DNA of 64,000 bases from Prosthecobacter debontii. Lineage in GTDB: Bacteria; Verrucomicrobiota; Verrucomicrobiia; Verrucomicrobiales; Verrucomicrobiaceae. Shown piece by piece: positions 1 through 64,000 of the stretch. Each line of letters opens with the position of its first letter. Positions within the stretch are counted from its first letter, which is position 1. A model generated the notes under the pieces. The model was not told the origin of the DNA. It ran no database searches and saw only the letters and a program-made list of their open reading frames with translations. Location of the stretch: contig NZ_FUYE01000014.1 in assembly GCF_900167535.1 (NCBI RefSeq), forward strand, positions 1 through 64,000. Reading direction: 5' to 3'. Position numbers and translations under genes: made by a program.

Positions 1-2
1 CC

Positions 3-1271
3 TTACTCCTTAGGCTTGAAGGTGCCTTTGAGGAAGGGTTCGCCATAGACGTTGTCGTAGGACTTCAGGATCTTGAACTGTCCATCCGCTTTCGTTTCGC
101 CGATATACACGTTCTTCGTCACGTGGTGGTTCTTCTGGCTCGTCACTGTTCCGCCAGGACCATCAAAGCTGATCCCCTTCTCCAGTTCCGCGATCACTTT
201 GTCCACTTCGAAGCTGCCTGCTTTCTCCACGGCGGCTTTCCACAGATACACACCATCATAGCTCAGCACCATCGGTGAGCAGGTCACGCGACCTTCTTTC
301 ACGATCCCTGGCACATCACTCTTGGCCAACCAGGCTTGGAAGTCCGAGATGAACTTCTCATTGGCTGGGGACTTGATCGACTGGAAGTAGGTCCAGCAAC
401 CCAACTGACCCACCAACTGCTTGGCAGGCAGACCACGGAACTCATCTTCCGAGATCGAGAAGCTCACCACTGGGCAAGTTTCAGCGGTCAGACCTGCTGC
501 GGCATACTCCTTGAAGAACGGCACGTTGGTGTCGCCATTCAGCGTGCTGATCACGCAGGTGTCACCACCGGCAGCATACTGCTTGATCTCGGACACGATC
601 TGTTGGTAGTCCGTGTGACCGAATGGGGTGTATTTACCGGCGGAGATGATCTTTCCGGACTCATCTTTCTTGAAGCCACCACCGATGTTTTCAAGCGGCA
701 CACCTTTGCTCAAAAGGTATTCCAGCAACACCAGGTTCGTGGTCTGAGGATAGACGTAGTCGCTGCCCAGCAGGTAGAACTTTTTGAAGCCCTTCTCCAG
801 CATGTAGTCCACGGCTGGGGTGGCCTGCTGGTTCACCGCTTCAGCGGTATACATGATGTTAGGCGACATTTCTTCACCCTCATACTGCACCGGGTAGAAC
901 AGCAGACCTTTGTTGCTTTCAAACACTGGCAACACCGACTTGCGGCTCACCGAGGTCCAGCAGCCGAACGTCACGGCCACTTTGTCCTGCTCCAAGAGCT
1001 GCTTGGCTTTTTCAGCGAACAGCGGCCAGTTGGACGCACCATCCACAACGACGGGCTCGATCTTCTTGCCCAGCACTCCGCCCTTGGCGTTGATCTCATC
1101 AAAGGTAAAAAGCAAAATGTCGCGCAGCGACGTCTCCGAGATGGCCATCGTGCCGCTCAGCGAGTGCAGCACGCCCACCTTCACGGTTTCCTCCGCTCGC
1201 AGCGTGGAAGGAATAGAACTGGCCAGAGCCAGCGACGGCAGAAGAAGGGAAAGAAAGGTATTTCTTTTCAT
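3..1271 (-). CDS. urtA: Urea ABC transporter substrate-binding protein UrtA
   Basis: The protein has 422 residues. It is the periplasmic ligand-binding component of the UrtABCDE high-affinity urea (branched-chain amino acid family) ABC importer. Residues 1-26 form a Sec signal peptide ending TLRA, with no lipobox cysteine. The mature protein opens with [17 protein letters not shown], the hallmark of UrtA/AmiC-type periplasmic binding folds, and keeps [10 protein letters not shown] and [11 protein letters not shown], both typical of UrtA. Length agrees with the family. It lies downstream of a putative porin on the same strand, and the urtBCDE genes would be expected just left of the window edge (not visible). 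The ATG at 1271 is chosen because it opens the signal peptide. An amide-binding paralogue such as FmdD is the main alternative. Confidence 0.9.
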
Positions 1272-1320
1272 GAGATAACTAGAAGTTTGGAAAAGTCTGA
1301 GAGATAAGATCGATCTTGAA

Positions 1321-1351
1321 AACAGGCGGGAAGTCCAGCCTCCCGCCTGTT
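1321..1351 (-). terminator. Strong hairpin between porin and urtA
   Basis: Arms at 1321-1331 (AACAGGCGGGA) and 1341-1351 (TCCCGCCTGTT) pair perfectly over 11 bp with a 9-nt loop. On the minus strand it follows the porin stop codon (1362) and is followed by only a short T run (TTTTC). It may act as a leaky terminator or mRNA stabiliser that sets the porin:urtA ratio. The stem is seen directly; the role is inferred. Confidence 0.6.
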
Positions 1352-1361
1352 AACAAAGGAA

Positions 1362-2186
1362 TTAGAAGGTCACCGTGATACCTGCGCTACCCATCACAAA
1401 GCCTTCGTCAGGGTTGGTGACGATGACGTTGTCATTGGTGTAGTAGTAGGTGGCGCCGATGTTGGCGGTGATGCTCTTGGTAAGAGGGATGGAAGCCGAG
1501 ACACCAGCGGAAGCGAAGCCGAAACCAGCCTGGCCGCCGTGGAAATCATAGGTGTCATAGGACAGAGCGATCGGGAAGGACAGGGAAACAGGGCCCAGGG
1601 AAGCTCCTGGAGCGATACCTGCCTGAACGACCAGACCTTCACCGAAGGTGGTGGCAGCACCACGGTCTGTGCGACCATGAAGAAGGATGTATGGGTTCAG
1701 GAAGCTGCTGTAAGCAACTTTGAAGTCCACGATCTCTTCGGTGCTGCTACCATACATCCAAGCCTGATACAGAAGGGTGAACTTCCAGTCGCCGACGGCA
1801 TAACCGAAGCCAGCCCAGACGTCCACTTCCTGAATGCGATCACCAATGCTGGAGGCAGCATTGTCGTTCACATCCCACCAGGTGCCGAGAATGAAGGAGA
1901 AACCGCTTCCCAGATTGAAGTTCAGTTCAAGGGAGGGGTGGAAAAGGGGATCCTGCCAGGATTGGCCAGCAGCCCAGACGTCTTGACCGTAGGACACGAA
2001 GTGAGTGTCCACCATCAGCGACAGAGTGCCGGTAACGAAGGGAGCTTCAGGTTCAATGACGGGAGCAGGAGCTTTAGCGGATGGCTCACCTGCCTGGAGT
2101 TGTCCTGCGGCCAGCAGAGCGGCAGCAGAAAGCACTGCGAGCCGGGATGCACGCAGAAGGCCTTGATAAGGGAGTGTCAATTTCAT
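1362..2186 (-). CDS. Outer-membrane beta-barrel protein, putative porin
   Basis: The 274-residue protein starts with a signal peptide (residues 1-32, ending LQA) and a short Pro/Ala linker. The rest consists of alternating amphipathic strands (e.g. FSFILGTWWDV, WKFTLLYQAWMYG, ITANIGATYYYTND) and ends with phenylalanine, the usual BAM-recognition residue. This indicates a small outer-membrane barrel. It is 90 bp upstream of urtA in the same direction, so it may let urea or short amides through the outer membrane for UrtA; that link is inferred from position. No specific family is certain; MltA-interacting/TorF-like barrels are alternatives. Confidence 0.7.
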   Translation of the reverse strand: MKLTLPYQGLLRASRLAVLSAAALLAAGQLQAGEPSAKAPAPVIEPEAPFVTGTLSLMVDTHFVSYGQDVWAAGQSWQDPLFHPSLELNFNLGSGFSFILGTWWDVNDNAASSIGDRIQEVDVWAGFGYAVGDWKFTLLYQAWMYGSSTEEIVDFKVAYSSFLNPYILLHGRTDRGAATTFGEGLVVQAGIAPGASLGPVSLSFPIALSYDTYDFHGGQAGFGFASAGVSASIPLTKSITANIGATYYYTNDNVIVTNPDEGFVMGSAGITVTF

Positions 2187-2315
2187 CGTATGGTGTTGTT
2201 GTTAGTGTTGACCCGCTAATCCGTCCGGTGGGGAATCCGGTCTCTCAAAACGAATCCCCGCTGGGCGGTCAGCGGTGCACACAAATCAGCACCGCACATG
2301 CCAGCACATGGCCAG

Positions 2316-2407
2316 TTGACGACTGTGGTATGAAAGGACTATTATAGGTATGAAAAGCGGATGATCCGAGCAAAGTCATCCTACTTACCCCCCTTTTGCT
2401 TCATACC
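2316..2407. promoter_or_regulatory. Divergent regulatory region with repeated GGTATGAAA boxes
   Basis: GGTATGAAA occurs at 2327-2335 and again at 2347-2355, exactly 20 bp apart (two helical turns), and an inverted TTCATACC lies at 2400-2407. TTGACG (2316-2321) and TATTAT (2340-2345), 18 bp apart, make a sigma70-like promoter pointing to the LuxR gene. On the other strand 2346-2341 reads TATAAT. The first box sits in the promoter spacer and the second at the expected start site, which suits an operator. The binding protein is unknown; the adjacent LuxR protein is the natural candidate. Confidence 0.45.
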
Positions 2408-2427
2408 TTGTTACATGCTTACCTCTT

Positions 2428-3465
2428 ATGGCGTGGAGAATGCTTTTGAAAAAGCTTAGCGTGAATTGGCTAACCACACTAGTTGATAAACTCTCCCAAA
2501 TTCTGGGAGGGATCACTTCGCTTGGACTGTCCGACAAGAATGTCCATATAGAAATTCTAAGACAAGTGCTAGTGACTAACAGCATTTGCTTCGCTTCTTG
2601 GGTATGTTGGGAAACCGAGATAAAAAACTCTGCAGAAACAACCCTACCTAACAAAGGAGTGTCATCCCGCTACATCCGCCGCAACAATCGTCTGGATGAC
2701 GATCTGGATTTCATCGAGGACGAGTGTCCCCTGCCTCCCATTTCCCCAAGTGGACAATCCGTCGGGGAACTGATGTCTTCCAAAGCGAAGGTCTCCCTGC
2801 GTGCACAAGCTTTTTCGGACGGATGGCGTCTGCTCGTTGGCACTTCGTCCCCGATCATTTCGGAAAACAAACTGGCAGGCAGTTTCGGGATCGACCTCGC
2901 CCTCAATGAAATTGCGGAGGAGGCCTTGCAGCGTCCCACCCGGCAGATTTTGGACATGATCACCGCCGTCGAGAAGGCTCTGGGCGGAGCGATGCTCGTC
3001 ACCAATTCATCTCATCGTTTGTTAGGGGCCACGGCGCAGGCTTTTGAGACCATGGCTAAAATCGCCGGTGTCTCTCTCAAGCGTGGCGAGCTCCTGCCGG
3101 AACCGATGGTGTCTTTGATTCAGTCCACCCTTTCGGAGCCCCCTCAGGCCCCAGCGGCCACAGACTTCAAACTTGGAGACACAAGCCTCGTAGCCTGGGT
3201 GATGCCCCTGGCAGGTAAAGGACAACGCTTGGTGTTTGTTCAGCCCAGCGTACTCCCCACGGCCACCCCAGGTCAGCGGGAAGCCCTCTCGAAGCGTGAG
3301 GAAGAGGTCCTGGAATGCCTCGCCAAGGGCATGTCGAACGATGAGATCGCCACGGCGCTGGGGATCAGCCCGAACACGGTTAAAAACCATCTGGACCGAG
3401 TCTTCAAGAAGCTGGGAGTCAATAACCGCTTCGCCGCCGCACTGGCACGCGTGAAGATGCCTTGA
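2428..3465 (+). CDS. LuxR-type transcriptional regulator
   Basis: The protein has 345 residues. The C-terminal part (about 287-341) is a LuxR/GerE helix-turn-helix: LSKREEEVLECLAKGMSNDE, then the recognition helix region GISPNTVKNHLDRVFKKLGV. The N-terminal 270 residues match no domain I can name; the stretch around residues 110-170 could be a sensory (PAS/GAF-like) fold. No receiver domain or phospho-acceptor Asp pattern is evident. The gene is divergent from the porin-urtA pair, so control of urea uptake is a reasonable guess. The first 75 residues are less like a regulator and the true start could be further in. Confidence 0.8.
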   Translation: MAWRMLLKKLSVNWLTTLVDKLSQILGGITSLGLSDKNVHIEILRQVLVTNSICFASWVCWETEIKNSAETTLPNKGVSSRYIRRNNRLDDDLDFIEDECPLPPISPSGQSVGELMSSKAKVSLRAQAFSDGWRLLVGTSSPIISENKLAGSFGIDLALNEIAEEALQRPTRQILDMITAVEKALGGAMLVTNSSHRLLGATAQAFETMAKIAGVSLKRGELLPEPMVSLIQSTLSEPPQAPAATDFKLGDTSLVAWVMPLAGKGQRLVFVQPSVLPTATPGQREALSKREEEVLECLAKGMSNDEIATALGISPNTVKNHLDRVFKKLGVNNRFAAALARVKMP

Positions 3466-3546
3466 ACCAAGCCACAATGGGGTGGGATTGTTACTTGCCG
3501 CCACGGGGGTTCCCATGCTCATTAGCGGAGCTATCCCCTTTTCCCC

Positions 3547-4596
3547 ATGGCTGCTAAATCAACTCGCCCCAAGAAGTCTGAGAAGAAGTCCAGCAAGAAA
3601 GTCAAACCTGCCACGGTGAGCAGTCTGAAGAAGATTCCTTTTTGGGTGGGGTTCGATCTGGGTGGCACCAAGATGCTGGCCTGTGTGTTGGACGAAAATT
3701 ATCAAGTTCTTGGCACCGCGCGTAAATCGACTGGTGGCTCCGACGGCCAAATCAAAGGTCGGAAAAAAATCGTCAGCGTGATTCATGAGGCCATCGCCTC
3801 GGCTGGCATCGATCCCGCTGGGCTTCAGGGCATTGGCATCGGTTGCCCTGGATTGGTGAATCCTCAAAAAGGCATCCTGATCAACGCCCCCAACCTCGGT
3901 TGGAAAAACATGGGGCTGACGGGCATTTTGACCACCGCTTTCAAAAAGCCCGTGGCTGTGCTCAATGATGTGGATGCAGGCACCTTTGGCGAATACAAAC
4001 AGGGCGCAGGGAAAGGAGCGCGTTCGCTATTGGGCGTCTTCCCCGGCACGGGGGTCGGCACTGGTTTTGTCTATGATGGCAAGCTGATCATGGGGCGGAA
4101 CGTCTCCGCCATGGAACTTGGCATGATTTATGTGCCTGGCACCCATCTGGGCAGCAGTATCCCAGGGGCCGTGATGATTGAGGATCTCACCAGCCGTCTC
4201 GCGATTGCTTCGCAAGCTGGCATCGCTTGCTATCGCGGACAGCTGCCGGATCTCGATAAAAAAACCCGCGGCAACCTTCGCGATATTCGCAGCAAGGCGC
4301 TCTCTGCCGCCTATAATCGCCAAGAAGCCGCCGCCCTTTCCATCTTTGGCAACAGCATCACCTACCTAGGAATGGGAATCGCCTCAGTGGTCAATCTTTT
4401 AGCGCCAGACCAGATCACGCTGGGTGGCGGGCTCGTCGAAGAAATCCCTCAGCTTTATCTGACCAGGCTGAAAGAAGAGGTGAACCGCTTTGCCCTGCCC
4501 TCACTTGCCACGGGCATCAAATACACGCTCGCCAAGCTTGGAGGTAACGCCGTCGCCGTAGGCAGCGTCGCCTGGTTGAGAGATCAGCATGGCTGA
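3547..4596 (+). CDS. ROK-family sugar kinase (glucokinase-like)
   Basis: The 349-residue protein has the ASKHA phosphate-1 loop GFDLGGTKMLACVLD near residues 35-49, GIGCPGLV and LNDVDAGTFGEY (catalytic Asp region), and the adenosine loop LGGGLVEEIPQLY near the C terminus. It probably phosphorylates glucose or a related hexose with ATP in the cytoplasm. The usual ROK zinc motif (GH followed by CxCGxxGCxE) is missing: the equivalent region reads AMELGMIYVPGTHLGSSIPG with no cysteines. The first 29 residues are an unusual Lys/Ser-rich tail, not part of the fold. The ATG at 3547 is the only clear start. Confidence 0.85.
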   Translation: MAAKSTRPKKSEKKSSKKVKPATVSSLKKIPFWVGFDLGGTKMLACVLDENYQVLGTARKSTGGSDGQIKGRKKIVSVIHEAIASAGIDPAGLQGIGIGCPGLVNPQKGILINAPNLGWKNMGLTGILTTAFKKPVAVLNDVDAGTFGEYKQGAGKGARSLLGVFPGTGVGTGFVYDGKLIMGRNVSAMELGMIYVPGTHLGSSIPGAVMIEDLTSRLAIASQAGIACYRGQLPDLDKKTRGNLRDIRSKALSAAYNRQEAAALSIFGNSITYLGMGIASVVNLLAPDQITLGGGLVEEIPQLYLTRLKEEVNRFALPSLATGIKYTLAKLGGNAVAVGSVAWLRDQHG

Positions 4597-4667
4597 TACG
4601 TTGACCCGCCCGAGGCGTAACCTTCTACAACTGCCTCCTTTTCAGTTCTCATCGCGTTTCATTTTCA

Positions 4668-6212
4668 ATGTCCGACCAACCCGCGACACCGTCCCCAGAA
4701 CAAGCCATCATCTACGTTGGTGCAGCCTCGCTGTCCTTGATCATTGGCAGCCGGAATGAATCCGGTGACTTTACGCTTCTTGAGCACCTGGATAAGCCGC
4801 TACCAATCGCCCGAGACATCTTCCGCACCGGCACCATCACCCGCTCAACGGTGGAACAAGCGGCGGGAATTCTGAGAGGTTACCTGCTGACCGTGCGAGA
4901 ATACGGCCTACCGCTGGCGAATGTTCGGCTCTACAACACGAATATTCTCTCGGAAGCAGGCAACCATGAGATTTTCCTCAACCGCCTCCAGGTCAGCACG
5001 GGCCTCACCGCTCGCTTGATCGATGACGGCGATATGACGCGCCTCGTCTATCAGATCGGGCTGCGGATGCTCAAAAAGAATGCCGAACTCCGGGTGGGGC
5101 ACACCTTCATCTCCCACATCGGTCCAGGGAATACCCGCGCCCTGTATTTCAAAGATGGACGCCTGGCCGCCTACAGTAACTACCGCCTGGGCATCTTCCG
5201 CGCTCGTGAAGCTGTGGCAGGCATCGACGGTGAAGCCACCCAACATCTGAGCCATCTGGAGGAGCACATTCGAGGTGTCGTCGATCACCTCGCGCAAGAT
5301 TACTCCGGCTACAAGATCGATAACCATGTGGCCATCGGTGCGGAGATTCAGAGCGTGGCGGCCGAGGTGACGGCGGCTAAACAAGGTGCCTTTCGGATCA
5401 CCGAAGAGCAGCTGGAACGATTCACTGAAAAGCTGGCGGAACTGAATCCCGATGAATTGGTGAAGAAGCTGCACGTCCACTACACCGGTGGCGAAGGCAT
5501 CGTCCCTGCTCTCCAGACCAATCTGGCGCTCGCACGCCGTTTTGGCGATGAGGCGCTGTGGATCCCGGAAGGTGACTTCCAGCGTGAACTCATGCTGGAT
5601 CTCATGACCGCCAGCCCGCACACGGCTAACTTCCAAGAAGAGGTGGTCCAGGCCGCGTGTGAGATCGGCGTGCGCTACAAGACGGATCGCAAGCATGCAG
5701 ACCATGTCGCCGCCTTTGCTCAGCAGCTTTTCCGGGAACTCCAGCACCTCCATGCACTGGAACCCAAATATGAATTAGTCCTGCGCGTCGCAGCCGTGCT
5801 CCACGAAGTGGGCATGTTCATCAGCCCGCGTGAGCATCACAAGCACAGCCTCTACATCCTGTTGCAGACGGAGATTTTCGGCCTCAGCAATTCCGACCGC
5901 GAGATGGTGGCGCTCCTGGCACGCTATCATCGGCGCTACAATCCGGAGCCGAATCACCCGACGTTCTCCGATCTCAGCCGTGAAGAGCGCATGATCGTCT
6001 TCAAGCTGGCCGCCATCCTACGCATCGCCGATGCCCTGGACCGCACGCATACCCAGCGGATCAAGAGCATTCATCTGCGCCCCGAAGGCAGCCGTCTTTA
6101 TATCCTAGCCCCAGGCGTGGATGACACGACCGTCGAGCAGATTGCCATCAACTCCAAGAGCGATCTGTTCCGAGAAATTTACGGCTACGACGTCCTCCTG
6201 ACGAAGCCCTGA
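4668..6212 (+). CDS. Ppx/GppA-type exopolyphosphatase with C-terminal HD domain
   Basis: The 514-residue protein combines an N-terminal ASKHA Ppx/GppA domain (about residues 8-310; IYVGAASLSLIIG near the start, ISHIGPGNTRALYF in the middle) with a C-terminal HD-type region (VAAVLHEVGMFISPREHHKH, ALLARYHRR, RIADALDRTH). Family members hydrolyse inorganic polyphosphate and/or pppGpp in the cytoplasm. The usual GxGS phosphate loop is altered (GPGN), so activity or substrate may differ. It follows the ROK kinase by 71 bp and may be co-transcribed. Confidence 0.82.
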   Translation: MSDQPATPSPEQAIIYVGAASLSLIIGSRNESGDFTLLEHLDKPLPIARDIFRTGTITRSTVEQAAGILRGYLLTVREYGLPLANVRLYNTNILSEAGNHEIFLNRLQVSTGLTARLIDDGDMTRLVYQIGLRMLKKNAELRVGHTFISHIGPGNTRALYFKDGRLAAYSNYRLGIFRAREAVAGIDGEATQHLSHLEEHIRGVVDHLAQDYSGYKIDNHVAIGAEIQSVAAEVTAAKQGAFRITEEQLERFTEKLAELNPDELVKKLHVHYTGGEGIVPALQTNLALARRFGDEALWIPEGDFQRELMLDLMTASPHTANFQEEVVQAACEIGVRYKTDRKHADHVAAFAQQLFRELQHLHALEPKYELVLRVAAVLHEVGMFISPREHHKHSLYILLQTEIFGLSNSDREMVALLARYHRRYNPEPNHPTFSDLSREERMIVFKLAAILRIADALDRTHTQRIKSIHLRPEGSRLYILAPGVDDTTVEQIAINSKSDLFREIYGYDVLLTKP

Positions 6213-6236
6213 GTGACGGCTCTTTCCTGAAACGGG

Positions 6237-8783
6237 TTAGCGCCATTCGTGCTTTGGATAGCGTCCGCGCAATTGGGCCCGCACCGCTGGGTAACCTTCT
6301 TTCCAGAAGCGTCCGATATCCCCCGTGGTCTGAATCGGTCGTTGCGCGGGCGAGAGCAGGTGCACCGTCACGGTGATGCGCCCACCGGCCACCTTGGGAT
6401 TTTCATTCACATCATACATCTGCTGGAGCACCACACTAACGCTGGGCGGTTGTTTCTCGTCATAGACGATCCTCGCCGTTTTACCGTTCTTCAGGTTCAG
6501 GCGCTCCGGGGCATAGCGCTCCAGAAGGTCGCGCTGCGCATGGCTGAGCCACTGGTGTAGAGCCGGGAAAACGTCCTTGTCTTTGAGCTGACGATACGCC
6601 GTCGCACCGTGACAAACCTGCTCGATGATGATGCGGCGATCTTCCTCCGTGATGGCGGGAATTTCCAGATCCGGCATCCATTTGGCGAGGCAATTGACGC
6701 GAGTAATCCACTGCTCCACGCGCTCATTCCAGAGTGTGAGTGTCAGTCGGCCCGCAATGACTTCATCCGCGAGCAAGGTCGCCGCCGTGCTTTCATCCGG
6801 CTCGCCTTTTTCGCGACTGCTCAGGACGAGGCTGCGAAAGCGCACTTCCTCCAAGTTCATCACTCGCCGATTGACCGCATCATACTGCGCACGATGCCCG
6901 CTGGTGAAGTCATCAGGAAACAGCTCTCGCAACCATTCTTCCTCGACTTTGGTGACTTGGTTCAGTTGCACGGTTAGGGCCTTTCCCTGCACCTCCGTGA
7001 TCTCTGCCGCCACCAGAAGACGGGGAGCTTTGATGTGCGCATCCTTGGCTAAATTTCCGCTGTAACCACCCGCCAAGCGATAGATGCGGCTACCCGAACT
7101 GGTCTCCACCCCAAGATGATCACTGAAAGCGGCTAACAACGTCTTCGCCAAAGACTCGGCCGTGGCCACTTCATCATTGAGGATCAAACCGGCCCGCTGG
7201 GCCAAACGCAAAAACTGATCGTAACTCCGTGCCGCCTCACGTGCGGCCATGGCATGCACGTTCAGAGGAGCACAGGCCTGAGGGTCGAAGTTCATCGCTT
7301 CAGCGCGGATGAAAGCTCGGAGCAGGGCTTGGAATTCGGAGAGATCCCCCGGCTCCCAGAAGTCTTCGTTCTTGTGCGAGGCTTGGTTCTTCCCCACCAG
7401 CAGGATGTCTCGTCCCTGGGCCAAGGCGGCACAGAGCGCTGCCTCACGCACACACCCATTGTCAGATGCTGCCAACAGCATGCGGGCAAATCGAGGGTGC
7501 GTGGGGAAAGCGGCCATCTTTTGGCCCGTCGGGGTCAAACGCCCATGCGCAATCGCCCCCAGATCATGCAGCATGGTTTCGGCACGCTTCAGCGCCGCTT
7601 CCGCAGGCGGCTCAAACCACTCGATCGCAAGCTTGGCCTTATCTGAGGCCACATGAAGGGCCAGCAGGGCCTCGCCTAACTCCAGCCGCTGAATCTCTGG
7701 CGACTCACTTTCAGCGCGATGTAGATGCTCACGCTCGGCCCACAGGCGCAGGGCGATACCTGGTCCGAGGCGTCCAGCACGTCCAGCCCGCTGCTCGGCA
7801 CTGGCACGACTGATTTTCTGCACGGTCAGAGTATTGATGCCACGACGCGGATCATAGCTGGCGATACGGGCCAGTCCGGCATCCACCACCGCTCGCACGC
7901 CTTCGATGGTGAGCGATGTTTCAGCCACATTGGTGCTGACGATGATCTTGGGCTGCTCACCGGGAGTCACCGCCGCATCTTGATCTTGAGGGGAAAGCTC
8001 GCCATGCAGAGCCACGATGCGTCGTCCTTTGGCAAAGCTACGGCCTTGCAGCGCCGTCATGGTCTTGCGGATTTCATAGGCCCCGGGCATGAAGACCAGG
8101 ATATCTCCACTGGTGCCTAACTCCTGAGCTAGGGTCTCACAGGCGCGCGCAGCTTGATCCCAGACAGGCTCCACTTCATTCGTGCGCATGTTTCTCGTCG
8201 GTGCCTGATATCGCACCTCGACAGGGTAGGTGCGCCCTTGAGATTCGAGCAACTCCACCGGGTCCATGAACTGCGTGAGCGGCCCGGGAGTCAGCGTCGC
8301 GGACATGACGATGATCTTGAGATCAGGCCGCCGCTCTTTCTGCAAAGCCCGTGCCCAAGCCAGGACCAAATCCCCATCCAGGTGACGCTCGTGAAATTCA
8401 TCGATCACGATGCAGCCCACTTTCGCCAGCTCTGGATCATCCATCAGCAGCCGTAGCATCACCCCTTCAGTCACATAGACCAGCCGGGTCTCGCGCGAGG
8501 TTACATTGTCGAAGCGCACCTGATACCCCACCTCGCCGCCCAAGCGGCCTTGGCGTTCTTTAGCCACCCGTTGCGCCAGCATGCGAGCGGCAATGCGGCG
8601 TGGCTGCAAGACAATGCACCTCTGCCCTTCTTTGAGAATGCCTGAATCCAACACAAATTGCGGCACCTGAGTGGATTTACCCGACCCTGTCGGTGCCTTG
8701 ATCAGCATGTTTGGCACCTTCGGGTCGTGAAGGCATGAAAGCACCGCATTGCGGATTTCAAAAATAGGCAGGGCAGATGACAT
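6237..8783 (-). CDS. hrpB: ATP-dependent RNA helicase HrpB
   Basis: From the ATG at 8783 the protein has 848 residues, normal for HrpB. Seen: Walker A APTGSGKSTQVPQ (residues 30-42), motif II DEFH (128-131), motif III SAT, motif VI QRAGRAGRLGPG, and the HrpB-specific C-terminal region. It is a DEAH-type helicase; the cellular role of HrpB is poorly defined. The open frame reaches 8888, but the first 35 residues are unlike HrpB and MSSALPIFEIRNAVLSC is the natural start. It converges with the Ppx/GppA gene, 24 bp away. Confidence 0.9.
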   Translation of the reverse strand: MSSALPIFEIRNAVLSCLHDPKVPNMLIKAPTGSGKSTQVPQFVLDSGILKEGQRCIVLQPRRIAARMLAQRVAKERQGRLGGEVGYQVRFDNVTSRETRLVYVTEGVMLRLLMDDPELAKVGCIVIDEFHERHLDGDLVLAWARALQKERRPDLKIIVMSATLTPGPLTQFMDPVELLESQGRTYPVEVRYQAPTRNMRTNEVEPVWDQAARACETLAQELGTSGDILVFMPGAYEIRKTMTALQGRSFAKGRRIVALHGELSPQDQDAAVTPGEQPKIIVSTNVAETSLTIEGVRAVVDAGLARIASYDPRRGINTLTVQKISRASAEQRAGRAGRLGPGIALRLWAEREHLHRAESESPEIQRLELGEALLALHVASDKAKLAIEWFEPPAEAALKRAETMLHDLGAIAHGRLTPTGQKMAAFPTHPRFARMLLAASDNGCVREAALCAALAQGRDILLVGKNQASHKNEDFWEPGDLSEFQALLRAFIRAEAMNFDPQACAPLNVHAMAAREAARSYDQFLRLAQRAGLILNDEVATAESLAKTLLAAFSDHLGVETSSGSRIYRLAGGYSGNLAKDAHIKAPRLLVAAEITEVQGKALTVQLNQVTKVEEEWLRELFPDDFTSGHRAQYDAVNRRVMNLEEVRFRSLVLSSREKGEPDESTAATLLADEVIAGRLTLTLWNERVEQWITRVNCLAKWMPDLEIPAITEEDRRIIIEQVCHGATAYRQLKDKDVFPALHQWLSHAQRDLLERYAPERLNLKNGKTARIVYDEKQPPSVSVVLQQMYDVNENPKVAGGRITVTVHLLSPAQRPIQTTGDIGRFWKEGYPAVRAQLRGRYPKHEWR

Positions 8784-8967
8784 GAGGGCCGTGAAAGGGC
8801 CAGTGATGCGAGATCTAGTCAAGAAATGGTCGCCATAACTCAGCAGTGTTTTAGCCCGCTTGACGCATACATCCGTTAAGGAAGGCACCGGTGCGGCACG
8901 GTGATGAAGCCATCATCGCTCACCATCGGCCACATTGACTTTTTCACATTTCGTGTCAATTTCATGC

Positions 8968-9207
8968 ATGAGCACCAAGACAATCACGCTTGGACTGGAT
9001 GCCTATGAGAAACTCCGGAAAGCCAAGCGGGGCGGCGAATCCTTTACCGAAGTGGTGAAAAGGGCGATCTGGCCGGATGCTCCACTGACTGGGGAAGCCC
9101 TGAGACAGCAGTACCGAAATGGAGGCGCTCAGGTCAGCGAAAAATACCTGAAGGCCGTCGAAGCAGCCACCGAACACGATCCCATTCCAGACAATCCATG
9201 GGACTGA
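8968..9207 (+). CDS. vapB: VapB-type antitoxin
   Basis: The 79-residue protein begins STKTITLGLDAYEKLRKAKR, typical of the COG1753/DUF217 VapB antitoxins whose N terminus forms a ribbon-helix-helix or AbrB-like DNA-binding dimer; the acidic C terminus (EHDPIPDNPWD) would bind the toxin. It overlaps the next gene, a PIN-domain toxin, by 10 nt, the normal translationally coupled arrangement. An upstream in-frame ATG (8935) is less likely since it adds residues not seen in the family. With the toxin broken, this antitoxin is probably an orphan. Confidence 0.75.
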   Translation: MSTKTITLGLDAYEKLRKAKRGGESFTEVVKRAIWPDAPLTGEALRQQYRNGGAQVSEKYLKAVEAATEHDPIPDNPWD

Positions 9208-9590
9208 TCCTAGATACCAACTTCATCATCACGGCGGAGCGAGAGGCTCGCCGAGGTATCGCGGGGCGTGTGGATGCCTTCCTCGCCGCCCGTCCCAATG
9301 AGTTATTTTACATCACCTTTACCGTCGCGGGTGAATTGGCCTGCGGTCAGTCCGCCTCGCCACGACGTGATTGGGAGCGGCTATGTCAGCCTTATCCCGT
9401 TCTTCCATGGACTCTGTAAATCTCATGGCAATACGGTGAGCTCTATCGAGAACTCGCGCGCACAGGTCACTTGATTGGCACGAATGACTTGTGGATTGCC
9501 GCCACCGCGCTCGTTCATGACTATGGCGTTGTGACCAACGACATGAACGAGTTTTCCCGCGTTCCGGGACTTCAAGTGATCGGATACTGA
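9198..9590 (+). pseudogene. vapC: VapC PIN-domain toxin with in-frame stop codon
   Basis: Reading from 9198 gives LILDTNFIITAEREARRG, GELACG and then VLPWTL followed by TAA at 9417-9419. The same frame continues without any shift as ISWQYGELYRELARTG, GTNDLWIAATALVHDYG, TNDMNEFSRVPG and stops at 9590 (131 codons including the internal stop). The C-terminal part carries the last two conserved PIN acidic positions (NDLWIAA, TND), so the 73-residue product lacks half the magnesium-binding site. A single G-to-T change of GAA (WTLEISWQYG is typical of VapC) would explain it. Probably an inactivated toxin; a sequencing error is possible. Confidence 0.85.
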
Positions 9591-9611
9591 AAACACGAAT
9601 TCCGCGTCTTC

Positions 9612-11297
9612 CTACTTCTTCACAAAGCCATCTTTCAGAGCGACGGTGCGGTTAAACACAGGCTTCCCTGGCTGCGTGTCTTTGGGGTCGCTGTAAAAGT
9701 AACCCACGCGTTCAAACTGATAGTGCGCGCCTGGTTTGGCCTCAGCCACGGAAGGTTCGATCTTCGCCGTCACGACCTCGAGAGATTGCGGATTCAAGAA
9801 CTGTGTAAAGTCGCCCTCCTCACCATCCGGTTGCTCGACGGTGAACAGTTTATCGTAAAGACGCACTTCCACATCGAGAGCCTGAGCCGCACTGACCCAG
9901 TGAATGGTGCCTTTCACCTTCGGACGGCCCACAGGTTTCACCCCATGACGCGTGGCATCATCATACGTGCAGCGCAGTTCCACGATGTTCCCGGTCTCAT
10001 CCTTGATCACTTCCTGGCAGATGATGCAGAAGGCATACTTCAGACGAACCTCTCCCCCTGGAATCAAGCGATGGAACCCAGGGATGGGGTTCTCCATGAA
10101 GTCATCCGCATCGATGTAGAGTTCACGGCTCAGGGGGACCTTACGGGTGCCGTCAGCCTCGTTCTCCGGGTTGTTCACCAACTCCACATGCTCGACTTGA
10201 CCTTCAGGATAGTTGGTGATGACCACCTTGATCGGGCGCAGCACGGCATACACACGCTGAGCATGTTTGTTCAGGTCTTCACGCACGCTGTGCTCCAGCA
10301 GGTTCAGTTCGGTGAGAGATGGATACTTGGTGAGGCCAATCGTTTTGCAGAAGCTCCGCACGGCTGCCGGGGTATAACCACGGCGGCGGATGCCGCTGAT
10401 GGTGGGCATGCGTGGATCATCCCAGCCATTGACAAAACCTTCCTTCACCAGACGCAGCAGCTTGCGCTTGCTCATCACGGTGTAGGTCAGATTCAGGCGA
10501 GCAAACTCGCGCTGATAAGGTTGCCCCGGCAGGCCAGACACATTGTTAATGAGCCACTCATAGAGAGGGCGGTGATGCTCAAACTCCAGGGTGCAAAGGC
10601 TGTGTGTGATCCCCTCCAGCGCATCGCTCAGAGGATGCGCAAAGTCATACATCGGATAAATGCACCACGCGTCTCCTGTGCGGTGATGATGCGCGTGCAT
10701 GATGCGGTAGATCGCCGGGTCACGCATGTTCATGTTCGGCGAGGCCATATCGATCTTGGCCCGCACGATCTTCTCGCCCTCTTTGAATTCACCGGCACGC
10801 ATGCGCGCAAACAGATCCAAGTTCTCGGCCACACTGCGGTCACGATACGGACTGTTCGTGCCGGGAGTGGTCAGTGTGCCACGATTGGCTCGCATCTCTT
10901 CGGCATTCTGATCATCCACATAGGCGAGACCTTTTTCGATCAACTGCACGGCAAAGCCATAGAGCTTCTCGAAGTAATCACTGGCGTAAAAAAGATTGTC
11001 GCCCCAGTCAAAGCCCAACCACTTCACGTCCTCCTGGATGCTATCCACATACTCCACCTCTTCTTTGGTGGGGTTGGTATCGTCAAAGCGGAGATGGCAC
11101 TTCGCCTTGGGCGCGTTTTCCACGCTCAGGCCAAAATTCAGACAAATGCTCTTGGCATGACCGATGTGCAGGTAACCGTTCGGCTCCGGTGGGAAGCGGG
11201 TGATCACCCAGCCGTCGTTGCGTTGCGCAGCCACATCGGCAGCGATCATTTCGCGGATGAAATCAAGGGAGGCTGGAGCGGCTGGGGTATCTGACAT
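9612..11297 (-). CDS. glnS: Glutaminyl-tRNA synthetase
   Basis: The 561-residue class I synthetase has [16 protein letters not shown] (HIGH motif, residues 44-47) and VMSKRKL (KMSKS loop, about residue 274), followed by two C-terminal anticodon-binding barrels. It charges tRNA-Gln directly. Regions such as [22 protein letters not shown] and [20 protein letters not shown] are diagnostic for GlnRS rather than GltX. It is last in a minus-strand run behind the TPR gene (74-bp gap). Presence of GlnRS suggests the organism need not depend on the GatCAB route for Gln-tRNA. Confidence 0.96.
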
Positions 11298-11371
11298 GGA
11301 AAGCGGGGAGAGTTGGACTGGAAGCCCGAGGAGTCAAGGCAGGACAACCGCACTTCGGGGGGACAAGCTCA

Positions 11372-13567
11372 TCAAGGTGAAGCGGGGAGTGGCACCACCG
11401 CATTCGTGGTCGGCGGTGTGACCGAAAGTGGTCTAGAAATCGTGCCTTCAGGAGGAGTCTGATTTTGAAAAGGCAAGGTGTTTCCGCTGACTGGGATTGA
11501 CGTGCCTACCTGCAGATTCCCCTGACTGGACAGCGATTGCAGAATACTCCCAACGGCATTCTGCTCCGGTCGCATGGTTGACCGGGTCTGTGCGATGAAA
11601 TTTTCCATCGACGCAAGCATCGCTGCATTACTGCCGGGACGGCTACGGATGGCTTGGCAAACGAGTTCAGCCTGCTGAACAGCCTCCATGACTTTCTGAT
11701 TATTCGCCAAGCAAATCACGAAATTGTGTCGAAACACAATCATTTGGTCGTCCTCCGGTTCCAAGACTTTTTCAAGAATGCCGTAGCCTTCTCGGAAAAG
11801 AGCCTCCGACTCATTCATTCGTTTCTGTCGCATCAGATTGATGGCCACACTCATCAACGCTTTCACGGTTTCAGGGTGCTCCCGACCGCGTTCTCCAATA
11901 AGAATCGAATGAATGTCGCGGTACTCCTTTTCCGCATCAGGAAGCTGCCCGAGTGATTCCAGCACCGAAGCCAAATTTGAGCGACTGGGAACGGTATTGG
12001 CATGTCCACGCCCGTACTGCGCCTCAAGCTGGGCCAAAGTGGCCTTGAGTTCTGATATCTCACGTTTTCTTGCATCGCCCAACATTTCTGGATGGCTGCT
12101 GTAGAGAACGGCGAGGTTATTTCGAACGGCCAAAGTTCTTTCATGGTCTGGCCCCAGCACCCGCTCCCGCACGCTCAAGGCAATGCGATACTGTTCCTCC
12201 GCCTCTTTCAGCTTTCCCTGTTCACGATACGCAATACCCAGATTGTTTCGTGTCGCTTGGGTCTCCAGAGCATCCACAGGTAGAGTGGCTAATTGCCTTT
12301 CCAAGACGTGCTTGAAAATCTCTTCCGCTTTTGCATGCTTACCGGTGTCATTCATGCAGCTTCCCAAGAAACTGTAGCTCGTGAGGGTGCTAGGATCATC
12401 TGGCCCATAGACACGTTTCTCGTTTTCATAAAGGATTTGGTACTGAGTAGCCGCCTCTGTGTAGCGGCCTCGATCATAATAAAAAGCGCCCAAATTATGG
12501 CGCGCTGTCAATGTCGCCTGCGCATCGTTCCCGTAAGCCTTGCGGGCTAAATCCATCACAGACACCAACTCCGCCTCAGCATCAGCGTAGCGGCCTTGAT
12601 CGTTAAGGCAGAAGGCCAACGAGTTGCGAGCCACGATAACTTTTTCATGCTGCCCTCCGTAACTGTCTTTCAACTGGGCAATCACTTGACGCCACTGAAC
12701 TTCCGCATCGACATCGCGTTTCAAGGATTTCAGAACTTTAGCTAGGTTCTTGCGGACCACCAAAATCGCATCGGGCGGTGCGTTCTTCTGCTTTTCTAAA
12801 CGCTGCAGGATCTCTTGATACTCCTTTTCAGCAGCCGCGTCCTGCTTCTGATCATAAAGTGCAGCGGCCAACTCGTTTTGATAGCGAAGCGTTTTTCCGT
12901 GGCTTGGACCTAAAGCCAAACTATACTGCTGGTGGATTTCTCGCAGAACGGCCAACTGAAACTGAAAGTCATTCTGAAGATAAGCGAGATTTGCCATTGA
13001 GGCCTGGATGTCGGCCCACAGTTCCAAATCCACCTTGGGATCAGTTTCTCCCGCCGCGACTTTCAGATATCTTCGGGCATCTTCAAAGCGACGCATTTCT
13101 TGGGCGGAATAGGCTGCCAGAGCCAGCGCATCCACCACCTCTGATACCACCCGATGCTTGGACTGATGCGCCGTATCGCCTGCCTTGAGCGCCAGCGCAC
13201 AGGCCGACGCATAATCATGAACAAAAAAAGCTAATCGAGCGCGTTCAATGGTCGTGAGTTTTTTGGCATCCAAACGTTTTTTTGCGTCCGCCTGTAGCGC
13301 CTCAAAAAGTCCGTCAAGAGGCAAGTTAAAGCGATCAAGCAAAGGGCTTACGGCCATGAATAATCGACGAATCTCACCTTCTTTATCCCTCGCCAAAGGC
13401 GTGAAAGAGACGGCTCGTGGATACTCCCTGAGGAGAGCCGCCACCTGCATCTCCTGCCCGCGAAAGTCCTTCTCAGGTTGCCCTTTCGTCCCTGCTCCAG
13501 AGAGCGGACTGAGCCAACTCATGAGTGCAAAGCTGGTAATGATGAATCCGAGTGGCCGGAGTTTCAT
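11372..13567 (-). CDS. Exported tetratricopeptide-repeat protein
   Basis: The 731-residue protein starts with a signal peptide (about residues 1-25, ending LSGAG). From about residue 150 to 650 it carries many consecutive TPRs of the 42-residue kinesin-light-chain type (TPR_10/TPR_12), recognisable from repeated YADAEAELVSVMDLARKAYG- and GPDHERTLAVRNNLAVLY-like units. The C terminus is a Ser/Pro/Thr-rich tail. TPR superhelices mediate protein-protein contacts; partner and pathway are unknown. It sits 24 bp downstream of the uracil-DNA-glycosylase-like gene, in what looks like one operon. Confidence 0.8.
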   Translation of the reverse strand: MKLRPLGFIITSFALMSWLSPLSGAGTKGQPEKDFRGQEMQVAALLREYPRAVSFTPLARDKEGEIRRLFMAVSPLLDRFNLPLDGLFEALQADAKKRLDAKKLTTIERARLAFFVHDYASACALALKAGDTAHQSKHRVVSEVVDALALAAYSAQEMRRFEDARRYLKVAAGETDPKVDLELWADIQASMANLAYLQNDFQFQLAVLREIHQQYSLALGPSHGKTLRYQNELAAALYDQKQDAAAEKEYQEILQRLEKQKNAPPDAILVVRKNLAKVLKSLKRDVDAEVQWRQVIAQLKDSYGGQHEKVIVARNSLAFCLNDQGRYADAEAELVSVMDLARKAYGNDAQATLTARHNLGAFYYDRGRYTEAATQYQILYENEKRVYGPDDPSTLTSYSFLGSCMNDTGKHAKAEEIFKHVLERQLATLPVDALETQATRNNLGIAYREQGKLKEAEEQYRIALSVRERVLGPDHERTLAVRNNLAVLYSSHPEMLGDARKREISELKATLAQLEAQYGRGHANTVPSRSNLASVLESLGQLPDAEKEYRDIHSILIGERGREHPETVKALMSVAINLMRQKRMNESEALFREGYGILEKVLEPEDDQMIVFRHNFVICLANNQKVMEAVQQAELVCQAIRSRPGSNAAMLASMENFIAQTRSTMRPEQNAVGSILQSLSSQGNLQVGTSIPVSGNTLPFQNQTPPEGTISRPLSVTPPTTNAVVPLPASP

Positions 13568-13591
13568 AGCTCCCTTTCCGCGTGAGGTTTC

Positions 13592-14566
13592 CTAGCGTTT
13601 GAAATAACTACGCTGCTTCTCACTGATCGGCAGGCCCACTTTTTCCATGACCTGGAGCATATCCTCCCAGACCTGACGCTTGGCCACCACTCCACCATCC
13701 GCCATTTTTTCCTCACGCAGAATGTAGCTGGGGTGGAAGGTCACCATCGTCGGCAGATCCTGAACGGTGTAAAACTTGCCACGTAACCGAGTCACCGGAC
13801 CACTGATGCCCAGGCCCTCAGCGGCGGTTTTTCCGAGCGCCACCAGCACCTTGGGCTGAATGATGGCGATCTCGGTGTAAATGTAGGGCAGACAGGCGCG
13901 CATCTCCGCCACCGTCGGTGGACGATTCGAGTTGCCCTGGTTTTCCATGGCGGGGCGGAATTTGCAGATGTTGCTGATGTAAACGCCACTGCGATCCAAT
14001 CCCATCGCCTTGATGATGCCCGTGAGCTTTTGCCCGGCGGGCCCCACAAAGGGCTCCCGCTGACGCTCCTCCTCCACGCCCGGAGCTTCACCAATGAACA
14101 TGATTTCAGCATCCGGACTGCCGACGGCAAAGACCATCGTCTGACGCAGGGTGCCTAGAGCACGCGCTTCAGGGGATTGTTCGGCCAGAGCAGCGAGAGC
14201 AGCCAGTTTTTCCGCCTTCGTGCTGCCGGTCACTTCGATCAATGATGCACTGGCATCGGATGAAGCTGCGGCCATTCGGGTCACAGGAGCAGTCTCACGC
14301 GCGGGCATGCGGCTCTGTGGGGCGGGCTCCATCGCCTGCGCCTTCAGAGCTGAAAAAGAGGCGGACGTTTCCGAAGTCGATGGTGAAAACCCCGTCTCTG
14401 CGGAACGGCGCAGAGGCTCAGGTCGAGCCAGGCGAGCGGGTGCAGCAGCCTTCGCTGGCAGCAATATGTCCAGAGCTCCAGGGCGCAGGCCCACATGCGT
14501 CTGCCCCGCTGTCAGGCGCTGTTGCAGATAGCTTTTCAGGAGCCCGGTAGCGAGTTCTTTGGACAT
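13592..14566 (-). CDS. Uracil-DNA glycosylase family protein (family 4-like)
   Basis: The product is 324 residues from the ATG at 14566. The N-terminal 120 residues are Ala/Pro-rich and probably disordered. The C-terminal domain has FIGEAPGVEEERQREPFVGP (motif 1, uracil/water site), YISNICKFRP and TFHPSYILRE (motif with catalytic-loop His), the layout of UDGa/SPO1-polymerase-associated glycosylases (COG1573). These remove uracil from DNA in base-excision repair. Unlike classical family 4 enzymes, the first two Fe-S cysteines (CxxC before the motif) are absent. The open frame extends to 14836, but that stretch reads antisense through plsY and has no family likeness. Confidence 0.8.
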   Translation of the reverse strand: MSKELATGLLKSYLQQRLTAGQTHVGLRPGALDILLPAKAAAPARLARPEPLRRSAETGFSPSTSETSASFSALKAQAMEPAPQSRMPARETAPVTRMAAASSDASASLIEVTGSTKAEKLAALAALAEQSPEARALGTLRQTMVFAVGSPDAEIMFIGEAPGVEEERQREPFVGPAGQKLTGIIKAMGLDRSGVYISNICKFRPAMENQGNSNRPPTVAEMRACLPYIYTEIAIIQPKVLVALGKTAAEGLGISGPVTRLRGKFYTVQDLPTMVTFHPSYILREEKMADGGVVAKRQVWEDMLQVMEKVGLPISEKQRSYFKR

Positions 14567-14607
14567 GCGAAGAGAGGTAAAACGAGACGCCGAAAAAGAT
14601 AGTTCAA

Positions 14608-15249
14608 TCAGGCCTTTTTGCGACCCGCCTTGGACTCTGTCCCTGCCAGCAAGCGGCTGATGTTTGAGCGATGGCGAACGATCACGAGCCCCATGATGAG
14701 GATACCAAAGCCCAGCATGACCAGATCCCACTGACCATTGCGCCCCATCACCGTGGCCATGGTCGCCACCACTCCCACACCCGCCATCATGGAGGCCAGG
14801 GAGACATAGCGTGTGGTGAAGAAAAACAGCAACCACACGATCAACCCACCCAGCATGGCCAGGGGGGCGATACCGAGCAAGACACCCGCCGTCGTCGCCA
14901 CGCCTTTCCCACCTTTAAAGCTGAGCCAGAACGTGAACATGTGCCCCAGCACAGCCGCTAACCCGGCGACCACGGCGGCCGCAGAGATGATTTCTTGCGC
15001 TGCGCCCTGCTGAGCCACCCACACGCCCGCCAGCCAGGCCGGAAGCCAACCCTTCAAAGCATCCAGAATGAAAACCGGAATGCCGATCCCCTTCCCCAGG
15101 ACACGGATCACATTCGTGGCGCCGATGTTACCACTGCCATGCTGGCGAATATCAATGCCCTTGAGCTTACCTGCCCAATAACCAAAAGGCAGCGAACCGC
15201 TCAGGTAGCCGCCGAGTGCTGAAACTAAAATTGCCGCCGTGGGAGTCAT
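14608..15249 (-). CDS. plsY: Glycerol-3-phosphate acyltransferase PlsY
   Basis: The 213-residue integral membrane protein has five likely transmembrane segments and the three PlsY motifs: SGSLPFGYWAG, GSGNIGATNVIR (phosphate-binding) and FKGGKGVATTAGV. It transfers an acyl group from acyl-phosphate to sn-glycerol-3-phosphate, the first step of phospholipid synthesis, at the inner membrane. Length and motif order match the family. It is followed after 41 bp by the uracil-DNA-glycosylase-like gene in the same direction. Confidence 0.94.
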   Translation of the reverse strand: MTPTAAILVSALGGYLSGSLPFGYWAGKLKGIDIRQHGSGNIGATNVIRVLGKGIGIPVFILDALKGWLPAWLAGVWVAQQGAAQEIISAAAVVAGLAAVLGHMFTFWLSFKGGKGVATTAGVLLGIAPLAMLGGLIVWLLFFFTTRYVSLASMMAGVGVVATMATVMGRNGQWDLVMLGFGILIMGLVIVRHRSNISRLLAGTESKAGRKKA

Positions 15250-15295
15250 TCGTCTCTATGTATCCCGAGACTCTTCCCATCCGCCAAGGAAAAAG

Positions 15296-15664
15296 TCAGC
15301 CTTGCCACGCACAACCGAGTTCCATCGCCGCATCGTGCAAACGCCTGTCATGCGTCCACAGCGGCACGTGGTGGATCAGACAACTGGCCAAAAGCTGAAC
15401 ATCATTCCAGCGAATCCCGCGACCGTAGAGCTTGCGGTTTTCGATCAAAACCAGCGATTCCCGTTCCGTCGCAGCCTCCACTCGCTCCAATTCACGCAGA
15501 TCGCTGAGGAACTGGCCGCGGTTCGCGAGACCACCGACAGCCAACTCCCCAATGACGATCCAATGGGTCACGATTTCCCCTGCCCAGAGCATCTGTCCCA
15601 GGCGCTGGTCGCTGTTTTTCCCCTTCAGGAAATCCACCCACACATTGGTATCAGCGAGCACCAT
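15296..15664 (-). CDS. vapC: VapC PIN-domain ribonuclease toxin
   Basis: The 122-residue PIN protein keeps all acidic positions: VLADTNVWVDFL (Asp5 in DTN), IGELAVGG (Glu), NDVQLLASC (Asp) and THDRRL (Asp). Such toxins cleave RNA, often tRNA or 23S rRNA loops, and are held inactive by VapB. Start ATG at 15664 overlaps the end of the upstream vapB by 14 nt, so translation is coupled. Unlike the VapC at 9.2 kb, it is intact. Confidence 0.88.
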   Translation of the reverse strand: MVLADTNVWVDFLKGKNSDQRLGQMLWAGEIVTHWIVIGELAVGGLANRGQFLSDLRELERVEAATERESLVLIENRKLYGRGIRWNDVQLLASCLIHHVPLWTHDRRLHDAAMELGCAWQG

Positions 15665-15914
15665 AAGGCTTGGGGTCTTCAGCGACTTTTTTGAACGGCA
15701 CCCGAGAGGTGTTCAAGGGCTCCTCAATGGGGCGAGCCCGGTCAGGAACACTCAAGTCTGGCATGCTGCCTCCCAAGGCCGCCAGACGACGGGAGGCTTC
15801 ACGTGCGATCAATGCTTCGAGTCCCATATGCACAAGTTTGGTTTTTTCAGTGATGCCGGTCAGCCTTGCGGCTTTGGCGATGAGGTCTTCATCCAGGAGT
15901 AATGTTGTTCTCAT
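15651..15914 (-). CDS. vapB: VapB antitoxin
   Basis: From the ATG at 15914 the protein has 87 residues: MRTTLLLDEDLIAKAARLTG followed by ITEKTKLVHMGLEALIARE is the ribbon-helix-helix fold of type II VapB (DUF2191-like) antitoxins. The C terminus (VPDRARPIEEPLN) would wrap the VapC toxin. The open frame extends six codons upstream to 15932, but MRTTLLL is the family start. It overlaps vapC by 14 nt. A perfect palindrome lies 20 bp upstream and is a plausible autoregulatory operator. Confidence 0.87.
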   Translation of the reverse strand: MRTTLLLDEDLIAKAARLTGITEKTKLVHMGLEALIAREASRRLAALGGSMPDLSVPDRARPIEEPLNTSRVPFKKVAEDPKPYGAR

Positions 15915-15934
15915 GCACGCTTTTATACTCATTG

Positions 15935-15944
15935 ATATGCATAT
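15935..15944. promoter_or_regulatory. Palindrome upstream of vapBC (candidate operator)
   Basis: ATATGCATAT is a perfect 10-bp palindrome 21 bp upstream of the vapB start, in AT-rich DNA unlike its surroundings. VapB-VapC complexes usually repress their own promoter through short palindromes here. The palindrome is seen; the function is inferred. Confidence 0.45.
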
Positions 15945-16027
15945 TAAAGTGCATTTTCCCTCATGTGCACTTTTCTGCTCGAAAAGAGTATTTTCGCACG
16001 ATTCTCTGGGCCGCGTTTATTCCACCC

Positions 16028-19000
16028 ATGGTCCGTTTTGCCCTTCTCACCGCGTTTTTCCTCTCAGCCGCTTTGGCTCATGCTGAGATCAAACCCCTGA
16101 AAGCCCTCCTCGTCGCTGGAGGTTGCTGTCACGACTACGCCAAGCAGCACGAGATTCTCAGCCAGGGCATCCAATCCCGCGCCAATGTGCAGGTGGATGT
16201 GGTGTGGACCGATGATAAATCCACGAATCCACCTCTACCGCTGTATGACAATCCCGATTGGGCCAAGGGCTACGACATCATCATCCACGATGAATGTGCC
16301 GCCGGCATGAAGGACCTGGGGGCCATCAAACGCCTCCTGGATGTCCATAAGACCGTCCCCGCCGTGCATCTGCACTGCGCCATGCACAGCTTCCGCCCCG
16401 GCAATGACTCCTGGTTCAAGCACCTGGGCCTGCAATCCAACTCCCACGGACCGCAGGAGCCCATTGCCATCACCTATGTCGATAAAGAGCATCCCATCAC
16501 TCAACCACTGGCGGACTGGACCACGATCAAGGAGGAGCTGTATAACAACGTCAATCTCTTCGATGCCCACCCTCTGGCCATGGGCAAGCAGGTGGTGAAA
16601 CAGAAGGACGGCACCACCAAGGAAGTGGAATACATCGTCGCCTGGACCAATGAAAAACAAGGCGCTCGCAGCTTTAGCACCACCATCGGCCATAACAACG
16701 ACACCGTCGCCGATGCCCGTTACCTGGATCTGCTCACACGCGGCGTGCTCTGGGCCTGCGGCAAACTCAGCCCCGATTACCTCACGGCGTTCCAGGGCCA
16801 AAACAAGGTCACCTTTGTCAAAGGCAATCCCGAGCCGCCCAAACCTCAACCCAAGCCAGCAGCAGCGACTCCCCCACCGGCTCCGAAGGACGCCACGTTG
16901 GTGACGATGACCGCCAGCACGGAAGAGTCGAACAAAAACAACTTCGCCTGGCGTGCAGTGGATGGTGATGAAAATACCCGCTGGTGCGCCAGCAATGCCG
17001 ACTATCCCCAGTGGCTGCAATTGGAACTGGAAAAGCCACACTCACTGACCGGCATCAGCACCACCTGGGAAAACAATGGTGTGTATCGTTATAAGATCAC
17101 AGGCTCTGCCGATGGCAAAACCTGGACTGTGCTGGTGGATGCCTCCAGCAACACCAAGGGTGCCCCTTACACCAACGACTTCGCCAAAGCGGATAACATC
17201 AAGTTCATCAAGATCGATATCCTCAGCAAAAACAGCGGTGGCTGGGCCAGCATCCGCGAGGTGAAGCTGAAGGGTGACGGCATCAAGGTACTGGCACCCA
17301 AGATGAGCGCCGAGCAAAAAGCCACCGCCGATAAAGTGGTCAAAGCCGAGTCCGATCCCTACAAAAACGAAGGCAATGTGCCCCCCAAGATCGTCAAACT
17401 CAGTCCCGAAGAAGAAGCGGCGATCCTGAAAGATGTGAAGGTGGCTGAAGGCTTTGAGGTCAGCCTCTTTGCCAACAGCGCCGCAGCCAACTACCCCGTC
17501 TATGTCGCTGCCGCTCCTGATGGCACCCTGTATGTCAGCAGCGATGGCAACGGTTCCCTGGGACGCAATCCCAAGCGGGGGCGCGTGATCCGCATGCGTG
17601 ATCTGGATGGCGATGGCCGGGCCGATGAAACCAAGGTCTTCTGCGAAGTGGATGCTCCACGCGGTCTCGTGTGGGATCATGATCGCCTCTACCTCGTGCA
17701 CCCTCCTCATCTGAGTGAGTTCATTGATGCGGATGGCGATGGCGTGGCTGAAAAGGAAAACATTCTGGTCAAAAACATCGCGTTCAGCTATGCAGATCGC
17801 CCAGCCGACCACACCACCAATGGTCTCAGCCTCGGCATGGATGGCTGGCTCTACATCGCCGGTGGTGACTTCGGTTTCATGAAAGCCGAAGGCACGGATG
17901 GAAGGACGCTCCAGCATCGTGGCGGCGGCGTCATTCGTGTGCGGCCTGATGGCACCGGTTTGGAAATCTACTCCACCGGCACCCGCAACATCCTGGAGGT
18001 GGCCATCAGCCCGCTCATGGACATCTTTGCCCGAGACAATACCAATGACGGCGGCGGCTGGAACGTGCGTTTTCACCACTTCACCGGCCTCGATGACCAC
18101 GGTTATCCACGCCTTTACAAGAACTTCAACGACGAGTGCATCCAGCCTCTAGCGGACTACGGCGGCGGTTCCGGTTGCGGTGCCGTTTACATCGATGAAC
18201 CCGGTTTCGGCGAAGCCTGGAACAACGCCCCCTTCACCGCTGACTGGGGCACCGGCGCCATTTACAAACATTCGGTTAAACCGAAGGGAGCCACTTTTGA
18301 AGAGGTCAAAGCCCCGGAAGCTTTCATCAAAATGACCCGCCCCACCGATGCGGATGTAGACGGCATGAGCCGCGTCTATGCCTCCAGTTGGAAAGGCGCC
18401 ACCTTCAATTGGGAAGGGCCCGATGTCGGTTACATCGTGCAGGTGAGACCGAAGGGGTTTAAGCCGGAGCCGATGCCGGATTTTGCGAAGCTTAGCGAGA
18501 AGGACCTTGTGATGATGCTCGATCTCACAAAGCCTGAAAGCTATCGTCGCAGAACCGAAGCACAGCGTGAACTGCTCCGGAGAAAGAGCGAATTAACACA
18601 TGTTTATGAACGGCAGTTCAAAGACTATCGAACATCTGAACGCAACGAAATTGATATCATCAAGCAATCAACGGAGGGCCGTAACACCGATTATGTATTT
18701 GAAACTCTTTGGAGCAAGGATGCCGTGGTCGCCCACACATCCATCCGAGCGCTCGCTACACATCAGCAGCCTCTTGATCTTTTGGGAGCTTTGTATAACA
18801 ACACAGATTCAGGCAAGAGCAACGATACTACCATTTGGGTTCACCGCCTTCTGAAGGCTCTTGCCATGATCCACAAGCCCGAAGTCGTCACTGGCCTCAT
18901 CGAGCGTCTCAACAAAGCCACCGACGCCACCCTCCGCCAAGGCATTCTCGCGGCTCTCTGTCGGCTGCATTTCACGGAAGGTGAGTGGAAAGGCGATTCC

Positions 19001-20320
19001 TGGGGCACACGTCCAGATACTCGCGGTCCGTATTATCAGCCTGAGCCCTGGAGTGAGACGCCACGCATTGCTGCAGCTCTGAAGGAAGCGCTTGCCAAAG
19101 CCTCCCCTGAAGAAGCGGCCTTCCTGGTGAAGGAGATGAACCGCAACCGCATTCAATCCGATGACGCCCTTCAGCGCATCCTGACCCTGGCCAAGCAAGA
19201 TGCTAAGGTCATCCCCGATGCCGTGGCGCAGCTCGCCGTGGCCGAAGACGTGCCTGCGGATGCCGTGCCGTTGCTGGTGCAGGTGGTCAGTGATGCGGGC
19301 ACTCCTGCCCGCAAGGATTCCGGTGAGGCCGAAGGAACAGCGGGTAAGAGTGCCCACATTACTTCCTCCGCCACTCTATCCCAGGCCATCATCGCCCTGA
19401 CCAAGACCGACAGGGCTGAGGGAGTTAGAGCCACGCTCCAGGCCCTGACACCCCTGCAAAAGATGGAAGGTGCCTTCAAAGATTACGAAGCCGCCTCCAC
19501 CGCCTTCTTCGCGGCTCCGAAGCTGGAAAACCACCATCAACTCGTGGAACAGATCGCCGAGAAGATGGAAGGCTCGACCTCTCGCTTTGCCGATTCCGCC
19601 CTGCTCTATTTGGCCAGCCGCACCACGGGCAGCCCTGAAAGCCGTGAGCTTTCCCAAAAGGCGCTGGATCACGGCTGGCAGGATGCCAAGCGCCGCATTC
19701 AGATCCTCGAAGCCATTGCCGCAGTCAAACACACGACCTCAGCTCCGCGGGTTCTCTTGGCCCTGGATGATCCCGATCCGAAGGTGAAAGCCACCGCCGA
19801 ACGCGCGGCCAAGACCATGAAGCTGACCAAGGTGGAGGACAAGACCCCGAAGATCGCCACGCTGAAACCCGAAGAAGCCATCGCGGCAGTCATGACAACC
19901 AAGGGCGACGTCGTCCTGGGCGAGCAAATCTTCACCCGCGCCACATGTGTGGCCTGCCACACCACCAAGGAGAGCGAAGCCCAGAAAGGTCCTTACCTGG
20001 GTAACATTGCCCAGACCTACAAGCGTGCTGAGTTGGCCCAAAACATCCTCGACCCGAACAAGACCATCGCCCAGGGCTTTGCCAGTGAGATGATCACGCT
20101 CAAAGATGGCACCCAGCAGATGGGGTTCATTACGCTGGAAGGCGCCACGGAGGTGAAGCTGCGCAACATCGCCTCCCAGGAGTTCACCTTTAAGACCAGC
20201 GACATCAAGGAACGCCAGAAGCTGCCCATGTCCATGATGCCTCCCGGCCTGATGATGACCTTCAGCGTGCGGGAGTTTGCCAGCTTGCTGGATTACCTGG
20301 AAGCCCTGGCGAAAAAGTAA
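16028..20320 (+). CDS. ThuA/discoidin/PVC-type dehydrogenase/HEAT/cytochrome c fusion protein
   Basis: From the ATG at 16028 the protein has 1430 residues with a signal peptide (1-19, ending AHA). Domains in order: ThuA-like, about 22-270 (LLVAGGCCHDYAKQHEIL, HLHCAMHSFR); proline linker; discoidin/F5-F8 carbohydrate-binding, about 290-420; PVC-type dehydrogenase propeller, about 460-800 (DLDGDGRADETKVF, DADGDGVAEKEN); HEAT repeats, about 870-1280; cytochrome c module with haem motif CVACH at 1307-1311. Such proteins are thought to oxidise or process sugars in the periplasm. Two oddities: residues about 800-940 are encoded by more AT-rich DNA than the rest, and a palindromic repeat lies in frame at 19289-19364. 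The open frame starts at 15902, but the signal peptide fixes 16028. Confidence 0.88.
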   Translation: MVRFALLTAFFLSAALAHAEIKPLKALLVAGGCCHDYAKQHEILSQGIQSRANVQVDVVWTDDKSTNPPLPLYDNPDWAKGYDIIIHDECAAGMKDLGAIKRLLDVHKTVPAVHLHCAMHSFRPGNDSWFKHLGLQSNSHGPQEPIAITYVDKEHPITQPLADWTTIKEELYNNVNLFDAHPLAMGKQVVKQKDGTTKEVEYIVAWTNEKQGARSFSTTIGHNNDTVADARYLDLLTRGVLWACGKLSPDYLTAFQGQNKVTFVKGNPEPPKPQPKPAAATPPPAPKDATLVTMTASTEESNKNNFAWRAVDGDENTRWCASNADYPQWLQLELEKPHSLTGISTTWENNGVYRYKITGSADGKTWTVLVDASSNTKGAPYTNDFAKADNIKFIKIDILSKNSGGWASIREVKLKGDGIKVLAPKMSAEQKATADKVVKAESDPYKNEGNVPPKIVKLSPEEEAAILKDVKVAEGFEVSLFANSAAANYPVYVAAAPDGTLYVSSDGNGSLGRNPKRGRVIRMRDLDGDGRADETKVFCEVDAPRGLVWDHDRLYLVHPPHLSEFIDADGDGVAEKENILVKNIAFSYADRPADHTTNGLSLGMDGWLYIAGGDFGFMKAEGTDGRTLQHRGGGVIRVRPDGTGLEIYSTGTRNILEVAISPLMDIFARDNTNDGGGWNVRFHHFTGLDDHGYPRLYKNFNDECIQPLADYGGGSGCGAVYIDEPGFGEAWNNAPFTADWGTGAIYKHSVKPKGATFEEVKAPEAFIKMTRPTDADVDGMSRVYASSWKGATFNWEGPDVGYIVQVRPKGFKPEPMPDFAKLSEKDLVMMLDLTKPESYRRRTEAQRELLRRKSELTHVYERQFKDYRTSERNEIDIIKQSTEGRNTDYVFETLWSKDAVVAHTSIRALATHQQPLDLLGALYNNTDSGKSNDTTIWVHRLLKALAMIHKPEVVTGLIERLNKATDATLRQGILAALCRLHFTEGEWKGDSWGTRPDTRGPYYQPEPWSETPRIAAALKEALAKASPEEAAFLVKEMNRNRIQSDDALQRILTLAKQDAKVIPDAVAQLAVAEDVPADAVPLLVQVVSDAGTPARKDSGEAEGTAGKSAHITSSATLSQAIIALTKTDRAEGVRATLQALTPLQKMEGAFKDYEAASTAFFAAPKLENHHQLVEQIAEKMEGSTSRFADSALLYLASRTTGSPESRELSQKALDHGWQDAKRRIQILEAIAAVKHTTSAPRVLLALDDPDPKVKATAERAAKTMKLTKVEDKTPKIATLKPEEAIAAVMTTKGDVVLGEQIFTRATCVACHTTKESEAQKGPYLGNIAQTYKRAELAQNILDPNKTIAQGFASEMITLKDGTQQMGFITLEGATEVKLRNIASQEFTFKTSDIKERQKLPMSMMPPGLMMTFSVREFASLLDYLEALAKK
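19289..19364. repeat. In-frame palindromic repeat inside the ThuA/PVC gene
   Basis: Left part 19289-19314 starts AGTGATGCGGGCACTCCTGC and forms the hairpin GCGGGCA-CTCC-TGCCCGC; right part 19340-19364 is its imperfect inverse. Both resemble the intergenic element at 37997-38148 (same AGTGATGCGG entry, same CACTC loop core, same CGCAAGGA exit). It encodes SDAGTPARKDSGEAEG-type low-complexity sequence in the HEAT region without breaking the frame. Confidence 0.6.
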
Positions 20321-20321
20321 G

Positions 20322-20394
20322 GCGACGCAAAAAGTCGCTCATTGTGAATATCTTCGCACTGGAAAAGGCCGCTCAATGGGGTGAATTGAGCGGT
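20322..20394 (+). promoter_or_regulatory. Two hairpins in the leader of the SGNH gene
   Basis: GCGAC/GTCGC (20322-20338) and CCGCTCAA/TTGAGCGG (ending 20394) fill the 76-bp gap between the ThuA/PVC gene and the next start codon at 20397. The second stem ends almost at the ATG and could limit ribosome access or terminate transcription weakly, but no U-tract follows. Confidence 0.4.
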
Positions 20395-20396
20395 CT

Positions 20397-22526
20397 ATGA
20401 TCGCAGGCAACCGAACCATCAGCAGCGCCCTGGGAACCGTGGGGTGGCTCGCCCTGACATGCAGCTTGGTCCAGGCCCAGGCCGCCCCTGATCTCTCGGA
20501 GAAAAAAGCCCAGGCGGACGCCCTGGAAAAACGGCTTCCCCTCCCCACCCTCGAGCCCCGCACCCATTTCGATCTCAGTCCACCCCGGCAGGAGCGTTTT
20601 CAGAAATACCTCCCGAAAGCTTACCGGAAGCTCTCACAGCGCGAGCCCTTCCATCTCCTGGTGCTGGGAGACGCCAGTGTCCTCGACATCCACGAGGGAC
20701 AGCCGACGGAGACCTTTCCCGGCATGTTTGCGGCCCAACTCGCCAAGCAGTTTTTCTACACCGGCGGGGTGAAGGTGAATCCAGGTGCCTTGGCCAAAGA
20801 AATGCCCACGCTGGCCATGCGCATTTTGACCCGCATGGACGGCAGTGTCCTCGATGCAGCGGCGATACTGGAATCCTCCGCCCGGCAAGCCCCCGTGGAT
20901 GTGGTGCTGCTCTGCTACGGTCAAAATGACACCGACATGTCCCCCGTTAGCTTTTCACGGGCACTGACAGCCGCCATAGCAGGAGCCCGCGAGATGGGGG
21001 CCGAAGTCATCGTCTGCAGTCCCTGGCTACCCGTCTCGGATCAATCTGAAAGCATCCTCGGGCAAAACCGCCCGCTGGCCGATATCCAGGCGGAAACCGC
21101 CAGCGAACTCGGCGTGGTGCATGCCGATCTGGGCGACCTCTCCCGCCTCGTCTCCATGCCGGAACCCGAAAACCTGAATGAAGGTCAGGTCTTTGAACAC
21201 GTCGAGAGCACTTACCGGGAATACTTTTATCAAGACGCCATCGGCACCTACACCCCACGCCCCACCCTCCACCGCCAGCTCGGTGCCCTGCTTTATCAGG
21301 ACCTTCTGGATGGCTCCACTGCGGCCCCGTGGTCACTGTCTGGTGCCCGGGTCAAACAGCAACCGGATGGCCAATTAACGCTGCTCTACCAGATCAAAAA
21401 CAAAGGCTCCAGCACCTTGGACCTCACGCTGCTGCCTCTGATTGCAGGCGGCTGGAATCCCATCGCCGCACGCTCCAGCCTGGCTCTGGAAGCCGGGACT
21501 ACCCAGACGGTCACGGTCACCTACTCCCCTCGCTCACGCCAGGCCTCTGCCCTCCAAGAAGCTCTGCTGCGCCTGCCCGTGCTGATTTGCAGCGGCTCCA
21601 CGGCCCGAGTCGAAACCGTGCGCGCCCGGCCAGAACCCGTCGCTGTGGTCTGGGGGATGGAGACACTCTTCAATCAGGAAGGCAGCTTCCTGGTCGGCTG
21701 TCAGGTCGTCAATCCCGGCACGGATGCGGTCAATGGCACCTGGGTGGCCGAGTTTGAAGGCCAAAAGCTCGAAGGTAACTTTGAGCTCAAGCGGGACGCC
21801 GTCACCCCACTCAATCTCCAATTTCGCCTGCCCTCAGCCCAGCAAGCCTCCGCCGAAAGTCCTCTCAAGCTCACCCTCCAGATCGGCAGCGAAACGCTGG
21901 TCTTCACCCGCAGCATCGTCATCACCCGAAACCTGGGGCTCAGTCAGGAAAGACCCCTGCTGCTCGACGGGCCGACCAGCCGTGAATCCGGCGTCCTCCT
22001 GAAAGCCAGCGCCGGAGTCAACCACCTCGTGCTCACCTTCGACATCCCCGCCGACCTTCTCCAGGACAGCCCCGATGGCACCAGCCCGGCTTGGCAGTTG
22101 GGCCTCAATCTCGATGCTCGTAGCTATGGCAAGCGCCTCGAACAAGGCAGCACCGCCACCGTGCTCGTCACCGGCAAATCCGCCGACGGAGAAGGCAAGA
22201 TCCACTCCATCTCCCCCTGGGCCTTTGGCAATGGCTACGCCGCCAACTTCGATCCCAAAGAGTTCAAAGCCACCCTCACCACCACCGGGGAGAAACGCCG
22301 CCTGACCTTTACCCTGCCACGCACCTACCTCTACCTGCACGAGTGGGCGCTCGACAATGGCAACAGCCAACTCGGCCTGGACGTCCGCCTCACCCTGAAC
22401 GGCCCGGAAGGCTACCGCAGCTATGGACTCAACCCGAGCCACAAGCCCACCGACGATGTGGACTCCCTCTCCGTCCTCGAGCTGACCGCTCAACCAACCC
22501 AGCGGGTGACGGTGAGTGTGGAATAG
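20397..22526 (+). CDS. Exported SGNH-hydrolase-like protein
   Basis: The 709-residue protein has a signal peptide (about 1-29). Residues 80-310 look like an SGNH/GDSL esterase: LLVLGDASVLDIHEG is the block I region (GDAS for GDSL), GGVKVN may be block II, and VDVVLLCYGQNDTDMSP is block III (GxND). The usual C-terminal DxxH is not obvious (TPRPTLHRQLG). The remaining 400 residues are beta-rich, probably CARDB-like and a sugar-binding-like sandwich (NLDARSYGKRLEQG). It may deacetylate polysaccharide outside the cytoplasm. It follows the ThuA/PVC gene by 76 bp. Confidence 0.7.
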   Translation: MIAGNRTISSALGTVGWLALTCSLVQAQAAPDLSEKKAQADALEKRLPLPTLEPRTHFDLSPPRQERFQKYLPKAYRKLSQREPFHLLVLGDASVLDIHEGQPTETFPGMFAAQLAKQFFYTGGVKVNPGALAKEMPTLAMRILTRMDGSVLDAAAILESSARQAPVDVVLLCYGQNDTDMSPVSFSRALTAAIAGAREMGAEVIVCSPWLPVSDQSESILGQNRPLADIQAETASELGVVHADLGDLSRLVSMPEPENLNEGQVFEHVESTYREYFYQDAIGTYTPRPTLHRQLGALLYQDLLDGSTAAPWSLSGARVKQQPDGQLTLLYQIKNKGSSTLDLTLLPLIAGGWNPIAARSSLALEAGTTQTVTVTYSPRSRQASALQEALLRLPVLICSGSTARVETVRARPEPVAVVWGMETLFNQEGSFLVGCQVVNPGTDAVNGTWVAEFEGQKLEGNFELKRDAVTPLNLQFRLPSAQQASAESPLKLTLQIGSETLVFTRSIVITRNLGLSQERPLLLDGPTSRESGVLLKASAGVNHLVLTFDIPADLLQDSPDGTSPAWQLGLNLDARSYGKRLEQGSTATVLVTGKSADGEGKIHSISPWAFGNGYAANFDPKEFKATLTTTGEKRRLTFTLPRTYLYLHEWALDNGNSQLGLDVRLTLNGPEGYRSYGLNPSHKPTDDVDSLSVLELTAQPTQRVTVSVE

Positions 22527-22736
22527 AGTAAGCCGATCCACGGTCCAATGCGCTAGCGTGGCTCTCATTCTAAAAACCAGCCTCAAGGTCGAGCGGTGGG
22601 TCAAACGTCCTACACGGTCCCCCATCTAGGCCAGAACCCGTTTCCGGCTGCCAGAAAGTGGGTCAATATTCGTCATTGCCCCCGCCCGCTTTCCCCGTTT
22701 ACTGCGCTGCCTACAACCATCCCCTCTCTCGCCCAC

Positions 22737-24275
22737 ATGCCTATCGCTCGCGCCCTGCTCTCCGTCTCCGACAAAACCGGCCTGCTCGACTTTGCCAAAG
22801 GCCTGGCTGAACTCGGCGTCGAACTCCTTTCCACAGGTGGCACGGCGAAGCATCTGAAAGAAGCCGGTCTGAAGGTAATCGATGTCTCTGAGCACACCGG
22901 TTTTCCCGAAATGTTTGACGGTCGTGTGAAGACCCTGCACCCGAAAGTGCACGGCGGCCTCCTGCAACGCCGGGACAATGACGAAGACAAAAAGAATGCC
23001 CAGAAGCATGACATTCCCGTCATCGATCTGGTGGCGATCAATCTTTACCCCTTCGAACAGACCGTGGCGAAAAAGGACGTCACCCTGGAAGAAGCCATCG
23101 AAAACATTGATATCGGCGGCCCTTCCATGCTGCGTAGCGCGGCAAAGAACCATCGTTGGGTCACCGTGATCTCTGACCCGGCCGACTACACCGTCGTTCT
23201 GGAAGAGCTGAAAGAAAACAAGGGCGATACCACCCTGGCGACCCGCGAGCGTCTGGCCTGCAAGGTTTTCCAGCGCACCTCCAGCTACGATGCCGCCATC
23301 GCCAGCTTCCTGAACAAAGAGGCCGTCACGCAGAAGACCTTCTCTCTCAGCCTGCCTCTGCACAGCGAGCTGCGCTACGGGGATAACCCGCACCAGAAGT
23401 CCGCTCTGTATGGGAACTTCAGCGACTACTTCGTCAAGCTGCACGGCAAGGACCTAAGCTACACGAACATCCTCGACGTCCACTCCGCAGCCGCACTCAT
23501 CCATGAGTTCCGCCGCCCCACCGTGGCCATCCTGAAGCACACCAACCCCTGTGGCGTGGGCTGTGCCGATGAGGATCTGCGCGAAGCCTGGTCCAAGGCT
23601 TTCGAAACCGATAAGCAGGCTCCCTTCGGCGGCGTCATCGTGATCAACCGCAGCATGACCGTCGGCCTCGCCCGCATCATCTCCGAGATCTTCACGGACA
23701 TCATCATCGCGCCTGACTTCGACGCCGATGCCCGCGCTCTGTTGCAGAAGAAGAAAAACCTGCGCCTCATCCAGATGCTGCCTGAGGTGACCAAGACCTT
23801 CAGCGACCCGATCATCCGCAGCGCCCCCGGCGGTGTCCTCGTGATGGATAGCGATCCCCGCGCCCTCGGTCTCGAAGACCTGGAAAACAAAGTCAAGACG
23901 CAGCGCCCACCGACCCGTGACGAGCTGGAAGCCATGCGCTTCGCTTGGCGTGTGGTGAAGCATGTGAAGTCGAACGCCATCGTCTTCGCCAGCCACGACC
24001 GCACCCTCGGCATCGGTGCCGGCCAGATGAGCCGTGTGGATTCCTGCCGCATCGCCGTCTGGAAGGCCAAAGAAGCCGGCCTGTCTCTGGAAGGCAGCGT
24101 CGTCGCCAGTGACGCCATGTTCCCCTTTGCCGACGGCCTCATCGCCTGCGCCGAAGCTGGAGCCACAGCCGCCATTCAACCCGGCGGCAGCGTCCGCGAT
24201 GAAGAAGTCATCGCCGCCGCGGATGAGCGTAAGATGGCCATGGTCTTCACCGGCTATCGTCACTTCCTGCATTGA
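22737..24275 (+). CDS. purH: Bifunctional AICAR transformylase/IMP cyclohydrolase PurH
   Basis: From the ATG at 22737 the product is 512 residues, standard for PurH. The N-terminal MGS-like IMP cyclohydrolase domain begins [20 protein letters not shown] with STGGTAKHL and [20 protein letters not shown]; the C-terminal transformylase has [14 protein letters not shown] and [20 protein letters not shown]. It performs the last two steps of IMP synthesis. The open frame reaches back to 22596, but that part does not resemble PurH. About 200 bp upstream without a gene hold no clear signal. Confidence 0.96.
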
Positions 24276-24295
24276 TATTCGCGTTTGGCGACGTG

Positions 24296-24312
24296 GTATA
24301 ACTCGGTTATAC
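24296..24312. promoter_or_regulatory. Inverted repeat upstream of Uma2 gene
   Basis: GTATAAC-TCG-GTTATAC is a perfect 7-bp inverted repeat with a 3-bp spacer, 10 bp before the start codon at 24323. It could be an operator or part of an extended -10 element. Seen in sequence; role unknown. Confidence 0.35.
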
Positions 24313-24322
24313 TCTCCCCATC

Positions 24323-24799
24323 ATGAGCACCGCCATTCTCGAAGACCCAGCTCCGCTGAGCTACGAAGAAGAGAGGGGAAAACCCATGCCGAGCTTTCAC
24401 CACGGAATTGTCCAAGCCAATCTAATCGTTGAGTTTGCCAAGCGGTCAGACTACCGCTGCGTGAGCGAAGTCGCAGTTATCGTCGAGAGTGTCTCCTACA
24501 CGCCCGACATCTGCCTCTACCCACGAAAGCAGGTGGACTTCCGCCACGACACCGTGCGGATGAAAGAGCCGCCGGTGGTTGCGGTGGAGATTTTTTCTCC
24601 ATCGCAGGGCTCCTTGGAGATCATGGAAAAGGTGGATACCTACCTGCAAGCCGGAGTCAAAAGCGTCTGGGTTGTCGCTCCACCGCTGACCTCCATCACG
24701 ATCTACACGGCGGATGGGAAGCAAAAAGGTTTCCTCGAAGGCACCGTGACCGATCCCGCAACGGGTATCCAGGTGGAGATGGATCAGGTGTTCCGTTGA
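24323..24799 (+). CDS. Uma2-family (DUF820) putative restriction endonuclease
   Basis: The 158-residue protein matches the Uma2 fold, a PD-(D/E)xK-like nuclease family: SFHHGIVQANLIVEF, VSYTPDICLYPRKQVDF (catalytic Asp) and PPVVAVEIFSPSQGSLEIME (E-x-[SV] then later Lys), followed by KVDTYLQAGVKSVWVV. Uma2 genes are very numerous in cyanobacteria and PVC bacteria; their biological role is not established. It stands alone between purH and pdxJ. Confidence 0.82.
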   Translation: MSTAILEDPAPLSYEEERGKPMPSFHHGIVQANLIVEFAKRSDYRCVSEVAVIVESVSYTPDICLYPRKQVDFRHDTVRMKEPPVVAVEIFSPSQGSLEIMEKVDTYLQAGVKSVWVVAPPLTSITIYTADGKQKGFLEGTVTDPATGIQVEMDQVFR

Positions 24800-24945
24800 G
24801 CTTGATGCCCTGCGATTCGTTGAGATCGTCTGTTTTCATCGCTTGCCTGATCCCCCCCACCCCGAGTTCTCCGCATCATCGCATCAGTTGCAAACCCGCC
24901 TCCTGATGCCATCGGTTGAGCTAAACCAACCCCACGCTTTCCTCC

Positions 24946-25701
24946 ATGGCCTCCCCCCTCCTTCTCGGCGTTAATATTGACCACGTCGCCACGCTTCGGC
25001 AGGCACGTTACCGCACCATGCTCGGGGCTCACAATGTGGAGCCTTCCATCCTGGAGGCCGCTCACCTGGCGGAGGATTCAGGCGCTCATTCCATCACCAT
25101 TCACCTGCGTGCTGACCGCCGCCACATCGTGGATGCGGATGTCTATCTGCTGCGTGAAAAGATCCGCACCAAGCTCAATCTGGAAATGGGCAATACCCCA
25201 GAGATTCTCGGCATCGCCCTCCAGGTGAAGCCTGACTTCGTCTGCATGGTGCCGGAGAACCGCGAGGAAGTCACCACCGAGGGCGGGCTGGATGTCGTGG
25301 GCCAGAAGGAAGTGCTGCGCGCCAGTGTGCAGCAGCTCGAAGCCAATGGCACCCGCGTCAGCATGTTCATCGATCCTGACCTCGAGCAAGTGCGCGCCTC
25401 CGCAGACATCGGCGCGAGCATGATCGAGCTTCACACCGGGACCTTTGCCAACGAACAGGGTGAGAAACGAGCCCAGGAGGCGGCTCGCCTGAAAGCCGCC
25501 GCCGAGCTTGGGCACAGCCTCGGATTGCAGATCAATGCCGGGCATGGTCTCACCACCACGAACCTCCCAGATCTCTTTTGTGTCCCGCATCTGGCGGAGC
25601 TGAACATCGGCCACAGCATCGTCGCACGCTCCGTCTTTGTCGGGATGAAGCAGGCCATCACCGAGTTCCTTGCCGTCATGGCGCAGTATCCCCGCGCATG
25701 A
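24946..25701 (+). CDS. pdxJ: Pyridoxine 5'-phosphate synthase PdxJ
   Basis: The 251-residue TIM-barrel enzyme starts LLLGVNIDHVATLRQARYRT (family signature) with SITIHLRADRRHI, NLEMGNTPEILGIAL and GLQINAGHGLTTTNL. It condenses 1-deoxyxylulose-5-phosphate with 3-amino-2-oxopropyl phosphate to pyridoxine phosphate in the DXP-dependent PLP pathway. Its stop overlaps the acpS start (ATGA), the common pdxJ-acpS operon. Confidence 0.96.
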   Translation: MASPLLLGVNIDHVATLRQARYRTMLGAHNVEPSILEAAHLAEDSGAHSITIHLRADRRHIVDADVYLLREKIRTKLNLEMGNTPEILGIALQVKPDFVCMVPENREEVTTEGGLDVVGQKEVLRASVQQLEANGTRVSMFIDPDLEQVRASADIGASMIELHTGTFANEQGEKRAQEAARLKAAAELGHSLGLQINAGHGLTTTNLPDLFCVPHLAELNIGHSIVARSVFVGMKQAITEFLAVMAQYPRA

Positions 25702-26078
25702 GTCCCATCGGCCTAGGCATTGATTTGGTGGAGGTGGAGCGCATCCGCGACCTCCTCACCAAACATGGCGACCGATTTAAAAATCGCACCTTCACCCCCG
25801 GTGAGATTGCCTACTGCGATGCCTGCGCAGACCCAGCCATGCACTACGCAGCCCGCTTTGCTGCCAAAGAAGCGGCCGCCAAGGCACTGGGCACCGGCCT
25901 GTGGGCCGAGGGGGTGGATTGGAAGGACATCGAAGTGATTCGCGAGGCTTCAGGCAAACCCACCCTGCACCTCCATGGAGGTGCCGGGCTTCACGCACAG
26001 AACCAGGGTGCCACGCGCCTGCTCATCTCGCTCACTCACACCAAGGAACTGGCCCAGGCGCAGGTCATTTTAGCGTGA
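25698..26078 (+). CDS. acpS: Holo-[acyl-carrier-protein] synthase AcpS
   Basis: The 126-residue protein has the AcpS signature GLGIDLVEVERIRDLL and RFAAKEAAAKALGTG (magnesium-binding Asp8 region and Glu of the KEAxxKA motif). It transfers 4'-phosphopantetheine from CoA to apo-ACP. The ATG at 25698 overlaps the pdxJ stop by 4 nt, supporting translational coupling; the longer open frame back to 25578 lies inside pdxJ and is rejected. Confidence 0.95.
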   Translation: MSPIGLGIDLVEVERIRDLLTKHGDRFKNRTFTPGEIAYCDACADPAMHYAARFAAKEAAAKALGTGLWAEGVDWKDIEVIREASGKPTLHLHGGAGLHAQNQGATRLLISLTHTKELAQAQVILA

Positions 26079-26086
26079 TGGATGGC

Positions 26087-26296
26087 TTAGAAGTCCAATC
26101 CCCATTGCATAGGCGTCGGAGTCACATCCTGAACACGAGGTGCGATGTGCCGGTAATCGGTCGGTGTCGGACGCAATTGCGTGTCTCCGTTGATTAAATA
26201 GCCAAGCGAACCAGCGGTGTGAATCTGACTGCAACTGATGCCAGCCAAGCAGAACCCGATCAAAGCGACTAAAAAGCCGCGAGAAATAAACGTCAT
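26087..26296 (-). CDS. Small putative lipoprotein
   Basis: The 69-residue protein starts with a type II signal peptide, FLVALIGFCLAGISC, with Cys22 as the probable lipidated residue, followed by SQIHTAGSLGYLINGDTQLR and a Pro/Thr-rich tail. It is probably a small membrane-anchored lipoprotein of unknown function. It converges with acpS (9-bp gap) and is divergent from thrH. I recognise no family. Confidence 0.6.
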   Translation of the reverse strand: MTFISRGFLVALIGFCLAGISCSQIHTAGSLGYLINGDTQLRPTPTDYRHIAPRVQDVTPTPMQWGLDF

Positions 26297-26450
26297 TTAG
26301 GAATGGAGGGGGATACAGCCGACCTTATGAAGAAGGCCAGCCAAGACTGCCATCGGGAAGCGGTCCGTGAACCAAGGTTTACGAAACCCGAGATCAAATG
26401 GACGCTCAAACTGGACAGCCGCCTGTTCCCATGACACAGAAGCGCCGCCC

Positions 26451-27059
26451 ATGAAAAAACAGACCATCGTCACCCTGGACCTCGAAGGCGTTCTCGTGCC
26501 GGAGATTTGGATCGCCTTCGCTGAGAAGACCGGCATTGCCGAACTGCGCCGCACCACTCGGGATGAACCGGACTACGATGTCCTCATGAAAGGTCGCCTC
26601 GCCATTCTGGATCAGCATGGGCTGAAGCTCAGTGATATTCAGGAAGTCATTGGGACACTCACCCCGCTGGAGGGCGCCAAAGCATTCCTCGACGAGCTGC
26701 GTTCCCTGACTCAGGTCATCATTCTCAGCGATACCTTCGAGGAATTTGCCCAGCCCCTGATGCGCCAGCTCGGCTGGCCCACCATCTTCTGCCACTATTT
26801 GGAAACCGACAGCTCAGGCCGCATCACGGACTACAAGCTGCGCCAGCCTAACCAAAAACAAAAGGCCGTCGCCGCCTTCAAAAGCCTGAACTACCACATC
26901 ATCGCGGCAGGCGACTCCTTCAATGACACCACCATGCTGGGAGAGGCTCACAAAGGGTTCTTCTTCCACAGCCCGGAGAGCATCCAGGCTCAATTCCCCC
27001 AGTTCAAACCCTTTGATCGTTACGAGGATCTGCTCGCAGCGATCAAGGCGGAACTGTAA
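26451..27059 (+). CDS. thrH: Bifunctional phosphoserine phosphatase/homoserine phosphotransferase ThrH
   Basis: From the ATG at 26451 the protein has 202 residues, the ThrH size. HAD motifs: VTLDLEGVLVPEIW (motif I, DxE type diagnostic for ThrH rather than SerB DxDxT), VIILSDTFEEF (motif II) and IIAAGDSFNDTTML (motif III/IV). It dephosphorylates phosphoserine and can move the phosphate to homoserine. The open frame reaches 26367 but the extra 28 residues lack family similarity. Confidence 0.92.
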   Translation: MKKQTIVTLDLEGVLVPEIWIAFAEKTGIAELRRTTRDEPDYDVLMKGRLAILDQHGLKLSDIQEVIGTLTPLEGAKAFLDELRSLTQVIILSDTFEEFAQPLMRQLGWPTIFCHYLETDSSGRITDYKLRQPNQKQKAVAAFKSLNYHIIAAGDSFNDTTMLGEAHKGFFFHSPESIQAQFPQFKPFDRYEDLLAAIKAEL

Positions 27060-27086
27060 AATCGCCGTCCCCTTCTCTTCCCCTCG

Positions 27087-27146
27087 AAGCCGCTCTAGGG
27101 TGCTGGACAAATTGTCCGGTCCTCGCAAAAGAGCGGCTTATTTTTG
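27087..27146 (+). terminator. thrH terminator
   Basis: AAGCCGCTCT (27087-27096) pairs with AGAGCGGCTT (27130-27139), followed by ATTTTTGG. The loop contains a second palindrome, GGACAAATTGTCC (27105-27117). This is a compound intrinsic terminator 30 bp after the thrH stop. Confidence 0.7.
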
Positions 27147-27169
27147 GCCAAATCTTGTGAAAATCCTTT

Positions 27170-27312
27170 AGCAGTTGGCCTGTTAGCTGCTGAATTCATC
27201 ACCCGAAGCGAGAGCTTCACCACAACGAGCTGGACTGTCACTTCATGGTTGGGGACAGCCCGGTCAATTAAGGCCCGGAGGGATTTTGGTTGGGTCCCTC
27301 CGGGCCACTTTT
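27170..27312 (+). ncRNA. Candidate structured RNA or leader upstream of xylA
   Basis: Between the thrH terminator and xylA lie, in order: stem AGCAG/CTGCT (27170-27191), stem GAAGC-GAGA-GCTTC with a GNRA loop (27205-27218), stem CTGTC/GACAG (27235-27258), then a 12-bp perfect terminator stem and T6 (27272-27312). No open reading frame fits. It could be a small RNA or an attenuator that stops transcription before xylA. No clear promoter was found in the short gap, and no known Rfam class is recognised. Confidence 0.4.
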
Positions 27313-27313
27313 T
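27272..27313 (+). terminator. Strong intrinsic terminator before xylA
   Basis: GGCCCGGAGGGA (27272-27283) pairs perfectly with TCCCTCCGGGCC (27295-27306), followed by ACTTTTTTCG. It lies 160 bp upstream of xylA and no coding gene ends nearby, so what it terminates is unexplained. Confidence 0.85.
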
Positions 27314-27469
27314 TCGAATGCAGGCAGACCTCCATGCAGGTTCCAACGTGCTCGCTTCTTGCAAATTCTGAAAATCCTGTCCTCCTGTCGAAACGACCTG
27401 CGCGATGCCACCACCCGAGGAACAGGCTTGACGCTGTCCTGGCAAAAGTATCCAATGCGCTCCCCTACC

Positions 27470-28780
27470 ATGAGCGAAGCTTTTCCTGATATCCCCAAGA
27501 TCCAATACGAGGGTCCCAAGTCCCGCAATCCCCTCTCCTTCAAACACTACAACGCGGAGGAAGTCGTCGCGGGTAAGAAGATGCGGGATCACTTCCGTTT
27601 CGGCATCGCTTACTGGCATGCCATGCGCAACAGCCTGGCCGATCCCTTTGGCACGGGCACCGCACAGCGCCCTTGGGATGACGGCAGCAACTCCATCCCC
27701 AACGCACAACGCCGCGTCTGGGCCTGCTTTGAGTTCATGGATAAGCTGGGCGTGGACTACTACTGCTTCCATGATCGCGATGTGGCTCCGGAGGGGGAAA
27801 CCCTGGCCGAGAGCAACAGCAATCTGGACGCCGTCGCCGATGAGCTGGAGAAAGCTCAAAACGCCACCGGTAAGAAGCTCCTCTGGGGCACCGCCTGCCT
27901 TTTCGCCCATCCCCGCTACAATCAAGGCGCGGCCACCAGCCCGAACGCCAATGTCTATGCCTATGCCGCGGCGCAGGTGAAAAAGGCCATCGAGGTCACG
28001 CATCGTCTCGGTGGTGAAGGTTATACCTTCTGGGGAGGTCGCGAAGGTTATGCCACCCTCTGGAATACCGACTTGAAGCGTGAGCTGGATCACCTGGCTC
28101 GTTTCCTCCACATGGCGGTGGAGTATAAGCAGAAGATCGGCTTCACCGGGCAGTTCTACATTGAACCGAAACCGCGTGAACCCTCCACGCACCAGTATGA
28201 CAGCGACGCCGCCGCTTGCCTCAACTTCCTGCGTGAGCACGGCCTCATGGATCACTTCAAACTGAACCTGGAAACCAACCACGCCACCCTGGCGGGACAC
28301 TCCATGTGGCATGAGATGGAAGTCGCCGTGGCCGCAGGCGCTCTCGGCTCGGTGGATGCCAATACCGGGGATGAACTCATCGGCTGGGATACGGATCAAT
28401 TCCCCACCGACATCTACCTGACCACCCAGATGATGCTGGTCATGCTGAAGAACGGCGGCTTCACCACCGGTGGCCTGAACTTCGATGCCAAGGTGCGCCG
28501 TGAATCCTTTGAGCCCGTGGATCTTTTCCACGCTCACATTGGTGGCATGGATGCCTTCGCCCGCGGTCTAAAGATCGCTGCCTCCATCATTGAGGACGGT
28601 CGTCTCGATTCTTTCCGCAACGCTCGTTATTCCACCTTCGATGCCGGCATCGGCGCCAAGATCGAATCTGGCACCGCCAGCTTCGAGGAACTGGAAGCTT
28701 ACACCCTTGAAAACGGTGAACCGCTCATCAGCTCAGGCCGCCAGGAAATGCTGGAGAACCTGATCAACGAATACATCTGA
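27470..28780 (+). CDS. xylA: Xylose isomerase
   Basis: From the ATG at 27470 the protein has 436 residues, as class II XylA. Seen: [13 protein letters not shown] (catalytic His and Asp), [26 protein letters not shown] (metal-binding Glu), and [16 protein letters not shown]. It converts xylose to xylulose with divalent metal in the cytoplasm. No xylulokinase is adjacent. An ATG at 27455 is an alternative start five codons up; the open frame to 27290 overlaps the terminator and is rejected. Confidence 0.95.
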
Positions 28781-28798
28781 TCCACCCGATCATTCTAA

Positions 28799-28842
28799 CC
28801 GCGAGTCCGATCAAGGGCACTTGCCTCGGGCTCGCGGAGGTT
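28799..28842 (+). terminator. xylA terminator-like hairpin
   Basis: CCGCGAGTCCGA (28799-28810) pairs with TCGGGCTCGCGG (28826-28837) over 12 bp with one G-U, followed by AGGTTTAG. The T-tract is weak. It lies 19 bp after the xylA stop. Confidence 0.55.
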
Positions 28843-28917
28843 TAGCGTGGTGAGTCGTCGATCCGCTTGTTTCCCGAGCTGATCGACCGTTTGGAAAAAT
28901 TCATCCTTGTTACCGCC

Positions 28918-29371
28918 ATGCGCATCGACCTCTCAGTGAAGCATTTTTTTCATCTCCCTCGTCATCACCGCCGTTACAGTCGGCTCGGCGGAGGCGAAGC
29001 CGCCAGTCACGCATGCGGAGATGGGTAAAACACTCAATGCCGCCAGAAAAAAGGAGAAGCTGGGCATTTATATCTTGGGGACCACGACTTGCTCACACTG
29101 TCGGTCCTTGAGAAAATACGTTGAGGAAGCGGAGGTTTCCATCACCGCTGATTCGTTTGTGATGGCCGATCTCGATAGCAATGATTCAAGCGTCGTCTCG
29201 GCATTCTTTAAGCAGTTCAATCTCGATCCAAAAGCGGAATGGAAGATACCCTATGTCGTGATCACAGACGCGTCTGGAAAAGTGCTGGTCACTTGGAACG
29301 GGGGAAAGAAAGCCCCACGCGTGGAATCGTATGTGCAAGAGGCCAAGAGCAAGGCTGGCCTCAAATCATGA
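28918..29371 (+). CDS. Exported thioredoxin-like protein, frameshifted at a T7 run
   Basis: The intact frame from 29021 gives 116 residues with TTTCSHCRSLRKYVEE (CxxC redox motif CSHC) and IPYVVITDASGKVLVTWNGG (cis-Pro region), a thioredoxin fold. Upstream in the same frame, FISLVITAVTVGSAEAKPPV is clearly a signal peptide but has no start codon. An ATG at 28918 opens MRIDLSVKHFF in another frame; removing one T from the seven Ts at 28944-28950 would join them into a complete secretory protein. It is thus a frameshift by slippage, phase variation or sequencing error. Likely role: periplasmic disulfide or redox function. Confidence 0.7.
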
Positions 29372-29471
29372 ACTGACTGGCAAACCAAGAGGCCTTCATC
29401 CTCCCGACTCGCGACGGACACTTGGCAAGCGTCCTCAGGTCTTTTGCTTTTCCGGCAGCCGCCGCTGGGAC

Positions 29472-30386
29472 TCAGCCTAACAAACCTTTCCGCATCACTT
29501 CGATCGGCGCGGTTTCATTCGGAAACCAATGCTCAAAGGAGATGGCTCCCTGATGCAGGAGCAGGCACATGCCATCGGCATAGGGGGCCCCTGCCGCTGT
29601 GGCGGCTTGGATCAACTCCGTGGGACCGCTGGCGCGATAGACCATGTCGTAAACGAAGTGGCGCGCTTCCAGGCAACCCGCAGGCAATAGCGGGGCATCC
29701 TCCGCTTTCATCCCCACCGAGGTGGCATTGACGATGAGATCCACCTCGGGCAGTCGAGCCGCCAGATCCGCAGGGTCGAGGGTGCAGGTTTGCAACTGCA
29801 CCGGAGCTGAAGGGTCGGTCAACCCTGAGAGCTCATTCAATAACGGAGCCAGCTTGGACTCGGTGCGATTCGCCAACAGCAGATGACGGCAGCCAGACAA
29901 AACGCTCTGCACCGCCACCGCACGCCCCGCACCACCACCAGCACCGAGGATCAGAAGACGCAGGTCTTTGACATCCGCGCCAAAGGCCTCTTTCACACTG
30001 CGCAGAAAGCCCGGACCATCCGTGTTGTAACCGAACATTTGGCCATCACGAATCGCTAACGTGTTCACCGCACCGAGACGACGCGCGAGAGGGTCCAGAA
30101 CATCCACGGCTTCCAAGGCTTCAAACTTATGCGGGATGGTGATGTTCACCCCCAGGAAGCCATGCTTCACAAAGAGACCAAAGGCCTCCTTCACACTCCC
30201 CACAGGCACCTGCACCCGCACATACTGAGCGTCAATGCCACACGCCTGCAGCGCCGGATTATGCATCTGAGGCGACTTGGAATGCGCGATGGGATCGCCA
30301 ATCACCGCGAGGCGCGCTGGCGGAGTCAGTGAAGACGTTGCATCAGCCCAGTGATGCAACTGGTCGTAAGTATAAAAAGAAGCCAC
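29472..30386 (-). CDS. aroE: Shikimate dehydrogenase
   Basis: The protein has 304 residues from a GTG at 30386. It has LAVIGDPIAHSKSPQMHNPA (shikimate-binding SKSP), NITIPHKFEAL (catalytic Lys), LRLLILGAGGGAGRAVAVQ (NADP-binding glycine-rich) and LIVNATSVGMK. It reduces 3-dehydroshikimate to shikimate with NADPH. The open frame reaches 30425 with a TTG codon; the GTG is preferred because SFYTYDQLHHW is the usual N-terminal start region. It follows the MFS gene by 58 bp, probably in one operon. Confidence 0.92.
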   Translation of the reverse strand: MASFYTYDQLHHWADATSSLTPPARLAVIGDPIAHSKSPQMHNPALQACGIDAQYVRVQVPVGSVKEAFGLFVKHGFLGVNITIPHKFEALEAVDVLDPLARRLGAVNTLAIRDGQMFGYNTDGPGFLRSVKEAFGADVKDLRLLILGAGGGAGRAVAVQSVLSGCRHLLLANRTESKLAPLLNELSGLTDPSAPVQLQTCTLDPADLAARLPEVDLIVNATSVGMKAEDAPLLPAGCLEARHFVYDMVYRASGPTELIQAATAAGAPYADGMCLLLHQGAISFEHWFPNETAPIEVMRKGLLG

Positions 30387-30444
30387 GGAATAGAGAAGAT
30401 GAAGCAGGCTCTTTAGCCTGCACAAGTCTCATTGGCCAGAGCAA

Positions 30445-31974
30445 TCAAGCCAGTGCCTTGCCCTTCGTCTCAGGGGCAAACCACACCAAGGCCATGCCCA
30501 CGAAGTAGATGGCGCAGAGGGCCGAGTAAGCGCTGGCGGAACTGCCAAAGACACCCACAAGGTTGGCGATCTGCAAACCGCCAATGGCGGCGATGATGCG
30601 GCCGACGTTGAAGCAGAAGCCTTGCCCCGTCGCCCGCACACTGGTGGGGAACAACTCCGGCAGGTAAAGCGGGAAGAAGCCGTAGAAGCTGGCGGTGAGC
30701 CCCCCCATCAGGAAGGCGCTGGTGAAGAACCAGGGGCCAATGCCGGTGTTGGTCTTGTAAAACAGCAAAGCCGAAGACACCGCCGCCACGCACATGATGA
30801 AATAAGTCAGGCGACGATTCAGGATATTGGCAATCACAGGCGCGATGAAGGCAAACACACAGGCCCCGACGGAGGTCGCGATCTGGGTGAATTGAGCCAC
30901 GTTGGTGTAACCATTCGCAGCCAGTTCCGCCGAAGTGGACCACTTGGCACTCTGCTGGGCTGCGCCCCAGGTGCCCAGAAGAGCAATCCCTGCCAGGGTG
31001 GCCCCCAGGATCAGATTTCGACGCACGGCGATTCGGCTTTCCGTCGTGATGCTCCCGGCAGTCTCAGCCCGGCTCAGGTAACGACGCACAGGCAGCAGGT
31101 AACCCCACACCACCACGGCAAAGCAAACAACGGTAATCACCGCCGCCACCGTGCTCGTAATTCCCGCATCGATCCCCATCGGAGACCACGACCAGATGAT
31201 GACCATCGCCGCGATTGCCCCGATCAAGACCCCGTTGAGATCCACCGTGCTCCAGTGACTGGTCTTCCCAGCCGCCTTTTCGTCCTCCCACTTGTCCGAC
31301 TCCGGCACAAAGATTCGGATCAAGAAGATGATCAGTGCAGGCAATGCCCCGATGATCATGAGGAAACGCCAGGCCTGATGATCCAGCAGGTAATTGGCCA
31401 GCCATTCCGAGCCGCCCAGAGCCAGAGTCCAGCTCCGCATGGTGCCGATGAAGGTGTTCATACCGAGGCTCAAGGCTGCCACGAGAAGATAACCGATATT
31501 TGCCGCCGCACCGATGGCTCCGGCCACGAAGGCGCGATTGCCTTTCGTCCAGAGTTCATTCACCAGCGCCACACCGAGCGCCCATTCCCCGCCCATGCCC
31601 AGAGAGGCGATGAAGCGCAGGATGGCGATGTGCCAAGCCTCCGTAGCAAAACCACACAGGCCGGTGAAAATCGCATACGTGAAGATGGAAAAGGACATGG
31701 CCTTCACACGACCGATGCGGTCGCCCAACCAGCCAAAGAACACCCCACCCGTCGCCGCGCCGACCAGGAAGGTGGCGATGATCACGCTGAACCAACGGTC
31801 CAGCGTCGCCGTCATCATCTCGGGCGCAATGTGAGAAGCCAGCAGGTCCTGAAGAGCGGGTTTACCGATCAAAGGAAACAGCCCCATCTCAAAACCATCA
31901 AACAGCCAGCCAAGGAAGGCGGCCAGGAGTGCCATGTTACGACCAGTGGAAGAGGGGGTTTTGGGGGAGGACAT
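30445..31974 (-). CDS. MFS transporter (sugar/metabolite:H+ symporter type)
   Basis: The 509-residue protein has 12 predicted membrane segments. GWLFDGFEMGLF in the first helix, FFGWLGDRIGRVKAMS (MFS motif A between TM2 and 3), RFIASLGMGGEWALGVALV and LYLPELFPTSVRATGQGF near TM10 resemble the metabolite:H+ symporter branch (ShiA/ProP/NanT-like). An unusual long loop with W/S-rich segments (GTWGAAQQSAKWSTS) lies between TM7 and TM8. Because aroE follows, shikimate or an aromatic acid is a possible substrate; this is only inference. Confidence 0.8.
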   Translation of the reverse strand: MSSPKTPSSTGRNMALLAAFLGWLFDGFEMGLFPLIGKPALQDLLASHIAPEMMTATLDRWFSVIIATFLVGAATGGVFFGWLGDRIGRVKAMSFSIFTYAIFTGLCGFATEAWHIAILRFIASLGMGGEWALGVALVNELWTKGNRAFVAGAIGAAANIGYLLVAALSLGMNTFIGTMRSWTLALGGSEWLANYLLDHQAWRFLMIIGALPALIIFLIRIFVPESDKWEDEKAAGKTSHWSTVDLNGVLIGAIAAMVIIWSWSPMGIDAGITSTVAAVITVVCFAVVVWGYLLPVRRYLSRAETAGSITTESRIAVRRNLILGATLAGIALLGTWGAAQQSAKWSTSAELAANGYTNVAQFTQIATSVGACVFAFIAPVIANILNRRLTYFIMCVAAVSSALLFYKTNTGIGPWFFTSAFLMGGLTASFYGFFPLYLPELFPTSVRATGQGFCFNVGRIIAAIGGLQIANLVGVFGSSASAYSALCAIYFVGMALVWFAPETKGKALA

Positions 31975-32135
31975 GAGCTAAAAACGAGGCAAAGGGACGA
32001 AAACCGCAAAAACGGTCCAAGAGAACGCCAGGAAAGCGGGCATTCTTCAGGGAGATGCAGCCTTCAGGAAAGTCTAAAGTGACATTTCTTCAGCATATTG
32101 AGCCGCAATCGCCCACGATCTCGACCTAACGCCTC

Positions 32136-32867
32136 TCAGATATCCAGAAAGCCCAACCCAAACACCCCCGACCAACCCACGAGTTTGTGCCAAAGCCGCC
32201 CTAGGAATGAAGTCGGCTCCGGAGACACGATGGGAGCAGGTCGTGGTGGATAGTAATGGGGCAGATCCTTTTGGTAACGGCGTTGCCAGTGAAACTTCGG
32301 AATGTGGATTCGCTTATTGGACGTGCCATCCCAACTCAGCACGAAGCCGGCGCTTTCCAGCTCGTCACGGATCACCTGCGCCACCTTGATCTTCTCTGGG
32401 ACATCGCCCTCCACATGATCAAAGGCCAGCATCAGACCTTCTCCACGAACCGCCCGCTCTAAGTCCTGACCATGATAGAAACAATAACCGAAATACCGAC
32501 CCGACGGTTCTTTCGCCAGTTGGTCATTCGCATCTTCGTGACCATCGGACATGGTGTAGCCCGCGTTGTGAAGGCCGAGCACTCCACGCTGAGCCAAGCG
32601 CTGAAAGACAGCATCGAGTCGATCACAGTCCGTCGTCTCGGGCCATGTGCCTTCAGCTTCCGCTTTGCGGCTGAATTCAGGAGCGACGGCAGCTCTCAAC
32701 CTGACCTCATCTGCGCCGTCTTCGAGCACTTCGTCAATAAGCTCCTGAACCTCAGCTTCATCGTAAAAACCTGACCACACCCTCACGCGAATGGCATCAA
32801 GGATGTCGTCATTCACATCATCTGGAAGTGAGGACGCAGAAGGCATAGCGACTTGGTTCAGCCTCAC
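32136..32867 (-). CDS. DUF6891-like protein
   Basis: The protein is 243 residues if the GTG at 32867 is used; this overlaps the preceding stop (GTGA), suggesting coupled translation. An ATG at 32846 is the alternative. The core LDAVFQRLAQRGVLGLHNAG followed by YTMSDGHEDANDQL and RYFGYCFYHGQDLERAV resembles the uncharacterised DUF6891 family. The tail has an aromatic hydrophobic end (LVGWSGVFGLGFLDI). No enzymatic motif is evident. It is the third gene of an apparent operon with the isomerase-like and hydroxylase genes. Confidence 0.6.
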   Translation of the reverse strand: MRLNQVAMPSASSLPDDVNDDILDAIRVRVWSGFYDEAEVQELIDEVLEDGADEVRLRAAVAPEFSRKAEAEGTWPETTDCDRLDAVFQRLAQRGVLGLHNAGYTMSDGHEDANDQLAKEPSGRYFGYCFYHGQDLERAVRGEGLMLAFDHVEGDVPEKIKVAQVIRDELESAGFVLSWDGTSNKRIHIPKFHWQRRYQKDLPHYYPPRPAPIVSPEPTSFLGRLWHKLVGWSGVFGLGFLDI

Positions 32868-33766
32868 ACATCACACACCATGGCCGCGTGGCGCAGGGCC
32901 AGGATGGGGTCATCCCAGGTCGGGATGAATTCATGCGCCACGTAGTCGTGATAGTCGATGTCCAGCACGGCCTTCATCACGGCGGGGTAATTGATCTCCT
33001 GGTTTTCATCCAGTTCACAGCGGCCCGGATTGCCAGCGGTGTGGATGTGGCCGATGGCCTCCTTATGCTGATGCAGGCGGCGGATCACATCGCCATTCAT
33101 GATGCTGACGTGGTAGATGTCGAACAGCAGCTTGAAGTTCGGGCTGCCGATCTGGTGGATCAGGTCCACGCAGAAATCCACGTCATCGCCGAAGTAGCCG
33201 GGGTGCCCCTTCATCGGGTGCGTGTTATCGCGGCTATTCAGATGCTCCAGGACGAGGGTGATGCCCTTTTTCTCGGCGTGGGGCAGGACCTCTTTCCAGG
33301 TATCCAGGCAGTTCTTGATGGCCTGGTCCCGGTCCATGCCCTCGAACTTCATCCCCGTGAAGGTAATGACCTTTTTACAGCCGACATCGGCCGCCACATC
33401 AATGCTCTCGGTGAGGCTTTTCACGACTTCATCATGGAACTGGGGATTGCACGGGCCTTTGGCAAAACCGTGAGACCCCACCAAGCTGATGCCGAGGCCC
33501 AGCTTCTTCACCTCGGGATACAACTTCTTATCGATGCCCTCGATGCCGACGAGGCCGATGTCTTTGGCATGCTGGGCCAGCACCAGCATATCCATCGGCT
33601 TCCAGCACCAGCCCATGAGCGTGTGTTTGATGCCGCTGTTCTTGATCTTGTAGGTCGGGTCCGCCGCCGCTTTATCGATCGACACCGCCGAGGCGCGTTG
33701 AGTCAGGGCCACGCCAGTGGTGGCGGCGACAGCGGCAGAGGAGCGAAAAAAGGAACGGCGATTCAT
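32864..33766 (-). CDS. Tat-exported sugar phosphate isomerase/epimerase-like protein
   Basis: The 300-residue protein opens MNRRSFFRSSAAVAATTGVA, a Tat signal (RRSFF). The AP endonuclease 2/hydroxypyruvate isomerase TIM barrel follows, with VLEHLNSRDN and FKLLFDIYHVSIMNGDVI (metal-binding Glu and His/Asp) and HIHTAGNPGRCELDENQEIN. Members isomerise hydroxypyruvate or epimerise sugars. Export of such enzymes is common in PVC bacteria. It lies between the fatty acid hydroxylase gene (36-bp gap) and the DUF6891 gene (4-bp overlap). Confidence 0.87.
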   Translation of the reverse strand: MNRRSFFRSSAAVAATTGVALTQRASAVSIDKAAADPTYKIKNSGIKHTLMGWCWKPMDMLVLAQHAKDIGLVGIEGIDKKLYPEVKKLGLGISLVGSHGFAKGPCNPQFHDEVVKSLTESIDVAADVGCKKVITFTGMKFEGMDRDQAIKNCLDTWKEVLPHAEKKGITLVLEHLNSRDNTHPMKGHPGYFGDDVDFCVDLIHQIGSPNFKLLFDIYHVSIMNGDVIRRLHQHKEAIGHIHTAGNPGRCELDENQEINYPAVMKAVLDIDYHDYVAHEFIPTWDDPILALRHAAMVCDV

Positions 33767-33802
33767 GAGACGAAAGAGAACGCCTCATGAAACCGGAAAC
33801 CA

Positions 33803-34666
33803 TCACCGCTTTGCAAGTTCGGAATGAGGGGAAACTCCAGCCTCCGAACTTTCTTCCCTGCCCTGGGGCTGCATCAAACGACGCACCGGTTCCCAGAGCT
33901 GCCCTGGCAGATGATTCGGAAACGGCTCGGTGATGCCGAAATCCTCCGGCACTTTTCCGTGGGGCAAGTAAAGCGTGCCAAACAACCAATCCCAGAACGG
34001 GAACAAACCCGCGAAGTTCTTATCCCACGCCTCGCGCTGACGGCTGTGATGCCAGCGATGAAATAACGGTGTGGCGATGACATAGCGCAGCGGCCCAAAG
34101 CCCCAATCCACCCGGGCATGCAGAAAGATGGCGTAAAGGGTGAAGAACGGCGCGGTGGAGAGAGTCACCCACGGATTGAAACCCAGCAGGAGCAGGGGCG
34201 TGACCTGGATGAACTTATTCACCAGATCATTCACCGGATGCACCCGCACACTGCTCAGCCAATCCAGATCCTCCGAGCTATGATGCACCGCATGGAAGGG
34301 CCACCAGCGACCGCGATGAAACAGCCGATGGCTCCAGTAGGCTAAAAGATCCGCCAGAGGGTAAATCATCAGCCCCTGCACCCACAAGGGCAGTCGTGAA
34401 ACCGGCCCAAATCCCGAATACGATTGCTGGCGGAAATCCTCCACGCTCGCCACCCCACACCAGACGAGCAGCGCCGCAGGCAGCAGGATGCCCAGCTTGG
34501 ACAGCACCTTGGTCACGAAGGGAGTGAAGAAGAAGTAACTGACATCCGTCCACCAGCCGCGCCGGATCAGCGGGCCCCGGGCTCGTCCCAGGACACGCTC
34601 GATGACGAGAAACAAAACCGAGAGCAGCAGCAGACCGATGAAAGTGTTTTTCAGTGAAGGTGACAT
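33803..34666 (-). CDS. Sterol desaturase/fatty acid hydroxylase family membrane protein
   Basis: The 287-residue protein has several membrane helices and the di-iron histidine motifs HRLFH, HAVHHSS and HRWHHSRQ, typical of the fatty acid hydroxylase superfamily. It probably hydroxylates or desaturates a membrane lipid using O2; substrate unknown. The ATG at 34666 is chosen over a GTG one codon upstream. It appears to be the first gene of the operon with the isomerase-like and DUF6891 genes and is divergent from an MFS gene. Confidence 0.87.
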   Translation of the reverse strand: MSPSLKNTFIGLLLLSVLFLVIERVLGRARGPLIRRGWWTDVSYFFFTPFVTKVLSKLGILLPAALLVWCGVASVEDFRQQSYSGFGPVSRLPLWVQGLMIYPLADLLAYWSHRLFHRGRWWPFHAVHHSSEDLDWLSSVRVHPVNDLVNKFIQVTPLLLLGFNPWVTLSTAPFFTLYAIFLHARVDWGFGPLRYVIATPLFHRWHHSRQREAWDKNFAGLFPFWDWLFGTLYLPHGKVPEDFGITEPFPNHLPGQLWEPVRRLMQPQGREESSEAGVSPHSELAKR

Positions 34667-34774
34667 CACCGGGGCCTAACGAGAGACGTATCCCGGCGGT
34701 AACGTGGAAAAGCCTGCATCTGCACTTTGCCACACCTGCCGCTCTGAGCCACCGTTGCCCGCCCTCTCCCGCTG

Positions 34775-36079
34775 ATGCCTCTCAATGCCCGTCTTTTCAT
34801 TTGGTTCCGGCTGCTCTTCAACTGCCGCTTCTACTACCCCATCTTCACCGTCCTGTTTCTGGACTTGGGGTTGAGCATCGGGGAGTTCGCCGCGCTGAAT
34901 GTCGTGTGGGCGCTGACCATCGTGCTGCTGGAGGTGCCTTCGGGGGCCTTGGCAGATCAGATCGGACGCCGGGCCCTGGTGGTCGCATCAGGCTGGCTGA
35001 TGGTGGCAGAGATGGCGGTGCTGTGCCTCATGCCGGTGGGGAATCATGATGTGGTGCTCTGGCTCTTTGTGGTGAACCGGGTCCTCAGTGGCGCGGCGGA
35101 GGCGGCGGCGAGCGGGGCGGATGAAGCCTTGACCTATGATTCCCTGCCCCCCGATGAACGCCCCACGCTGTGGCCGCGCATCATGGCGAAGCTGAGCCGT
35201 GCCTCGGCCATCGGGTTCATCATCACCTCCATCAGCGGTGGTCTGCTGTATGATCATGGCAAGGTCAGCGCGGCCCTGACTTGGCTTGGGTTTGCCGCTC
35301 CCGACCGGGCCTGGACGATGAAAATCCCCCTGGTGCTGAATTTCATCGCCGGGGTGGTTTGCCTCCTAGTCACCCTGCGGATGACGGAACCTCCATCGGA
35401 AACACCCGCCCCGCGCCAAGGCTGGTGGCCGGAGGCGAAGCAGGCCTTCCTACGCATCTGGGAAACCGGTGGCTGGATCTGGAAAAGCCAGGCCGCCTTC
35501 ACCCTGATCCTCCTGGGTGTGGTCTTCGACAGCATCATTCGCCTGTTCCTGACCGTCACCAGTAACTTCTATCGTCTCGTGGGCGTCACCGAGGCTTGGT
35601 ATGGGGTGATCGGCACGGTTTCCTCCCTGCTGGCGCTGGCCAGCTCAGGACTCATGGAGCGGATGACGACCCAGGGCAGCCTGCGGGGAAACTTCATCTG
35701 GCTGACCCTGGCCACCTTTGCGGGGCTGTGCTTCGCCGCCTATCCGCAGCCCGGCTTTGTGGGCGTGGCGCTGGTGGTGCCGCTGATGCTGAGCATGCGT
35801 TTCCTCCAGTTTTTCCTCTCCTTTTACCTCAATGAGATCGTGGACTCCACGCGCCGCGCCACCGCCCTGAGCTTTCGCGGCCTGACCATCAATCTGGCCT
35901 ATGGCCTGATGACCCTGCTGTTTGGCTGGCACACCCAGTGGTATCAGCATCGCCTGGACCTGCCTGCCGAGGATATCCGCGCTTTTGCCGCCAGCCTGAC
36001 GTGGTGGCCCTGGTGGTTTCTCGGCACCTTGGCCGCCGCGCTGCTCTGGATTCGTCTGCGTCGGAAAGCGGCTGTTTGA
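34775..36079 (+). CDS. MFS transporter
   Basis: The 434-residue protein has 12 predicted membrane segments; motif A is degenerate (GALADQIGRRALVVAS between TM2 and TM3) and DEALTYDSLPPDERPTLWPR follows TM4, a pattern seen in the MFS drug/unknown-substrate subfamily that includes many PVC proteins. Substrate cannot be told. It stands alone upstream of dnaG (63-bp gap) and may be co-transcribed with it. Confidence 0.78.
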   Translation: MPLNARLFIWFRLLFNCRFYYPIFTVLFLDLGLSIGEFAALNVVWALTIVLLEVPSGALADQIGRRALVVASGWLMVAEMAVLCLMPVGNHDVVLWLFVVNRVLSGAAEAAASGADEALTYDSLPPDERPTLWPRIMAKLSRASAIGFIITSISGGLLYDHGKVSAALTWLGFAAPDRAWTMKIPLVLNFIAGVVCLLVTLRMTEPPSETPAPRQGWWPEAKQAFLRIWETGGWIWKSQAAFTLILLGVVFDSIIRLFLTVTSNFYRLVGVTEAWYGVIGTVSSLLALASSGLMERMTTQGSLRGNFIWLTLATFAGLCFAAYPQPGFVGVALVVPLMLSMRFLQFFLSFYLNEIVDSTRRATALSFRGLTINLAYGLMTLLFGWHTQWYQHRLDLPAEDIRAFAASLTWWPWWFLGTLAAALLWIRLRRKAAV

Positions 36080-36142
36080 ATCCCTGACATGCCCTCCTCT
36101 TGCATCCGGGTCGCTCCCCTTCCATGATGGTCACCCCCTGCT

Positions 36143-37960
36143 ATGGCCCGTATCCCGGAAGAAACCCTTCAACAAGTGCTCGCGGCCACGGACATCGTGG
36201 ACCTGATCGGGCGCTCGGTGAAGCTGCGCCGTGCCGGGACGAACTGGGTGGGCCTCTGCCCCTTCCACAATGAGAAGTCGCCCTCGTTCAATGTGCGCCC
36301 CTCCACCAACAGCTATCACTGCTTTGGCTGCGGCGCAGGAGGCAATGCCTTCCGCTTCATCATGGAGCATGACGGGCTGACCTTTACCGAAGCGGTGAAA
36401 CGCCTCGCCGATAGCGCCGGTATCCGCATCGAGGAGGAAGTGTGGGATGCCAATGCCGAGGCCATCGCCAAGCAGCGCTCCGCCCTCATTCGCGTGCATA
36501 AAGAAATCGCCGAATGGTATCACCAGTTGCTGATGAAGCACCCGATGGCCGATGCCGCGCGTCAGTATCTGAAAAGCCGTGGCATCACGGCCGAGGTGGC
36601 CAAGCGCTGGCAGCTCGGTTTTGCCCCTGCGCAAACCCAGCCACTGCGGGAATGGGCGGCCCAGCACAAGTTCGGGGCCCGTGTCCTCACCGATGCTGGC
36701 ATCCTCGCCACCCGCGATGACGGCAGCGCCCCGTATCCGCGCTTCCGCAACCGGCTGATGTTTCCCATCCGCAATGAAAACGGTGAGGTCATCGCCTTCA
36801 GTGGCCGAGTGCTGGAAGCCGATGCGAAGACGGCCAAATACCTCAACTCTCCCGAGACCCTGTTATTCAATAAGAGCAAGGTTCTCTTTGGCTTCGACAA
36901 ATCCCGCCGCGCGATTTCTAAAGCGGGGCAAGCCGTCGTCTGTGAAGGCCAGATCGATACCCTCATGGTCTTCGAAGCCGGAGTGCAAAACGTCGTCGCC
37001 GGGCAAGGCACTGCCTTCACCGAATACCACGCCAAAGCCCTCAAGCGCCTCGCGGATGAAGTCGTGCTCTGCTACGACTCCGACAACGCTGGTTATAAAG
37101 CCGCCGAACGTGCTTTCCAGGCCCTGGTGCCCTATGGATTGATCGTCAAAGTCGCCTCGCTTCCCCAGGGGGAAGACCCCGACTCCTACATCCGCAAACA
37201 AGGCGTCGAGGCATTCACTCAGCTCATTCATGAAGCCAAGGACTTCGTGGATTATCAGCTCGCCAGCGTCGGAGCCCGCAAGGACCTGACGGACATGCGT
37301 GAACGCATCAAATTTGCCGAAGAGATGGCAGAGAACGTCAAACTCTTCGACACGCCCCTGGCTCAAGAAACCACCATTCAACGCGTAGCAACCAAACTGG
37401 GCATCGCGGAAGACATCATGCGCAAGCTGGTGAAGCGGGCACAGAAAGGGAGCACGCCCAAAGCGAAGGAAGCGAAGAATGAAGCCAAGCCTGGAGAAAG
37501 CCTGCTGGCCGCGCAAAACCCCATCGCGCTAACCTTGTGCCGACTCTGCATCGCCGAACCGGAAGTTCTCCAATGGATTCGGGCCAATGGCGACCCCAGC
37601 ATTCTTCAGGATATCTCGGGCACCGACCTTTTATCACGCCTTTGGTTAGCCGATTACGACCCCTTCAATCAGGAAGCCTTCAACAGCTTCCTCTTCACGC
37701 TACCCCGGGATGAGGAAGCCGCACTTACTCAGGTGCTGCACATGGCTCCGCCACCCGGCCAGATCGAAGAGGCGCGACAAGCTTTGAACATCCTTTCCAT
37801 CACACGCCTGCATCAGCATAAACAGCGCCTGCAAACCCAGCTCAAACAACCCGGCCTCACGCCGGATGAAGCGTCCGAAATCCAACGCGAGATCATCGAG
37901 CTGCATCAAGAACTGACGGAAGCGCAGAAAGCCGTCGGCAATTCCATGAAGACAGGGTAA
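36143..37960 (+). CDS. dnaG: DNA primase DnaG
   Basis: The 605-residue primase has the N-terminal CHC2 zinc finger (GLCPFHNEKSPSF and YHCFGCGAGGNAF), the primase core with LMFPIRNENGEVIAFSGR, the Toprim domain (AVVCEGQIDTLMVFEAG, VLCYDSDNAG) and a C-terminal helical region for DnaB contact. It makes RNA primers for replication. Length and order are normal. The gene is not next to rpoD or rpsU here. A palindromic element lies just downstream. Confidence 0.96.
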   Translation: MARIPEETLQQVLAATDIVDLIGRSVKLRRAGTNWVGLCPFHNEKSPSFNVRPSTNSYHCFGCGAGGNAFRFIMEHDGLTFTEAVKRLADSAGIRIEEEVWDANAEAIAKQRSALIRVHKEIAEWYHQLLMKHPMADAARQYLKSRGITAEVAKRWQLGFAPAQTQPLREWAAQHKFGARVLTDAGILATRDDGSAPYPRFRNRLMFPIRNENGEVIAFSGRVLEADAKTAKYLNSPETLLFNKSKVLFGFDKSRRAISKAGQAVVCEGQIDTLMVFEAGVQNVVAGQGTAFTEYHAKALKRLADEVVLCYDSDNAGYKAAERAFQALVPYGLIVKVASLPQGEDPDSYIRKQGVEAFTQLIHEAKDFVDYQLASVGARKDLTDMRERIKFAEEMAENVKLFDTPLAQETTIQRVATKLGIAEDIMRKLVKRAQKGSTPKAKEAKNEAKPGESLLAAQNPIALTLCRLCIAEPEVLQWIRANGDPSILQDISGTDLLSRLWLADYDPFNQEAFNSFLFTLPRDEEAALTQVLHMAPPPGQIEEARQALNILSITRLHQHKQRLQTQLKQPGLTPDEASEIQREIIELHQELTEAQKAVGNSMKTG

Positions 37961-37996
37961 AGCCTGCATCCTATTCACGGTCACGGACTGCTGCGA

Positions 37997-38148
37997 AAGT
38001 GATGCGGCCACTCTTGGCCGCAAGGAAGTCAGAGCGAAAGACATTTCGGAAGAAGTCGTGTCAAGAACCTTGGACGGACTGCTATAGAACGCAGCAATCT
38101 CGTTTCTCTCTCGGCCTTCGATTGCGGCCAAGAGTGGCCGCATCACTT
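37997..38148. repeat. Double-palindrome repeat (GCGGCCA family) downstream of dnaG
   Basis: Arms 37997-38023 and 38122-38148 are perfect 27-nt inverted repeats with a 98-nt spacer. Each arm is itself a hairpin (GCGGCCA-CTCT-TGGCCGC). The element sits 37 bp behind dnaG, between convergent genes, and has no open frame. It resembles a small non-autonomous (MITE/REP-like) element. A diverged relative is embedded in the coding sequence at 19289-19364. Confidence 0.8.
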
Positions 38149-38194
38149 CTCCCGCGCCATCCAATCAGATGGATGATTGTTCAAAGAACTTTAC

Positions 38195-39580
38195 TCAGTC
38201 GGAGGCCTTTTGAAAGGCTGCCGCCTTGCTTTGAATCTCAGCGAAGCTCGGTATATCGGCACCGATACCCGGCTTCACCTCTGTTGCTGAGGCCCACACT
38301 GAATCGGATTCATTGACCTCCGGCTTCTTCTGATACGCTGCAAATCCCGCTTCCGTCACTTGCAGCGGTCCTTTGCGCAAACCTTGGAGGTCATAGTGAT
38401 TGGAGACCCCTTTCCAGGTGGCTTCATTGAAGATCTCAAGCTGCGGTTTGTCAGGGCTGCCTGTCAGGACGCTGCGAGTGAGGCTCACATCGGCTCCGGC
38501 AGCCGCCAAAAAGTTAAGCCCCTCAAAGGTGCAGTTCTCAGCCTCCAGCACGGCATTCCGAGTGACTTTCACATCGCCCTTCAATCCTGGCTGACGACGC
38601 ACAAACACGTTTTTGAAACTCGCACGACATAAACGCGCAGGGTCACTGCCAATGTGTTGAGAGATCGTCACCGCCAGAGTCGCTTGGCTCTCCACCCAGG
38701 CATTTTCCAGGCTGTGGGCAGCATCTCCCAGAAAGAAAACGTCATGCCCGTGACAGCCGCCGATATAAACATTCTTGTAGTGAGTGACACTGGCCCCCAC
38801 ATCGCATAAGCCGGTGGAGTTGCCGATGCTGACAAAGCCATCGATCCGGCACTCCGCCGTTTCATGGGCGCTGAAACCATCGTCACCGCACTCGATGGAG
38901 GCAATGTTTTCATACACGGTGTCGATCTGATCCCCATGGACATTGAAGCCGTCATTATATACATGCGTGGCCGTGAGGTTACGAATGACGACATGCGCGC
39001 CCTTGCCCGCCAGGGCGACCCCGTTGGCCCGGACGGGTATCCGAATATTGGCCGCAGCCAAAGGCCGATCCACGGGGAGCTTCACATAAAAGGCGTCTTC
39101 GGCTTCGACATAAGTCCATTCATCCGGTTGCAATTCCTCCACCTTTTTCAAAGGCGTGCGGATGCCTTTGGAGGAACGTCCCATGCGGTTTACACGGCCA
39201 TCCCAGAGGAAATACCAGCGCATCAAAATCGCCGCATCCATGCGTGGCAAGAGCTTTACTTTACGATAGAGCCCCTGGCCGAGAGACTCCCACTCCTCAG
39301 CCTGCAAGGCATCGCTCCCATCAATCACCGCGCCATGTCCATCCACCGTGATAGGCTTCCCAGGCAGGCCCTGCTTGCCATTTAAAACCACACTCTCGGC
39401 ATAGGTGCCGGGGGCTAGATGCACGGTGTCTCCAGGTCCCGCTAACTTAACGGCCCGCGCAATGGTGCGCACGGGAGCTTGAACACCATCATGACGGTCA
39501 TCTCCCTTCACGGGATCCACTTGGATGGCCCATGCTGGGAGACTGGCGAGAACACAAAAGAGAAAAGGAACGAACTTCAT
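38195..39580 (-). CDS. Exported right-handed beta-helix protein
   Basis: From the ATG at 39580 the protein has 461 residues with a signal peptide (KFVPFLFCVLASLPAWA). VDPVKGDDRHDGVQAPVRTI is the DUF1565/pectate-lyase-like start, then VHLAPGTYAESVVLNGKQG and repeated helix turns (NLTATHVYNDGFNVHGDQID, ASIECGDDGFSAHETAECRI). These fold as a parallel beta-helix and often bind or cleave polysaccharide. No lyase catalytic set can be assigned. It stands alone, convergent with dnaG. Confidence 0.8.
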   Translation of the reverse strand: MKFVPFLFCVLASLPAWAIQVDPVKGDDRHDGVQAPVRTIARAVKLAGPGDTVHLAPGTYAESVVLNGKQGLPGKPITVDGHGAVIDGSDALQAEEWESLGQGLYRKVKLLPRMDAAILMRWYFLWDGRVNRMGRSSKGIRTPLKKVEELQPDEWTYVEAEDAFYVKLPVDRPLAAANIRIPVRANGVALAGKGAHVVIRNLTATHVYNDGFNVHGDQIDTVYENIASIECGDDGFSAHETAECRIDGFVSIGNSTGLCDVGASVTHYKNVYIGGCHGHDVFFLGDAAHSLENAWVESQATLAVTISQHIGSDPARLCRASFKNVFVRRQPGLKGDVKVTRNAVLEAENCTFEGLNFLAAAGADVSLTRSVLTGSPDKPQLEIFNEATWKGVSNHYDLQGLRKGPLQVTEAGFAAYQKKPEVNESDSVWASATEVKPGIGADIPSFAEIQSKAAAFQKASD

Positions 39581-39669
39581 CAAACAAAGGCGAGAAACAA
39601 AAAAACGCAGGAGCAGGCGGCTCTCAATCAAAAGACCGGATGTAGCCACCTATCAGGCGTTAAGACGGA

Positions 39670-41208
39670 TCAACAACGCCCCGTTTCCCGGGTAATCGCC
39701 AGCATGGTGGCTTCCATCTCTTCGGTCAGTTGATCCCAGGTGAAACGCCAGCTCCAGAAGTCGCCCATCTTGCCCGGTGTATTCATGCGGGACTCACTGC
39801 CGAGGCCCATCAGATCCTGCAAGGGGGCGATGGCCATGCGGGATTGAGATTTCCAGACCGCCTTGATAAAGTCCCAATGAAGCTGTGAGCCATCGGTCTT
39901 GGTATAACCAAGAATGGTTCGGCGTTCCGCCTCGATCATCTCTGCCGTGCGCGTGCTATCATCACTCACACCGCTGTGAAACAATCCCTGCACCGTATCG
40001 TTGTCGTGCGTACCGGTGTAACCCACCGATTCATCGGGATAATTTTCGGGGATGTAATCTTCGGACAAGCTGTCTGCCCCGAAAGCGAACTGCATCACTT
40101 TCATGCCCGGGAAACCGTGGCGCAGACGCAGCTCGGTCACGTCGGGGGTGATGATGCCGAGATCCTCGGCAATGACCGGGACCTGATCGCCCATTTCACC
40201 TTTCAGAGCCTCAAACAAAGCGTCACCCGGAGCGCCGACCCAACGTCCGTTCACCGCAGTGGGTTCATTGGCGGGGATTTCCCAGTAAGCGGCAAAGCCA
40301 CGGAAGTGGTCAATGCGAACGATGTCCACCATCTCCAGAGTCTTACGCAGACGGGACTTCCACCAGGCAAAGCCCTCCTCTTCATGGGCACTCCATTTGT
40401 AGAGCGGATTGCCCCAACGTTGGCCCGTGGCACTGAAATAGTCCGGCGGCACCCCAGCGACCACGATGGGGTTGCCACGTTCATCCAACTCGAAGAGATC
40501 CGGTCGAGCCCACACGTCCGCACTGTCGTGAGCCGTAAAGATGGGGATATCGCCGATGAGTTGAATGCCAAACTCCTGCGCCCTTGCCCGCAGCTTCTGC
40601 CACTGACGGAAGAAGAAGAACTGCTCCACCTTGACCTCTTCGATCTCACTGCTCAGGCGCACCATGGCATCAGCCATCGCCTCAGGCTGACGCATCGCCA
40701 GTTCAGGAGCCCAGTCATTCCAAGAGCGCCCGCCTTGATCCGCCTTGATGGCGATGAACATGGCATAATCATCCAACCACTCGGCCTCCCTTTCACAAAA
40801 GGCTTCAAACGCCCGCTCCAACAGCGGGCTGGAATTGCACTGCATGATGAAACGCTGACAAGCGAGCCGCAAGAAGGCTGAACGCACTTCCTGTGCGGCG
40901 ATAAAATTGACCTTATGATCCGGAAATGACGGCACCATGGACAGGTCGTGAGGCTTCAGCACGCCATCATTGAGCAGGGAGTCAAAGCTGATCATCAGAG
41001 GATTGCCCGCAAAGCTGGACAAGCTCTGATACGGCGAAGCTCCGAAGCCCGTAGGACCGAGCGGCAGCATCTGCCAGAGCTTCTGCCCCATGCGGTGGAG
41101 AGACTCTAGCCAAAGGTGAGCCTCGGGCCCGATCTCCCCAATGCCAAATCGCCCCGGGAGCGACGTAGGATGCAATAGAATACCGCTGGAACGCTGGATG
41201 GAAAACAT
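39670..41208 (-). CDS. malQ: 4-alpha-glucanotransferase (amylomaltase)
   Basis: The 512-residue GH77 enzyme starts RSSGILLHPTSLPGRFGIGE and contains WQMLPLGPTGFGASPYQS, DIPIFTAHDSADVW, VRIDHFRGFAAYWEIP (nucleophile Asp), VIAEDLGIITPDV (acid/base Glu) and GTHDNDTVQG. It transfers maltosyl units between alpha-1,4-glucans in maltodextrin or glycogen metabolism. It is downstream of the kinase gene and the 272-bp repeat. Confidence 0.96.
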   Translation of the reverse strand: MFSIQRSSGILLHPTSLPGRFGIGEIGPEAHLWLESLHRMGQKLWQMLPLGPTGFGASPYQSLSSFAGNPLMISFDSLLNDGVLKPHDLSMVPSFPDHKVNFIAAQEVRSAFLRLACQRFIMQCNSSPLLERAFEAFCEREAEWLDDYAMFIAIKADQGGRSWNDWAPELAMRQPEAMADAMVRLSSEIEEVKVEQFFFFRQWQKLRARAQEFGIQLIGDIPIFTAHDSADVWARPDLFELDERGNPIVVAGVPPDYFSATGQRWGNPLYKWSAHEEEGFAWWKSRLRKTLEMVDIVRIDHFRGFAAYWEIPANEPTAVNGRWVGAPGDALFEALKGEMGDQVPVIAEDLGIITPDVTELRLRHGFPGMKVMQFAFGADSLSEDYIPENYPDESVGYTGTHDNDTVQGLFHSGVSDDSTRTAEMIEAERRTILGYTKTDGSQLHWDFIKAVWKSQSRMAIAPLQDLMGLGSESRMNTPGKMGDFWSWRFTWDQLTEEMEATMLAITRETGRC

Positions 41209-41258
41209 GAGGTTGGAGAGGGATAGGAGAGAAGGCGGGCGGGTTCAACCATCACCTG

Positions 41259-41530
41259 GAGTGTGTTTTTAAATTGGGGAAGAGCTCGTTGAGTCAGAAC
41301 GGAGGCCAGGGCAAGACGCGAGCGCCGTGCCTGTATCCTCTGCGATACAGGCCCAGCGAAGCAACGCCGCAATGGCCTTCGTTCTGACTCAACCCGGAGG
41401 GCCCGTGAGCGAGGTGCCGAATAGCTGCATTGAACGCCTCGGAGCTATGTTTCCATAGCCCCATCGGCATTCGCCTTGCTCTTCAACACCTTCTCTCGGG
41501 CGAGCCTCACCCGAATTTAAAAACACACTC
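41259..41530. repeat. 272-bp terminal-inverted-repeat element, copy 1
   Basis: The ends are a perfect 17-bp inverted repeat (41259-41275 GAGTGTGTTTTTAAATT; 41514-41530). Inside are GAGTCAGAACG/CGTTCTGACTC, CTGTATC/GATACAG and further palindromes. It lies 20 bp behind the kinase stop codon and 50 bp before malQ. A second copy of the same length lies at 44171-44442 in the same orientation. No protein-coding frame was recognised; it could work as a terminator or be a MITE-like element. Confidence 0.85.
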
Positions 41531-41550
41531 TAGCACGAACCGCGCCTGAC

Positions 41551-44064
41551 TTACTGTTGCACCACACCTTCGGTGGTAATCGTTTTCCACTCCAGCATCT
41601 GCTCCTGGAAAACGACTTTTCCGGTGTCTTTTTGCCACTTCTCACAGGCATTGATCAGCCCTTGGCAAAGAGAGCGTTTGTAACGTGGGTCGGTGGTGAC
41701 AGCCGGCTCCGTCTGGCATTGCTGCCACAGCAGTACGGCATCCCGCTCAAGGTCATCGTAAAGATTCAACAGCGACTCCAGCCGCACGATTTGAGACAGC
41801 TCATAGATCCACTTGCCCCGATCCGTGTTGTGCAGCCGCTCACGCTCCATGCACTCACGCCGGAAGGCCAGTGCTGATTCATACTCATGCGCGGCCTCGC
41901 GGACTTCAGCCGCAGCTCGGAGCGCACGGGGCATCGACAGATCATTGCCATGAGCGCGGGTGATCTGCAATGCCTCATCGGCTGCCCGAAAGGCATCCAG
42001 CGTGCGCTTGGTCTTCATGTAATGATGCGCCACCTCGATCCAGCGGCCGACAAGAGAGTAATGCTCAGCACCGCCTTGCAGTGAATTCAGCCGGATGGAC
42101 TCCTCCAGATGAAGAGCCGCTTGCTCATAGTCTTGCTGTTTGGCCTTCACTCGTGACAGCGTGCGCAGTGCCAGGGATCGGCCTGTGGCTTTTTCTGGTG
42201 GCAAGTGGGCCATGAGCTGGAGGACTCGCTCGCAGTTTCTCTCGGCCCCAGAGAGCTCCGCCATGCCAAGCTGGATATCCGCCATCAGCAGCAGAGCCGC
42301 CCACGACGTTTCTTTTCCTCCACCCGCTCCCTCTCCCTGGGCGGCAATCAACGCCAGCCCTTCCTTCCCCCGCCCCTGGCGAGCCAACTCACGCGCGTGG
42401 TATCTGGCCACTTCATGACGTTGCTCGTCATATTTCGGTCCGAGATCCTGCCAGGCTTTCTCCAGCAAGGTATAAAGCCTGAGCGCTTCGGGTTTGTCGC
42501 CGACATCACAGACAGAGCGTGCGACTTTTAACAGCACTGTCAGCGTGCGGGGATCATGCTCACCATAGAGGCCCTTGAGCACGTCATACTGCTGCTGCAC
42601 CAACGGCAGAGCACTTCGGTAGTCGCCCATGGCCATGAGAATCTGGGCCTGCCGATCCAGCAACTCGGCTTGCAGCTCGGGCTCGCCTTGCAGGAGCTTC
42701 ACCTCCTTGACACTTTCATTCACCGCCAAGCGAAGAGCTTCTGGATTCTTGCCTTTGGCGACGAAATCCCCAGCCTGCTCCAGAAGTTTGGTCAGATACT
42801 CGTTCAGCGCTTCCGCTTTGCGGGATTGACTCTCCGCCAAGATTCTCAAGCGATCCGCATTGCCTCGGGCTTTCGACTCTTGCATGAAAGCATAGGTGCT
42901 GACCGCTGCGAGAATGATGAGGTTCGCGCCAATGATCCCCCCGAGGGCAAAGGCGGCGCGGTTTCTGCGCACCAGTTTCTGCAGCCGATACCAGCGGTCG
43001 GGTGGCCGGGCGCTGATGGGTTCATCATCCAGATGACGACGCAGGTCATCCGCCAGAGCGTTGGCAGAGTCATAGCGGCGTTCCGGGTTTTTCTCCAAGG
43101 CTTTGAGGATGATCCAGTCGAGATCTCCAGCCAATTGCTCGGGCACCGCAGGAGAATGCTTGCCGATGCCACGCCGCTGCCGGGCACGTTGGCTCGGTTG
43201 CATGGGCTCCACCTCGTAGATGCGCTGAAGCATCGCGGTGATGGAGGTCTTGCGCGTCTCCGCATCCCCCTCCAGAGGAGGAACCCCTGTGAGAAGTTGG
43301 TAAAGGATAGCTCCAAGCGAATAGACATCCACACGGACATCGACGACCTCCCCGCCGAGTGCGGCCTGTTCAGGGGCCATGTATTCGGGCGTGCCTAACA
43401 CCATGCCTCGCACGGTGCAGGCCATGCTTTCAGGGCCGCCCGACTCATCCGTCAGCGCTTTGGCGATGCCAAAATCAATGATCTTCGCCACGGGGCCGGT
43501 GTCACCGGTGGCCACGAGCACGTTCGAGGGCTTCAGATCCCGATGCAAAACCGCCCGCTGATGGGCATGCTGGACCGCCCGACAAACATCCAAAAAGAGT
43601 TCGATGCGTTGGCGGAGGGTCAATCCCGCCTCCTCACAGTAGGCCGTAATGGGGCGTCCATTGACCAACTCCAAGACGAAATAAGGCCGCCCGAGAGGGG
43701 TCGTGCCGGCATCTAACACCACGGCGATGTTGGGATGCGACATGCGCTCCAGAGCCCGACGCTCCGCTCGGAATCGGGATAAGACCGCCAGAGAATCCAT
43801 CCCTGGCCGGATAACTTTCACCGCCACGGTCCGCCGGATCGGCTGGGTCTGTTCCGCCTGCCAGACGATACCAAATCCCCCTTCCCCCAGCTTCTTGACC
43901 AGGGTGTAACTTCCGATCACATCCCCCGCCTTCTCCATGCTTTCCATGGGCAGGAGGTCGTCCATCTCATCGTCCAGAGCGAGATCCAGCATGGCCAAGG
44001 CCTGATGAGTCGGCGGAGCCAACCCTTCCAGGGCGCGAGTCGATGATGGGCTGGCAGAACTCAT
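41551..44064 (-). CDS. Ser/Thr protein kinase with transmembrane segment and TPR-like region
   Basis: From the ATG at 44064 the protein has 837 residues. The kinase domain (about 45-320) has LGEGGFGIVWQAEQ (Gly loop), VAVKVI (Lys), LHRDLKPSNVLVA near residue 172 (catalytic Asp), DFGIAKAL near 196 and GTPEYMAPEQAA. A single membrane helix follows near 368-390 (ALGGIIGANLIILAAVS), then an 440-residue extracytoplasmic or helical region with TPR-like repeats. This is the PASTA-less PknB-type architecture common in Verrucomicrobia and Planctomycetes. Substrates unknown. Flanked on both sides by 272-bp repeats. Confidence 0.9.
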   Translation of the reverse strand: MSSASPSSTRALEGLAPPTHQALAMLDLALDDEMDDLLPMESMEKAGDVIGSYTLVKKLGEGGFGIVWQAEQTQPIRRTVAVKVIRPGMDSLAVLSRFRAERRALERMSHPNIAVVLDAGTTPLGRPYFVLELVNGRPITAYCEEAGLTLRQRIELFLDVCRAVQHAHQRAVLHRDLKPSNVLVATGDTGPVAKIIDFGIAKALTDESGGPESMACTVRGMVLGTPEYMAPEQAALGGEVVDVRVDVYSLGAILYQLLTGVPPLEGDAETRKTSITAMLQRIYEVEPMQPSQRARQRRGIGKHSPAVPEQLAGDLDWIILKALEKNPERRYDSANALADDLRRHLDDEPISARPPDRWYRLQKLVRRNRAAFALGGIIGANLIILAAVSTYAFMQESKARGNADRLRILAESQSRKAEALNEYLTKLLEQAGDFVAKGKNPEALRLAVNESVKEVKLLQGEPELQAELLDRQAQILMAMGDYRSALPLVQQQYDVLKGLYGEHDPRTLTVLLKVARSVCDVGDKPEALRLYTLLEKAWQDLGPKYDEQRHEVARYHARELARQGRGKEGLALIAAQGEGAGGGKETSWAALLLMADIQLGMAELSGAERNCERVLQLMAHLPPEKATGRSLALRTLSRVKAKQQDYEQAALHLEESIRLNSLQGGAEHYSLVGRWIEVAHHYMKTKRTLDAFRAADEALQITRAHGNDLSMPRALRAAAEVREAAHEYESALAFRRECMERERLHNTDRGKWIYELSQIVRLESLLNLYDDLERDAVLLWQQCQTEPAVTTDPRYKRSLCQGLINACEKWQKDTGKVVFQEQMLEWKTITTEGVVQQ

Positions 44065-44170
44065 GAATGAAGACAACAGCAAGAGACAAGACGGAAATAC
44101 CTCGCTCCGTCTTCACTCAAAATGCAGCGAGGACGGACTTGCTGTGAGACTGCATTAAACAGCAAGTCTG

Positions 44171-44442
44171 AGGGTATGTTTGAAAATTCGGGAAGAGCTC
44201 GTTGAGTCAGAACGGAGGTCAGGGCAAGGCGCGAGCGCCGTGCCTGTATCCTCTGAGATACTGGCCCAGCGAAGCAACGCCGCCATGGCCTTCGTTCTGA
44301 CTCAACCCAAAGGGCCCGTGAGAAGGTGCTGAATAGCTGCGTTGAACGCCTCGAAGCTATGTTCCCATAGCCCCATCGACGTTCGCTTGCTCTTCAGCAC
44401 CTTCTCACGGGCGAGCTTCTCCCGAATTTTAAAACACACCCT
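44171..44442. repeat. 272-bp terminal-inverted-repeat element, copy 2
   Basis: Same sequence plan as copy 1 with scattered substitutions: ends AGGGTATGTTTGAAAATTCG and its imperfect inverse, internal GAGTCAGAACG/CGTTCTGACTC and a GGCGC-GA-GCGCC stem. It ends 3 bp after the stop codon of the 162-residue gene (44446) and lies 106 bp upstream of the kinase start. With copy 1 it forms direct repeats flanking the kinase gene. Confidence 0.85.
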
Positions 44443-44445
44443 AGG

Positions 44446-44934
44446 CTAAAATCCAGCTTTTTGCAGAAACAGATCCAATTGCTGCTGGAAAAGCGGGATG
44501 TCTTGAGGAGGGGGCTGATACCCCTGAGGAGCCCCACTGAGACCCAAGCGGCCCATTTGATCCAGAAACCAAGAAGCATTCTGCCCATCGCTAAAGACGA
44601 CTTTGCCACTGATCAGTGCCCCAGGAATGGCGATTTGGTCCGTGGTCATTTCCAGACTCCCCGGTGCGGAGGACTCATCATCCGCCAGTTCCACCTCGGC
44701 GTCTTCAGCGTCCAGATTCGCCTCCGGCACTGGAGCCGTCTCGGCCACTTTCTCTGGCTCACGAGGTTTGTCTTTGATCCGCACCCCGACATCCAGCATC
44801 AGCAGACGGGCATCGAGATAGGTCAGTGTGATTCCGAACTCGGTCTTCAAGCGATCCTGCACTTGATTGAGGGTGGCTCCATCAGCGGCCCAAATTTCGA
44901 CTTGGGCGAGTTGTTCGGGGGAAAGTTGAGGCAT
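44446..44934 (-). CDS. Hypothetical protein
   Basis: The 162-residue soluble protein has a helical N terminus (LSPEQLAQVEIWAADGATLN then QVQDRLKTEFGITLTYLDAR), possibly helix-turn-helix-like, an acidic linker (about residues 60-95), and a C-terminal part (LISGKVVFSDGQNASWFLDQ, then PPPQDIPLFQQQLDLFLQKA). No known family is recognised. It is 38 bp downstream of the 302-residue gene in the same direction and probably co-transcribed. The repeat copy 2 follows almost at its stop codon. Confidence 0.55.
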   Translation of the reverse strand: MPQLSPEQLAQVEIWAADGATLNQVQDRLKTEFGITLTYLDARLLMLDVGVRIKDKPREPEKVAETAPVPEANLDAEDAEVELADDESSAPGSLEMTTDQIAIPGALISGKVVFSDGQNASWFLDQMGRLGLSGAPQGYQPPPQDIPLFQQQLDLFLQKAGF

Positions 44935-44972
44935 GAGTAGGTAAAGAAAGAGAAAAAGGGCTCCGAGTCAGC

Positions 44973-45881
44973 TTAGTTTTTCATGGAGCCGATGACCACC
45001 GAGGACAGCTTGGCGGCTTGATCCGCCAGAGCTTTGACCTGGGCTTCCGTGAGGGGTTTGTCTGCGGGCAGATCCAGCATCGGAACCAATTCCTTAAACC
45101 CATCCCGAAGAGATTTGAGCGCCTCGTTGTTCTGAAGGCGCGGACTCAGGTGCTCCAGACTGGCCAGATAGTATTCGGCAATGTCCTTGCGCAGCAGGCG
45201 CAGCGTTTTTTCAGGCGTGTAGTTATCCTGCACGCTACGGGTAGCGATCTCAAAAGCGCGCAACCAGCCACCCAGACTGACCAGGTGAGCGATGTCCACA
45301 TCCCGAAGCTGGACCATCTCAGCCTCCACATCGGCCTGAGTCTTCGCCAGTTCCGTGCGCAGTTTATCCCACTCACCTTCGATGCTGTGCTCAAAGAGGC
45401 TCTGCGTGTGGCGATTCATGCGACTGCCAGTGCCCAGCACCTTGGCATATTTAATGAGAGCCCGCCCCACATCTTCCATGGCTTCGACTTTCTCACACTG
45501 AACGATGAGAAAACCGTCTGCGATGAGGCTGCCCAGGCCGAGGGAAACCAAGACGCGATCTGAAGGCGTCTGGCGACTGATCGGGCGCTTCAGCGCATCG
45601 TAAGAGAGCTTACCCAGGCCATCGAGCATCTCAAAAAGCTTGCGGATGCTCGGGGTGGTGAACTGATTAACCCCGAACTCCTCGCGCACGTGCTCATCCC
45701 CGAGCAAATCATCCGGGATAGCCATTCGCTGGCCCTCCTGACCCGGTAGCGGCGGCACCGGCGGTGCGGGGGGAGCCTCAGGTGCGGGAGGAGTCTGCGC
45801 CCAGCCGACCACGGCCAAAGAAAGTGCAGCGAGCAGACCTGCAAAGCGGGCGCGGGCGAGGAATGGGCGGGCGGGAGACAT
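44973..45881 (-). CDS. Exported hypothetical protein
   Basis: From the ATG at 45881 the product is 302 residues with an N-terminal signal peptide (ARFAGLLAALSLAVVGWAQ), a short Pro/Ala-rich linker (PPAPEAPPAPPVPPLPGQ), and a helical domain (SIRKLFEMLDGLGKLSYDAL, DVEAEMVQLRDVDIAHLVSL). It is likely periplasmic. No family is recognised. The open frame extends to 46874, but that part is antisense to rimO and rejected. It shares a 144-bp divergent promoter region with rimO. Confidence 0.65.
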   Translation of the reverse strand: MSPARPFLARARFAGLLAALSLAVVGWAQTPPAPEAPPAPPVPPLPGQEGQRMAIPDDLLGDEHVREEFGVNQFTTPSIRKLFEMLDGLGKLSYDALKRPISRQTPSDRVLVSLGLGSLIADGFLIVQCEKVEAMEDVGRALIKYAKVLGTGSRMNRHTQSLFEHSIEGEWDKLRTELAKTQADVEAEMVQLRDVDIAHLVSLGGWLRAFEIATRSVQDNYTPEKTLRLLRKDIAEYYLASLEHLSPRLQNNEALKSLRDGFKELVPMLDLPADKPLTEAQVKALADQAAKLSSVVIGSMKN

Positions 45882-46025
45882 GATTATGGATGATATACGT
45901 GGGTGAAGCGCAGATTTCCAGCGATTGCTATTCGTCTTTGAAATCCGACTTGGAGGTCCACTTTCCCTACCCAAAACCATCTTCTTCTTTCCTCTCGGCT
46001 TTTTTCCCGTATTTTGCTCCCCCCT

Positions 46026-47378
46026 ATGATCAAAGTCGGTCTCGTCTCCCTCGGCTGCGCCAAGAACCTCATTGACTCCGAAATCATGGTCGGCCACCTC
46101 CAGCAGGCAGGCATGACCATGACGCCCGAGGCTGATCTGGCAGATGTCCTCATCATCAATACCTGCTCCTTCATTGACATGGCCAAGAAGGAATCGGTGG
46201 GAGCCATTCATGAAGCCGTGGATGCCCGCGAGGAGCAGCAGAAACGCAAGAAGCAAAAGATCATCGTCGCTGGCTGCCTGTCCCAGCGATTCAAGGATGA
46301 ACTGCCCAGCCTGATGCCCGACGTGGACGCCTTCATCGGCCTGGACCAGATCACCCAGGTGGCCCCGATCATTCAGGGCCTGATGGGTAAGGAAGAGCAG
46401 GAAAACCTCGTCACCAAGGGGCCTCAATACATCCCGGACTACGACACCCCGCGCTTCCGCCTCACGCCGAAGCACTTCGCTTACATCAAGATCGCGGAAG
46501 GCTGCAATCATCCCTGCTCCTTCTGCATCATTCCCCGCATCCGGGGTCGTCACCGCAGCCGCACCCAGGAAAGCGTTATCAAGGAAGCCCGCCAGCTCAT
46601 CGAGAGCGGCGTGAAGGAGATCAATCTCATCTCTCAAGACACCACTTACTTCGGCATGGATAAGTGGGAAGGTGAGCGCCCGAAACCCCGCAGCGGCGTC
46701 GATTCCACCAAAGGCGAATCCCTCTCCACCCTCATTCGGGAACTCAACGCCATCCCCGGCGACTTCTGGATCCGCCTGCTTTACACCCACCCCGCGCACT
46801 GGAGCGACGACCTCATTCAGGCCATCGCGGAAAGCCCCAAGGTGGCCCGCTACATTGACATGCCGCTCCAGCACATCAGCGATAACATGCTGACCCTCAT
46901 GCGCCGTGAGACCGATGGCGCCTACATCCGCAATCTACTCAAGCGCATCCGGGCAGGCGTCCCCGACATCGCCATCCGCACCACCTTCATCGTCGGCTTC
47001 CCGGGTGAAACGGAGGCGGATTTCAATGAGCTCCTCCAATTCATCGAGGACGAAAAATTCGAACGCGCCGGGGTCTTCAACTACTCCCGTGAGGAAGATA
47101 CCCGCGCCGCGAAGATGGAAGGTCAACTCCATCACATGACTCGCAAGGCCCGCTGGAATGAAGCCATGCGCGCCATCCAGCGCAGCGTGGAGCAGGTGAA
47201 CCGCGCCCAAGTCGGTCGTAAAATGCGCGTCCTCATTGAGGAACCCGGCGTCGCTCGCAGTGAGATGGATGCACCGGACATTGATACCACGGTCTTCGTG
47301 GACAAGACGCTCCCCGTCGGCAGCTTTGCCGAGGTGACCATCAAGGACTGGCGTGGTTACGACCTCGTCGCCAACTAG
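46026..47378 (+). CDS. rimO: Ribosomal protein S12 methylthiotransferase RimO
   Basis: From the ATG at 46026 the protein has 450 residues. UPF0004 domain: VGLVSLGCAKNLIDSEIMVG, INTCSFIDMAKKES, VAGCLSQRF (three Fe-S Cys). Radical SAM: IAEGCNHPCSFCIIP (CxxxCxxC) and RTTFIVGFPGETEADF. C-terminal TRAM domain. It adds a methylthio group to an Asp of S12. The sequence KNLIDSE and length mark it as RimO rather than MiaB. Confidence 0.95.
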   Translation: MIKVGLVSLGCAKNLIDSEIMVGHLQQAGMTMTPEADLADVLIINTCSFIDMAKKESVGAIHEAVDAREEQQKRKKQKIIVAGCLSQRFKDELPSLMPDVDAFIGLDQITQVAPIIQGLMGKEEQENLVTKGPQYIPDYDTPRFRLTPKHFAYIKIAEGCNHPCSFCIIPRIRGRHRSRTQESVIKEARQLIESGVKEINLISQDTTYFGMDKWEGERPKPRSGVDSTKGESLSTLIRELNAIPGDFWIRLLYTHPAHWSDDLIQAIAESPKVARYIDMPLQHISDNMLTLMRRETDGAYIRNLLKRIRAGVPDIAIRTTFIVGFPGETEADFNELLQFIEDEKFERAGVFNYSREEDTRAAKMEGQLHHMTRKARWNEAMRAIQRSVEQVNRAQVGRKMRVLIEEPGVARSEMDAPDIDTTVFVDKTLPVGSFAEVTIKDWRGYDLVAN

Positions 47379-47405
47379 GACTCGCCGCCTAACAAGACCC
47401 TCACG

Positions 47406-47437
47406 AAGCCAGGAGGAACCTATCCTTCTGGCTTTTT
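47406..47437 (+). terminator. rimO terminator
   Basis: AAGCCAG-G-AGGA (47406-47417) pairs with TCCT-T-CTGGCTT (47423-47434), followed by TTTGCG; 27 bp after the rimO stop. The stem has one internal mismatch. Confidence 0.75.
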
Positions 47438-47601
47438 GCGTCTGGGGGGTGGTCGCTCAGGGAAGCAACGGCCACCTTCATCGGATGGCAGGATGGTATT
47501 TTCATCCTATCACTCGACTCATCGCCCCATCCCATTCGCCCGTGGAATCAAAGTTGCTGATTCGCAGGACGGTCTCCAGACCATCATCTCCACGACCGAC
47601 C

Positions 47602-47946
47602 ATGAAAAACCTCCTGCCTCTCCTCCTTCTCGCGATCGCCACCTGCGCCACTCAGGCTGCCGAACTGCACCTGAAGCCCGCTGACATCGAGCGCCTGGAA
47701 CTCAGACTCACCTATGAAACCAAACCGCAGGTGCGTGTCTATTTCCAAGGGGACAAATTGGAAGAGGTCCAAGACGTGGTCGAAAACAATCTGGGCAAAC
47801 CGATCTCGATCTACATGAACGAATCCTTGATCGTGGAGCCCACCCTCAAGGAACCGCTCAAGGCCAAGCTGCAATACCTGACCCTCACCTTCGCCGACTT
47901 TGCCACCGCAGCCCAAGTCGCCCGAGGTTTTGTGCCGACAAAGTAG
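47602..47946 (+). CDS. Exported SecD P1-head-like small protein
   Basis: From the ATG at 47602 the product is 114 residues: signal peptide (KNLLPLLLLAIATCATQAA) then YETKPQVRVYFQGDKLEEVQ and ENNLGKPISIYMNESLIVEP, which resembles the SecD/SecDF periplasmic P1 head (VGRRLAIVLDG-xVxxxP). It lacks the transmembrane part, so it is an orphan domain of unknown role. Its stop codon TAG (47944-47946) is part of the GTAG foot of the first REP unit, so the C terminus may have been reset by repeat insertion. Confidence 0.65.
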   Translation: MKNLLPLLLLAIATCATQAAELHLKPADIERLELRLTYETKPQVRVYFQGDKLEEVQDVVENNLGKPISIYMNESLIVEPTLKEPLKAKLQYLTLTFADFATAAQVARGFVPTK

Positions 47947-48399
47947 CGCCGTTGGGCTCCAACGGCTCAACGAACTCTCGCTCCTTCTCAAACCCAGTTG
48001 GAGCCCAACTGGACGACGATTGCTGCGCCAGCCCTCAAGTAGCGCCGTTGGGCCCCAACGGCTCAACGAACTCTCGCACCCTCTCTAACTCAGTTGGAGC
48101 CCAACTGGACGACGTTGCTGCGCCAGCCCTCAAGTAGCGCCGTTGAGCTCCAACGGCTCAATGAACCCTCGCATCTTCTCAAACCCAGTTGGAGCCCAAC
48201 TGGACTACGTTGCTGCGCCAGCCCTCAAGTAGCGCCGTTGGGCCCCAACGGCTCAATGAACTCTCGCTCCTCCTCAAACCCAGTTGGAGCCCAACTGGAC
48301 GACGATTGCTGCGCCAGCCCTCAAGTAGCGCCGTTAGGCTCCAACGGCTCAATGAACTCTCGCACCCTCTCTAACTCAGTTGGAGCCCAACTGGGCTAC
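47943..48399. repeat. REP/BIME array A (five units)
   Basis: Units of 95-96 bp start at 47943, 48039, 48134, 48229 and 48325. Each has GTAG then hairpin GCCGTTGG-GCT-CCAACGGC (47948-47966 in unit 1), a spacer, and an inverted hairpin CCAGTTGG-AGC-CCAACTGG (47994-48012) that in some units ends with CTAC, the reverse of GTAG. This is a bacterial interspersed mosaic element of two head-to-tail REPs. The array fills the gap between the SecD-like gene and the RAYT gene. Confidence 0.9.
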
Positions 48400-49073
48400 T
48401 TGGGAGCGCAACGAGGCTCCTGCTGCCCCTTACTCCACATCCGATACGAGCCCTCGCTTAACTTGGCTTTACCAGGATTATCGAGGATGTAACGACGAAA
48501 CTTCTCCAGGCTAGCTTCGCTACGCACAAGGTGATCGAAGCTTTCCCACTGCCAGAACTGTCCTACGCGATTCAACCGTTGGTTGATGCGTTTGGCTGTA
48601 TAGTTCTTCCAGTTCCGACACAGCGTCTTCAAAGCCCCGCGCCCTGGCACGCCGACCAAAACATGCACATGGTTAGGCATCACAACCCAAGCCTCCAGCT
48701 CATAGGGATGACCATTTTGATGCTGGAGATTTTCCGCAACGATTTCACTCACGTTCGGATCACGTAACACACACTCTCCGTGACAAGCATCCAGCATCCG
48801 ATGCCAACGCTCGGTATAGCGCCGGTAGAATTCTCGATGTTCGGCTTCAGGGAGTTTTTCAAGATCTCGCTGCCAATCCTCCTGGGCAGGATCAATGCCA
48901 TGGTCAGTCAACCACTGGCCTCGCTCTCTTAGCCATTGATCCAACACGGTTGCCGGAATCGAATCTGCCGTGCGCCAGGTCAGGAAGTAATAAGCATCCC
49001 GCTGCTCCCAATGCGGAAGGTTCCTCCGACTCACCTCCACGTCAGACGCTGGATCGAAAAAGTGGAACTTCAT
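48396..49073 (-). CDS. REP-associated tyrosine transposase (RAYT)
   Basis: From the ATG at 49073 the protein has 225 residues: LPHWEQRDAYYFLTWR at the start, YELEAWVVMPNHVHVLVGVP (HUH motif HVH at 135-137) and FRRYILDNPGKAKL with Tyr195, 58 residues after the motif, as probable nucleophile. This is the IS200/IS605-like TnpA_REP family that acts on single-stranded REP DNA. It lies between two REP arrays. Its stop codon (48396-48398) is made from the GTAG foot of the adjacent inverted REP. The open frame to 49244 runs through the array and is rejected. Confidence 0.92.
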   Translation of the reverse strand: MKFHFFDPASDVEVSRRNLPHWEQRDAYYFLTWRTADSIPATVLDQWLRERGQWLTDHGIDPAQEDWQRDLEKLPEAEHREFYRRYTERWHRMLDACHGECVLRDPNVSEIVAENLQHQNGHPYELEAWVVMPNHVHVLVGVPGRGALKTLCRNWKNYTAKRINQRLNRVGQFWQWESFDHLVRSEASLEKFRRYILDNPGKAKLSEGSYRMWSKGQQEPRCAPK

Positions 49074-49120
49074 GTCATGTCGAAAGTTATGAAGGGTCCG
49101 GCAGAGCGCAAGCGCCTCAA

Positions 49121-49293
49121 GTAGCGCCGTTGGGCTCCAACGGCTCAATGAACTCTCGCTCCTCCTCAAACCCAGTTGGAGCCCAACTGGACGACGATTG
49201 CTGCGCCAGCCCTCAAGTAGCGCCGTTAGGCTCCAACGGCTCAATGAACTCTCGCATCTTCTCTAACCCAGTTGGAGCCCAACTGGACTACTT
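49121..49293. repeat. REP/BIME array B (two units)
   Basis: Two units like array A start at 49121 and 49217 (96-bp period), with the same GTAG foot, CCGTTGG palindrome and inverted CCAGTTGG palindrome; the last one ends GGACTACTT (reverse GTAG at 49288-49291). The array lies upstream of the RAYT start and ends 54 bp before rlmI. Confidence 0.9.
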
Positions 49294-49346
49294 GCTATCC
49301 CTGCAAAGCCAGTGCATGGAAAGGGTTCGTTTCCCCCTTCCCAGCC

Positions 49347-50516
49347 ATGCCTACTCTCTCCATCCAGCCGCGCGCGCGCATTTTTCACGGTCACGTCTGG
49401 GTTTATGCCACGGAGATCAAGGGACGATTCGGAGATCCTCAGCCTGGCGACGTGGTTCAGCTTCAGGATGCACGAGGCAAGCCCATGGGCAGCGCCATCT
49501 ACAATCCCAAGTCGCAGATCAGCGCACGTTTGTTCTCCTATCGCCGCCAGGACTTGGATCTGGATTTCTTCATCCGCCGCATCGAGCGTGCCCTGAAAAG
49601 CCGGGAGGATGCCGGTGTCGATACCAGCCTCTGCCGCATGGTGTGGAGTGAGTCGGACGGCCTTCCCGGCGTAGTGGTGGATCGTTACGGCGACCACCTC
49701 GTCCTGCAAACTTTGACACTCGCCATGGCTCAACGGCAGGAGCTCATCATCGAAGCCCTGGTGAAAGTGTTTTCCCCGAAGGGCATCGTCCAACGCAATG
49801 AAGGCGGTGTCCGCAAAGCCGAAGGGCTGGAGCAAATCAAAGGCACGGTGTATGGTGAAACCCCAGAACCTTATGTGGTGCGGTATCAGGGCAGCGCCTT
49901 CCATGCCGATCTCATCGAAGGACAAAAAACCGGCCTGTATCTCGATCAGCTCGATAACTATCAACACGCTGCCCGTTTGGCCAAAGGCCGCCGTGTCCTC
50001 GACTGCTTCACCAATCAAGGCGGCTTTGCCCAAGCCTGCGCCCTGGCAGGTGCCAGCGAAGTGACCGCCGTGGACATCAGTGAAAGCGCCGTCGCCCTGG
50101 CGGAAAAGAACGCCGCCATCGCAGGAGCCAATATCAAGTTCATCGCCGCCAACTGCTTTGATTTCCTCAAGCAGCAGGAATCCAGCGGAGCCACCTACGA
50201 CCTGATCATTCTCGATCCGCCTTCCTTCACGAAGACCAAAGCCAGCGTGAAGGACGCCATGCGCGGCTACAAGGAGATCCATCTGCGTGCCATGAAGATG
50301 CTGCAACCCGGCGGCATCCTGGCCACTTACAGTTGCAGCCATCACGTGAGCAAAGGGGAGTTTCACGCCAGCATCGAAGACGCTGCTGTGGATGCGAAAA
50401 AGACCCTGCGCCGGGTCGCCACTTACACGCAACGCCCTGACCATCCGATCCTGGCCACGATTCCTGAAACGGAATACCTCACAGGCTATGCCTACGAGGT
50501 CGTGGCCGCTTGGTGA
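49347..50516 (+). CDS. rlmI: 23S rRNA (cytosine-C5)-methyltransferase RlmI-like
   Basis: From the ATG at 49347 the product is 389 residues. N-terminal PUA domain (IFHGHVWVYATEIKG, PGDVVQLQDARGKPMGSAIY), then the SAM-dependent methyltransferase: GRRVLDCFTNQGGFAQACAL (motif I), VTAVDISESAVALAEKN and LIILDPPSFTKTK (catalytic motif DPPxF) and YSCSHHVS (Cys). Family members methylate C1962 of 23S rRNA. The longer open frame into array B is rejected. Confidence 0.9.
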   Translation: MPTLSIQPRARIFHGHVWVYATEIKGRFGDPQPGDVVQLQDARGKPMGSAIYNPKSQISARLFSYRRQDLDLDFFIRRIERALKSREDAGVDTSLCRMVWSESDGLPGVVVDRYGDHLVLQTLTLAMAQRQELIIEALVKVFSPKGIVQRNEGGVRKAEGLEQIKGTVYGETPEPYVVRYQGSAFHADLIEGQKTGLYLDQLDNYQHAARLAKGRRVLDCFTNQGGFAQACALAGASEVTAVDISESAVALAEKNAAIAGANIKFIAANCFDFLKQQESSGATYDLIILDPPSFTKTKASVKDAMRGYKEIHLRAMKMLQPGGILATYSCSHHVSKGEFHASIEDAAVDAKKTLRRVATYTQRPDHPILATIPETEYLTGYAYEVVAAW

Positions 50517-50606
50517 TGGATCGCTGTCAGGGTGGTGTCGCGGAGACAAGGGAAATTTCCTCTTGTCTCCTTGCGACCCCACTCAAGGCCACATCGCCAG
50601 TGCGGC

Positions 50607-52487
50607 TTACTCGTTGAACTGGAGCGAGTAGAGCTTCTGATACAAGACGCTGGTCTTCAGCAATTCGCTGTGGCTGCCCACGGCATCCACCTGGCCGTCC
50701 TTCATGACCACGATCTGATCCGCCTCCATGATGGTGGAGAGACGGTGTGCGATCGCGATCACGGTCTTCCCTTCGGACAGGGTGTGAATGGCTTCCTGAA
50801 TGATTTTCTCCGTCTCGGTATCCAGGGCACTGGTCGCTTCATCCAGCAGCAAGATCGGAGCATTGCGCAAGATGGCACGAGCGATGGACAGTCGCTGCTT
50901 CTGCCCGCCTGAAAGGTTGCAACCCGCATCCCCGACCACGGCGTCGTAACCGCCTTGGATCTGCTGGATGAATTCATGGGCATGAGCCTTTTTCGCTGCG
51001 GCGAGGATCTCCTCATTGGTCGCGTCCAGGCGGCCATAGCGGATATTCTCCCGGATCGTGTCGTGGAAAAGGAAGGTGTCTTGACTGACCAGGCCGATGT
51101 TGTCCCGCACGCTGTCCTGAGTCACCGTCTTGATATCGATGCCATCCATGAGCACCCGCCCGGAGGCCGGATCATAAAACCGCAGGAGCAAGGAGAATAA
51201 AGTGCTCTTGCCAGCGCCGCTGGGGCCGACGAGGGCATAGAATTTTCCTGGGGCGAGTTCCAGATGCACCCCCGTCACCGCCGCACGCTCCAGCGGTTTT
51301 CCATCAATGTTGCTGTAGGAGAAGGACACATTCTCATAGGTCACCGCACCTTTGATGCGTGGCAGATCAGGCGCATTCGGTGCATCCTGAATATCGGCGG
51401 CGCGATCCAGCAGGTGCACCACTTTGTTCACGGCGAACACCGTCTTCTGCATGAGCATGTTGACCTTGCTCAGTTCCTTGGCCGGCGGGTAGATCTTCGT
51501 CAGCGCCATCACCAGCACGATCAGCTCGCCGGCACTGCGTTGCTGCATCCAGAAATACACCAGCCCTGCCGCGATCCCGATGGAAGCCACAGATTCCACA
51601 ATCGGGCCCACCAATTCGGTGGCCCGGGTCCAGCGCAGCATGTTCTGAATCATCGTGCGGTTGGCCCTGTCAAAACGCTTCACCTCATAGCTCTCGCGGG
51701 CATAAGCTTTCACCAGACGAATCCCGGTGAAGGACTCATGCATGGTGGTCATCATGGTCCCCACTTCTTTTTCTTCACGCGAGCCCGACTTCCTCACACG
51801 CCGCCCGATGGTGATGATGGGGGCCAAGCAAAGCGGGAAGATCACCAGCGACATCAAGGTAAAGAACCAATCCTGCGCGAACAACACATACAGGATGGCA
51901 ATGATGGTCAGGGGGCGATTGGTCAGCAATTGCACAAGCTGGACCGCGTTCGTCTGGGCCACGCGGGATTGGTTAAACACCGTCTGCATGAGCTCCCCCG
52001 CCTTGGTATGGCTAAAGAAAGCCGGAGACTGCCGCAAGATGCTGCGAAACACGTCGCTGCGAATGTGAAACAGCATCTTAGCGCCCACCCAGGCCAGGCA
52101 GTATTTGTTCAGATACTCCAGGAAACCGTTGATGAACATCAGCACTGGGATGCAGGCACAGGCGAAGATGACCCCCCAGAGCCCCACCTTCGTATCGTTG
52201 GAGAAACCCAGGAGCTCGGCAATGTTCACCTCCCCCAAAATCGGCACCTTCAAGGGCTCGCCCAGGGTCTGCGAACCACCATCCAGGACCAACTGGAAAA
52301 TCAGGGAGATGGCGATGATCAGCACCCCATTGAAGGCGGCGGCGCCGATCCCCAGCACCACCCCCAGAATGAAACGGCCCAGCCAGGGCTTCAGGTAAAC
52401 CAGGATGCGACCATAGGGCATCTTCAACTGCGCGATCTCGGCATCCGTCATCTGAGACGGGTTCTTCGTAGGGAGGGCTTCGGCCAT
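50607..52487 (-). CDS. msbA: ABC transporter ATP-binding/permease, MsbA-like
   Basis: The 626-residue half-transporter has a six-helix membrane domain (about 30-370) and an NBD with GPSGAGKSTLFSLLLRFYD (Walker A, about 419), LSGGQKQRLSIARAIL (signature, about 520), PILLLDEATSALD (Walker B) and AHRLSTIMEAD (H-loop). The pattern, in a Gram-negative, fits a lipid A/lipid flippase of the MsbA group, but other lipid or peptide exporters with the same layout cannot be excluded. It converges with rlmI. Confidence 0.85.
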   Translation of the reverse strand: MAEALPTKNPSQMTDAEIAQLKMPYGRILVYLKPWLGRFILGVVLGIGAAAFNGVLIIAISLIFQLVLDGGSQTLGEPLKVPILGEVNIAELLGFSNDTKVGLWGVIFACACIPVLMFINGFLEYLNKYCLAWVGAKMLFHIRSDVFRSILRQSPAFFSHTKAGELMQTVFNQSRVAQTNAVQLVQLLTNRPLTIIAILYVLFAQDWFFTLMSLVIFPLCLAPIITIGRRVRKSGSREEKEVGTMMTTMHESFTGIRLVKAYARESYEVKRFDRANRTMIQNMLRWTRATELVGPIVESVASIGIAAGLVYFWMQQRSAGELIVLVMALTKIYPPAKELSKVNMLMQKTVFAVNKVVHLLDRAADIQDAPNAPDLPRIKGAVTYENVSFSYSNIDGKPLERAAVTGVHLELAPGKFYALVGPSGAGKSTLFSLLLRFYDPASGRVLMDGIDIKTVTQDSVRDNIGLVSQDTFLFHDTIRENIRYGRLDATNEEILAAAKKAHAHEFIQQIQGGYDAVVGDAGCNLSGGQKQRLSIARAILRNAPILLLDEATSALDTETEKIIQEAIHTLSEGKTVIAIAHRLSTIMEADQIVVMKDGQVDAVGSHSELLKTSVLYQKLYSLQFNE

Positions 52488-52641
52488 GTGGGGAAATGGG
52501 ACAATCCACCGCCAAATTCTTGGCTGGGGGTGGAACGCGTAACACGGCCTTGGCAGACCGTCGAGACGAAGTTCATCCTTGCCAAATCCAGATTGTCATT
52601 CTTGAAAAGCGCTCTCGACCGCTCCAGAACATCCCCTCGCC

Positions 52642-53340
52642 ATGACTCTCTCCGACCTGAAACAGCAAGTCTGTGATGCTAACCGTGCCCTCCCCGCCAG
52701 TGGTCTCGTGCGCCTGACCTGGGGGAATGTCTCCGGCATCGACCGTGTTTCAGGCTTGTGGGCCATCAAACCCAGCGGCGTGGATTATGACGCGCTCACC
52801 CCGGATGATATCGTGATCCTCGATCTCGAAGGCCACGTGGTGGAGGGAAAACTGCGCCCCTCTTCAGATACCAAGACCCACCTCCATCTCTATCGCGAGT
52901 TTCCTGAGATCGGCGGAGTCACCCACACCCACAGCCTGCACGCCACCGCTTTCTCCCAAGCTGGGAGCGAGCTTCCCTGCTACGGCACCACGCATGCCGA
53001 TCACTTTTATGGCACCGTCCCCGTGGTGCGTGCGCTCACGCCGGAGGAAGTGGCCGCAGACTATGAGCATTACACGGGAGTGGCCATCGTCGAGCGTCTC
53101 CGCGAATTGAAGCTCAGCCCTTTGGAGATGCCTGCCGTGCTGCAGCTTCATCATGCCCCCTTCACCTTTGGCAAAAACGCCCAGGATTCCCTGAACAACA
53201 GCATCGCCCTGGAAATGTGCGCCCAGATGGCCCTAGCCACCTTCGCTTTAAACCCAAGCGTCACACCGATTCCCAGTCACATCTTGGACAAGCATCACCT
53301 CCGCAAGCACGGCCCGGGGGCGTATTATGGGCAGAAGTAA
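52642..53340 (+). CDS. araD: L-ribulose-5-phosphate 4-epimerase-like class II aldolase
   Basis: The 232-residue protein has LTWGNVSGIDRVSGLWAIKP (phosphate-binding region), SSDTKTHLHLYREFPEIGGV (Asp/Glu), THTHSLHATAFSQAG (zinc His pair) and LQLHHAPFTFGKNAQDS (third His region). Family members epimerise L-ribulose-5-phosphate to D-xylulose-5-phosphate. It is not next to araA or araB; the gene name rests on sequence alone. It is divergent from the MsbA-like gene. Confidence 0.88.
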   Translation: MTLSDLKQQVCDANRALPASGLVRLTWGNVSGIDRVSGLWAIKPSGVDYDALTPDDIVILDLEGHVVEGKLRPSSDTKTHLHLYREFPEIGGVTHTHSLHATAFSQAGSELPCYGTTHADHFYGTVPVVRALTPEEVAADYEHYTGVAIVERLRELKLSPLEMPAVLQLHHAPFTFGKNAQDSLNNSIALEMCAQMALATFALNPSVTPIPSHILDKHHLRKHGPGAYYGQK

Positions 53341-53400
53341 GCCCTACATGCCAGAGGAACGAATCGCCTTAAAATTACTCCTCTAATATAAAATGGCTCT

Positions 53401-53691
53401 ATGCCTGCATCCTTGACCACTCTTTCAGCATGCGACATTACCCGAGCCCGGGTGACAGGAGACCATCAGATTGCCGTCCGGTTTCGTGACGGTGTAGTCG
53501 CAGAGTTAAATCTATCCGATTGGCTTTTGGCGCAAACAGGCCCGATGGTAATGCCGCTTCATTCTCCGGCGTTTTTTGCCGACATGGACATTGATGACGG
53601 TGTCTTGACTTGGCCTAACGGCTACGACTTAGACCCAGTCACCGTTCGGCATTGGGCTGAACACGGTGCCTGTGAAAAAGCTGATCAGTAA
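53401..53691 (+). CDS. DUF2442 domain protein
   Basis: The 96-residue protein has QIAVRFRDGVVAELNLSDWL, FFADMDIDDGVLTWPNGYDL and PVTVRHWAEHG, the pattern of DUF2442/NE0471-like small proteins. Some of these are paired with DUF4160 proteins in possible toxin-antitoxin loci; no DUF4160 partner is present here. Function unknown. Confidence 0.78.
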   Translation: MPASLTTLSACDITRARVTGDHQIAVRFRDGVVAELNLSDWLLAQTGPMVMPLHSPAFFADMDIDDGVLTWPNGYDLDPVTVRHWAEHGACEKADQ

Positions 53692-53709
53692 CGACTGAGT
53701 GGCCCTGCC

Positions 53710-55104
53710 TCACTCCACCTTCTTGCCATTGCCCAGCAGGTTAGCCCCGATCTGGTTATCGTTCCCTCCGATAAGAAGCAGGGAGGGTTCTTTGGACTTC
53801 TTGTCCCCTTCCCGGTCGTCGCGGATGAGGTTATCGCTGATCAGGCTCTGCTGAACCGACTCCAAGCGCAGGCCCGCGCCATCGCTATCCAGGATGCTGT
53901 TGCCCGTGATCATGAGACGGCGACCGTCTTGCACATCCACCGCAGCACGCTGGCGCACGACTCCGGCGATGATGTTGCCCGAGATAGAGCTGTCTGAGCA
54001 GCCTTTGAAAACCAAGCCATTATTCTCGGAGTTGTCGAAACCATTGACCAGATAGCGTGGGTTCCGGTCGAAGTTGTTATGGCTGACGATGAGGTGCTCG
54101 CAGTTCTCCGCCAGGATATCGTGCTCAAAGCCCTCCCAGAAAGTATTGCCGCTGATCACCACGCCCCGGGATTCCTTCACCTCGATATTCACCCGCACGT
54201 CGCTGAACACATTGGCGGTGATGGTGACGTTGCCTTCTCGGGTATGGGCACGACCCACCCGGCGCTCCAGGTTGGGATCGGTGCCTGCGCCGAGGATGCG
54301 GATATTCGCTGAACCGGGAGCCTTACTGGTGTGCTGGAGCGTGCAGCCCGTGATGGCCACCTCGCCGATGGACCCGCCGGTGGAGTCTAGCTCAACATTG
54401 GCGGAGGGTGGCGAGTCGGCGTGATGGTTGCCCTCGATATCGCAGGTGCCGATGTGCAGGTTGCGCACATTGCCGCCTCGGGAAACCACACCGCCGCCTC
54501 GGTTGTAGCTGATGTGGCAGCCGACGATGTTGATCTGGTGGAGATTGACGTTGTCGAGGAAGACCCCGATGCCGGTGTTATCGTAGAGATGGCAGTCGCT
54601 GATCAAGACATTGCGATTGCGCGGCGTGAGGATCACGGCATGGCGGCACTTGCTCACCACCACGCGATGCAGCGTGACCTGCATGGTGCCGCCAATGGAA
54701 AAAGCATCCGCCTCCGGATGAGCGCCAAAGACCTCAAGCCCACTGATCATCGGTGTCCGCTCCTGCTCCCACACCTCAGGCTTCAGGGATGACGGTGCGG
54801 CAGTGCCCTCATGGTGCCCGATGATCTGAAAGGCCGGACCTGCCCCACTCATGATGAACCGCGCCGTGCCATCGCTGGAGAGAGCCGCCAGCCCCGTCTT
54901 GGAGAGATCCACGGCGATGGTGCGGCTGAGCTTGTAGGTGCCTTTGGGGAAAAGCAGGCTGCCATGCTCATTGACGGCTTTTTGGATCGCTGCCGTATCA
55001 TCGGTTTTACCATCTCCCGTGACGCCGAGCGTCAAGACATTGGTTTGAGCCTGCACCTGCAACCAAGCGGTGGAGAGGAGGAACAGCGAGAGGAGACGAA
55101 TCAT
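53710..55104 (-). CDS. Exported right-handed beta-helix (pectate lyase 3-like) protein
   Basis: From the ATG at 55104 the product is 464 residues with a signal peptide (IRLLSLFLLSTAWLQVQA). LTLGVTGDGKTDDTAAIQKA is the Pectate_lyase_3 start, followed by helix turns with right-handed repeats (NLHQINIVGCHISYNRGGGV, NNGLVFKGCSDSSISGNIIA). Family members bind or cleave polygalacturonate or other acidic polysaccharide. No catalytic residues can be assigned. The open frame begins at 55137. Confidence 0.82.
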   Translation of the reverse strand: MIRLLSLFLLSTAWLQVQAQTNVLTLGVTGDGKTDDTAAIQKAVNEHGSLLFPKGTYKLSRTIAVDLSKTGLAALSSDGTARFIMSGAGPAFQIIGHHEGTAAPSSLKPEVWEQERTPMISGLEVFGAHPEADAFSIGGTMQVTLHRVVVSKCRHAVILTPRNRNVLISDCHLYDNTGIGVFLDNVNLHQINIVGCHISYNRGGGVVSRGGNVRNLHIGTCDIEGNHHADSPPSANVELDSTGGSIGEVAITGCTLQHTSKAPGSANIRILGAGTDPNLERRVGRAHTREGNVTITANVFSDVRVNIEVKESRGVVISGNTFWEGFEHDILAENCEHLIVSHNNFDRNPRYLVNGFDNSENNGLVFKGCSDSSISGNIIAGVVRQRAAVDVQDGRRLMITGNSILDSDGAGLRLESVQQSLISDNLIRDDREGDKKSKEPSLLLIGGNDNQIGANLLGNGKKVE

Positions 55105-55173
55105 CTCCCTAGAACGTCGGAGACCCCGACTTTTCACATACCATGATGCTGCCGAGGAGTGGTTTTGTGTGCA

Positions 55174-56193
55174 TCAGCGCCGGTCGTTTTCAGCCCAAGA
55201 GACGAGGGTGATCTCTCGGCGATTGGCGGGAAGCTGCCTGACATCGACGGGGCCAGGAGCCCAGCGCCGAACGCGGTCGATGATCGTCGGCAAACTGGCC
55301 TCCACCTGAGGAGTATTCAGCTTCAGGGTCAGGATGAGCCCGGCCGGGCGCAGCCGTGAGGCGAACTTCTCGGCATATTGGCAGACCACCCGCGGCTCCA
55401 GGTTCATGTCCGAGGCCAGCACATCGACCTGCCGAGGCACCATCTCACGCTGGAGATCCCCAGCAGACACCCGGAGATGATGAAAGGTGGGATAAGCCAG
55501 CACTCGGGGGTCCATCGCCCCAGTGTCCACCCCATAAACCGTCGCTCCGTGATCCAACAGGCAGAGGGAGCCCCCGCCCGGCGCACTCCCCAGCTCCAGC
55601 ACCGTGGCTCCGGCCAAGGCGGAGTCTTTTCCCAACCAGCGCAGCGCCTGCTCCATCTTCAGCCAAGCACGCGAGGGAGCCGCCTCAGGCAGAGCCACGC
55701 GCAAAAGCTCCTCCACATCGGGAAAAGCCCCGTCCCTATGGTTTCGCACCCCGACGAGCCAAGGCTCAGCCACCGTGCCGACGATAATATCCAGCACCGT
55801 CTCACCCGGGCTCGCCCGTCCGCCATGGGGCACGGCCAAGGCCTCGGCCAGCTCCCGGCCCAGAGTGCTCACTCGCCCCCAGGTTTCTTCGGAGACGCCT
55901 TCCTCTGGGGCCTCACGCGGTAGCACCTGCAACCGCTGCGGGGTGATACCTGCGGCTTGAACGAGGCTGACAACCTCGCCCACGGTCGTGGCCTTCCCCA
56001 CCGTCCTGCCCGCAACCAAGGCAAACCCGGAATCGAAAAGGGAGGTTTCAGCCCCGTCCAACGCCTTCCAGGTGATCAACTGCGGGCGCATGAAAGCGGG
56101 GGTCAACTGCCCTCCCAGCCGCACCGCCACATCCCGTTTCAGGGCAGGCTCAGAACCAGATCGGCAGAGGGCATAAAGGAAGGTGGCGGACAT
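55174..56193 (-). CDS. RlmM-like FtsJ-family 2'-O-methyltransferase
   Basis: The 339-residue protein has an N-terminal THUMP-like part and a C-terminal FtsJ/RrmJ domain: SRAWLKMEQALRWLG (catalytic Lys), TVLELGSAPGGGSLCLLDHG (SAM motif I), VLASDMNLEP (Asp), LILTLKLN (Lys) and RREITLVSW (Glu). The K-D-K-E set is complete. The closest relation is RlmM, which methylates C2498 of 23S rRNA; specificity here is inferred. Confidence 0.8.
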   Translation of the reverse strand: MSATFLYALCRSGSEPALKRDVAVRLGGQLTPAFMRPQLITWKALDGAETSLFDSGFALVAGRTVGKATTVGEVVSLVQAAGITPQRLQVLPREAPEEGVSEETWGRVSTLGRELAEALAVPHGGRASPGETVLDIIVGTVAEPWLVGVRNHRDGAFPDVEELLRVALPEAAPSRAWLKMEQALRWLGKDSALAGATVLELGSAPGGGSLCLLDHGATVYGVDTGAMDPRVLAYPTFHHLRVSAGDLQREMVPRQVDVLASDMNLEPRVVCQYAEKFASRLRPAGLILTLKLNTPQVEASLPTIIDRVRRWAPGPVDVRQLPANRREITLVSWAENDRR

Positions 56194-56329
56194 GCAGCTT
56201 GCCCTTTTGGCACAATCCCGCCTTCCGTGCGAGCCGGAACCGCCGATTTCCCTGCCTGTGGAACACTGACCGGGGAGCGAGGATTGCGGCTTGCCAGTTA
56301 GGCCGTGGCCTGCTAAATCCTCTCACGCT

Positions 56330-56821
56330 ATGGCAAAAATTCAGTATACAACCCCCGAAGGCACCAGTGGCGAAATCGAGCTGACCGCAGAGCGCATGCC
56401 GCTCGGCCGCACCGATGACAATTCGATCGTGATTGCCCATGACTCGGTTTCCAGCCATCATGGCGAGCTGGTCTTCGACGGCAGCACCTGGACCTTTACG
56501 GATTTGGGTTCCACCAACGGTAGCAAAGTCTCGGGCCAGCCTGCGGAGCGTTTCGAGCTGGGCCACGGCAGTCTTTTCACCGTCGGTCATGTGGACTGCA
56601 CCTTCATTGGCGACTACGAAGAGGCGCCCACCTACAGCGCCCCAACCCGCACCATGGCGAGCGGGTATGGCGATACACCGATCAATCGCAGCCGCCGGGT
56701 CGGATTCGGCCCGAAAGGCAAGGCCAAAGGCAATGGAGCCGGTCCTCTGATCGGCCTGGGCGTGCTGGCGCTGCTCGTTTGCGCCTACGCCGTCTTTTCC
56801 TTCAGCCAAATGACCGCCTGA
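56330..56821 (+). CDS. FHA-domain membrane protein
   Basis: From the ATG at 56330 the protein has 163 residues. The FHA domain (about 20-95) has MPLGRTDDNSIVIAHDSVSS-HH (GR and SxxH phosphothreonine-binding) and FTDLGSTNGSKVSG. A short basic linker follows, then one membrane helix (about 138-160, IGLGVLALLVCAYAVF). It would bind phosphothreonine targets at the membrane, possibly of Ser/Thr kinases like the one at 41.5-44 kb. It is 140 bp upstream of purA. Confidence 0.88.
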   Translation: MAKIQYTTPEGTSGEIELTAERMPLGRTDDNSIVIAHDSVSSHHGELVFDGSTWTFTDLGSTNGSKVSGQPAERFELGHGSLFTVGHVDCTFIGDYEEAPTYSAPTRTMASGYGDTPINRSRRVGFGPKGKAKGNGAGPLIGLGVLALLVCAYAVFSFSQMTA

Positions 56822-56961
56822 TCGGAATCCCCCCAGATCGCACCCCGTGGCGATCCCTGGCGGCAGTGAATTGCCGCTAGCCAGATTCCTTTTGCCCATT
56901 TAGATAGAACAGAAACCAACCAAGGATGCGGCCTCCATGCGCCGTGAAAAACTCAAAGTAA

Positions 56962-58233
56962 ATGTCCAATACCATTGTTGTCGGTGCCCAGTGGGGCGAT
57001 GAAGGAAAAGGTAAGATCGTTGATTACCTCACAGAGAACACAGACGTCGTCGTCCGCGCCGCAGGCGGTAATAACGCGGGGCACACCGTCATCAACAACG
57101 GCACCAAATACATCCTGCATCTCATCCCCAGCGGCATTCTGTGGGAAGACAAGCTCTGCGTCATCGGCAACGGCGTCGTCATGGACGTGCTTGGCCTGAT
57201 CGAGGAGATGAACAAGCTACGTGGCCAGGGCGTGAAGATCACGCCGGAGAACCTGAAGATCAGCGAGACCGCTCACCTCGTCATGCCTTACCACAAAGGC
57301 CTGGACAAGGCTCGTGAAGCCAAGCGTGGCGACAAGAAGATCGGCACCACCGGTCGTGGCATCGGTCCCGCCTACGCGGATAAGGTCGAGCGTTGCGGTC
57401 TGCGCGCCATCCTGCTGACCCAGCCGGAGAAACTGGCCGAAGAGCTGCGTCATCGCATCGAGTCCAACAACGAATTCCTGCGCGAAGCCGGTGTGGACGA
57501 AGTGCCGGTGGAGGAAACCATCACGCAAGTGCTGGCCGCCGCTAAGGAACTGGCCCCCCACATCACCAACACCGCTGTCATTTGCCACGAAGCCATCAAG
57601 GCCGGTAAGAGCCTGCTCTTCGAAGGCGCTCAGGGAACCTACCTGGACATCGACCACGGCACCTATCCTTTCGTCACCAGCTCCAACACCACCTCTGGCG
57701 GTGCGTGCACAGGCTCTGGCGTGCCTCCACGCATGATCGATAAGGTCGTGGCAGTGGCTAAGGCCTACACCACCCGCGTGGGTTCCGGTCCCTTCATCAC
57801 GGAGAACGACGCCATCGGTGACATGCTGCACAACATGGGCCGTGAATTCGGTGCCACCACCGGTCGTGCCCGCCGCTGCGGTTGGCTGGATGCCGTGCTC
57901 GTGCGCTATGCCGTCATGATCAACGGTGCCGATGAACTGGCCATCACCAACCTCGACGGTCTGGACGGTCTGGACACCATCGATATCTGCATCGCCTACA
58001 AGCTGCGCGGTGAAACCATCCACTATCCGCCGAGCACCATCGAAGACATCGAAGCCTGCGAGCCTATCTATGAAACCCATCAGGGTTGGAAGCAGGACCT
58101 CAGTCAGATCAAGAACTTCGCCGATCTGCCTGATCTGGCGAAGGCCTACCTGAAGCGCCTGGAAGAGCTCACCGGAGCTCGCGTCAGCCTGCTCGGCGTC
58201 GGCCCTGACCGCAATCAGACTTTGGTGGCCTAA
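56962..58233 (+). CDS. purA: Adenylosuccinate synthetase
   Basis: The 423-residue enzyme starts NTIVVGAQWGDEGKGKIVDY (signature 1, Asp14 and Lys17), GNNAGHTVI, IGTTGRGIGPAYADKVER (signature 2), LFEGAQGTYLDIDHGTYPFV and TTGRARRCGWLD. It joins IMP and aspartate with GTP in AMP synthesis. apbE follows after 18 bp with a hairpin overlapping the apbE start. Confidence 0.97.
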   Translation: MSNTIVVGAQWGDEGKGKIVDYLTENTDVVVRAAGGNNAGHTVINNGTKYILHLIPSGILWEDKLCVIGNGVVMDVLGLIEEMNKLRGQGVKITPENLKISETAHLVMPYHKGLDKAREAKRGDKKIGTTGRGIGPAYADKVERCGLRAILLTQPEKLAEELRHRIESNNEFLREAGVDEVPVEETITQVLAAAKELAPHITNTAVICHEAIKAGKSLLFEGAQGTYLDIDHGTYPFVTSSNTTSGGACTGSGVPPRMIDKVVAVAKAYTTRVGSGPFITENDAIGDMLHNMGREFGATTGRARRCGWLDAVLVRYAVMINGADELAITNLDGLDGLDTIDICIAYKLRGETIHYPPSTIEDIEACEPIYETHQGWKQDLSQIKNFADLPDLAKAYLKRLEELTGARVSLLGVGPDRNQTLVA

Positions 58234-58251
58234 CCGCAGTTCTGTTCTTCA

Positions 58252-59466
58252 ATGAACCTTTGGCACCCCGTTAGCCTTCTGGCTTTCGGGGTGTTTTGTT
58301 TGGGGGGTATCCAGGCGGGCGAAACGGCTGTGGAAATCACGAAGCCGCCTCTCCAGGAAAAGGGCACCATCGCTCCTCACCTAACCTCTCCTCCCGAGGA
58401 GAGGGATGATGTCTCTAGGTCTTCGAAACCTCACATCGCGTCAGCGTCTGACTCCCTCGCCCTGCGCAGCGGGGAGAGGGCTGGGGTGAGGGGGCGATCC
58501 ATAGCATCTCACATCAACGTAGGCCAAACAGCCCCAAAATCGCCCCTCCATTCATCGGCCCCTGCCCCACTCCAGCGCTTTGACTTTTCCGGCCCCGGCA
58601 TGGCCACCACATTCCGCATCTCTTGTTATGCCGAAAGCCAGCCCCAGGCGGAAGCGGCCGCAGAGGTTTGTTTCAAACGCATCGCCGAGCTGAATCACAG
58701 CTTCACGGACTATGATCCCACGAGTGAACTGATGCGCCTGTGTGCGCCCGGGACTTCCTATCCCGTCCAAGTCAGTCCCCCGCTTTTTGAGGTTCTCCAA
58801 CGTGCCGTCACCCTGGCGCAACAGACCGCAGGCGCCTTCGATCCCACCTGTGGCCATCTGTCTCAGCTTTGGCGCCGCACGAAGCGGCAGGGCAAGCTCC
58901 CCCCGCAGACCCGCTTGCAGTCAGCCATCACGGCCACGGACTGGCATCGCATCCAGCTTGATCCAACCACGCGCAGCGTCACCCTTCAAACCGGGACCCT
59001 TCTGGATCTCGGCGGCATTGCCAAAGGATATGCCGCAGATGAATGCCTGCGCCTCCTGAAACAACAGGGCCTTTCTCAAGCCGTGGTCCAGGCGGGCGGA
59101 GACACTGCGGTCGGCGATGCCCCACCGGGGAAACCGGGCTGGGAAATCAAACTGCGCACCTTCAATCGGGCTGGGGATGCCGATGAACTCACGACTGTGG
59201 TCTTGGCGAATCGTGCCGTATCCACCTCGGGGGATCTCTATCAGTTCATTGAGATTGAGGGCACTCGTTACTCTCACATCCTTTCGCTCAAGACAGGCCT
59301 GGGTCTCACCACAAGAATCGCCTGCTCGGTAATCGCCCCCGACTGCACCACCAGCGACGCCCTCGCCACCGCCATGTGTGTGATGGGCAAGGCCAAAGGC
59401 AGCGCCTTGGCTCAGACTCTGCCCGACATTGAAGTCCGCTTTGCAGAGCCTGAACCGGAGGAGTGA
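58252..59466 (+). CDS. apbE: FAD:protein FMN transferase ApbE with in-frame repeat insertion
   Basis: The 404-residue protein begins with a signal peptide (NLWHPVSLLAFGVFCLGGIQ). Residues about 41-82 are low-complexity sequence coded by a palindromic repeat. The ApbE domain (about 105-400) has FSGPGMATTFRISCY, FTDYDPTSELMRLC, LDLGGIAKGYAADECL, VQAGGDTAVGD and TTSDALATAMCVMGK. It attaches FMN to Thr in NQR/RNF or related flavoproteins, consistent with export. It follows purA by 18 bp. Confidence 0.9.
   Translation: MNLWHPVSLLAFGVFCLGGIQAGETAVEITKPPLQEKGTIAPHLTSPPEERDDVSRSSKPHIASASDSLALRSGERAGVRGRSIASHINVGQTAPKSPLHSSAPAPLQRFDFSGPGMATTFRISCYAESQPQAEAAAEVCFKRIAELNHSFTDYDPTSELMRLCAPGTSYPVQVSPPLFEVLQRAVTLAQQTAGAFDPTCGHLSQLWRRTKRQGKLPPQTRLQSAITATDWHRIQLDPTTRSVTLQTGTLLDLGGIAKGYAADECLRLLKQQGLSQAVVQAGGDTAVGDAPPGKPGWEIKLRTFNRAGDADELTTVVLANRAVSTSGDLYQFIEIEGTRYSHILSLKTGLGLTTRIACSVIAPDCTTSDALATAMCVMGKAKGSALAQTLPDIEVRFAEPEPEE
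58264..58300 (+). terminator. Terminator-like hairpin inside the apbE signal-peptide codons
   Basis: CACCCCG (58264-58270) pairs with CGGGGTG (58287-58293), with AGCC-TTCT-GGCT nested inside (58273-58284), followed by TTTTGTTT. It begins 12 nt after the apbE start codon and 30 nt after the purA stop. It could terminate purA transcripts unless ribosomes translate apbE. Confidence 0.6.
58374..58492. repeat. Palindromic repeat inserted in frame in apbE
   Basis: Ends CTCACC (58376-58381) and GGTGAG (58485-58490) are inverted, with a perfect inner stem CCTCTCCTC-CC-GAGGAGAGG (58385-58404) and a CAGCGGGGAGAGGGCTGGGG right half. It resembles the widespread CCTCTCC...GGAGAGG-type interspersed repeats of many Gram-negatives. 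It adds about 40 residues (PPEERDDVSRSS... to LRSGERAGVRG) without breaking the frame. Confidence 0.7.
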
Positions 59467-59478
59467 TCGAGAGCAGGA

Positions 59479-60645
59479 TCAAATCGCTGGGACATCCAGC
59501 CACTTGCGCTCAGCCCAGCTCTGCAGGCCGAGTTCAGCCAGTTGCACGCCCTTGGCACCTTCACGCAGCGTCCAGCGGAAGGGGGTATCGAGAACCACGT
59601 GCTTGATGAAGAGCTCCCACTGGATCTTGAAAGCGTTGTCATACTCCATCATGTCCGGCACTTCCTGCCAATGGTCGTAGTGATTGATCGGGCTATCAAT
59701 ATCGGGATTCCAGATCGGTTTCGGCGTGCCCGCCAGAGACTGGAACCAGCACTTGCGCAGGCCCACCAACGCCGAGCCATGAGTGCCATCCACCTGAAGC
59801 GTCAGCAGGTCATCGCGACGCACACGCACGGTCCAGGAGCTGTTGAATTGGCACACCACATTCTCAGCGGTCTCAAAGGTGGCATAGCAGCTATCATCTG
59901 TATCGCAGACATAGGCCTGGCCTTTCTCATCCACTCGATTCGGCACATGGGTGGCACCGAGGCAGGACACGGACTTCACTTCGCCGAACAAATTATCAAT
60001 CACGTAGCGCCAGTGGCAAAGCATGTCCACGATGATGCCGCCGCCGTCTTCCTTGCGATAGTTCCAAGAAGGCCGCTGAGCAGGCTGGCCCTCATGCTCG
60101 CCGGTGAACACCCAATAACCAAACTCACCCCGCACGCTGAGGATGCGACCGAAGAACCCTTGATCCTTCAGCAGTGCCAGCTTGCGCAGGCCTGGGAGCC
60201 AGAGCTTGTCCTGAACCACACCGTTCTTGATCCCGGCTTTTTCACAAACCTCCGCCAGACGCAGTGCCTCCGCCGTCTCCACGGCCGTGGGTTTCTCACA
60301 ATAAATCGCCTTTCCAGCGGCGGCCGCCATCTCGACAAAGCGGGCACGGTGCAGGGTGCCTGAAGCATCGAAGAAGATCGGGTAAGCAGGGTCCGCCAAG
60401 ACCGCTTCCAAATCCGTACTGGTCTTCAGCGGCCCGGTTTTGACGCAGCTATGCTTGTCGGCCAGCGCCTGAAGCTTACTGGCGCTACGGCCCGTGAGAA
60501 TGGGGTCTGGCATCAGGGTCAGATCATCGGAGACCTTGATCCCGCCCTGCCGAATGATGGCCAAGATGGAACGAACAAGGTGTTGGTTGGTGCCCATGCG
60601 TCCGGTGACGCCATTGAGGATGATGCCGATGCGTTGGATGCTCAT
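59479..60645 (-). CDS. Gfo/Idh/MocA-family oxidoreductase
   Basis: From the ATG at 60645 the product is 388 residues. Seen: RIGIILNGVTGRMGTNQHL (atypical Rossmann dinucleotide loop), YPIFFDASGTLHRARFVEMA, KAIYCEKPTAVETAEALRLA (EKP motif, catalytic Lys) and MLCHWRYVIDNLFGEVKSV. It likely oxidises or reduces a sugar with NAD(P). The open frame reaches 60714, but that part covers the operator. It is divergent from the GntR gene. Confidence 0.87.
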   Translation of the reverse strand: MSIQRIGIILNGVTGRMGTNQHLVRSILAIIRQGGIKVSDDLTLMPDPILTGRSASKLQALADKHSCVKTGPLKTSTDLEAVLADPAYPIFFDASGTLHRARFVEMAAAAGKAIYCEKPTAVETAEALRLAEVCEKAGIKNGVVQDKLWLPGLRKLALLKDQGFFGRILSVRGEFGYWVFTGEHEGQPAQRPSWNYRKEDGGGIIVDMLCHWRYVIDNLFGEVKSVSCLGATHVPNRVDEKGQAYVCDTDDSCYATFETAENVVCQFNSSWTVRVRRDDLLTLQVDGTHGSALVGLRKCWFQSLAGTPKPIWNPDIDSPINHYDHWQEVPDMMEYDNAFKIQWELFIKHVVLDTPFRWTLREGAKGVQLAELGLQSWAERKWLDVPAI

Positions 60646-60709
60646 GCGATGCGAAGAATTCTGGTTGGAAAGCATTGCGCAGAAAACGCGGATGCTTGTT
60701 GCGTCATAC

Positions 60710-60721
60710 ATCATATATGAT
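60710..60721. promoter_or_regulatory. Palindromic operator candidate for GntR regulator
   Basis: ATCATATATGAT is a perfect 12-bp palindrome in the 110-bp gap between the oxidoreductase and GntR genes, surrounded by AT-rich DNA (further ATATATGG to 60726). FadR/FCD-type GntR regulators bind short palindromes in such positions, giving autoregulation and control of the divergent gene. Confidence 0.5.
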
Positions 60722-60755
60722 ATATGGCAAATGACTTTTCCAGTCCCCCGCCCTC

Positions 60756-61457
60756 ATGCGACGCGCCAAATCCCAGCTTTCCTCGGAAGGAACGAATGTC
60801 GAAATTCGTTCCACGCCGATCCCCACCAAGCAGCGGGCGGTGTATGAAGCGCTGCGGGCCGAGATCATGGGCGGGCAACTCCAGCCTGGGGAGGTGCTGG
60901 TCATCGATGCCTTGGCCAAACGTTTTCAGGTGAGCATCATCCCGGTGCGGGAGGCCCTGAGGCAGCTTCAGTCCGAGCGGCTGGTGGAAATTCGAGCGCA
61001 TACCGGCGTGCGTGTCACCCCCGTGGATATTTCCGCCATCACCGAGATCTTTGCTCTGTTAGGTGCCTTGGAAACCGCCTCCGCCTTACAGGCCCTGCCT
61101 CGGATGACGGAGGCTGATCTCCGTGCCCTGGAAACCATTCTCAAGCGACTGGAGACGGCGGCTGAACGCGGGGATCATGCGGCCTTCGAACAGGCCAACC
61201 GTGAGTTTCATCTCCTGCCCTGCCACATCGCAGGCTTCAGCCGCGCCGAAGAGGGGCTCCAAGCCCTCCTGGCCGAGTGGGAAAGGCTACACCGCCTTGC
61301 TTTTCAAGGCACTCAACCGCCCAGCCCCGAACAAGCCAATAAAGATCACCGAGCCATCCTGCGGGCCTTTCGCCAACAAGATGCGGATAAGCTCGCCCAG
61401 GTCATCCGTAAGCACAACGAGACGGCGGTGACGCATTATCTGAGGCAGGTCAAGTAA
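60756..61457 (+). CDS. GntR-family (FCD domain) transcriptional regulator
   Basis: The 233-residue protein has a winged-helix domain (about 25-90: TKQRAVYEALRAEIMGGQLQ, LAKRFQVSIIPVREALRQL) and a helical FCD ligand domain (LETASALQALPRMTEADLRA, AFEQANREFHLLPCHIAG with the metal/ligand His, DHRAILRAFRQQDADKLAQV). It probably controls the divergent Gfo/Idh/MocA gene in response to a sugar acid or similar ligand (inferred). Confidence 0.9.
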   Translation: MRRAKSQLSSEGTNVEIRSTPIPTKQRAVYEALRAEIMGGQLQPGEVLVIDALAKRFQVSIIPVREALRQLQSERLVEIRAHTGVRVTPVDISAITEIFALLGALETASALQALPRMTEADLRALETILKRLETAAERGDHAAFEQANREFHLLPCHIAGFSRAEEGLQALLAEWERLHRLAFQGTQPPSPEQANKDHRAILRAFRQQDADKLAQVIRKHNETAVTHYLRQVK

Positions 61458-61512
61458 AGCCGAGCCTGCCCAAGATTGCTGCTTTGGATAACCTCGAATC
61501 CGAGCAGGACAC

Positions 61513-61547
61513 AAAAAAAGCGGATGGGACTTCCCAACCGCTTTTTT
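61513..61547. terminator. Bidirectional terminator
   Basis: AAAAAAAGCGG (61513-61523) pairs with CCGCTTTTTT (61538-61547), with TGGGA/TCCCA inside, so poly-U follows the stem on both strands. It separates the converging gntR and PVC dehydrogenase genes. Confidence 0.8.
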
Positions 61548-61568
61548 GCTGTAAGCGAAGACTAACGA

Positions 61569-64000
61569 TTACTCCGTCTGGCGCATGTAGGCCACGATGT
61601 CGGCAATGTCCTGGGCGGAGAGTCCGAGTTGGCTGGCGCTGAGCATCAGAGAGCGGTCCATCTTCTTACGGCTGGCGATGCGGCTCTTCGGCACAAACTG
61701 GGTCTGGCCGCCCATGCTGCGAACGATGAGCACATCCCCATCGGTGAGCACCATGCCGTGGATCTTGATGCCATCCTTGGTGACGATCTCCATGCCCTCG
61801 AAGCCGTGAGCGATGTCCTTGCTCGGCTCCAAGATGGCTTGGGCGATGATGTCGGTCGGCTGGCTCAGCCCCCAGCCTTGCAGGCTCGGACCAAACTCGA
61901 CGCCTTGATGATTGATCTGGTGGCACATCACGCAGCGGACGACCAGGGAGGAGCCATTCTTGGCATCACCTTTGAGCGCCAGCACCTCATCCAGCTTCAC
62001 CAGGCTCGGCATGGCGGGAGGGGTCTCGATGGTGACCAGTTTGGTGGCTTCAGGATCGAAGATGCCCTGAGCCTTCAGTTCACCGGCGATGTTGTAGCTG
62101 GACCAGTCATTCGTGCTGCGATTGATCAGCCACCACATGGCATCACCATGGATTGGGGATTCCTTATCCTTGGCTACCGCCAGCATGGCTTGAGCGGCCG
62201 AGGCGTCTTGGGTGAAGGCCAGGGTGTCCAGAGCCAGCTTGCGCTGGGGCGCACTCAGTTTGCTGGAGAGCGCACGAGTTTTCACCGCTTCTACAGCAGC
62301 GGCGGGGTGCAGACGCCAGGTGACTTGGGCAAAGGCGTTGGTCCATTCTTCGGGAGCTACACCGTTGCTCAGTTTGTGAAGGGCCGCCCAAACCTCGGCT
62401 TCTTTACCCGTGCAGCCGATGCCCCAGGCCTCAAGGTAAGAACGATCTTGTCCATCGGAACGTTTGGCCAGTTCCACCAGGATGTGCTCACTCTGGGCAA
62501 ACGGCACATCGCGCATGGCGACGGCGATTTCACTACGGACGGCGGCGCTGTCATCGGCAGCCAGCGTGTTGAAAAGGTGCATGAGATCTCCTCCCGCAGC
62601 GCGCAGTGCACGCAGAGCCACGAGGCGCTTGTTGGCATCGTCAGACTCCAGCCAGGTGCGGACTTTCAGGTTACCCTTTTCACCCATCTGAGCCAGCAGC
62701 CAGACGGCACGTGCTGCGATGTAGGGATTGGCATCATCCAGCAAGGCGGTGACGGCAGGCAGGGCTTTGTCTCCCTGTTCCTTCAGCTTCACAAATCCGG
62801 TATGGCGGACGTTGTTGGCGGGTGATTTCAGGGCTGCGATTTGACCTTCAATCGTGTCGTAGTTTACCTTGGTCACCTTGGGGTTGGTGCCCTTCGGCAC
62901 GATGCGATAAATCGTGCCGCTGCAGGTCTCATCGGTATCCATGTGACCGCCGGTGCGTTTGTCAAACCAGTCGCTGATGTAGATGGCACCATCCATGCCG
63001 ACGCAGACATCGCTCGGACGGAACAGCGTGTGGCGCTCATCGGACATGTTGTCCTTGCCCCCCACGAAGTCGCTGCCCTTGAAGACACCGGTGGTGTTGC
63101 TGGTGCAGAAATCAAAGCGCTCCAGCTTCATGCCAGCGCCATCGGGTTTTGGCAGATAACCGAACACCACGTTGCGACCTGTTTCGCAGCTCAGCAGCAG
63201 GCCTTTCCATTTGTCGCCCAGCGCACCGTTTTCATAAAAGGTCATGCCGGTCGGGGCACCGCCCCCATAGACATCTCCAGCCGGGATGCTGCCGGGATCG
63301 TCCTGACGCCATTCCGCCACGGCAATGGTCTGACCAGGGCGTTTGTCGGCACGCCACTGGCGTTTGCCGTCGGGCGAGAAGAAGCCGAAGCTGCCGCCTT
63401 CGATGAGATGGCTGACGCGGCAGGCGGGGGGATCATCATTGTCATTCAGATACATGTCGCCGAAGGAGTTACGCACGCCCTCAAAGCTGTTGCGGTAGTT
63501 GTAACCGAGGATGCGCACGTTGTGGCCGCTCGGGTCCAGGCTGGCGGTGAAACCACCGACATAGACGTGACCGTCGTCACTCTTTTCGCCAGTGTAGCTG
63601 TTGTTCAAGTAACCGCTGCCGATGCGGAAGGTGTTACCGCTTTTATCGCTAAACTGGGCACCACAGTTGCCGTTGCTGAAATACCAGCGGCCATCCGGTC
63701 CCGCATACACCGCGTGGAGACTGTGATCGTGCTGAGGCTGCTCGAAGCCATCCAGCAGCACCTCACGCTTATCCACAGCCGGATCGAATTTGAGGTCACG
63801 ATTGACGTCGGTGTAAACGATGATGTTCGGGGCGTTGGAGACGACAATGACGTTGTCAAAGACCGCCACACCCAGAGGGCACTCCAGCTCCTTTTCCCGC
63901 ACGAAGACGTGAGACTTGTCCGCCTTGCCATCGCCATCGGTATCTTCCAGCACGCGGATGGCGTCCCCCTCACGGCTGCGGCCACTATGCCGGCGGTAGT
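61569..64000 (-). CDS. PVC-type haem-binding dehydrogenase/HEAT/cytochrome c protein (partial)
   Basis: The C-terminal 810 residues are present; the frame stays open past the right edge (in-frame RVLEDTDGDGKADKSHVF preceded by more coding sequence), so the start lies outside. Domains: beta-propeller dehydrogenase (LDPSGHNVRILGYNYRNSFE, DVCVGMDGAIYISDWFDKRT, about the first 400 residues), HEAT repeats, then a cytochrome c module with RCVMCHQINHQG and a distal methionine region (MLSASQLGLSAQDIADIVAY). It is a paralogue of the 16-20 kb protein but without the mosaic and repeat features seen there. Confidence 0.87.
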   Translation of the reverse strand, partial: YRRHSGRSREGDAIRVLEDTDGDGKADKSHVFVREKELECPLGVAVFDNVIVVSNAPNIIVYTDVNRDLKFDPAVDKREVLLDGFEQPQHDHSLHAVYAGPDGRWYFSNGNCGAQFSDKSGNTFRIGSGYLNNSYTGEKSDDGHVYVGGFTASLDPSGHNVRILGYNYRNSFEGVRNSFGDMYLNDNDDPPACRVSHLIEGGSFGFFSPDGKRQWRADKRPGQTIAVAEWRQDDPGSIPAGDVYGGGAPTGMTFYENGALGDKWKGLLLSCETGRNVVFGYLPKPDGAGMKLERFDFCTSNTTGVFKGSDFVGGKDNMSDERHTLFRPSDVCVGMDGAIYISDWFDKRTGGHMDTDETCSGTIYRIVPKGTNPKVTKVNYDTIEGQIAALKSPANNVRHTGFVKLKEQGDKALPAVTALLDDANPYIAARAVWLLAQMGEKGNLKVRTWLESDDANKRLVALRALRAAGGDLMHLFNTLAADDSAAVRSEIAVAMRDVPFAQSEHILVELAKRSDGQDRSYLEAWGIGCTGKEAEVWAALHKLSNGVAPEEWTNAFAQVTWRLHPAAAVEAVKTRALSSKLSAPQRKLALDTLAFTQDASAAQAMLAVAKDKESPIHGDAMWWLINRSTNDWSSYNIAGELKAQGIFDPEATKLVTIETPPAMPSLVKLDEVLALKGDAKNGSSLVVRCVMCHQINHQGVEFGPSLQGWGLSQPTDIIAQAILEPSKDIAHGFEGMEIVTKDGIKIHGMVLTDGDVLIVRSMGGQTQFVPKSRIASRKKMDRSLMLSASQLGLSAQDIADIVAYMRQTE

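Follow-up and report, generated by a model that had tools for sequence, protein, structure and literature searches.

A RAYT transposase gene embedded in an array of paired REPs, and the placement of its repeat family at stop codons

How REPs choose their sites, and why they are crowded at the 3' ends of genes, is an old open question. RAYT genes are bordered by REPs, stop codons adjoin REPs, and the vicinity of the rayt gene can be crowded with them (PMC2817692), and REPINs form tandem clusters in Pseudomonas fluorescens SBW25 (PMC3116915). REPs with a GTAG foot, according to one report, often provide a TAG stop and lie near gene 3' ends, their families including that of Opitutus terrae, in the Verrucomicrobiota (PMC3733652). 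The window studied here, that is, the whole stretch of 64,000 nucleotides of Prosthecobacter debontii that was analysed (NCBI RefSeq assembly GCF_900167535.1, contig NZ_FUYE01000014.1, positions 1 to 64,000), contains a gene of the RAYT type among tandem hairpin units, and both this gene and a small neighbour end in the TAG of a hairpin foot. Did the repeats determine where these proteins end, and what accounts for hairpins at stop codons? Since one repeat family occurs in many species, and other members of the genus are free of it, stop offsets can be read to the single nucleotide and protein ends compared before and after, which makes targeting versus selection directly testable.

The features of the locus are collected in Table 1. 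The array is placed between a small gene downstream of rimO and an rlmI-like gene, and it consists of seven paired-hairpin units around the RAYT gene, which recur with a period of 95-96 nt; five of them span 47943-48399 and the other two 49121-49291.

Table 1. Features of the array locus, in coordinates of the window
Feature	Position	Strand	Remarks
Small SecD-P1-like gene	47602..47946	+	TAG stop (47944-47946) within unit 1 GTAG foot
Unit 1, paired hairpins	47943..48017	+	left GTAG, right CGAC (degenerate)
Unit 2	48039..48113	+	left GTAG, right CGAC
Unit 3	48134..48208	+	left GTAG, right CTAC
Unit 4	48229..48303	+	left GTAG, right CGAC; 99% identical to unit 6
Unit 5	48325..48399	+	left GTAG, right CTAC = minus-strand TAG stop of RAYT (48396-48398)
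RAYT / TnpA-REP type transposase gene, 225 aa	48396..49073	-	
Unit 6	49121..49195	+	left GTAG, right CGAC
Unit 7	49217..49291	+	left GTAG, right CTAC; outer end of the array

The 70-nt cores of the units are 89-99% identical among all seven. When one unit is folded as single-stranded DNA, two main hairpins are obtained (z = -4.3 versus shuffled sequences). The arrangement by which a REPIN or BIME is recognised, two opposed REPs with outward feet and a short spacer, is found at the level of the hairpin in 7/7 units, with both feet intact only in units 3, 5 and 7. That is, the left foot reads GTAG in 7/7 units, and the right foot reads CTAC in 3/7 and CGAC in the other four. An earlier note on this sequence had described seven units with paired hairpins, 95-96 bp spacing and GTAG feet; its description holds except for the second foot. 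Its label of 'SecD-like' for the small gene has some basis in a match to SecDF_P1_head, which is weak (E 0.00085) and falls below the cut-off of the model.

The units resemble one another in pairs (4/6 at 99%; 5/7, 1/4 and 2/5 at 96%), and the 180-nt blocks formed by units 4-5 and 6-7 are 97% identical direct repeats, one on each side of the RAYT gene. The gene thus sits in one inter-unit spacer. Most likely the array has grown by local duplication of single units or of two-unit blocks.

The 225-aa product scores 36.6 bits against Y1_Tnp (PF01797), above the cut-off of 23, and 77.2 bits against the NCBI model of REP-associated tyrosine transposases (NF047646; cut-off 80, E 1.1e-21). Its best solved relative is TnpA-REP of E. 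coli (4er8, E 0.0012). In the alignment to that protein HVH 135-137, Tyr195 and Asn199 fall at the catalytic positions, whose roles are as named in PMC6006769; the reading frame is open, and about 100 residues precede the core domain. The earlier claim of a RAYT accompanied by GTAG REPs in paired BIME/REPIN form is borne out. We consider it probable that the gene is a RAYT (TnpA-REP) lying within a tandem array of paired REPs of its own, and that the dispersed family to which these belong has come to lie at stops by near-silent insertion.

Eleven relatives of the RAYT, at 59-66% identity, were found on contigs labelled Verrucomicrobia or similar, one of them labelled Akkermansia. GTAG-footed REPs border the gene here and in all 11 relatives, with degenerate feet in some. 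The RAYT stop lies in or at a REP foot in 12/12 loci with a readable stop: nine have AAG-TAG in the foot, one has TAA followed by AGTAG, and two use the TAG of a degenerate foot. In the window the gene ends ...CAPK-TAG, with the TAG from the foot of unit 5. Since the coupling of foot and stop is found in every one of these loci, we take it to be an inherited feature of the element, an old shared trait. At six syntenic relatives the gene preceding RAYT also reads AAG-TAG, at the other REP of the RAYT. RAYTs of the same clade occupy several different genomic sites in the relatives, and one genome has two loci; most inner forks of the RAYT tree are unresolved.

The small gene ends ...GFVPTK-TAG, with its TAG from the foot of unit 1. 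Its only detected orthologue, in the related genome G034 (66% identity), ends ...GFVPTN-TGA at the same length and has no REP there; the length is kept and the last residue changed. Judging from these two gene ends, the REP end and the stop codon appear to have changed together at constant protein length, through either a gain here or a loss in G034. The comparison applies to the gene end, the intergenic DNA being too diverged for an empty-site search at the nucleotide level; empty gene ends are seen at the protein level, in the small gene of G034 and in orthologues from repeat-free genomes. The earlier note was right that both stops lie in REP feet, the TAG of the small gene and the CTA at 48396-48398, which reads as TAG for the minus-strand RAYT. 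It went on to suggest that REP insertion set both C termini. For the small gene a stop codon supplied by the REP is upheld in part and a reshaped C terminus is not; for RAYT the suggestion is not supported, the coupling being inherited.

Two observations concern the neighbourhood of rimO. In G034 a three-unit array of REP pairs with a period of 143 (L024, 1804-2231) directly follows rimO, one gene from the site of the array in the window, and in another locus (L030) RAYT itself directly follows rimO.

The earlier note had called for a genome-wide search. A 26-nt REP pattern with ≤3 mismatches gave 7 matches in the whole 6.3-Mb genome, all at the array, versus 0 for the reversed pattern; by this measure there is no near-exact copy of the unit elsewhere. 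A covariance model of 31 nt, trained on 20 REPs drawn from the window and its relatives, gave 22 matches at E ≤ 0.1, comprising the array and about eight other sites, all diverged. It thereby corrects the impression, drawn from the exact-pattern search, that no other genomic copies exist. Three of the diverged sites adjoin gene stops, lying 1-3 nt after them; from their sequences we take the genes to encode S-adenosylhomocysteine hydrolase (TAA, 2 nt), a transporter-like protein (TGA, 1 nt) and ArgF (argF; TAA, 3 nt). Many genomes of the same genus have matches to the model, often at least 10-68 each, these counts being minima because limited candidates were scored per genome; ten members of the genus have none, nor were matches found in 21 genomes of other genera in the same order. 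Dispersal of the cognate REPs is therefore weak in this genome and strong in many others of the genus. The recent activity suggested by the earlier note is not borne out by units that differ by up to 11%, by second feet that have lost CTAC in 4/7 cases, or by the few and diverged copies elsewhere.

These same features could mean that the array is a relic, which arose and changed by ordinary unequal recombination or slippage, and that this species has a RAYT that no longer mobilises any DNA. The absence of near-exact copies elsewhere in the genome, the degenerate second feet and the blockwise likeness of units 4-5 and 6-7 all agree with such a history, which we regard as a serious possibility, somewhat short of an even chance. 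It sits less well with a RAYT frame that is open and retains its catalytic residues, with the several genomic sites of the clade and the genome with two loci, and with the REP that is present at the small gene here and missing in G034.

We turn from the window to the family. Every foot contains TAG, and one frame in three reads it as such; feet would therefore occasionally be in frame by chance, and the two stops of the window could be meaningless. A survey was made of 100 further regions around REPs, in which the best-scoring REPs were sampled and gene 3' ends were taken from a simple codon-bias caller. A gene 3' end lies within 250 nt of 138/204 outer feet. The TAG of the foot is itself the stop in 65 of these 138, and a further 34 have the stop 0-3 nt upstream of the foot. 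When the feet are collapsed to 86 gene families, the foot TAG is the stop in 31; in the others the distance from stop to foot is 0-3 nt (21 families), 4-40 nt (20) or more (14). We chose eight permitted positions, namely offsets 1-3 and five that are in frame and no more than a few codons from the old stop; 51/71 fall in these eight versus the 37 others (of 45), p = 2.7e-23. By comparison, only 9/9594 random sites from these loci have a permitted offset, and AAGTAG lacking a hairpin is a stop in 4/50 cases versus 35/113 for REP feet in the same loci. The offsets over the gene families, with both controls, refute chance for the family, and we hold it to be very improbable as an account of the window. 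Hairpins at stops are general in this repeat family, and not peculiar to the window.

REPs are about 12 times as dense at the stop as they are a few nt downstream. Tolerance of insertions alone does not explain this excess: either RAYT prefers such targets, or selection favours hairpins that are flush with stops. Under the latter alternative a hairpin flush with the stop would be useful, in protection of the mRNA 3' end or in termination of transcription or translation, and the position would reflect positive selection more than the insertion process. Two observations agree with such selection: REPs are denser at offsets -4 to +3 than a few nt downstream, where insertion should be equally harmless, and up to 5-7 species share a REP at the stop of the same genes. 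Yet some REPs of the family also lie far from stops, and many members of the genus lack the repeats while the same genes are intact. We therefore think selection for use possible, if rather doubtful, as the first cause of the placement.

In some convergent gene pairs (one pair in L090, L122, L202 and L213, which represent four species, and another in L146) a single REP pair provides both TAG stops, one in each foot, and makes up the whole of the spacer. Where both genes end on the feet of one element, the old spacer must have been minimal or lost.

We next consider what the placement costs the proteins. The C termini of 32 genes adjacent to REPs were searched in five repeat-free members of the genus, with tallies made by hand. 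For the 12 genes that use a foot TAG, the repeat-free protein ends no more than 4 residues from the REP stop in 44/45 comparisons, and no more than 1 from it in 31 (median +1); the one exception is a repeat-free orthologue that is 23 residues longer. Genes with their own stop before the foot likewise agree in length with repeat-free orthologues in almost every comparison. Creation of new C termini by insertion is rejected because of this agreement, and thus the hairpins have supplied stop codons without reshaping the C termini.

Some repeat-free orthologues (L247, L248, L249, L246, L258, L281 and L282) end in AAA-TAG or AAG-TAG where their relatives have a REP; such ends are either former REP sites or favoured targets. 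In L063 and L082, fragments of a gene's 3' end (...VQILPAK) stand in tandem downstream, in the stretch of up to about 260 nt that precedes the REP foot, the last ending AAG-TAG in the foot. L063 offers nearly a before-and-after pair, one copy of the gene tail reading GCC-AAA-TGA and a second, partial copy reading GCC-AAG-TAG followed by the REP. In both loci it is as if gene tails had been copied along with the repeat.

The preservation of protein ends can be understood from the ends of the element. Even among feet that lie away from stops, more than 90% have AA beside GTAG, and AA(A)GTAG is found at both ends of most two-REP elements, which usually read AA(A)GTAG...CTAC(T)TT. AA(A)GTAG thus belongs to the element; a one-sided target site is rejected as the origin of the conserved A's, because they are present at both ends. 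Of the 16 stops at offset 1, 15 are TAA, as predicted if a T is joined to the element's AA; TAA and TGA are represented equally at offset 2, as predicted if TA or TG is joined to the element's A. C termini are probably preserved, then, because the element's ends rebuild stops, with Lys-stop in one frame. The leftover part of the old stop that would be expected just past the element's far end was looked for and not found consistently, so that deletions or later changes at the junction must also occur.

The explanation we favour, near-silent insertion at stops, may be put as follows. RAYT would move or copy single-stranded REP hairpins. Where an element end lands at a gene 3' end, AAG-TAG would read Lys-stop in one frame, and in the other two frames a leftover T, TA or TG of the old stop would combine with the element's A's into TAA or TGA. 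An insertion flush with the stop would be nearly silent and would tend to be retained, and retained feet would become the stop codons of the neighbours, sometimes for both genes of a convergent pair. It is tempting, and we propose it only tentatively, to regard the AAAGTAG ends as a safe-landing device: a hairpin family that rebuilds the stop in every register, inserts preferentially at stops with proteins unchanged, and in some convergent pairs has replaced the whole spacer.

Much of this agrees with RAYT/TnpA-REP systems having GTAG REPs (PMC2817692, PMC8266576), in which a Y1 HUH protein, GTAG hairpins at gene borders, a RAYT stop beside a REP and, in some genomes, REPs crowded near rayt are found. 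Unlike in those systems, whole REP pairs in direct repeat here flank the gene on each side, AA(A) is conserved next to GTAG, the stop of the RAYT usually falls within the foot, and about 100 residues precede the core domain. As in SBW25 (PMC3116915), the unit is two inverted REPs with a spacer, and tandem clusters repeat the unit plus flank; unlike there, the RAYT gene stands between units of the array, and copies elsewhere in its own genome are few and diverged. The GTAG foot, the hairpin, the outward-footed pairs, the location at gene 3' ends and the supply of TAG are shared with the GTAG REPs of PMC3733652, the accessible part of which has neither per-gene offsets nor a comparison with repeat-free orthologues; in the present family the offset is sharp and C termini are preserved. 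Our search of the literature found no report of per-gene offset counts, of C termini preserved relative to repeat-free orthologues, or of extended AAAGTAG ends. The precision of placement, the preserved C termini and the extended ends are thus new, the supply of TAG by GTAG REPs being already published (PMC3733652). They show how a transposable element can provide ordinary genes with stop codons and leave the proteins almost unharmed.

Finally, other RAYTs of the same genome were ruled out as the source of the array, because their flanking repeats differ. A second RAYT (G000:C6:96559-97215, L019), 48% identical to the first, lies between direct repeats of about 210 nt that carry a different hairpin, GGTCCGCACACTCCGTGTGCGG, with 44 matches genome-wide versus 0 for the reversed control.
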